From Dehalococcoidia bacterium (GTDB lineage: Bacteria; Chloroflexota; Dehalococcoidia; Dehalococcoidales; E44-bin46): a stretch of 35,316 nucleotides of DNA. The position numbers and the translations under genes were made by a program. Below the pieces are notes generated by a model. That model was not told where the DNA came from. It searched no databases and was given only the letters and a program-made list of their open reading frames with translations. Below are positions 1-35,316 of the stretch, piece after piece; position 1 is the stretch's first letter, and every line of letters starts with the position of its first letter. The stretch is taken from assembly GCA_030605575.1 (NCBI GenBank), contig JAUWIC010000025.1, forward strand, positions 1 to 35,316. Direction: 5' to 3'.

Positions 1-1
1 G

Positions 2-526
2 ATGCTGGCTCATGCAGAAATCCGCGCCATCATTACTGCTCTTGGTGCTGGCATAGACGATGACTTTGACCCATCCAAGCTCCGTTATCACCGGGTCATT
101 ATAATGACTGACGCTGATGTTGATGGCTCTCACATCCGCACCCTGCTTTTGACCTTCTTCTTCCGCCATATGGTGGAGCTGATTAACCGTGAGCACCTGT
201 TCATTGCCCAACCACCCCTATACCGGATTAAAACCAGCAAGGTTGAGCACTGGGTTTACTCTGACCAGGAAAAGGAAGAGGTTCTGCATCAGCTAAAGGG
301 AGCTAAAAAGGTAGGGGTTCAGCGGTATAAGGGTCTGGGGGAGATGAGTGCCGAGCAACTGTGGGAAACGACTATGAATCCCACTAGCCGCACCCTACTT
401 GCCGTCAGTGTAGAAGATGCCGCCAAGGCCGACCACACCTTCCACGTCTTAATGGGCGGAGAAGTCCCACCCCGCAAAGCCTTTATCCAAGCCCACGCCA
501 AAAGCGTGAGGAACCTGGATATTTAA
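2..526 (+). CDS. gyrB: DNA gyrase subunit B, C-terminal part (truncated by window start)
   Basis: Toprim/C-terminal motifs '[25 protein letters not shown]' and '[21 protein letters not shown]'. Confidence 0.97.
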
Positions 527-1092
527 TGGCTGACATTCAACAGAGCGGTGAAATCGTAGCCCTCTTGCTTCAGTTTATCGCTGCCGCCTTCACCGCGGTC
601 GACAAGCACGATAACCTTCACTACCTGGCAGTTTGCCGCTACCACCGCCTCTATTGCCTTAAGTACTGAGCCCCCGGTGGTCAGCACATCATCAACTATA
701 GCCACTCTAGAGCCTGGCTTAAGATGCCCCTCAATCTGCCTCATCGTTCCGTGCTCCTTGGTTACCTCCCTGACAATGAAAGCCGGTATCGGCTTCCCCT
801 CCAGGTGGCTAACCAAGGCAACTGCGGTAACAATGGGGTAAGCCCCTGTTGCCACCCCACCGATGGCATCAACCCCGGTCTTAATCAGCTCATCAAATAT
901 CGCCTTGCCCACCAGGTAGGCGCCTTCCGGGGACAGAGTTATCTTCTTCCCATCAATGTAATAATTACTCTTCCTCCCCGAGGTGAGGGTGAATTCACCG
1001 GTCAGGAAAGCCCCGACCTCACCGGCAATTTCCCTGATTCTCCTGGTGCCCTCGGTATCCAACCCCAACTCTAAAGTGGGATATGTCTCCAT
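523..1092 (-). CDS. pyrE: Orotate phosphoribosyltransferase
   Basis: PRPP-binding motif '[21 protein letters not shown]'; '[17 protein letters not shown]'. Confidence 0.95.
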
Positions 1093-1113
1093 AATTAACC
1101 TCCTAGCTAAGGT

Positions 1114-1719
1114 TTAGGCTGTAGCATATAGCCCCTGTTCCCGAATATATTTATCTACCGGCTCAGGGACAAGGTGAGCGATGGATAGCCCCTGAGCCAC
1201 CCGGTCTCTGATTACCGAGGCAGTGATATCTACCTCCGGTGTGTCCAGCAAAATCACCCTGCTGGCTAACCCGGGGATTGCGGCTTCCATAGACTTAAGG
1301 TCGGGAAGTGAACAGCCTACTCTGGGGACAGCCACCAGGTAACACATCTTAATCAGCCGTTCTGGCTCCCGCCACTTAGACAGCTCAGCTAAACAATCCC
1401 AACCTAAAATGAAAAACAGCTCACTCCCAGCCCCAAGCTGACCCCTTAGTTCGGCAATGGTATCAACGGTATAAGACGGACCAGCCCGCTCTATCTCCAT
1501 TGTTGACAGTTTGCAGTAGGGCTTATCGCCAATAGCCAGGCGCACCATCTGGACACGGTGCTCCGCCGCCGAAATAGGGCTGTCCATCCTCAGCCAGGGC
1601 AGACCAGCCGGCACAAAGAGAACCTCAGCCAGGTTTAGCCGAACCTTTGTCTCCTCGGCAATAATAAGGTGCCCATTATGAATTGGGTCAAACGTCCCCC
1701 CCAGCACGCCTATATTCAT
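1114..1719 (-). CDS. nadD: Nicotinate-nucleotide adenylyltransferase
   Basis: N-terminal 'GVLGGTFDPIHNGHLIIAEE'; 'SVIRDRVAQGLSIAHLVPEPVDKYI'. Confidence 0.95.
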   Translation of the reverse strand: MNIGVLGGTFDPIHNGHLIIAEETKVRLNLAEVLFVPAGLPWLRMDSPISAAEHRVQMVRLAIGDKPYCKLSTMEIERAGPSYTVDTIAELRGQLGAGSELFFILGWDCLAELSKWREPERLIKMCYLVAVPRVGCSLPDLKSMEAAIPGLASRVILLDTPEVDITASVIRDRVAQGLSIAHLVPEPVDKYIREQGLYATA

Positions 1720-1723
1720 CCTG

Positions 1724-2989
1724 CTACCACTCCCATTCTAAATTCCCGCAGCGAACCTTGTCACCGGGCTTAACCCCGGCCTTCGCCAAAGCCTTGCTCA
1801 CCCCCAGCCTAGTGAATTGCCGTCTAATCTGCCTGCATACTTCAGGGCTAGACACATCTGTCCTGGCCACAATGCGCTCCAGTTCGGGAGCGACAACGAC
1901 AAAGGTATCACCTTCCTTATGCACACTGGGCCCAGCCACCCGGGGCTGCGGGTGAAAGACCTTCCTGACAATCTTCCCCCCACCTCCCCTCTCAACAGTA
2001 ACCTGACTCACCATCTCCATCGCCTCAGCCATAAGCTCGGCAACGCCCTCCCCGGTGGCGGCTGAAATGAAACGGGGTGAGGCGGCAACAGTACCAAAGG
2101 CGCCCTTAATCTCAGCTAACTGAGCCTGAACCTGAGGCAAATCAATCTTATTAACTACCACCAGCTGGGACTTCTGGGCCAGAGCCGAATCATATAAGCT
2201 GAGCTCGGCATTGACCTGTATCATATCTGCCACCGGAGACGCCGAGCTACCATCTATCAAGTGAATAAGTATCTTGGTCCGGGTAACATGGCGCAGGAAA
2301 TCGTGTCCCAGACCACGACCAAGGTGGGCACCATCTATTAACCCTGGAATCTCAGCCACGACCAAGCTTCGCTGGCCAACTTCAACCAGACCCAGAACGG
2401 GCTCACGAGTAGTAAAGGGGTAACTGGCTATTTTAGGCTTGGCTGCGGAACAGGCGGCTAGCAACGTAGACTTGCCCACATTAGGATAACCAATAATACC
2501 AACATCGGCGATAAGCCTCAACTCTAATATTACTGAGTTCTCCTCCCCAGTCTCCCCCCGCTGAGCAATCTGTGGGGCTTGATTAGTCGACGAAGCAAAA
2601 TGAGTATTGCCCAGACCTCCCTTCCCACCCTTAGCTATTACTGCCTGCTGACCGGGCTCCTCCAAATCAGCGATAACGGCATCACCACCTACCTGCGCCG
2701 TATATAAGACTACAGTCCCTACCGGAACGGTTAATATCAGGTTTTTCCCCTTCTTACCGTGTTTCTTTTTACTCCTACCACTCTCACCATCGGCGGCCCT
2801 ATAGAATCGTCTTCGCTCCAATGCCCGCAGACTGGTAACGCTATCATCAGCCATTATCGCTACATCGCCTCCATCACCTCCATCGCCACCATCAGGACCA
2901 CCAAAAGGAACAAACTTCTCCTGTCTGAAGCTTACTACTCCATCCCCCCCAGCACCAGCCCTTACCTTTATTTCTGCTCGGTCATACAT
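1724..2989 (-). CDS. obg: GTPase Obg/CgtA
   Basis: Glycine-rich Obg fold 'VRAGAGGDGVVSFRQEKFVPFGGPDGGDGGDGGDV'; G1 'GYPNVGKSTLL'; C-terminal OCT domain. Confidence 0.97.
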   Translation of the reverse strand: MYDRAEIKVRAGAGGDGVVSFRQEKFVPFGGPDGGDGGDGGDVAIMADDSVTSLRALERRRFYRAADGESGRSKKKHGKKGKNLILTVPVGTVVLYTAQVGGDAVIADLEEPGQQAVIAKGGKGGLGNTHFASSTNQAPQIAQRGETGEENSVILELRLIADVGIIGYPNVGKSTLLAACSAAKPKIASYPFTTREPVLGLVEVGQRSLVVAEIPGLIDGAHLGRGLGHDFLRHVTRTKILIHLIDGSSASPVADMIQVNAELSLYDSALAQKSQLVVVNKIDLPQVQAQLAEIKGAFGTVAASPRFISAATGEGVAELMAEAMEMVSQVTVERGGGGKIVRKVFHPQPRVAGPSVHKEGDTFVVVAPELERIVARTDVSSPEVCRQIRRQFTRLGVSKALAKAGVKPGDKVRCGNLEWEW

Positions 2990-3237
2990 TGTCTAGCTCG
3001 CCTGACTTATTAATATAATTATAAATTATATTTATCTCAAGGTATATCTGTTCTTTAGTTAATAATAATTATAATATTAGATAAGGTATTTATAGTAGGG
3101 AGCAATTTTAGGTAGGATAGAGGTTCAGTTTCTTCCTGGTAACCAATCAGCCAGGAAGATATATAAACCTTATATTTTTAGCCGGCTGCTTTTTATAGTT
3201 TACTTATAAAATTCTTTATAGAAATAAGAACTTTGAA

Positions 3238-4602
3238 CTATAGACTTTGCCGGATATCCAGGATTTTTTGGTGTAAATAAGCATTGCTATTGATAGTATT
3301 GGCTATTTTTTCACAAGCGGAGCTAACAGTTATAGGTTCTCTCCCTCCCAACTCCCGGCCAATTTGGGCCAGTGAGCTATTGGTTTCCTGCCGGATAAGA
3401 TACATGGCTACCTGTCGAGCTAAAGCAGTTTCTTTGTCCCTTTTCCGGCTCTTCAAGTCTTTAGTGGCTAGCTGGAAACTGTCGGCTACCGCTTCTATCA
3501 CCAGCGCCGGGGTGATAGAAGCATCTTGGGGACGTTTAGTGGCTATATCCTCAAGCGCTTGGGCGGCTATCTCTGGGGTAATTAAAGCTTTAAGCAGCTT
3601 GGCATAAGCAATTACCCGATTTAGGTTACCTTCTAGCTCCCTTATGTTCTGCTGAATCCGCTGAGCAATAAACTCCAGCACATCTAAAGTAATACCCTGC
3701 TCTCTCTGTTTAGCCTTAGCCTGTAAAATAGCCAGGCGTGTTTCAAAGTCAGGTGGTTGGATATGAACAATTAACCCCCATTCAAAACGGGAACATAGCC
3801 TTGCCTCAACCGGGACATAGTCCCGCCGCTTTGTTTTGCCTGCAGGCATAGCTTTCGGGGAGCGGTCACTGGTGATAACAATCTGGCGGTTATTGTTATG
3901 TAGCTCATTAAAGGTGTGGAAGAAGCTTTCTTCGGTCTGCTCCTTGCCGGTGATGAAGTGGATATCATCAATCAACAGCATATCAACGCTTCTATATTTA
4001 TTTCGGAACTCCTCGGTTTTTCTTTCTTGAATAGCCTTGATAAACTCGTTGGTAAACTGCTCGCTGCTAACATAAAGCACTTGAATATGGTTAGCTAAAG
4101 CAGCATGACCAATAGCCTGCAGCAAATGGGTTTTGCCTAAACCCGGCCCTCCGTATATGAATAGCGGATTATGGCTACCTCCCGGGTTTTCGGCTACTCC
4201 GAGAGCAGCGGCATAGGCTAAACGATTACAACTACCGGTAACGAAGGAATCAAAGGTGTATTTTGGGTTGAACCTTGGTCCGGGTTCTTCTCGGACACTG
4301 TGGCTACCTGATGAATTTTGATGTCTGGAATTTACTTGGAAGAGGACTTTGGTATCACGGCCGGTAAGACCAATAAGTGTTTTCTCAATCAAAGAGCGCT
4401 GGTTCTTATCTAAATATTCAGCAACGAAGGTATTGGGTACACCGACAACAAACTGATTATCCTGGTAGCTTAGACCTACCGTTTTTTCCAGCCAGGTCCG
4501 GTAGTTAGGCTTGTTGACTTGGATTTGCAGTTCACCTAAGGCTGTTTCCCAGATTTGTTGCGCCGGTCTTTCCATTAAACTCCTTTCGTCAAGCTCAAGC
4601 AC
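3238..4602 (-). CDS. dnaA: Chromosomal replication initiator protein DnaA (with an atypical insertion; start may be the internal Met, 'MERPAQQIW')
   Basis: 'NPLFIYGGPGLGKTHLLQAIGH', 'LLIDDIHFITGKEQTEESFFHTFNELH', 'SRFEWGLIVHIQPPDFETRLAIL', domain IV 'IGRELGGREPITVSSACEKI'. Confidence 0.96.
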   Translation of the reverse strand: MLELDERSLMERPAQQIWETALGELQIQVNKPNYRTWLEKTVGLSYQDNQFVVGVPNTFVAEYLDKNQRSLIEKTLIGLTGRDTKVLFQVNSRHQNSSGSHSVREEPGPRFNPKYTFDSFVTGSCNRLAYAAALGVAENPGGSHNPLFIYGGPGLGKTHLLQAIGHAALANHIQVLYVSSEQFTNEFIKAIQERKTEEFRNKYRSVDMLLIDDIHFITGKEQTEESFFHTFNELHNNNRQIVITSDRSPKAMPAGKTKRRDYVPVEARLCSRFEWGLIVHIQPPDFETRLAILQAKAKQREQGITLDVLEFIAQRIQQNIRELEGNLNRVIAYAKLLKALITPEIAAQALEDIATKRPQDASITPALVIEAVADSFQLATKDLKSRKRDKETALARQVAMYLIRQETNSSLAQIGRELGGREPITVSSACEKIANTINSNAYLHQKILDIRQSL

Positions 4603-4721
4603 ATTTCATCCCGTGGCTGGGAACTGGAGGGGCTTATATGGGGCATGGGGGAGGAATTAAAAATGAGGATGTTAGAATACTACCAAGGGTCTTCGCCAGA
4701 TGGCAAGAGTTTTGGTGCTGG

Positions 4722-4991
4722 TTGCTGACCATTTTTAGTGCCCATTTTCCCTTAGAAGGTCTGTCAGACTTTTCTATTTATCTATTATCTCCCGCGTAGA
4801 TATAAGATGCCAATAGTCCAAATTTTTCCTGAATTGTCCGTGTTTGTTTCTTAATTCACCTAATAATATAACACCTGGGATATGCCAATTGGCAAATCTG
4901 GTGACAGTAATTGCTGGGTATTCTTAGCCCCAGTTTCCCCTTGTCAGGTCGGTCAGGCTTTTTTATTTACCTAATATTTCCGTTGTAGATT
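4722..4991. repeat. Pair of imperfect direct repeats (4722-4802 and 4911-4991) in the dnaA-fmt intergenic region
   Basis: Ungapped by-eye alignment of two 81-bp units (ttgctg...tttta...cgtagat / ttgctg...tttta...tgtagat), roughly 73% identical. Confidence 0.7.
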
Positions 4992-5048
4992 GGAAAGGCA
5001 AGAGTTGTTAGAAAATTTTTTTGATGTTAAGATTTAGCCATAGGAGGT

Positions 5049-5990
5049 TTGAATTTGCGACTTATTTTTATGGGTAGCCCTGAGTTTGCCGTTCTTCCTC
5101 TGGAGCACCTTATTCTTAATCACTATCAGGTGGCGGCAGTCTATACTCAGCCGGATAAACCGGCAGGCAGGGGGTGTTCCCTGTTGCCGACGCCGGTAAA
5201 AAGGACAGCCGTAGCCCACAAGCTACCAGTAATGCAGCCAGCTAGCTTGAAGGAGGCCGAGGCTGTAGCCCAGCTAGCTGGCTTTCACCCTGATATTATA
5301 GTGGTGGCTGCCTTTGGTCAGATTCTGCCCCAGTCGGTTTTAGACATCCCCGGCTACGGGTGTATTAATCTTCACCCATCCCTGCTATCTAGATTTAGAG
5401 GCGCCTCACCAGTAGCCTCGACTATTCTAGCCGGTGATGACGTTACCGGGGTTAGCCTTATGCTGATGGACAAGGGGTTAGATACCGGTCCGATATTAGC
5501 CAGGGCACAGATTCCTATCTCAGCGCAGGATACTACGGGCTCACTTACCGCCAAGCTGTCCTTGATAGCCGCTCAGTTACTGCTGGAAGTTTTACCTGGC
5601 TGGTTAAGGGGTGAGCTCACTCCACAGCCTCAGAATGAAGCCGAAGCTACCCATTCTGTTCCCATCTCCAAGCAGGAGGGTAAGATTGATTGGCATCTAC
5701 CAGCTATAGACATATGGCGGCGGGTGCGTGCCTTCCATCCCTGGCCGGGGTGTTACACCACATGGCAGGGTAGGCAGCTTAAGATTATTGAGGCGGTGCC
5801 TCTGCCGGGGCAAGGAACCCCTGATATAGGGCAGGTGGTAGCCATAGAGGGGGCCAAGGCTGCCTTTGGCGTCAGTACCGGTAGTGGCATTTTAGGGGTA
5901 TTAAAGCTCCAAATGGAGGGGAAGCGAGCTATGTCGGCTGCCGACTTTTTGAAGGGACAGCGGCAGTTCATTGGCACCATATTACAATAA
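5049..5990 (+). CDS. fmt: Methionyl-tRNA formyltransferase (TTG start, at 5049 or 5055 after AGGAGG)
   Basis: 'RLIFMGSPEFAVLPLEHL', 'CINLHPSLLSRFRGASPVASTILAGDDVTGVSLM'. Confidence 0.96.
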   Translation: MNLRLIFMGSPEFAVLPLEHLILNHYQVAAVYTQPDKPAGRGCSLLPTPVKRTAVAHKLPVMQPASLKEAEAVAQLAGFHPDIIVVAAFGQILPQSVLDIPGYGCINLHPSLLSRFRGASPVASTILAGDDVTGVSLMLMDKGLDTGPILARAQIPISAQDTTGSLTAKLSLIAAQLLLEVLPGWLRGELTPQPQNEAEATHSVPISKQEGKIDWHLPAIDIWRRVRAFHPWPGCYTTWQGRQLKIIEAVPLPGQGTPDIGQVVAIEGAKAAFGVSTGSGILGVLKLQMEGKRAMSAADFLKGQRQFIGTILQ

Positions 5991-6005
5991 TTTGAATCGG
6001 AGGTT

Positions 6006-6788
6006 ATGTTGTCTTTACCTAAGAACTTGAGCCGGTTTGCTACTCTGGTAGGTATTATTGCCCGGTTACGAGCCCCTGACGGCTGTCCCTGGGACAGAAA
6101 GCAGACCCACACCTCACTACGGGAAAACCTGTTGCAGGAGTGCTACGAGGTATTGGAGGCTCTGGATAAGGAGGATTCGGCTAAGCTTTGTGATGAATTG
6201 GGCGACCTGCTGATGCAGATTGTCTTCCATACTCAGATTGCCACTGAAGCCGGGGAATTTGAGCTGGGGGATGTAATAAGCAGCATCAATACCAAGCTAA
6301 TTCATCGCCACCCCCATGTCTTTGGCTCGCTAAAGGTTAAGGATGCCGAGGAGGTGGCAGTTAACTGGGAGGTTTTAAAGCGAGAGGAGAGGGAGACCGA
6401 TGCCTCTATCCTGGCCGGCATACCCAAGCCAATGCCGGCGTTAGGTTATAGTCAGGAGATTCAGCGGCGGGTGGCACAGCTTGGCTTTGACTGGAAAGAT
6501 ATTGAGGGTGTAATTGATAAGCTGGCTGAAGAGGTTGGGGAATTTAAGCGAGCCGGTAGCCAGCAGAAAGCCCAGGAGTTTGGTGATTTGCTATTTACCC
6601 TGGCTAACATTGCCCGCCGGTTGGGGATTGACCTGGAGTCAGCCCTCAGGCAGGCAAACCAGAAGTTTTATCAGCGCTTTACCTATATGGAAGAGGTCTG
6701 CCGCCAGCGTGGTGTCAATCTGGGTGAGCTATCCTTTGACCAGCAAAACGCCCTGTGGGAGGAAGCCAAGAAAAATATAGAAGGGTAA
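6006..6788 (+). CDS. mazG: Nucleoside triphosphate pyrophosphohydrolase MazG
   Basis: 'LRAPDGCPWDRKQTHTSLRENLLQECYEVLEALD', 'ELGDLLMQIVFHTQIA'. Confidence 0.95.
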   Translation: MLSLPKNLSRFATLVGIIARLRAPDGCPWDRKQTHTSLRENLLQECYEVLEALDKEDSAKLCDELGDLLMQIVFHTQIATEAGEFELGDVISSINTKLIHRHPHVFGSLKVKDAEEVAVNWEVLKREERETDASILAGIPKPMPALGYSQEIQRRVAQLGFDWKDIEGVIDKLAEEVGEFKRAGSQQKAQEFGDLLFTLANIARRLGIDLESALRQANQKFYQRFTYMEEVCRQRGVNLGELSFDQQNALWEEAKKNIEG

Positions 6789-6791
6789 AGT

Positions 6792-6864
6792 CGGGGTGAG
6801 AGGATTTGAACCTCCGACCTCAGCGTCCCGAACGCTGCGCGCTACCAAGCTGCGCTACACCCCG
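6792..6864 (-). tRNA. tRNA-Pro (anticodon CGG)
   Basis: Reverse complement CGGGGTGTAGCGCAGCTTGGTAGCGCGCAGCGTTCGGGACGCTGAGGTCGGAGGTTCAAATCCTCTCACCCCG folds as a 73-nt cloverleaf; anticodon loop TTCGGGA; no encoded CCA. Confidence 0.95.
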
Positions 6865-6923
6865 CAACCATTATTATAGGCGGATTTAACCTCTTGAGCA
6901 AGAATGATGAACTAAAAAAATTA

Positions 6924-7053
6924 AGTTCCCCTTTGGGGGAGAAAATATTAAGATATTATATAAGATATTATAAAGGAGAGTTTAAGAGAGGCGAAGCCTC
7001 TCTTAACAAAAAAGCTTCCCCTTTCTAAGGGGAAGGGGATACAGGGGATGGGG
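6924..7053. repeat. Intergenic hairpin-repeat region (perfect 11-bp stem at 6982-7006; 8-bp stem at 7016-7034)
   Basis: TTAAGAGAGGC-GAA-GCCTCTCTTAA and TTCCCCTT-TCT-AAGGGGAA, followed by 'ggggatacaggggatggggtt'; the same motif family occurs at 17518-17815. Confidence 0.75.
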
Positions 7054-7064
7054 TTACTAAAAAG

Positions 7065-8252
7065 ATGAAATACTGTGTTTTGATAATTGATGGGGCTTCG
7101 GGTTGGCCATTACCGGAGCGTGAGGGCAAGACCTGTTTGGAGCTGGCTCATACCCCAAACCTGGAGGCTATGGCGCAGGAAGGCTTTCTGGGACTTGTCC
7201 GCACCGTGCCGCCGGGGATGGAACCCAGCAGTGCCTGCGCTTGTATGTCGGTTCTCGGTTATGACCCCAGGGTCTATTATCGGGGTAGGAGTGCCATTGA
7301 GGCTAAGAGCCTGGGCATCCCTATTGATGACGGGGAGGCTGTTTTTCGCTGCAATCTGGTGGCGGTTCGTGATGGCAAAATGTGGAGCTATAGCTCGGGT
7401 TATATCAGCACTCCTGAGGCAGGGCCGCTTATTTCGGCTTTGAATGAGACCCTGGGTAGTGATAAGATACACTTTTACCCCGGCGTCAGCTACCGACATA
7501 TATGCAAACTGAAAGGGCGAGAGGATACGCTCCTGGCTACCTGCACCCCTCCCCACGATATCCCGGATAAGCCCATTGAGGAGTTTCTGCCTGAGGGTCG
7601 GGGAAGCGACCTATTACGAGACCTGATGAAGCGCTCAGAGGCGGTGCTCCGAGACCATCCGGTAAATATAGAGCGGAGGTCTCGCGGCGATATACCGGCG
7701 ACAATGATATGGCTGTTCTGGGGTAGTGGTAAGATACCCGATATGCCGCCATTTAAGCAGGTTTATGGTCTTAGGGCGGCGGTGACATCCGGGGTTGACC
7801 TGCTCCGGGGCTTAGCCCGAATGGTGGGGATGGATAGATTAGATATACCGGGGGTAACCGATGGTCTGGACAACGACTATGCGGCTCAGGCGGTCGGGGC
7901 TCTAAACGCCCTGGAGGACCATGATTTGGTGGTTATTCATGTTGAGGCGCCCGATGAGGCGGCTCATGCCGGCGCCATTGATGATAAAATAGAGGCTATC
8001 CAGAGGGTGGATAGCGAGGTTGTCAGCCGGCTCCGCTCCTGGCAGTCAGACTCCCTTCGGGTACTAATTATGCCCGACCACCCCACCCCGATACAGACTC
8101 AGACCCATGTTGCCGACCCGGTGCCATTTATGCTCTGGGGACCGGGGTTTACGGCTAACGGGGCGAAAAAATTCACCGAATCCGAGGCCAAAAAAGTAGG
8201 TTTTTTTATTGACAACGGGTATAATATTATGAATATGCTGATAGGTGGATGA
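7065..8252 (+). CDS. apgM: Archaeal-type cofactor-independent 2,3-bisphosphoglycerate-independent phosphoglycerate mutase (ApgM family)
   Basis: 'VLIIDGASGWPLPEREGKTCLELAHTPNLEAMAQEGFLG', 'GMEPSSACACMSVLGYDPRVYYRGRSAIEA', 'VHVEAPDEAAHAG'-like 'VIHVEAPDEAAHAGAIDDKIEAI', 'MPDHPTPI'. Confidence 0.93.
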   Translation: MKYCVLIIDGASGWPLPEREGKTCLELAHTPNLEAMAQEGFLGLVRTVPPGMEPSSACACMSVLGYDPRVYYRGRSAIEAKSLGIPIDDGEAVFRCNLVAVRDGKMWSYSSGYISTPEAGPLISALNETLGSDKIHFYPGVSYRHICKLKGREDTLLATCTPPHDIPDKPIEEFLPEGRGSDLLRDLMKRSEAVLRDHPVNIERRSRGDIPATMIWLFWGSGKIPDMPPFKQVYGLRAAVTSGVDLLRGLARMVGMDRLDIPGVTDGLDNDYAAQAVGALNALEDHDLVVIHVEAPDEAAHAGAIDDKIEAIQRVDSEVVSRLRSWQSDSLRVLIMPDHPTPIQTQTHVADPVPFMLWGPGFTANGAKKFTESEAKKVGFFIDNGYNIMNMLIGG

Positions 8253-8477
8253 TACAATCCTTAATTAAAAAGATAAAAACGTATTATCTCACCTAGTGAA
8301 AACGAGTAGTCCTGAGTGCCTTTCCCTCTGGAATTCAGCTTCTTCTTGTACTTTCTAGTGCCATCTAACGATTCCTAATACTTAAAAGTTAGTTAACAGA
8401 AAAGGTTGTAAGGTTAAGCAGTGCGAATTTGTGATATTGTTGTGACAATTATACTGTATCAAACTTGGGAATAAGGC

Positions 8478-8506
8478 TTTGGAATAAGGTAAATTTGCCG
8501 TATAAT
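8478..8506 (+). promoter_or_regulatory. Putative sigma-70 promoter upstream of the orphan sigma factor gene
   Basis: Perfect -10 TATAAT (8501-8506) with weak -35 TTGGAA (8479-8484), 16-bp spacer; 'ggaataagg' is directly repeated upstream. Confidence 0.4.
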
Positions 8507-8536
8507 ATAACTAGATAACCAATTTGCGGGGAAAAT

Positions 8537-9349
8537 GTGGAAGTAGCTACGTCAGTGAGCGTTACAGAACAGAAAACGTCTTTTATAACAGACCAATCGG
8601 AGAGACTTATTCTTTCTAACATGGACTTCGTTAAAGCACTTGCAAGTAAGTTTAAAGCAAAATTTCCATCAGCAGATATTGATGATTTGATACAAGCTGG
8701 AAATGTGGGACTAATAGAGGCAGCGAGGAGATTTGATACAAAAAGGGCACAAGAGCAAGGCGTCAAGTTTACCACATACGCTTATCCTTGGATTCAAAAG
8801 TATATAATACAAGAATGTGAAAAGGTGATATACACGTTGCATGTTCCAGACAAAGTAAGACGAGAAATAATGAACATAAACAATCTTAAATTTAAACATT
8901 CTCTATTTCTCGGTAGGGAACCGACATTTAATGAACTGGTAAAATATCTAGAAGTGGAAGGGGGAGTTACTAAACAAGAAGCAGAAAAACTTTTGAGGAA
9001 TGTTGGAATGGCAGGAGCAAAAGTTTATTCGCTTGATAGGAAGATTAGCGAAGATTCCGATATTACGTTTGCAGACGTTATTGAAGACCCGAATAGGATT
9101 GAACATACGATTGAAGATCTTCTTCCAGAGAAAATGGAAGACGTTTTAAGTACTCTAACCCCCAGAGAGCATAGGGTACTTCAGGTACGTTTCGGAATAG
9201 GTACTGGCATAGCTTATACGTTAGAGGAAGTGGCGAAGGAATTCAACGTAACTTCAGAGCGTATTCGGCAAATAGAGGCAAAAGCACTAAGGAAATTAAG
9301 GCATCCTTCTCGCTCAAGACGGCTAAAAAATTACATCGAGGAAACATGA
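8537..9349 (+). CDS. RNA polymerase sigma-70 family factor (GTG start)
   Basis: Region 2 'DIDDLIQAGNVGLIEAARRFDTKRAQEQGVKFTTYAYPWIQKYI' and region 4 'LTPREHRVLQVRFGIGTGIAYTLEEVAKEFNVTSERIRQIEAKALRKLRHPSRSRRLKNYI'. Confidence 0.93.
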   Translation: MEVATSVSVTEQKTSFITDQSERLILSNMDFVKALASKFKAKFPSADIDDLIQAGNVGLIEAARRFDTKRAQEQGVKFTTYAYPWIQKYIIQECEKVIYTLHVPDKVRREIMNINNLKFKHSLFLGREPTFNELVKYLEVEGGVTKQEAEKLLRNVGMAGAKVYSLDRKISEDSDITFADVIEDPNRIEHTIEDLLPEKMEDVLSTLTPREHRVLQVRFGIGTGIAYTLEEVAKEFNVTSERIRQIEAKALRKLRHPSRSRRLKNYIEET

Positions 9350-9560
9350 TGTAATATCACGAAAAGTATAAGATTGGTGTTAAACAAAATGAAAGGCGGA
9401 TATTTTTTCTAAATAAACTGTAATATACTGAATGGGACAATAAACATTCGCATATCATTTAATTTGAAATTGCTCATATTTTTAGGTAGCATGGCTGTAT
9501 TGTATCCGTAATTTTATTCCTAGTATCAATTAAAAGTCGCAGAGATTGGGGATTAGATAA

Positions 9561-10781
9561 GTGGCTCTAATTGTGCAGAAATATGGTGGCACTTCGGTGG
9601 CGGGTGCTGAGCGGATTAAGAATGTGGCTCGGCGTATAGCCGCCGCCAAGGATAAGGGTGACCGGGTAGTGGTTGTCGTCTCGGCGATGGGTGATACCAC
9701 TGACGAGCTCATTGAACTGGCCTATCAGGTTACCGAGCAACCCAGTGGCCGGGAGCTTGATGTCCTCTTGTCCACCGGCGAGATTGTTTCCAGCACCCTG
9801 CTGGCAATGGCGCTGAGGGATGTGGGCTACGAGGCTATCAGCCTGAGCGGGGCTCAGGCAGGGATAAGGACTGATTCAGCCTATAGCCGGGCTCGAATCC
9901 TGAAGGTCGAATCCCAGAGGGTGGTCAAGGAGCTGGAGAAGGGGAAAATTGTCATTGTTGCCGGCTTTCAGGGTATTACCGGTGAGATGGATATAACCAC
10001 CCTGGGGCGGGGTGGCTCTGATACTACGGCGGTGGCTCTGGCGGCTAGCCTGGGGGCTGAGGTCTGCCAGATATATACCGATGTTGACGGAGTCCATACC
10101 GCTGACCCGCGACTCATCCCTGAAGCCCGGCGGTTGGACGAGATTGGCTACGAGGAAATGCTGGAGCTGGCAACCTATGGAGCTAAGGTGGTGCACCCTA
10201 GGGCGGTTGAGTTGGGCGAGCTGTTTAGTATTCCTATTCAGGTAGCCTCTAGCTTCAGCCAAAACCCAGGTACATTAATTCACGGAGGAGTGTCTATGGA
10301 AGTCCGAAATAAGGTGAGGGGTATAGCTTATGACCTTGATGTGGCTAAGATAACGGTGGTGGGTGTTCCTGACCAACCGGGTATTGCTGCCTCTATCTTC
10401 CAGCCCTTAGCCAAGGCTGGCATCAGTATTGATACCATTGTCCAGAACGCCAGTATTAACAAGATTACTGATTTGACCTTTACTGTGGCTAAAAGTGATT
10501 TGGCGGGAGCCATGCGGGTGGTGAAGCCTATAGCCAAGTCAATCAGGGCTAGGGAGTGTGCCAGTGATGCTAAATTGGGCAAGATTAGCATTATCGGTAC
10601 CGGCATGCAGAATACTCCCGGCTTTGCGGCTAGAATGTTTGACACCCTTAGTCAGCACAACATAAATATCCAGCTAATAACTACTTCGGAGATAAGGATA
10701 ACCTGTATTATTGACGAGGCCAGAGTTAAGGATGCGGTTCGTGCCTTGCACCGGGCATTTGAGGTGGAGATGGAGGAATAG
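9561..10781 (+). CDS. lysC: Aspartate kinase with C-terminal ACT domains (GTG start)
   Basis: 'LIVQKYGGTSVAGAERIKNVARRI', 'TTLGRGGSDTTAVALAASLGAEVCQIYTDVDGVHTADPR', ACT repeats. Confidence 0.95.
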   Translation: MALIVQKYGGTSVAGAERIKNVARRIAAAKDKGDRVVVVVSAMGDTTDELIELAYQVTEQPSGRELDVLLSTGEIVSSTLLAMALRDVGYEAISLSGAQAGIRTDSAYSRARILKVESQRVVKELEKGKIVIVAGFQGITGEMDITTLGRGGSDTTAVALAASLGAEVCQIYTDVDGVHTADPRLIPEARRLDEIGYEEMLELATYGAKVVHPRAVELGELFSIPIQVASSFSQNPGTLIHGGVSMEVRNKVRGIAYDLDVAKITVVGVPDQPGIAASIFQPLAKAGISIDTIVQNASINKITDLTFTVAKSDLAGAMRVVKPIAKSIRARECASDAKLGKISIIGTGMQNTPGFAARMFDTLSQHNINIQLITTSEIRITCIIDEARVKDAVRALHRAFEVEMEE

Positions 10782-10791
10782 GAGGCGGCGG

Positions 10792-11625
10792 ATGTCATAT
10801 CAGGAAGAGGAACAGGCAGGACTAAGACGGCGGCGCAGTAAACAGGCAATAACCTTAGCCATGCAGGGTCGGTGGCGGGAGGCGGTAGTGGCTAATAAAA
10901 GCCTGATAGAAAACTTCCCCAACGATGTCAATGCCTATAACCGGTTGGGTCGAGCCTATATGGAGCTGGGTGAATATTCTCAGGCCAAGGAGGCCTACAG
11001 CCGAGCCATAGAACTTGACCCTTATAATACGATTGCGACCAAGAACCTTGAACGCTTATCTCGTCTAGGGAAAGCCATGGTTGGTTTACAGGCTGATTCT
11101 GACAAGGTTGAGCCGCAACAGTTCGTTGAGGAAACGGGCAAGGCTGGGGTGGTTAACCTTTACCACCTCGGCGCCCGGGAGATACTAGCCAAAATGGTGG
11201 CTGGTGATAGGGCATTTTTGAAGATAGACGGGTCTAGTTTAGTCGTGGAAAATGCTGGTGGTGAGTATCTGGGGCAAGTCGCCCCCAAGCATGAACAGCG
11301 GCTTATCAAATTAACGGAGGGCGGTAATAAGTATACCGCGGCTATTATCAGTGCGGTGGAAGGGATGGTAACTGTCATTATCAGAGAGGTATATCAGGAC
11401 CCCAATCAGGTGGGAAAACTTTCCTTTCCCGCCAAGATGTTTAAGAGCCCTCGGCCTTATATTAGCGATAGAGTTATTAAACGTGAGTTAGAAGAATATG
11501 AGGAAACGGGGGAAGAAGAGGCAGTGGAAGAGGAGCCGGGCTATACTATAGTCGGCGGGGAAGAAATAGAATTATCGTCTGAGGGCTCTCTTGACACGGA
11601 TGATAAGTCTAATATTGAGGACTAG
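10792..11625 (+). CDS. TPR-containing protein of unknown function (start probably ATG 10792 after AGGAGG, not 10711)
   Basis: TPR '[43 protein letters not shown]'; acidic C-terminus '[17 protein letters not shown]'. Confidence 0.85.
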
Positions 11626-11639
11626 GAGGTTCAACCAAT

Positions 11640-14063
11640 ATGGTTTTAGGCAAGATTAAACCGGTAGACATTGAAGATGAGGTAAAGAGCTCTTATCTTG
11701 ACTATGCTATGAGCGTCATCGTTTCCCGCGCCTTACCTGATGTGCGGGACGGGTTAAAGCCGGTTCACCGACGTATTCTTTACGTTATGGATGGTCTGGG
11801 ACTAAGTCATACCAGCTCCTATAAGAAGAGTGCCCGTATTGTCGGCGAGGTGTTGGGTAAATACCATCCTCATGGTGACACCTCTGTTTATGATGCTATG
11901 GTGCGTATGGCACAGGATTTCTCTATGCGATATGTTCTGGTTGACGGGCAGGGCAATTTCGGTAGTGTGGATAATGACCCCCCAGCCGCCATGCGTTATA
12001 CCGAAGTACGCTTGGCTCCCATTTCGGAGCAGATGCTGGTTGACATTGAAAAGAATACTGTTGACTTTATGCCCAACTTTGATGATAGCCTTAAGGAGCC
12101 GGTGGTTTTACCCACTCGGTTACCCAATTTACTGGTTAATGGCAGCTCCGGGATTGCCGTCGGGATGGCGACCAATATCCCACCTCATAATCTAGGCGAG
12201 GTCTGTGACGCTATCTCTTATCTCATTGACAACCCTGAAGCCATGGTCAATGAACTCACCCAATTTATTAAGGGACCTGATTTCCCGACCGGTGGCATTA
12301 TCCTGGGGCAGGATGGAATTAAGAGTGCCTACGCTACTGGACACGGCCGGGTGGTAGTTCAGGCTAAGGCTAGTGTCGGCGATGCCGCCGAAGCCGGACG
12401 TAGCCAAATAGTGGTTACTGAGCTTCCTTACCAGACGAATAAGGCTACCCTGGTGGAAAGGATAGCTGAGCTGGTCAAGGATAGGAAAATTAGGGGCATT
12501 AGTGAACTTCGTGATGAGTCAGACCGCCAGGGGATGCGTATTGTCATTGAGCTAAGGAAGGATGCCCAGCCAAAGCAGGTGCTCAATAGCCTCTATAAAT
12601 ATACCTCAATGCAGTCGGCTTTCTTCGTTAACATGCTGGCTCTAGTTGATGGCCAGCCCAGGGTAATTAGTCTTAAAGAGGCGCTCCAGCAGTATATAGA
12701 TTTTCGCCGTGAGGTTATCACTCGGCGCTCCCGGTTCGAGCTGAAAGAGGCTAAGACCAGGGCTCATATCTTGGAAGGGTTTAAAATCGCTCTGGACCAA
12801 ATAGATAGGGTGGTTGCTACTATTCGAAAATCTAAAACGGCTGAGGTAGCTCGCCAGAACCTTATGACTGTCTTTGGCTTATCTCAGGCTCAGGCGCAAG
12901 CTATTCTTGATATGCAGTTACGCCGGCTGGCTAATCTGGAGCGGCGCAAGATATTTGATGAATATACCGAGGTAGTGAGAAATATTGCTTATCTGGAAGA
13001 CCTTCTGGCTAACCCGAGGCGAATACTGCTGTTGATAAGGGAAGAGGTGAGTGAATTAAAGTCTAAATATGGTGACCCACGGCAGACCGAGATAAGAGAG
13101 CAGGAGGTAATAGAGTTTCGTGATGAGGACCTTATCCCCCACCAGAGAGTGGTGATAACGCTCAGCAATAGGGGATTTATCAAAAGGCTGCCCTCTCGTG
13201 CCTATGAGCCCCAGCATCGGGGTGGCAGGGGTGTTATTGGCATGGTAACCAGGGAGGAAGATGCGGTAAGACTCTTGGCGGTGACTGATACCCATGCCTA
13301 CCTCCTTTTCTTCACCAACCAGGGCAAGGTGTTTCGGATTAAGTGCTATGAAATCCCACCCGATAGTTCCCGGACGGCTAAAGGGACGGCGGTAGTTAAT
13401 CTTTTCCCTCTGGCTGAAAGTGAGCGGGTTACGGCGATGGTAGCCGTAACTGATTTTAAGCCCGATACCTACCTGGTAATGGCTACTGGCCGCGGGGAGG
13501 TTAAAAAGACAGCTATGCAAAACTTCACCTCAGTGCGCAGTAGCGGGCTTATCGCTGTGGATTTGGCTGAAGGTGATGAGTTGGTGGCAACCCGTATAGC
13601 TACTAACCAGGATGACGTCGTATTGGTAACTCAGAAAGGGCAGGCAATAAGATTTGCTGCATCCGAGCTAAGGGCTAGCTCCAGAACTAGTGGCGGGGTA
13701 TGCGGTATCCGTTTGTTGCCCGATGACCGGGTAATCGGTATGGATATTGTCTATCCTGATTCCTTTCTTTTAGCCGTTACCACCGAGGGCTTCGGTAAAC
13801 TTACCCCAATTGGTAATTACCCGCGGCAGCATCGTGCCGGCAGTGGGGTAAGGACCTTTAAGCTTACTGAAAAAACGGGTGAGGTAGCTGCTGCCAGACT
13901 GGTTTCTCTGTCTCAACAACTAATGATTATATCGGCTGACGGCATTATCATCCGCACTCCAGTGAAGGACGAAATTTCCATTCAGAAAAGAAGCACCCAG
14001 GGGGTGACACTGAAGGAACTTGGCCGGGGCGATAAGGTGGTGGCTATCGCCTGCTTTGATTAG
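11640..14063 (+). CDS. gyrA: DNA gyrase subunit A
   Basis: '[33 protein letters not shown]', catalytic Tyr '[13 protein letters not shown]', GyrA-box-like '[11 protein letters not shown]'. Confidence 0.97.
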
Positions 14064-14094
14064 CCCTTGAGCCTGCCCCCAGTTAGGAGAAAAT

Positions 14095-14790
14095 TTGTCG
14101 GTGAAGTTACTTTTTATCCCTGGTGCTGGGTGTGGCAAACAGGCAGGGAGATGTCAAACTGAGTACTTTAACGGTTCAGAAGCTGTTGCCCTTCCCGGCC
14201 ATCCTGAGGGCAGACCCTGCTCCAGCATAGATGGTTATGTGGAGTGGCTGCGGGGCTATATTCATCAACAGCAGTATCAAGATGTCGTTCTAGTTGGTCA
14301 TTCTATGGGGGGTGCTGTGGCTCAGCTTTACGGGTTAAAGTATGGCGATGAGGTAAAAGCCCTGGTCTTGATTGGCACTGGGGCTAGATTGAGAGTACTC
14401 CCTGACTGGCTCAAAGCAGTTGAGGAGATGGTCACTGATGAGGCTACCTGGATAAAATACTTGGCGGAGCGTTATCGGTCAACCGTTCCTGAAATCAGGC
14501 AGATTGTAATTGAGGAGAGGATGCGGATAGGCCCAGCGGTGATGTTGAACGATTTACTTTGCTGCGATAAATTTGACATTATGGATAGGGTTCACACCAT
14601 CAAGCTGCCAACGTTAGTTATCTGTGGCAGTGACGACGAGCGGGCGCCGGTAAAATATACTCATTATCTGGCGAGTAAGATTGATGACGCCAGCGAGGTT
14701 ATAGTTAATGGGGCGGGTCACTGGGTGCAGACGCAGAAACCGGAACAGGTTAACCAAGCAATAGGCAGTTTTTTGGTTAGTCTTGACTAA
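14095..14790 (+). CDS. Alpha/beta hydrolase (TTG 14095 or GTG 14101 start)
   Basis: Nucleophile elbow 'VVLVGHSMGGAVAQLYGLKYG', 'LPTLVICGSDDERAPVKYTHYLA', 'GAGHWVQTQKPEQV'. Confidence 0.92.
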   Translation: MSVKLLFIPGAGCGKQAGRCQTEYFNGSEAVALPGHPEGRPCSSIDGYVEWLRGYIHQQQYQDVVLVGHSMGGAVAQLYGLKYGDEVKALVLIGTGARLRVLPDWLKAVEEMVTDEATWIKYLAERYRSTVPEIRQIVIEERMRIGPAVMLNDLLCCDKFDIMDRVHTIKLPTLVICGSDDERAPVKYTHYLASKIDDASEVIVNGAGHWVQTQKPEQVNQAIGSFLVSLD

Positions 14791-16624
14791 GCCGTTGATA
14801 TTTTTGCTGGCATGACGGTTGCCAGCTCTGGAGTCCGCAGACATTACAAGCTTGATAACGGCAGTCAGGGGTTTCTTTGCCCTTTATAGCCCGCTGATAT
14901 TCTAGCTTCAGGAAAGCTGGAGTTAGGCCAACATCAATATGAGCCCAGGGTAGGGGTTCATCTAACCGGCGCTCCCGCCGGGCATAGAAGTCGGGCTCAA
15001 CCCCAGCCTCCTTAAAAGCGTTAAGCCAATTCTGGTAATTAAAGTGTTCGCCCCAGCCATCAAATATTGAGCCCAGTTGCCAGGCACGGTAGATAACTTT
15101 ACCCAGTCGCCTATCGCCTCGTGACAATGCGGCTTCAAGAAGACTGACTTGAGGCTCATGCCACGATAACCTGATTCCTTTCCGGCGTAATCCCGATTTA
15201 AGCAGGTCATGTTTAGAGTTTAGCTGCGGTTCGCCTTCCTGAGCCACCCACTGAAAGGGCGTATGTGGCTTGGGCACGAAAGTAGATAGGCTGATTCTTA
15301 GTTGAGGTCTTTTCCCTTTAGCCTTCTTGCCCAGGGAACTAACCTTATCTACTAGCCGGATGATGCCCTCTATATCATCAGCGGTTTCCGTGGGCAAGCC
15401 GAGCATAAAGTATAGCTTGAGGTTTGTCCAGCCTCGGTCAAAGGCAGCGGCCGCCGTTTTCAGGAGTTCATCTTCAGGAATATTCTTATTGATGATGCGT
15501 CGTAATCTTTCGCTCCCGGCCTCAGGAGCAAAGGTGAGCCCCGGCTTCTTGTGGTAAAGAAGGGAGTCCATTAATCTTATTGAAAAGCTATCAATGCACA
15601 GACTGGGTAGTGACAGGCTGAGATTGTAGTCCTGATAACGGTGATACAGGCTCGCTACCAGCTCATCAATTTTGGAGTAGTCACTGGTGCTTAATGAGAC
15701 CAGGGAGACCTCGTCATAGCCGCAGTTGGCAATAAGCTCCCCTGCTGCCTGGAGCACTTCCTCTTGGGGACGCTCACGCACCGGGCGGTATATATTGCCT
15801 GCCTGGCAAAAGCGGCAGCCACGGCTGCAACCTCGCTGAATTTCTATCACCCCTCGGTCATGGACTACCTCAATGTAAGGGACTACCGGCTTGGTCACCG
15901 GGGGCGGGAGTTTGGCTACTATCCGCCGCTGGATTTTGGCGCTAGCCTCGGCTACGGTGGGGGTAATGCTTTTGAATAGACCATCAGCCTGGTATTCCAC
16001 TTGATACAGGCTGGGGACATAGATGCCGGGGATAGTAGCCACGTGACGAAATAGCTCTTCTCTCGGTGCTCCCTTGCCCTGCCGTTTCCAATCTCGGAAG
16101 CTATTAACCAGCTCCAGTAATACCTCCTCACCCTCCCCGATTATAAACAAGTCAATAAAGTCAGCCATAGGCTCGGGGTTAAGGGTACAGCTACCACCAG
16201 CGATTACTATGGGATGGGAATCATTTCTCTCTGAGCTCAGGACTGGTATCTGGGCTAGGTGAAGCATATTCAATACATTGGTATAGGTAAGCTCATAGCC
16301 CAGTGAAAACCCGATAATATCAAAATCTCCCAGGGGGTGCTTGGATTCAAGGCTGAACAGGGGAATACCTCTGGTGCCCATTATGGCTGCCATATCCGGC
16401 CAGGGAGCATAGACCCTCTCCGCCAGGACATCGGGCTGGCTGTTGAGTAGCTCATAGAGGATAGGCAACGCCATATTGGACATGCCTACTTCATATAAAT
16501 CCGGGTAGGAGAGGACAACCTTGATATAGGTCTTGTCCCAGTCTTTTATAACGCTATTCCATTCCCCACCGGTATAGCGGGCGGGCTTGGTAACCTGATG
16601 CAGTATACTATCGGGATAGCTCAA
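14777..16624 (-). CDS. B12-binding-type radical SAM protein (TIGR03960-like)
   Basis: 'EIQRGCSRGCRFCQAGNIYRPVRERPQEEVLQ'; N-terminal 'YPDLYEVGMSNMALPILYELLNSQPDVLAERVYAPWPDM'. Confidence 0.9.
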   Translation of the reverse strand: MSYPDSILHQVTKPARYTGGEWNSVIKDWDKTYIKVVLSYPDLYEVGMSNMALPILYELLNSQPDVLAERVYAPWPDMAAIMGTRGIPLFSLESKHPLGDFDIIGFSLGYELTYTNVLNMLHLAQIPVLSSERNDSHPIVIAGGSCTLNPEPMADFIDLFIIGEGEEVLLELVNSFRDWKRQGKGAPREELFRHVATIPGIYVPSLYQVEYQADGLFKSITPTVAEASAKIQRRIVAKLPPPVTKPVVPYIEVVHDRGVIEIQRGCSRGCRFCQAGNIYRPVRERPQEEVLQAAGELIANCGYDEVSLVSLSTSDYSKIDELVASLYHRYQDYNLSLSLPSLCIDSFSIRLMDSLLYHKKPGLTFAPEAGSERLRRIINKNIPEDELLKTAAAAFDRGWTNLKLYFMLGLPTETADDIEGIIRLVDKVSSLGKKAKGKRPQLRISLSTFVPKPHTPFQWVAQEGEPQLNSKHDLLKSGLRRKGIRLSWHEPQVSLLEAALSRGDRRLGKVIYRAWQLGSIFDGWGEHFNYQNWLNAFKEAGVEPDFYARRERRLDEPLPWAHIDVGLTPAFLKLEYQRAIKGKETPDCRYQACNVCGLQSWQPSCQQKYQRLSQD

Positions 16625-17418
16625 TTTGCCTCCTCCGGACTATTCAGTTGTGACAGGTCAAACCTCATGCCATCTCGGGCGGCAACCACCTTGACTCCGG
16701 TCTCCTGAGACAGCCTCTGGGCTATCTCCCACGGCTTGGCCCGCCACATAGTCATACCAAAGTGGGTCAAAATGGCTACCTTCGGCCTTAATTCGGTAAT
16801 AATACGCCTGGCATCAGGCACCGAGAGGTGGTCAAAGGGGCGACCTGCCTCCAGCATGACCACATTGATAATCAGTAACTCACCGCTGTATTTCTGACAC
16901 AAGCCATCAAAGTAGCGGCTATCGGCAATATAGGCGAAGGTATGCTCAGCCGTCCTGAACACCATGCCATAGGTCTCTACCGGGTGTATATGTCGAATTG
17001 GAGTAGTAAAGGAGACGTTCCCTACCGAGTAGGACTTGCCCTCCTGTAAAACTTCAATACCCTCCAGGTAGCCTTTCAGGTAGGAAGAGATAATTGACTC
17101 AGTGTCAAGGGCATCAGCCGGGGCGAAAAGCCAGCCCCGCCGCCTGAGCCCACCCTGGGTCATCGCCTCAACCATAATATTGACATCTGCCGCATGGTCC
17201 AGGTGGCGGTGGGATAGGATAATAGCCCTGAGCTTATCGGCTCTAAGCTTCCTCTTGGTCGACTGAACGATACAACCCGGCCCGGGGTCAACCAGTATTT
17301 CAGTACCACCTAAATTCAGCCACAAGCCACCTGAAGCCAGAATCTGAGCAGCTACCATTATTCTGGCCCCAGCCGTCCCCAGAAAGGTTATAATATCACC
17401 TGAGCTTTTGCCTTCCAT
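16621..17418 (-). CDS. MBL-fold metallo-hydrolase (overlaps the downstream radical SAM gene by 4 bp)
   Basis: 'AIILSHRHLDHAADVNIMVEAM' metal-binding HxxxDH-like motif; 'ILTHFGM'. Confidence 0.88.
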   Translation of the reverse strand: MEGKSSGDIITFLGTAGARIMVAAQILASGGLWLNLGGTEILVDPGPGCIVQSTKRKLRADKLRAIILSHRHLDHAADVNIMVEAMTQGGLRRRGWLFAPADALDTESIISSYLKGYLEGIEVLQEGKSYSVGNVSFTTPIRHIHPVETYGMVFRTAEHTFAYIADSRYFDGLCQKYSGELLIINVVMLEAGRPFDHLSVPDARRIITELRPKVAILTHFGMTMWRAKPWEIAQRLSQETGVKVVAARDGMRFDLSQLNSPEEAN

Positions 17419-17466
17419 GGCTAAGCTAACTATAAAATATAGCCGTATTTTTTACAATCACTTTAT

Positions 17467-17544
17467 GAAATTGTTTAGCAACCTATCCTCGCCAGAGGCG
17501 ACTCTGTCGACCCCTGACCCCCTTCCCTTATTAAGGGAAGGGGG
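17467..17544 (+). repeat. Long dispersed repeat, copy 1 (inverted relative to 22751-22836)
   Basis: gaaattgtttagcaacctatcctcgccagaggcgactctgtcgacccctgacccccttcccttattaagggaaggggg; near-identical in reverse complement to copy 2. Confidence 0.9.
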
Positions 17545-17552
17545 AGTTGAGG

Positions 17553-17815
17553 TGAGAGGGGGCTTTGCCCCCTCTCAAAAATCTCTCCTTAGTTGGGGAT
17601 TGAAGGAATTAACCTTCTTAAAAGGGGGTGGGATAGTAAAGTCAAAGAGAGGCGAAGCCTCTCTTTTAAAACTAATTTCCCCTCCCTTATTAAGGGAGGG
17701 GGATAAAGTGGGTTCCCAGGAAAATCGGAGATTTTTCTGGGTACTTAAAGGGGGTGGGTTAATAAATTTTCTTCCCCTTCCCCTTGATAAGGGGAAGGGG
17801 ATAAAGGGGATAGGG
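17553..17815. repeat. Array of five distinct perfect or near-perfect hairpins (REP/MITE-like intergenic repeats)
   Basis: tgagagggggc-ttt-gccccctctca (17553-17577); aaagagaggc-gaa-gcctctcttt (17644-17666); cccctccctta-t-taagggagggg (17679-17701); cccaggaaaat-cggag-atttttctggg (17715-17741); ccccttcccctt-gat-aaggggaagggg (17774-17800). Confidence 0.85.
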
Positions 17816-17999
17816 TTTCCTAAACAACTACAGGTGGTGAGGTTGATAATTTCATTTAAAAACACTTTGACACCTGAGAGGTAGCTGGTTAAAATAGCAC
17901 CAAGCAGTCAATAAGGAGATTGTTTATTAAGGGGATTTGTTAAAGGGGAGAGGGAAAAAGGGTGAGGGGTTAGTAGGCAATCTCAATAAGGAGAGTAAA

Positions 18000-18473
18000 A
18001 TGGAGCAAATTTGGGCACCGTGGCGTATAGAATATATTCAGATGGAAAAACCAGAAGGATGCATTTTATGTGACAAACCCAGGCAAAATAAGGATGCTCT
18101 GAACTATATCCTGTACCGGGGGGACAAAAACTTCGTCATTATGAATAGCTATCCCTATAACCCCGGGCACCTGATGATTGCCCCCTACCGCCACCTAGCC
18201 AGTCTGGAAGAGCTAACTGGTGACGAGCTTCACGAGCACTTTGAAATAGTTAGCCGCAGTATCAGGCTCCTGAGGCAGGTATTTAACCCCGGTGGCTTCA
18301 ACATAGGTATAAACATCGGCAAAGCCGCCGGCGCCGGCATAGACGCTCATGTCCACACCCATATCGTGCCCCGGTGGCAGGCTGACACCAACTTTATGCC
18401 GGTAATATCTGATGTCAGGGTAGTCCCTGAAGCCCTGGCTGAAACCTATAAAAAACTAGAGGGCAAATTCTGA
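18000..18473 (+). CDS. HIT family protein (histidine triad hydrolase); start probably ATG 18000
   Basis: 'GCILCDKPRQNKDALNYILYRGDKNFVIMNSYPYNPGHLMIAPYRH', triad 'GAGIDAHVHTHIVPRW'. Confidence 0.94.
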   Translation: MEQIWAPWRIEYIQMEKPEGCILCDKPRQNKDALNYILYRGDKNFVIMNSYPYNPGHLMIAPYRHLASLEELTGDELHEHFEIVSRSIRLLRQVFNPGGFNIGINIGKAAGAGIDAHVHTHIVPRWQADTNFMPVISDVRVVPEALAETYKKLEGKF

Positions 18474-18512
18474 ATTGGGTTAAGCCCCTAATAACAACAC
18501 GGGAGGACAGAG

Positions 18513-19379
18513 ATGGAGATTGTAATCAACTGGATTTACCAGGTAGGATGGAAAATCTTTCTCACCGCCGGAATTTGCTTTGGAATATATATGGTGATAC
18601 GCCGCCTGGCTCCCTTAGCCATAAGGAGGACAGTAAGGCGTCAGATGAGAAAGAGACCCAAGGTGGAGAGAGAAAAGAGGGCACAGACCCTGGCTCGGTT
18701 CACCACCACCATCTCAGCTATATGTCTGGGAACCCTGGCTACCTTCCTCGTTCTCCAGCATCTGGGAATCAATATAACCGCCCCCCTGGTCGGTCTGGGG
18801 GTGTTCGGGGTGGCGGTCGGCTTTGGCGCCCAGTACATGATTCGCGACTTCATTGCCGGGTTCTTCGTCTATTTGGAAAACCAGTACAATGTTGGCGACG
18901 TGATACGAACCGGGGCTATTGCTGGAATAGTAGAGGAGTTGTCTTTGAGGCGGACAGTCCTGAGGGACCTTGATGGGGCACGACATATAATTCCCAATGG
19001 GGAGGTCAGAATCGTGAGTAACCTTACCCAGGAATGGTCAAGAGCCCATCTGAATATAAGCGTAGCCTACAAGGAAGACCTCGACCGAGTCATGGCGCTG
19101 ATGCGCCAGACCTGGGAGGAGATGAAACAAGACCCGAATTGGGGTCCTGACATGCTCTCGGAGACCCCCTGGCTTCTCCGGGTGAATGAATTTGGAGATT
19201 CGGGCATAACCATAAAGATGGTAGGAGAGACCCGGCCAATCAAGCAGTGGGATGTGATGGGTGAGTTCAGGCGGCGAATCAAAAAGGTATTTGATGAGCA
19301 GGGTATTGAGATTCCCTGGCCCCACACCAAGGTCTACTTCGGTAGCCCTCCGAGCAGCCAGAAGCCGGAGGGTGAGTAG
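18513..19379 (+). CDS. MscS family mechanosensitive ion channel
   Basis: 'GLGVFGVAVGFGAQYMIRDFIAGFFVYLENQYNVGDVIRTGAIAGIVEELSLRRTVLRDLDGARHIIPNGEV'. Confidence 0.93.
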   Translation: MEIVINWIYQVGWKIFLTAGICFGIYMVIRRLAPLAIRRTVRRQMRKRPKVEREKRAQTLARFTTTISAICLGTLATFLVLQHLGINITAPLVGLGVFGVAVGFGAQYMIRDFIAGFFVYLENQYNVGDVIRTGAIAGIVEELSLRRTVLRDLDGARHIIPNGEVRIVSNLTQEWSRAHLNISVAYKEDLDRVMALMRQTWEEMKQDPNWGPDMLSETPWLLRVNEFGDSGITIKMVGETRPIKQWDVMGEFRRRIKKVFDEQGIEIPWPHTKVYFGSPPSSQKPEGE

Positions 19380-19483
19380 CTCGGCGTCGTTCCAATTCAG
19401 AGTGTTTAGATTATAGACATTTTGGTTGTTGACATTGTGGGAGTGAATGATTTACCCTTCAAGGGAAAAGGGAGGTAGATAAA

Positions 19484-19921
19484 ATGGAAGCATACTGTAT
19501 GAAGTGTCGGACCAAGAGGGAGATGAAGGATGCCGAGGCGGTAACCATGAAGAATGGTAAGCCAGCAACCCAGGGTGTATGCCCCGTATGTGGAACCAAG
19601 ATGTTCAGGATAGGGCGAAGTACTGAACAAGTTAACAAAAGTGGTCCCAATATGAGAATCTACGTGGGTAACTTATCGTACGAGGTGACTGAAGAGGAAT
19701 TGCGGCAAGAATTTGCCGCTTTTGGAGAGGTAACATCGGTAACCATTATAACAGACAAGTATAGTGGGCGACCTAAGGGATTCGGGTTTGTGGAGATGGC
19801 ATCTGTATCTGAAGGCCAAGCCGCAATTGCCGGCCTCAACGGAAAAACACTAAAGGACAGGGCGCTTAATGTTGATGCGGCTCGCCCTCGTTCCGACAGC
19901 AGAGGTGGCAGGTTTGGTTAG
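19484..19921 (+). CDS. DUF5679-like zinc ribbon fused to an RNA recognition motif (RRM) domain
   Basis: N-terminus 'MEAYCMKCRTKREMKDAEAVTMKNGKPATQGVCPVCGTKMFRIG' (two CxxC); C-terminus 'MRIYVGNLSYEVTEEELRQEFAAFGEVTSVTIITDKYSGRPKGFGFVEM' (RNP2/RNP1). Confidence 0.9.
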   Translation: MEAYCMKCRTKREMKDAEAVTMKNGKPATQGVCPVCGTKMFRIGRSTEQVNKSGPNMRIYVGNLSYEVTEEELRQEFAAFGEVTSVTIITDKYSGRPKGFGFVEMASVSEGQAAIAGLNGKTLKDRALNVDAARPRSDSRGGRFG

Positions 19922-20042
19922 GGAAGATAACCAAGATGCTAAATCATCCGGTCACTATCTATATACCCCGGATGTACAGGTAGATTTAGCCTAAGAACGG
20001 GCTCCCACTTCGGCTCAACAGGCTCTCATGTAACGAGCCACT

Positions 20043-20480
20043 CTACCTCCGGAATAACCCCTTTACTTTGTCAAAGAAAGAAGGGGAACGAAGCTTCCTT
20101 AGGAAATTGCCCCATTCGGCTTCAGCTTTGCCCTTTCGCTTAAGGTCTTTGATTCGCTGCCCCATCAGTTCCAGGACTCCTTTTTCCTCGCCAGCGTCCA
20201 GCCATGTCCCGTGCCCTCGTTCGCAGAAGTCTAGTTCAAGGTCATAGGCTCGGTAGTTGAAGCGTTGCATTGCCGCTCCGCATTTGGGACAGGGAAGCTT
20301 GCCTTGGAAGGAGCTAAATATCATGGTTCCTTTGATTTCATCCTTGTCCAGCACTATGTCCTCTAATTGGTCCAGCTCTCCATAGTCCAACCACATGCCC
20401 TGGCACTGCGGGCATCGGTCAACCTCGATGCCTTTGTAATTCTCGGACCTTAACTCAGTGTTACACCGTGGACAATTCAT
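20043..20480 (-). CDS. Tandem TFIIB-type zinc-ribbon (zf-TFIIB) protein
   Basis: 'MNCPRCNTELRSENYKGIEVDRCPQCQGMWLDYGELDQLE' and 'LPCPKCGAAMQRFNYRAYDLELDFCERGHGTWLDAGE'. Confidence 0.88.
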   Translation of the reverse strand: MNCPRCNTELRSENYKGIEVDRCPQCQGMWLDYGELDQLEDIVLDKDEIKGTMIFSSFQGKLPCPKCGAAMQRFNYRAYDLELDFCERGHGTWLDAGEEKGVLELMGQRIKDLKRKGKAEAEWGNFLRKLRSPSFFDKVKGLFRR

Positions 20481-20540
20481 CTTCGCCTACCTCCTCTATA
20501 CTGTCAGTAAAAAGCCCCCAAATTAGATACAAATTCTGAA

Positions 20541-20613
20541 TGCCCCCAAGCGAATTCGAATCGCTGTTACCGGCTTGAAAGGCCGGTGTCCTAGGCCTCT
20601 AGACGATGGGGGC
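20541..20613 (-). tRNA. tRNA-Glu (anticodon TTC)
   Basis: Reverse complement GCCCCCATCGTCTAGAGGCCTAGGACACCGGCCTTTCAAGCCGGTAACAGCGATTCGAATTCGCTTGGGGGCA; anticodon loop CTTTCAA. Confidence 0.96.
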
Positions 20614-20690
20614 ACGTCATTAAAGTATAGCAGAGACAGAACCAGCCGACAACGCTATAACGCTATATCCCTGTATGTCTTCCCTTTGAA

Positions 20691-21359
20691 ATGTGCTACT
20701 ATAGACACCAAATGCGTAATATATTTAGCCATGATAAGCTGATTGCGATGAGGGATTGGTTTAAAGGGAAAGCTCCGAAAGGGAGGGTTATTCCCATATT
20801 AGCCCTCGTCTTTGTCATCGCCATTTCGGTTGCCATCGGTGTCCTCTATTACCAGGGTAGGCTTGGCAGGCTTGGCGAGCTTGAACCTCTACTCGAGCAT
20901 GTTAAATATTGGGGCTATCCGGGCATCTTCGGAGTCAGTTTGGCTTTCAATTCCACCGTTCTTGTCGTCATCCCCAGTTTCTGGATATATTTCCCACTAG
21001 GGGCATATTTGTCCCCGTTCCTGTTCCCACCCCTGATGGGGCTGGCTGGTGGGGCGGGGGCAGCTGTCGGTGAGCTAGCTGGTTATATGGCGGGCTATAG
21101 CGGAAGGGGAATTATACAACGGCAAAGGGCGTATGCCAGGGCTGAGCGCTGGGTAAAGAGATGGGGGGCTTTTGTCATCTTTGGCTTTAACTTCGTGCCC
21201 ATTTTCCCTTTTGACCTGATGGGGATAGCTGCCGGTGCCCTCCGTTTCCCGCTATGGAAGTTCTTCCTGATATGCTTGGCAGGTAGAAGCTTGGCCTACA
21301 CAATTGTAGCCTGTGCCGGTGCTGGGTGGATACCATTACCTTTTCTTAATCCTCCATAG
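20691..21359 (+). CDS. VTT/DedA-like (SNARE-associated) membrane protein
   Basis: Hydrophobic segments with 'GAGAAVGELAGYMAGYSGRGIIQRQ...RWVKRWGAFVIFGFNFVPIFPFDLMGIAAGALRFPLWKFFLICLAGRSLAY'. Confidence 0.85.
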   Translation: MCYYRHQMRNIFSHDKLIAMRDWFKGKAPKGRVIPILALVFVIAISVAIGVLYYQGRLGRLGELEPLLEHVKYWGYPGIFGVSLAFNSTVLVVIPSFWIYFPLGAYLSPFLFPPLMGLAGGAGAAVGELAGYMAGYSGRGIIQRQRAYARAERWVKRWGAFVIFGFNFVPIFPFDLMGIAAGALRFPLWKFFLICLAGRSLAYTIVACAGAGWIPLPFLNPP

Positions 21360-22721
21360 CAGTGCTGAACTAACAATGAGAGATGTAAAAGAAGTTGTCA
21401 GCATAGCTGTGTAGCCCAGGCCAAAGCGACGGGCATTAAAGTAGTCAATCATCGGTCCCTGGAGGCGGGCCAGGGCTGAGCCACCGGCAGAAGCCAGATT
21501 GGTCAGACCGATGTATTTCCCGGCTTCATCTTTGGGTACCACATCTGTAGCCAGCGCCCAGTTACTGGCCATAAGACCGCCGAAGCCAATTCCCATAAGG
21601 ATGGCGGCAATTAAGATGAAGTCATAGCTGCGGAAGAAGAATAGTAGCCCAATTCCCAGAGCAGCAATAAGCCCTGAAATAAGACCAACCGGTTTGCGTC
21701 CGAACCTGTCGGACAGGAAGCCAGCGGGGTAGACCATACCTACCATACAAAGGCTGGACACTAGACTAAACCTGCCCATGACGGCGGAGGGATTGACGAC
21801 GCTGAGATAATCCCTGAAGAAATACAACCCAAATGCCTGAAAAGCTGTCAACGGGATAATGAAAAAGAGACGGGACAGCAGAAACCGGATAAAATCAGGG
21901 TTTGCCTTAACATCAATCTTGAAACTTTTATACAGCCTTGCCTTAACATCAACCCTAAAGGTTCTATATATCGTTGATAGTGAAGGCAGCTTAGCCACAC
22001 CGGCTCCGGGTTTTTCCTTAACCGTGACCACAGTAGCTATCATGGTGCCTAGGAAAATAGCCCCCAGTATCCCCAGACTCAGCCATAGCCACCAGCCTCC
22101 ATCACCGATAGAGTAGTTACCCATTAAGTTACCGATTAACCATATGGCGACACCCCCCCCCGCTATCTCGAGTAAGCCCTTTACCCCTGAGGCTAGTCCC
22201 CTCTTCCCTTCCGGTACCAGGTCAGGAATAAAGGCTAGATATGGCCCCAGTGCGGTATTAGTGCTAATCTGCAGCAGGTAGTAAATGGCAAAAAGGATAG
22301 ACAGCCTGCCCGCCAGGCCTATTCCAGGTAGAAATGACAGCGTGGCTATAGCCCCGATAAGGATGAAGGGCCGTCGGCGCCCCCACCTTAAGCCGGAGCG
22401 GTCACTAAATGCCCCGGCTATCGGCTGGACAGCTATAGCCAGGAGTAAGCCGGGAACGGTAAGCAGGGTGAGGTAGGTAGCCTGCTTGCCCACAGGAATG
22501 AAGTCGGCTATCCGCAGCGGCAGAATAATGCTGTGCAGGCTGCTCCACAGGGCGGTCATGGCCATGCCGAAGATAGTAATCTTGACATAGTCAAACCGCC
22601 CAAACTCCTTAGGACTGGCGCCGGTGTTGATGTCGCTGGCTGACCCTCTCATCCTATAGTCAAGCATAACAGAGGCAGAGTCAGTAGACAATATCTTGAG
22701 CAGATTGTTTATTGACCTCAC
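21336..22721 (-). CDS. MFS transporter (SLC45/GPH-like)
   Basis: Multi-pass; 'GAFSDRSGLRWGRRRPFILIGAI', 'GFLSDRFGRKPVGLISGLIAALG'. Confidence 0.88.
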   Translation of the reverse strand: MRSINNLLKILSTDSASVMLDYRMRGSASDINTGASPKEFGRFDYVKITIFGMAMTALWSSLHSIILPLRIADFIPVGKQATYLTLLTVPGLLLAIAVQPIAGAFSDRSGLRWGRRRPFILIGAIATLSFLPGIGLAGRLSILFAIYYLLQISTNTALGPYLAFIPDLVPEGKRGLASGVKGLLEIAGGGVAIWLIGNLMGNYSIGDGGWWLWLSLGILGAIFLGTMIATVVTVKEKPGAGVAKLPSLSTIYRTFRVDVKARLYKSFKIDVKANPDFIRFLLSRLFFIIPLTAFQAFGLYFFRDYLSVVNPSAVMGRFSLVSSLCMVGMVYPAGFLSDRFGRKPVGLISGLIAALGIGLLFFFRSYDFILIAAILMGIGFGGLMASNWALATDVVPKDEAGKYIGLTNLASAGGSALARLQGPMIDYFNARRFGLGYTAMLTTSFTSLIVSSALLWRIKKR

Positions 22722-22750
22722 CCCCTTAGTGCCCCTCTCTTACCTACACT

Positions 22751-22836
22751 CCCCCTTCCCTTAACAAATTAATAAGGGAAGGGGGCCAGGGGTCGACAGA
22801 GTCGCCTCTGGCGAGGATAGGTTTCTAAACAATCTC
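22751..22836 (-). repeat. Long dispersed repeat, copy 2 (reverse complement of 17467-17544)
   Basis: cccccttccctta-acaaattaa-taagggaagggggccaggggtcgacagagtcgcctctggcgaggataggtttctaaacaatctc. Confidence 0.9.
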
Positions 22837-22919
22837 TCTTGAGCTAGCTTGATTTTAGCTCCCGGCATCAGCTATACTGCCTTTTGGCTGGCAGAGTAAA
22901 AATCTGAGGAGTTTATTTA

Positions 22920-23960
22920 TTGGGCAAAAGTAAATCCCCCTACTTTATAGACTGGGCAATAACCGCTAAATGCAATCTGAGTTGTAAGCACTGTCGCGGC
23001 TTCCCTAAAGGAGAGCTCTCCACCGATAGAGCCAGAAGGCTTATTGATGAGATAGCCGGGCTGAGACCGGGGTGGGTCATCGTTGAAGGCGGAGAGCCTC
23101 TCCTCCGCCCCGACCTGTTTGAGCTATTAGGCTTAATGCAGCAAAGACAGCTTGAGGTCCACCTGATTACCAACGGTATGGTGATAAGCCCCCGGATAAT
23201 TGCTAGCCTTAAGCGGCTAGGGGTAAAGGTAATGGTAAGTATTGACGGGGCAACCAAGGCAACCTACGAGGCGATAAGAAACGGGGCTGATTTTGACCGG
23301 GTGGTTCAGTCGGCTCGCACCTATGCCCGAGAGGGTCTTCTGGAGGCGATAAATACCACCCTTCTCAAAATGAATTACCGGGAAATACCGGGACTCTTTG
23401 ACTTAGCCGCCTCAGTTGGCGTAAAAATGGTAACCATTATCGGACTCAAGCCGTGCCCGGGCTTTCTCGACAAGCTCCTCACTCCTGAGGAGTATCGGCA
23501 AGCCGTCAAGCTGGCTTGCCAGGCGGCTGAGAAAACCGGGGTGGAGTTCTTCTTTGATGAGCCATTCTTCTGGCCAGCAGTAAGGGAATGGGGGCTTCTG
23601 GCTCACCAGCCGGCGGTCGGTACCGGAATTGTGGTTGCCTCTACTTCAGCCTGTGTTTTTGGCGAATACCTTTTTATTGAGACCAATGGTGGGGTAAAAC
23701 CTTGTAGCTTTCCCCCGATGACCGTCGGTAATGTCAATGATAAACCACTGGGTGAAATCTGGGATGATATGCTTGCCTCTCCCCTTGTTCAGCAGATTAA
23801 AGACTCAAAAACCAGAACTGGATATTGCCGAACTTGCCAGTATCTGGAAGACTGTAAAGGCTGTCGTTCCCGAGCCTTTGTCCTCACCGGGGACTGGTTT
23901 GCCTCCGACCCCGTTTGCCCGTTAAGCCTTAAATTAGCCGTCAAGGAGGAGATTAGATGA
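22920..23960 (+). CDS. Radical SAM protein with SPASM-like C-terminal cysteines (TTG start)
   Basis: 'DWAITAKCNLSCKHCRGFP' (CxxxCxxC), 'VEGGEPLLRPDLFELL', C-terminal 'CSFPPMTVGNVNDKPLGEIWDDM...CRTCQYLEDCKGCRSRAF'. Confidence 0.93.
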   Translation: MGKSKSPYFIDWAITAKCNLSCKHCRGFPKGELSTDRARRLIDEIAGLRPGWVIVEGGEPLLRPDLFELLGLMQQRQLEVHLITNGMVISPRIIASLKRLGVKVMVSIDGATKATYEAIRNGADFDRVVQSARTYAREGLLEAINTTLLKMNYREIPGLFDLAASVGVKMVTIIGLKPCPGFLDKLLTPEEYRQAVKLACQAAEKTGVEFFFDEPFFWPAVREWGLLAHQPAVGTGIVVASTSACVFGEYLFIETNGGVKPCSFPPMTVGNVNDKPLGEIWDDMLASPLVQQIKDSKTRTGYCRTCQYLEDCKGCRSRAFVLTGDWFASDPVCPLSLKLAVKEEIR

Positions 23961-25012
23961 GAATTATAGGTATTGACCCCGGGACCGGGAGTTTTGACTT
24001 CTTCGGCATGGACGGGGAAAAGATTATCCTGGATATTTCCGTGCCTGTGCCTGAGGTTGCCCAAAACCCCAACGTGCTCGTGGACACGGTTAGCAGTGTC
24101 TTCCCGCTGGATATGATAGTCGGTCCCTCCGGTTATGGCCTGCCGGTAACCCCTATTAAGGATATAACTGAAAGGGACTTAACCCTGATGGTGCCTGATG
24201 ATAAGAGTATCCCGTTATATGATGGCATCAGGATGGTTATCCGGCTGATGCAGTCTAAAGGCTTCCCGGTCTATTTCACCCCCGGGGTCATTCACCTCCC
24301 CACTGTGCCCCTTTATCGGAAAGCCAACAAGATGGATATGGGCACGGCCGATAAAGTATGCTGTGTCGCCCTGGCCATTAGAGACCAGGCAGAGCTTTAC
24401 GGCATAGACTACAATCAGACCTCTTTTATCCTGGCTGAGATAGGTTATGCTTTTAATGCTGTCATCGGTGTTGACGGTGGCAGGATAGTTGATGGTCTGG
24501 GCGGGACATCAGGCGGACCCGGCTTCATCACCCTGGGGAGTATGGACTCTGAGCTGGCGGTGCGTCTGGGAAGGTTCCCCGGGATAGTCCTCTTCAGCGG
24601 CGGGGCTAAAGGTGTCAGCGGCAAGGACGATTTAACCCCTGAGGAGCTGGCTAAGGAGCACGATAAATATGCGGACTCCTGGAATATGCTCGTGGAAAGT
24701 ATCGTCAAAGGGGTGGTGGCGATGATGGTGGCGGTGGCGAGGCCGAGAGAAATCCTGCTTTCAGGCCGGCTCTCCGGAATCCCCGAGATTGCCGAGACAC
24801 TGGCGGCTAAGCTGTCTCAATTCGGTAAGGTGCGAAAGGTGGGGAGACAGGCTAAAGTCGCCAAGGAAGCCGCCGAAGGGGCATACATCATCGGCGACGG
24901 GCTACTAGGCGGCAAATATAAAGGTATCGTTGACTGCCTGGACCTCAGGGGAGCCACGGGCACAATGTTCGACTACATTCAAATCAAAGGCGCCGAACCC
25001 CAAAAGCCCTAA
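23957..25012 (+). CDS. DUF1464-like ASKHA-fold (kinase-like) protein
   Basis: 'MRIIGIDPGTGSFDFFGMDGEKIILDISVP', 'GLGGTSGGPGFITLGSMDSELA', 'REILLSGRLSGIPEIAETLAAKLSQFGKV'; ATGA overlap with the upstream gene. Confidence 0.82.
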   Translation: MRIIGIDPGTGSFDFFGMDGEKIILDISVPVPEVAQNPNVLVDTVSSVFPLDMIVGPSGYGLPVTPIKDITERDLTLMVPDDKSIPLYDGIRMVIRLMQSKGFPVYFTPGVIHLPTVPLYRKANKMDMGTADKVCCVALAIRDQAELYGIDYNQTSFILAEIGYAFNAVIGVDGGRIVDGLGGTSGGPGFITLGSMDSELAVRLGRFPGIVLFSGGAKGVSGKDDLTPEELAKEHDKYADSWNMLVESIVKGVVAMMVAVARPREILLSGRLSGIPEIAETLAAKLSQFGKVRKVGRQAKVAKEAAEGAYIIGDGLLGGKYKGIVDCLDLRGATGTMFDYIQIKGAEPQKP

Positions 25013-25029
25013 AACTTCAAGGTAGTTGG

Positions 25030-26463
25030 TCAATTTGGTTTGGTTACAACTGTCTCTGGCGCTTGCGTCTCATATTCAGGAGTATTTGGAAAAACCACAA
25101 TCCCGACTGTATCCAGGATTGCTTCGCGGCATCTTTTCGCAAATACTTTGTCTACGTTGGATGACAAATATTTTGAAACGTAGAATAAATCGGTAGTTCT
25201 TATCAGAGCAATACTGCTGCGTTTTGCTGCAGTTTGGCATTTCTCTGTAAAGAAGTCACTCCTATCCTCTGGTGGTGATAAGCGATAAGCATTGCCTATT
25301 AATGCGCCTTTGGCCATTTCGTTGATTTCATCACGAGAAAAATCTTCGTGTATATTCATTTCGAGTTGCCTAAGCTTGTCAATATTAACAGATTTATTAT
25401 CTTTACCCTCCGCTTCGCCAATGAGCCTTCCCTCTTTACTTTCAAAAACAACATCAAATTCAGATTCGCTATCGCGATATTGTGAGGCTTCAAAGCCAAT
25501 AAGTTTGAGGCTCTTTAAAATAGCGGCTTCAAGGGGCTTTCCTTTCTCGTAAAGCAGTCCCTTGAGCTCGGTTTCTGAGGCTAGAGCTTGCTGGAGATGT
25601 TCCTTTTCTTTCTGTAGAGCATCAATTTTAGTTTCTAGTTTAAGTAGCTTATTCCTAATCTGCTGTTCCTTCAGCAACACGAACTTTTCTTGTGCTACCC
25701 AATCGGGCGCTGGTGTAAACTCTCCGCCTTGTCTAAGTACCTTATCCACACCGACAATTGATGAAATAAACTGATTGCCTGTTTGGATTGCCTTTTTATT
25801 AAAGTATGTTTCACCTTTTCTTTCGTAGGTGAAGTCTTCACGTTCGAAGTCAATATATGGAAGCAAAACTAGTGTACCCTGTGCATCTTTGCATTTAAGA
25901 TAAGCGCCAACCGTTTGATTTCCCGTTTTTGTGATAACCAAAGGTCTAACTCCTTCATCACTAACAAAAACGCGGAATTCCGAAACAGTGCCCAACTCTG
26001 CCCAATAAGTAGCCAGCACATTATCCTTACCGCACAATGTCATCGACGTGCCTTTCGAGTTGACGACATTGATTCCTCCTGGGATTAATGCATAGTTTGA
26101 ATAACTGGTAACGTGTCTTGTTACTTGCCTATTCCGTCCAGTTCCCGAGAATGACTTTTCTCCTGTGGCTACATAGACCTCTTGAAGTTCATTTAACAGT
26201 AGGAACACGGTCTTACCAGCTCTAACCGCTCCAAGAATCTCACGTCGCCAGTGAGCTAGCTGTTCTTGTAGCTTGAAAGAGTTAGTGTCATTCAAGGAAG
26301 GCTTCCCAAGGTAATGATCTAATGAATAGCCATAGAATGAACTAATATCAGGATTGAAAACGGAAATGTCGTAATCTAGCAGTGAGATTTGCGAGTGTAG
26401 TGACTCAAATTCTAGTTCATCATGCGGTAAGCCCGTCCCGATTACTATTATATTCTTTGGCAT
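25030..26463 (-). CDS. Uncharacterised protein: novel N-terminal region, central coiled coil, C-terminal PD-(D/E)XK nuclease-like domain
   Basis: Coiled coil 'LLKEQQIRNKLLKLETKIDALQKEKEHLQQALASETELKGLL'; then 'EKGKPLEAAILKSLKLIGFEASQYRDSESEFDVVFESKEGRLIGEAEGKD'. Confidence 0.75.
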   Translation of the reverse strand: MPKNIIVIGTGLPHDELEFESLHSQISLLDYDISVFNPDISSFYGYSLDHYLGKPSLNDTNSFKLQEQLAHWRREILGAVRAGKTVFLLLNELQEVYVATGEKSFSGTGRNRQVTRHVTSYSNYALIPGGINVVNSKGTSMTLCGKDNVLATYWAELGTVSEFRVFVSDEGVRPLVITKTGNQTVGAYLKCKDAQGTLVLLPYIDFEREDFTYERKGETYFNKKAIQTGNQFISSIVGVDKVLRQGGEFTPAPDWVAQEKFVLLKEQQIRNKLLKLETKIDALQKEKEHLQQALASETELKGLLYEKGKPLEAAILKSLKLIGFEASQYRDSESEFDVVFESKEGRLIGEAEGKDNKSVNIDKLRQLEMNIHEDFSRDEINEMAKGALIGNAYRLSPPEDRSDFFTEKCQTAAKRSSIALIRTTDLFYVSKYLSSNVDKVFAKRCREAILDTVGIVVFPNTPEYETQAPETVVTKPN

Positions 26464-26506
26464 ATCAAAATCCCGTTACTTTTAAGTCCGTAAATAACGT
26501 TGATTT

Positions 26507-27547
26507 TCACGGATAAATTGCCAGCGCTTCAAGGCCAGTAGTTTCAGGTAAGCCGAGCATAAGGTTCATATTCTGGATGGCTTGCCCCGCCGCCCCTTTA
26601 ACTAGGTTGTCAGTGGCGCTAATAACCACCAGCCTCCCCGTCTTGGTGTCAATGGTGGGGTGAATGAGACAGAGGTTGTTTCCCCAGGTGTGCTTGGTGT
26701 GGGGGGGAAATTCAACTACCTTGACAAAGGGTTCGTCTTTATAGAAGTCCTGATAGAGCTGAAATAGTTTCTCCCTGCCTTTTTGGTCAACTGAGACCTT
26801 ACCCGAGGCTAGGCGGGCGTAGCCGGTAGTTAATATCCCTCTGGTCATCGGTATTAGGTGGGGGACAAAGGTTATTGACAGCGAGCCTTGGGGACAAAGC
26901 AGCTTTAGTTCCTGAATAATCTCGGGCAGGTGCCGGTGCCCGTCTAAGGCGTAGGCGGTAGCATCTTCATTGGCTTCGGCAAAGTGAGTTTGCAGGCTGA
27001 CAGTCCTGCCAGCTCCAGACACTCCCGATTTGCTATCAATAATAATGTCAGGCTCAATGAGACCTGCCTTGACTGCCGGGGCTAGGGCTAGAATTGCCCC
27101 GGTGGGGTAACAACCGGGATTGGCTACCAGTTGGGCAGGAGCAACCTGAGACCGGTATAGCTCGGTTAGACCATATACTGCTTGCTTAAGCAGTTGGGGG
27201 GCGGGGTGGGTAAAACCATACCACCGCCGGTATTCAGTAGCATCCTTCAGCCTGAAATCAGCGCTAATGTCCACTACCTTAATACCACGGTCTAACAGCG
27301 GTATGACCTGTTTAGCGCTCTCCTTATGGGGCATAGCCGAGAAAGCTAGCTCAACCTCCCCCAACTCGGCTTCAATAGTCAGGTCTATACTAGCTAGGTG
27401 GGGCAAAACCTCGCCCAACCTCTTCCCGGCAGCACTGCGCCCGGTAACTGAAGCCAGCTCCACCTCTGGATGCAGGTACAGTAACCTGGCTAGCTCAACA
27501 CCGGCATAACCGGTAACATTGATAATCCCTACCTTGACCTTAGTCAT
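26507..27547 (-). CDS. argC: N-acetyl-gamma-glutamyl-phosphate reductase
   Basis: 'VGIINVTGYAGVELARLLYLHPEVEL', 'ANPGCYPTGAILALAP', 'SGVSGAGR'. Confidence 0.96.
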   Translation of the reverse strand: MTKVKVGIINVTGYAGVELARLLYLHPEVELASVTGRSAAGKRLGEVLPHLASIDLTIEAELGEVELAFSAMPHKESAKQVIPLLDRGIKVVDISADFRLKDATEYRRWYGFTHPAPQLLKQAVYGLTELYRSQVAPAQLVANPGCYPTGAILALAPAVKAGLIEPDIIIDSKSGVSGAGRTVSLQTHFAEANEDATAYALDGHRHLPEIIQELKLLCPQGSLSITFVPHLIPMTRGILTTGYARLASGKVSVDQKGREKLFQLYQDFYKDEPFVKVVEFPPHTKHTWGNNLCLIHPTIDTKTGRLVVISATDNLVKGAAGQAIQNMNLMLGLPETTGLEALAIYP

Positions 27548-28548
27548 TGGGGTTGACCTCCTTCACAAAGGCATTCCAGAGCTGTTAGCTGCTCCTTGGT
27601 GCCAATGACGATTAGGCGGTCTCCAGTCTCAATAACTCTTTCACTGGGTGGGTTAGCCAGGAGTTTGCCGCCTTTCTTACTTATTGCTAGGATAGCAGCT
27701 TTGGTTCGGTGGCGAATTGCTTCAACAGTTAGACTAACCAAAGGCGAGTTGCTGCCTACGGCTATATTCTCCATCTGCAACTCTCGACCACGGCGATGGG
27801 TTACCGTGTCAATAAAATCAACCACCGTTGGACGCAGGGCTAGCATAGCCATGCGCCGAGCACCAATGCTATTGGGCGACACCACACGGTTAGCCCCAGC
27901 CTTCTTCAGCTTTGTCTCAGCCTCCTTGCTGTTAGCTCGAGCCTCAATAAATAGGTCTGGGCGCAGCCCCCGAGCCGATAGTGTAATATAGGTATTATCA
28001 ATATCACTGCCAACTGCTGCCACCAGACCCCTGGCTCGCTCAATTCCAGCCTCCACTAGCAATTTATCACTGGTAGCATCGCCAAGCAAGCAAAGATAAC
28101 CCTGTTCTTCAGCCATGGCAGTATTTCCCGGGCGGCTATCAATAATTACAAAGGGGATACCTTCCTCACTAAAGGTACGGGCTATCTCTTCCCCGACTCT
28201 GCCATAGCCGCAGAGAATAAAATGCTCCTTTAGTTTTGCTATTTTGCCTTTCATTTGTCGCCTCCCTATTGTAGCACCTAATTTCCCTTCTACTAAATAT
28301 TCTACAAATGAACTTAGCACAAATAGTGCCCCGCTAACACCGCCCACAATTAAGCAAATGCTGAAAATCCGGCCGGCACCGGTGAGAGGGTGGACCTCGC
28401 CGTAACCGACGGTGGATATGGTTATCATAGTCATGTAGATGGCATCAATAGGTGACCACCCCTCAATGAGCATATAGCCAATAGTGCCAGCGGCTACGAT
28501 GCTGCCCAGGATAATTAGCCCCCGTCGTAACCTTTGTTTTGGTCTCAC
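27544..28548 (-). CDS. Potassium channel with TrkA-N/TrkA-C (RCK) domains
   Basis: Filter 'TMITISTVGYGEVHPLTGAGRIFS'; RCK 'HFILCGYGRVGEEIARTFSEEGIPFVIIDSRP'. Confidence 0.93.
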   Translation of the reverse strand: MRPKQRLRRGLIILGSIVAAGTIGYMLIEGWSPIDAIYMTMITISTVGYGEVHPLTGAGRIFSICLIVGGVSGALFVLSSFVEYLVEGKLGATIGRRQMKGKIAKLKEHFILCGYGRVGEEIARTFSEEGIPFVIIDSRPGNTAMAEEQGYLCLLGDATSDKLLVEAGIERARGLVAAVGSDIDNTYITLSARGLRPDLFIEARANSKEAETKLKKAGANRVVSPNSIGARRMAMLALRPTVVDFIDTVTHRRGRELQMENIAVGSNSPLVSLTVEAIRHRTKAAILAISKKGGKLLANPPSERVIETGDRLIVIGTKEQLTALECLCEGGQPQ

Positions 28549-28704
28549 TTACTCAACCCCTAATTAAACTCTATTGTAGCACATTATAGCCTACTGTGAA
28601 CCCGCAAACTAAGCCCAAGATTTGCCACTATCAGTGAGGGAATGATATGCTTATGGCTGGGAAACCAAGTCGCAGGGGTTAAATTGGCTAACGAACTGCC
28701 TGAT

Positions 28705-29790
28705 ATGACCTTAAAGCCTATAGGTGTTGTTAGAAGTAAAATTGCCCAGCCGCCGCAGCCAGATGAGGGAAAGGTTATTTCCGAGATTGTGGTTGATAGT
28801 AGCCTGACCGAGGCTCTGGATGGGGTGGAGGGGTTCTCCCACATCGTAGTTCTCTACTGGATGCATCAGGCTCCCGCTGGTAAAGTGCCGACCAAGGTGC
28901 ACCCTATGGGCAAACAGGAGTTCCCCCTGGTGGGACTCTTTGTCACCCGGTCGCCCCAGAGACCCAATCCAATAGGGGTGAGTACGGTTAGACTACTTCA
29001 GCGCCGGGGGAATATACTGGTGGTTCAAGGTCTGGATGCTTTCGATGGCACCCCGGTAATTGATATCAAACCCTACATCCCGGAGTATGACTCCGTGGCT
29101 GAGGCTAAGGTACCCCAATGGCTAACCAAAGCTTGTGGAATAAGCCAGAAGCTACAGGATATCTACCACCGGCTTATGGACTGCTATGGGCCACAGCACT
29201 GGTGGCCAGCCGAAGAGCCGTTTGAGATGATAGTCGGTGCCATCCTTACCCAGTCCGCCGCCTGGGTCAATGTCGAGAAGGCTATAACCAATCTAAAAGC
29301 AGCTAAGGCACTATCACCAGAAGCGCTGCGCCGGCTGCCCCTCCCCGAGGTCGCCGCCCTTATCCACCCCTGTGGTTACTATAACGCCAAAGCGCTAAAG
29401 CTTAAGTCCCTGGCTCACTGGCTGGGAGAGCGCTATGGTGATAACCTTGATAAGCTGTTGGCTAATAATATTGATGACCTCCGCCAGCAACTGTTTTCCA
29501 TCCACGGTATCGGGCAGGAGACCGCCGATTCCATAATACTTTATGGTGCCAACAAACCCGTTTTTGTTATTGATGCTTATACCCGTCGTATAATTGACCG
29601 TATCGGCCTGGCTCCCGAGACCAATAGCTACACTGCTTATCAGACCCTTTTTATGCACGGTCTGCCCACTGATAGTGAGCTATTTAAGGAATACCATGCC
29701 CTGCTGGTCTGCCTGGCTAAGAATGTCTGCCGCAGCCGTCCCCTTTGCCAGCAATGCTGCCTCAATAATATTTGCCCATCCCATCGCTAA
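28705..29790 (+). CDS. Fusion protein: TrmO/TsaA domain + HhH-GPD (endonuclease III-family) DNA glycosylase with Fe-S-type cysteines (ORF opens at 28642; ATG 28705 preferred)
   Basis: 'MTLKPIGVVRSKIAQPPQPDEG...LFVTRSPQRPNPIGVSTVRLL...GLDAFDGTPVIDIKPYIPEYDS' then 'PFEMIVGAILTQSAAWVNVEKAI...IHGIGQETADSIILYGANKPVFVIDAYTRRI...CRSRPLCQQCCLNNIC'. Confidence 0.92.
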   Translation: MTLKPIGVVRSKIAQPPQPDEGKVISEIVVDSSLTEALDGVEGFSHIVVLYWMHQAPAGKVPTKVHPMGKQEFPLVGLFVTRSPQRPNPIGVSTVRLLQRRGNILVVQGLDAFDGTPVIDIKPYIPEYDSVAEAKVPQWLTKACGISQKLQDIYHRLMDCYGPQHWWPAEEPFEMIVGAILTQSAAWVNVEKAITNLKAAKALSPEALRRLPLPEVAALIHPCGYYNAKALKLKSLAHWLGERYGDNLDKLLANNIDDLRQQLFSIHGIGQETADSIILYGANKPVFVIDAYTRRIIDRIGLAPETNSYTAYQTLFMHGLPTDSELFKEYHALLVCLAKNVCRSRPLCQQCCLNNICPSHR

Positions 29791-29839
29791 CCTCGCCCAA
29801 GCTTTTGATTAACTAGCTATAGCGTAGTATACTATTTAT

Positions 29840-30577
29840 ATGGAGGCAGACCAGCTAGCTACTAAATTAGTCGCCTGGATAAGGGAGCAGACTTTGGTTG
29901 CCGGGGGTAAGGGGGTGGTGGTCGGGATGAGTGGTGGGCTTGATTCCTCGGTATTGGCGGTATTGTGTCACCGGGCTTTTCCCCAGAACATGTTGGGGGT
30001 GGTTATGCCTTGCCACAGTAGTCAACAGGATGAGGAGCATGCCCTGATGGTGGCTAGCCAGTTTTCCATCCCGACTAAAGTGGTGGTTCTTGACCCTGTT
30101 TTTGATGCCTTGCTCCAGGCTTTGCCCGGTGATGGGGTAGAGCCTGGCGTCAGCCGGCTAGCTAAAGCCAACCTCAAGGTCAGATTAAGGATGCTTACCC
30201 TTTATTACTTCGCCAATCAGTTTAAATATATAGTGGCTGGGGCAAGTAACCGGAGTGAGCTGGCTGTAGGCTATTTTACCAAGTATGGAGATGGGGGGGT
30301 AGATATTTTACCCCTGGGTAATCTGGTCAAAGGACAGGTAAGGGAATTGGCTAATTTCTTGGGTATCCCGCAGCCGATTATTGATAAGCCCCCGTCGGCA
30401 GGTTTATGGCAGGGGCAAACCGACGAAGGTGAGCTGGGGCTTAGCTATGAGGAGCTCGATCGGTATCTGGTTACCGGCCAGACATCAACCGGGCTGAGGC
30501 AAAAGATTGAGTCTATGATAGCCACTAGTGCCCATAAGCGCTTGCCCCCGCTAGTGGCTAGCTTTCAGGAGGACTAA
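29840..30577 (+). CDS. nadE: Ammonia-dependent NAD+ synthetase
   Basis: 'GVVVGMSGGLDSSVLAVLCHRA', 'GASNRSELAVGYFTKYGDGGVDILPLGNLVKGQVRELA'. Confidence 0.94.
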   Translation: MEADQLATKLVAWIREQTLVAGGKGVVVGMSGGLDSSVLAVLCHRAFPQNMLGVVMPCHSSQQDEEHALMVASQFSIPTKVVVLDPVFDALLQALPGDGVEPGVSRLAKANLKVRLRMLTLYYFANQFKYIVAGASNRSELAVGYFTKYGDGGVDILPLGNLVKGQVRELANFLGIPQPIIDKPPSAGLWQGQTDEGELGLSYEELDRYLVTGQTSTGLRQKIESMIATSAHKRLPPLVASFQED

Positions 30578-30579
30578 AA

Positions 30580-31449
30580 GTGATGACTAAAAAGGTTAAA
30601 ATTGTTACTGATAGCACCGCTTACCTATCGCCAGAAGAGATTGCCCGATACGATATTCACGTTTTGCCGCTCAAGGTTATCTTCGGCTTAGACGCCTATA
30701 GTGAGGGGGTGGACATTACCAATGAGGAATTCTATCGCCGACTAGCCAAAGCCGCCACGCTGCCGACTACCTCGCAGCCTTCGGTAAGCGATTTTCCCCG
30801 CATATATGGCGAACTAGCCCAACGCGGTCATCCCGTCCTTTCTATTCATATCTCCAGCCATTTAAGCGGGACAGTTAATTCAGCTATGGCTGCCAGAGAC
30901 AAGTTACCCCAAGCTCAAATTGAAGTAGTAGATTCACTCTCTTTGGATGTATGGACCTTAGTTATTCGGGCTGCCGAGGCTGCTGAAGCGGGACAGACCT
31001 TACCTCAGCTCAAGGCTTCCATTGACAAGCTCAACACATCCATAAATGCTGTGGGTGTGCTTAGCACCCTGGAATATCTGTGGAAGGGAGGGCGTATTGG
31101 CAGTGCCAAGGCTTTACTTGGCACCTTGCTCAGGATTACGCCCGTCCTAGCCTTTGAGGCTGGAGAGGTTAAAGTCCTGCATAAGGCGAGGACCACCCGT
31201 AAAGCTATAGAATATATCCTAGAGGTTATGAGGGAACGGATAGAAGGAAGCACCCCCATTCACGCCGTAGTGGTTCACACCCATGCCAGTGAGCTGGCTT
31301 TGGTACTAAAAAAGGAGGTCCAAACCCATTTCAACTGCGCTGAACTAGACCTTCTCGAACTCGGACCGGTGTTGGGGACACACATAGGTCCTGGGTTCTT
31401 TGGTCTGGGTTTCTATAGTGAGCAGGACTGGCAACCAAACCAATACTGA
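30580..31449 (+). CDS. DegV family fatty-acid-binding protein
   Basis: 'KIVTDSTAYLSPEEIARYDIHVLPLKVIF', 'TTSQPSVSDF', 'IHISSHLSGTVNSA', 'GPVLGTHIGPGFFGLGFY'. Confidence 0.94.
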   Translation: MMTKKVKIVTDSTAYLSPEEIARYDIHVLPLKVIFGLDAYSEGVDITNEEFYRRLAKAATLPTTSQPSVSDFPRIYGELAQRGHPVLSIHISSHLSGTVNSAMAARDKLPQAQIEVVDSLSLDVWTLVIRAAEAAEAGQTLPQLKASIDKLNTSINAVGVLSTLEYLWKGGRIGSAKALLGTLLRITPVLAFEAGEVKVLHKARTTRKAIEYILEVMRERIEGSTPIHAVVVHTHASELALVLKKEVQTHFNCAELDLLELGPVLGTHIGPGFFGLGFYSEQDWQPNQY

Positions 31450-31541
31450 CTAAACGGGGTCGGGCTTGAGGTTAGCCAGGAACTTAGTTATATCCTCTTG
31501 TTTTGATGGGGTGCCTGTGTTATTATTGAGTTAAGGCGAAG

Positions 31542-32555
31542 ATGATCACGGAGAAAGAGAAGGCGCTAGAGCTAGCTATCAGCCAAATTGAGAAGCGATA
31601 TGGTAAAGGCTCAGTGATGAAGTTGGGGGTGGTAATGGCTACGCCACTGGTGGCAGCTATTCCCACCGGCTCATTGGCGTTAGACTTAGCCTTGGGTGTG
31701 GGAGGTATCCCTAGGGGGCGGATTACGGAAATATTTGGCCCTGAGGCATCAGGGAAAACTACCTTAGCCCAGCATGTAATTGCTGAGGCGCAAAAGCGAG
31801 GGGGTATGGCTGCCTATATTGATGTGGAGCATGCCCTTGACCCTTCTTATGCCGCCAATTGCGGAGTCAATGTTGATGACCTGCTCATCTCCCAACCTGA
31901 TGCTGGCGAGGAGGCTCTGGACATCACCGAGGCGCTGGTCAGGAGTGGGGCTATTGATGTGATAGTGATTGATACTGTAGCTGCCTTAGTCCCCAGAGCT
32001 GAAATTGAGGGGGAGATGGGGGATACCCATGTCGGCTTACAAGCCCGCTTGATGTCACAAGCACTAAGAAAGCTAGCCGCTGCTATCGCTAAGTCAGGTA
32101 CAGCGGTGGTATTCATCAACCAGCTAAGAGAAAAGGTTGGAATTATCTTTGGCAGCCCTGAGGTGACACCAGGCGGCAGGGCATTGAAATTCTACAGCTC
32201 AATACGAATAGACCTGAGGCGCGTGGAAACAATTAAGGGGGGAACGGAGGCAATAGGTAGTCGTGTCAGGGCTAAGGTGGTCAAAAATAAGGTTGCCCCT
32301 CCTTTCAGGAGTGCTGAGTTTGATATCATGTTTGGCTACGGGATAAGCAAGGAGGGTAATCTTATCGACCTTGGTGTTGAGTGGGGGCTAGTGAAGAAGG
32401 CTGGCGCTTTTTTCTCCTATGGTGATATTCGCTTGGGGCAAGGTAGGGAGAGTGCCAGGCAATACCTGAGCCAGAACCCTGAGCTTGCCCAGGAGATTGA
32501 GCAGCAGATTAGGGCCTCAGTTGCCACCACCCATATTACGATGCCTGATGATTAA
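31542..32555 (+). CDS. recA: Recombinase RecA
   Basis: '[29 protein letters not shown]', '[39 protein letters not shown]'. Confidence 0.98.
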
Positions 32556-32594
32556 GACATCTTAAACAGATAACCTGGTAGGTAATAGGAGTAA

Positions 32595-32630
32595 GTAAGG
32601 CTGAGGCATAGGCTTCAGCCTTACGTTTTT
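32595..32630 (+). terminator. Rho-independent terminator between recA and recX
   Basis: GTAAGGCTGA-ggcataggct-TCAGCCTTAC perfect 10-bp stem followed by GTTTTT. Confidence 0.85.
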
Positions 32631-32649
32631 AAAGGGGGTAGGCAAGTTA

Positions 32650-33279
32650 ATGAGCAAAATTACCGCCATCCGCTTCGGGAAGGCTCGGGGAAAGCGAGTG
32701 AATGTATTTCTGGATGGCAGGTTTGCTTTTAGTTTGGAAGCTGAGGTGGCGGTAAAAGAGGGGTTACAGGTGGGACAGGAGCTATCCACCAGTCACCTTG
32801 AAGCCCTAGCTCGGTCTGACCACTTCCACCGCTGCCTTAATGCTGCTGCCCGTTACCTTAGCTATCGACCTCGAAGCCAGTCAGAGCTAAAGCAGCGGCT
32901 TTACCAGCGTGGTTTTGATGGTGACTGTGTCGAGGCAGTGCTGGCCAAGCTAAAGGAGCAGGGGCTAGTAGATGATACCGCCTTTACTCAATTCTGGAAG
33001 GATAACCGGGAATCGTTTAGCCCGCGCAGTCGGTGGCTAACTAAGTTAGAACTAAGGCGAAAGGGGGTAGCCCAAGACATTATAGACCAAGTGGCTGATG
33101 TAATTGATGACGATGATAGTGCTTATCGAGCCGCCCTTAATAAAGCTCGTAGTTTGCCCACCTCCGACTATCAAAGCTTTCGTCACCGGTTAGGTGAATA
33201 TCTTAGGCGACGTGGCTTTAGTTACGGGGTGATAAATCACACCGTGCAACGGGTGTGGTCAAAACAGGGGTCTAGCTAG
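32650..33279 (+). CDS. recX: Regulatory protein RecX
   Basis: 'AARYLSYRPRSQSELKQRLYQRGFDGDCVEAVLAKLKEQGLVDDTAFTQFWKDNRESFSPRSRWLTKLELRRKGV'. Confidence 0.93.
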   Translation: MSKITAIRFGKARGKRVNVFLDGRFAFSLEAEVAVKEGLQVGQELSTSHLEALARSDHFHRCLNAAARYLSYRPRSQSELKQRLYQRGFDGDCVEAVLAKLKEQGLVDDTAFTQFWKDNRESFSPRSRWLTKLELRRKGVAQDIIDQVADVIDDDDSAYRAALNKARSLPTSDYQSFRHRLGEYLRRRGFSYGVINHTVQRVWSKQGSS

Positions 33280-33359
33280 CTTTTACCTTGACTTAAAATT
33301 GGCAAAGTAAGTAGTATTAGTTAATTATATTAAAGCCACAGGAAGAGAGGCAAAATGCC

Positions 33360-34904
33360 ATGAATATAACGACAATAAGTGTAGTAACCATTATCTTTGC
33401 TTTCATCATTGGTGGGGTGGCTGGGGCAGCCTTTGTCTTCTTTTTTAGACGATTTAGGCTTACCCGAGAAATGCGTACTGCTGAGAGGAAGGCCTCCAGC
33501 CTGAGGGCTGAGGCTGAGCTCAAAGCCAGGGAAGTGGTTCGTGAGGCTAAGGAGGAGGTGGAGAAACTCAAGTCAGCCACTGAGGCAGAGTATCGCGAGC
33601 GGCGCTTGGAACTACAGCGCCATGAGAACCGTGTGGCGCAAAAGGAAACTACCTTGGAGCACAAGATAGAAGGTGTCGACCATCGTGAGCGTAATCTGGC
33701 TGGCAAAGAAAAGCAAATAGAGTCCATCCGCACCCAGCTTGAAGAGGCTAGAAGTAAGCAGTTAAAGCAGCTGGAGCTGATTTCGGGCATGTCTACCGCT
33801 GAGGCAAAGCAAGCCCTGCTTGAGGCTATGGAGATTGAGATGCGGGAGGAAGCCTCTCGGCGCCTTCACCAGTGGGAAGCCGAGTTAAAGGAGGAGGCTA
33901 GCAAGAAAGCTCAGGAAATTTTATCTGGGGCTATCCAGCGTTCTGCCTCTGAGGTTGTATCTGAGACTACAGTGGCTAGTGTTCCCCTCCCCAGCGATGA
34001 GATGAAGGGGCGGCTTATCGGACGGGAGGGTCGCAATATCAGAGCCTTGGAGCAGGCTACTGGCGTTGACCTAATTATTGACGATACCCCTGAGGCGGTG
34101 ACGCTGTCTAGCTTTGACCCGGTGCGGCGAGAAGTGGCTCGCGTTGCCCTAAACAGGCTTATCCTTGACGGGCGCATCCACCCGGCTCGCATTGAAGAAG
34201 TGGTAGTTAAAGCCAAGGAGGAAGTGGATGCTACTATCTATAGTACTGGAGAACAAGCAGCATACCAAGTGGGGGTGCATGGCTTACACCCTGAGTTAAT
34301 TAAGTTGCTTGGTCGCCTTAAGTTTCGCACTAGCTACGGACAAAATGTCTTAGCCCATAGTATTGAAGTTGCCTATCTAGCTGGTATGATTGCTTCAGAG
34401 TTGGGAGCCAATGTTGCCACAGCCAAGAAAGCTGGCCTGCTTCATGACATTGGTAAAGCGGTAGACCGCGAGGTAGAAGGCACTCATGCTGCCATCGGGG
34501 CTGACCTTGTTAAGCAATGGGATAAATCCGCAGAGGTGGTTCAGGGTGTTGCCGAGCACCACTTTGAGACCGATACTACTAGCATGTGGGGCTTTATCAT
34601 CTCAGCGGCCGATGCTATTAGTAGCGCCAGACCAGGGGCAAGGCGTGAATCATTGGAGGGCTACTTGAAGCGGCTGAAGGCGTTGGAAGACATAGCCAAT
34701 AGCTTCAAGGGAGTAGAGAAATCCTTTGCCATTCAAGCCGGTCGTGAAATTCGTATTTTAGTCAAGCCTGAAGAGATTGATGATTTAGGGTCAATGAGGC
34801 TAGCCCGAGACATTGTTAAGAAGATAGAAGAAGGCATGGGGTATCCGGGGCAAATAAAGGTTACTGTGGTCAGGGAGACAAGAGCTATAGACTATGCTAA
34901 ATAG
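33360..34904 (+). CDS. rny: Ribonuclease Y
   Basis: N-terminal TM helix, coiled coil, KH '[45 protein letters not shown]', HD '[20 protein letters not shown]'. Confidence 0.97.
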
Positions 34905-34967
34905 GAGGTATCGGCAAGGGGAAGAAGGCAAAACCCGGTGGGTGGCTCTACCCTTACTGAACAACTA

Positions 34968-35316
34968 GTGCTAGTATTGGCGGTTGGTGACATAATTGGC
35001 CGACCTGGTCGGCAAGCAGTAAACGAGCTTTTGCCAGATTTGCGACAGCAATATGGGCTAGACCTGGTTATAGCTAACGGTGAGAATACTGCTGGCGGTT
35101 TAGGTCTAACTTCAACTACAGCTGAAGAGCTACTCAATGCTGGCGTTGATGTGTTGACCTCGGGTAATCATATATGGGCTCAGAAGGAAATTATCCCCTA
35201 CCTTGATGGAGAAATGCCTATCCTACGCCCATTAAATTATCCCTCCGGTGTGCCTGGTAGAGGCTACATAGTCAATAACCAAGCGATAGTAGTTAATTTG
35301 ATAGGCAGAACCTTTA
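34968..35316 (+). CDS. YmdB-family (TIGR00282) metallophosphoesterase, N-terminal part, truncated by window end (start GTG 34968 or GTG 34938)
   Basis: Hand translation 'VLVLAVGDIIGRPGRQAVNELLPDLRQQYGLDLVIANGENTAGGLGLTSTTAEELLNAGVDVLTSGNHIWAQKEIIPYL'; absent from the ORF track because it has no stop in the window. Confidence 0.9.
   Translation, partial: MLVLAVGDIIGRPGRQAVNELLPDLRQQYGLDLVIANGENTAGGLGLTSTTAEELLNAGVDVLTSGNHIWAQKEIIPYLDGEMPILRPLNYPSGVPGRGYIVNNQAIVVNLIGRTF

Follow-up and report, generated by a model that had tools for sequence, protein, structure and literature searches.

The window, i.e., the whole 35,316-nucleotide stretch of DNA analyzed here, carries a gene in which a TrmO-like domain is joined in frame to an HhH-GPD glycosylase domain. 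The fusion derives from two overlapping genes whose pairing is widespread, a point overlooked by the first-pass annotation, and key residues as well as purifying selection are evident in both halves. We put the probability at roughly 0.55 that the product is a two-headed protein, consisting of an alkylpurine glycosylase and a methyltransferase-fold domain and fused from this conserved pair. The activities of both halves are predicted from sequence. The domains themselves are of known kinds; what is new is their combination and the gene pair, and no paper describing the fusion was found among the open-licence papers searched. The pairing would tie short TrmO proteins without the C-terminal domain to DNA repair, and the pair and its fusion provide a concrete system for finding what such proteins do.

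Reading frame, start codon and domain composition

Under a mechanical ORF rule, a single unbroken frame of 382 codons extends from 28642 to 29790 on the forward strand, and residues are numbered throughout by this 382-aa frame, though the likely protein has 368 aa. The stop-free run of 368 codons far exceeds those in 500 shuffles of the same stretch (median 97, maximum 219 codons). The TTG at 28684 was preferred as the start codon because an AGGGG Shine-Dalgarno-like run precedes it and the start position is conserved in relatives, TTG being kept in L004, L005 and L008 and replaced by ATG or GTG in farther relatives. The fused gene thus most likely occupies 28684–29790 (+; 368 aa), and the ATG at 28642 and Met22 at 28705 are both unlikely starts; an ORF of 28705–29790 had been proposed earlier, whose frame holds and whose start is probably misplaced. 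The next gene downstream is nadE (29840–30577, +), as assigned by Pfam and synteny; it belongs to the conserved surroundings of the fused forms and lies outside the fusion itself. Elsewhere in the window, 25030–26463 on the reverse strand encodes a protein of 477 aa for which neither Pfam nor PADLOC gave a convincing match.

Pfam places TrmO_N at residues 37–150 (E = 1.9e-32) and HhH-GPD at residues 198–338 (E = 1.2e-15), both far above the gathering score, bearing out the earlier recognition of a TsaA/TrmO-like and an HhH-GPD domain in one ORF. Specifically, the TrmO_N (TsaA, UPF0066) beta-barrel covers 28705–29106 (+; residues 22–155), as delimited by Pfam, PDB matches and mapping onto AF0241, and this half scores 131 bits against the NCBIfam model TIGR00104 tRNA_TsaA, whose cut-off is 93. 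The junction or linker (29107–29160, +), defined by DNA alignment and the structure model, is in part an extended helix (residues 159–182) predicted to run into the first glycosylase helix. The HhH-GPD glycosylase domain (29134–29787, +) was delimited by Pfam, alignment to MagIII, residue conservation and the model, and bears W187, W188, P189, W208, E293, D311 and R316. Near its end, the sequence has a putative four-cysteine [4Fe-4S] motif, C363-x5-C369-x2-C372-x5-C378 (29728–29775, +), whose spacing is exactly that read by eye in the first-pass annotation and is one residue shorter than the C-x6-C-x2-C-x5-C of Endonuclease III (Nth).

The AlphaFold2 model, a monomer computed from alignment A4 that carries no information on a dimer, has a mean pLDDT of 80, with most of the glycosylase half above 90 and a patchy barrel that falls below 50 at residues 81–109. 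Foldseek matched the model to D. radiodurans EndoIII-1 and EndoIII-3 and to MagIII (1pu7, 1pu6), and its N half to AF0241 (2nv4) and P. aeruginosa TrmO. The best PDB matches of the glycosylase half, in sequence and in fold, were D. radiodurans EndoIII-1 structures.

The TrmO-like and glycosylase halves

In AF0241, Q22, R82, D111 and K122 contact S-adenosylmethionine; E. coli TrmO depends critically on the Arg and Lys at the equivalent positions and requires a C-terminal DPRxxY motif (Kimura et al., PMC4132733). Every one of the nine fused proteins, and nearly every split one, retains R103, D132 and K143 of this site. The loop after the first strand, which bears the Gln22 position, is about 4 residues shorter here, and the position varies in the subfamily; a Gln can be aligned in the window's protein, its placement depending on the alignment. 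The S-adenosylmethionine site implied by the first-pass annotation is largely kept, one of the four contacts not being conserved in the subfamily. The N half is probably an S-adenosylmethionine binder of the TrmO superfamily. On the other hand, the DPRxxY motif and its C-terminal domain were sought in the fused protein and are absent, the chain continuing into HhH-GPD instead, so that the TsaA/TrmO domain previously described as complete is the N-terminal barrel alone. Archaeal TrmO homologues are likewise without the C-terminal DPRxxY domain (PMC4132733). A second, stand-alone TrmO-type protein, which carries the Gln, is encoded in the same genome (L002/L126). Because the C-terminal domain is missing from the fused protein and a stand-alone TrmO is present, we withheld the label "tRNA t6A methylase". 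The stand-alone gene L002 (G000 contig C10:63894–64328) encodes about 160 aa, also without the DPRxxY domain, and stand-alone TrmO-type copies were found in 7 of the 27 related genomes searched.

The C half aligns with H. pylori MagIII at about 25% identity over the WWP, TQ..F/W and GIG.E.AD stretches. Its W187, W188, P189 and W208, nearly invariant in homologues, are aligned to W24, W25, P26 and F45 of MagIII, which we take to be the aromatic base pocket of that enzyme. About 100 homologues from many phyla show little or no variation at E293, D311, Y313, R316, W187, W188, W208, Y246 and K250, and C372 is present in nearly all of them. The catalytic hairpin Lys of EndoIII, a bifunctional lyase, is absent; the hairpin reads GIGQETAD with Glu293 in its place, and Asp311 is present, as the first-pass annotation had noted when it took the loss of Lys as a mark of alkylbase (MagIII-like) glycosylases of the EndoIII superfamily, a pointer that our results support. 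A Glu at the EndoIII Lys position is common to T. maritima MpgII, MagIII, Mja-UDG and Sis-HhH-GPD, and in the last of these the matching Glu134 is essential and a Tyr and an Arg of the same spacing take part (PMC11754123).

The best-scoring NCBIfam model was PRK13913 (3-methyladenine DNA glycosylase, MagIII), at 88–90 bits against a cut-off of 192, and the C half did not reach the curated cut-off for any named glycosylase family. Since the PRK13913 score is under its cut-off, the name stops at "MagIII-like". The C half is probably a monofunctional MpgII/MagIII-like alkylpurine glycosylase, with its substrate suggested by these resemblances. In the genome of origin (an uncultured Chloroflexota bacterium; 1.1-Mb assembly, 90.6% complete), one other HhH-GPD protein is encoded, a Lys-type EndoIII with the hairpin GVGLKTA, and neither AAG nor Tag was found when looked for. 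The fused protein therefore appears to be the sole alkylpurine-glycosylase candidate in this genome; as the assembly is incomplete, the absence of others is likely rather than certain. A role in defence was also considered and rejected, PADLOC giving no more than a weak hit to REase_II (1.9e-5) across the HhH-GPD region and PHROGs none.

Origin of the fusion and spread of the gene pair

The fusion is present in nine Dehalococcoidia genomes, namely that of the window and eight others: G411 (L004), G396 (L005), G302 (L078), G495 (L006), G494 (L007), G493 (L111), G491 (L110) and G492 (L113). In most relatives, there are two separate adjacent genes with the TrmO-like gene first, and the usual split layout has a 19-nt overlap, the glycosylase ATG lying within the last codons of the TrmO gene. 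DNA alignment against the split L008 and L118 showed that the fused forms all carry an insertion at one site in this overlap (7 nt long, but 4 nt in L113; about 29132–29138 in the window), which moves the glycosylase into the TrmO frame and leaves the former glycosylase ATG out of frame. Pairwise dN/dS values among fused copies, which are rough, were 0.12–0.37 for the TrmO half and 0.16–0.26 for the glycosylase half, indicating that both halves are under purifying selection. An assembly or sequencing artefact that joined neighboring genes is conceivable in that the two overlapping genes of close relatives lie one frame-shift from fusion; nevertheless, the join occurs in nine different genomes, most of which agree in both the position and the length of the insertion, and such an artefact is next to impossible. 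The sequencing indel that the first-pass annotation had named as a possible cause of the fusion is thereby set aside.

The split state looks ancestral and the fusion derived. In a tree of N and C halves, the split form was the background and fused proteins fell in three places, with the split L008 and L118 among them; a single fused clade was rejected (p = 0.015). The fused junctions (L001, L004–L007, L078, L110, L111 and L113) thus have their insertion at a single site and, for the most part, of a single length, yet are scattered over three parts of the tree. This scatter may be due to insertion on several occasions, to exchange of alleles or to an erroneous tree. Note that L114 (G433) was examined as a fused form and rejected, a degraded TrmO remnant being read into the glycosylase.

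We sampled 60 Dehalococcoidia glycosylase loci, partly overlapping the genomes of the first homologue set, and a TrmO-like gene lay directly upstream on the same strand in 31 of them and was lacking in 29. The gaps within pairs were −12 to +87 nt, apart from a single 273-nt gap at a locus with a disrupted TrmO frame. The pair is also present in single-contig genomes of family f2 (L171, L180, L185 and L192). In other phyla, no TrmO gene was found near the glycosylase in 48 loci (L029–L046 and L048–L077), some of which have short flanks. One locus titled Patescibacteria (L009) has a glycosylase gene 83% identical to that of the window, far closer than those of other phyla, and is probably a mis-binned Dehalococcoidia contig. 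Because relatives keep both genes side by side and overlapping, we consider the link between TrmO and glycosylase to be real.

Both the fused genes and their closest split counterparts are flanked by argC and a potassium channel gene on one side and by nadE, degV and recA on the other, and in most other lineages the pair persists with none of those genes adjoining. In L022/L096, the same genomic place lacks the TrmO gene, and G134 and some other genomes appear to retain the TrmO-like gene alone. Upstream of the glycosylase, an in-frame stop interrupts the TrmO-like gene in a single-contig genome (L021:5986–6456), and a remnant of it is left in L114, indicating that some lineages are losing this gene but keeping an intact glycosylase.

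Proposed function, alternatives and comparison with known systems

In the two-headed protein that we favor, the C half would flip a methylated purine, presumably 3-meA or 7-meG, into its aromatic pocket and cut the glycosidic bond using Asp311 and Glu293, with no Schiff-base lysine. The N half would bind S-adenosylmethionine through its TrmO-like beta-barrel and should dimerise, since the S-adenosylmethionine contact made by Lys122 of AF0241 (K143 here) comes from the other subunit; such a dimer would bear two glycosylase heads. The TrmO-like half is most likely an active methyltransferase with a nucleic-acid substrate. A methyltransferase and a repair enzyme would then be made in step, by translational coupling and, in this lineage, also by covalent fusion, and we infer that the pair serves one process. 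Several observations count against this account: each of the two genes is also found alone (the glycosylase gene in 29 of 60 sampled loci, the TrmO-like gene apparently in G134 and some other genomes), the C half scores under curated cut-offs, the Gln22 position varies in a shortened loop, and the model of the N half is weak in places.

It is possible, if on the doubtful side, that the join is neutral, i.e., that an indel fused the genes of an overlapping operon in small genomes and that the halves do separate jobs in DNA repair and RNA methylation. This would take no more than a short insertion that shifts the frame within the 19-nt overlap, either gene can be missing, and the linker is short and variable; however, the pair persists in differing surroundings across much of the class, and purifying selection acts on both halves after fusion. 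S-adenosylmethionine is itself a DNA-methylating agent. The TrmO-like half might be a non-catalytic sensor or docking module for S-adenosylmethionine or methylated nucleic acid that steers or regulates the glycosylase, as the missing DPRxxY domain, the loop altered at one S-adenosylmethionine contact and the separate stand-alone TrmO would allow. We regard this as quite improbable, given that the nine fused proteins all retain R103, D132 and K143, whose counterparts matter for methylation by E. coli TrmO (PMC4132733).

The glycosylase half might instead act on another substrate, as the M. jannaschii UDG does on uracil. Mja-UDG is grouped with this half among the Glu-bearing enzymes (PMC11754123) and D. 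radiodurans EndoIII-1 gives the best PDB matches, but the WWP and aromatic pocket positions match MagIII and the genome yielded no member of another alkylpurine-glycosylase family, making such a substrate unlikely. A still bolder version of the two-headed protein has both halves acting on one base, the TrmO-like half writing or recognizing adenine methylation in DNA or RNA and the glycosylase removing the base according to that mark; we consider it very improbable. If true, a writer and an eraser, or a repair enzyme governed by S-adenosylmethionine, would reside in a single chain.

Among known systems, H. pylori MagIII and T. maritima MpgII share with the fused protein the Glu in place of the EndoIII Lys and the catalytic Asp, and MagIII further resembles it in the WWP motif and in having an aromatic side chain where MagIII has Phe45 and the fused protein Trp208. 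Unlike both, the fused protein carries a TrmO-like domain; it also has the four-cysteine cluster motif, which MagIII, to our knowledge, lacks. The class VIII methyltransferases TrmO/YaeB/TsaA, with AF0241 of Archaeoglobus (PDB 2nv4), resemble the N half in the N-terminal beta-barrel, the RPNP and DG.P..DIKPY motifs and the Arg, Asp and Lys of the S-adenosylmethionine site. The fused protein differs from them in its loop shorter by about 4 residues, in a Gln22 not conserved in its subfamily and in the attached glycosylase, and from E. coli TrmO in missing the DPRxxY C-terminal domain. Sis-HhH-GPD of Saccharolobus islandicus, for which no TrmO domain is reported and which has Ser where Asp is kept here, is alike in the hairpin Glu, the four cysteines and the spacing of the Tyr and Arg past the GPD position (PMC11754123).
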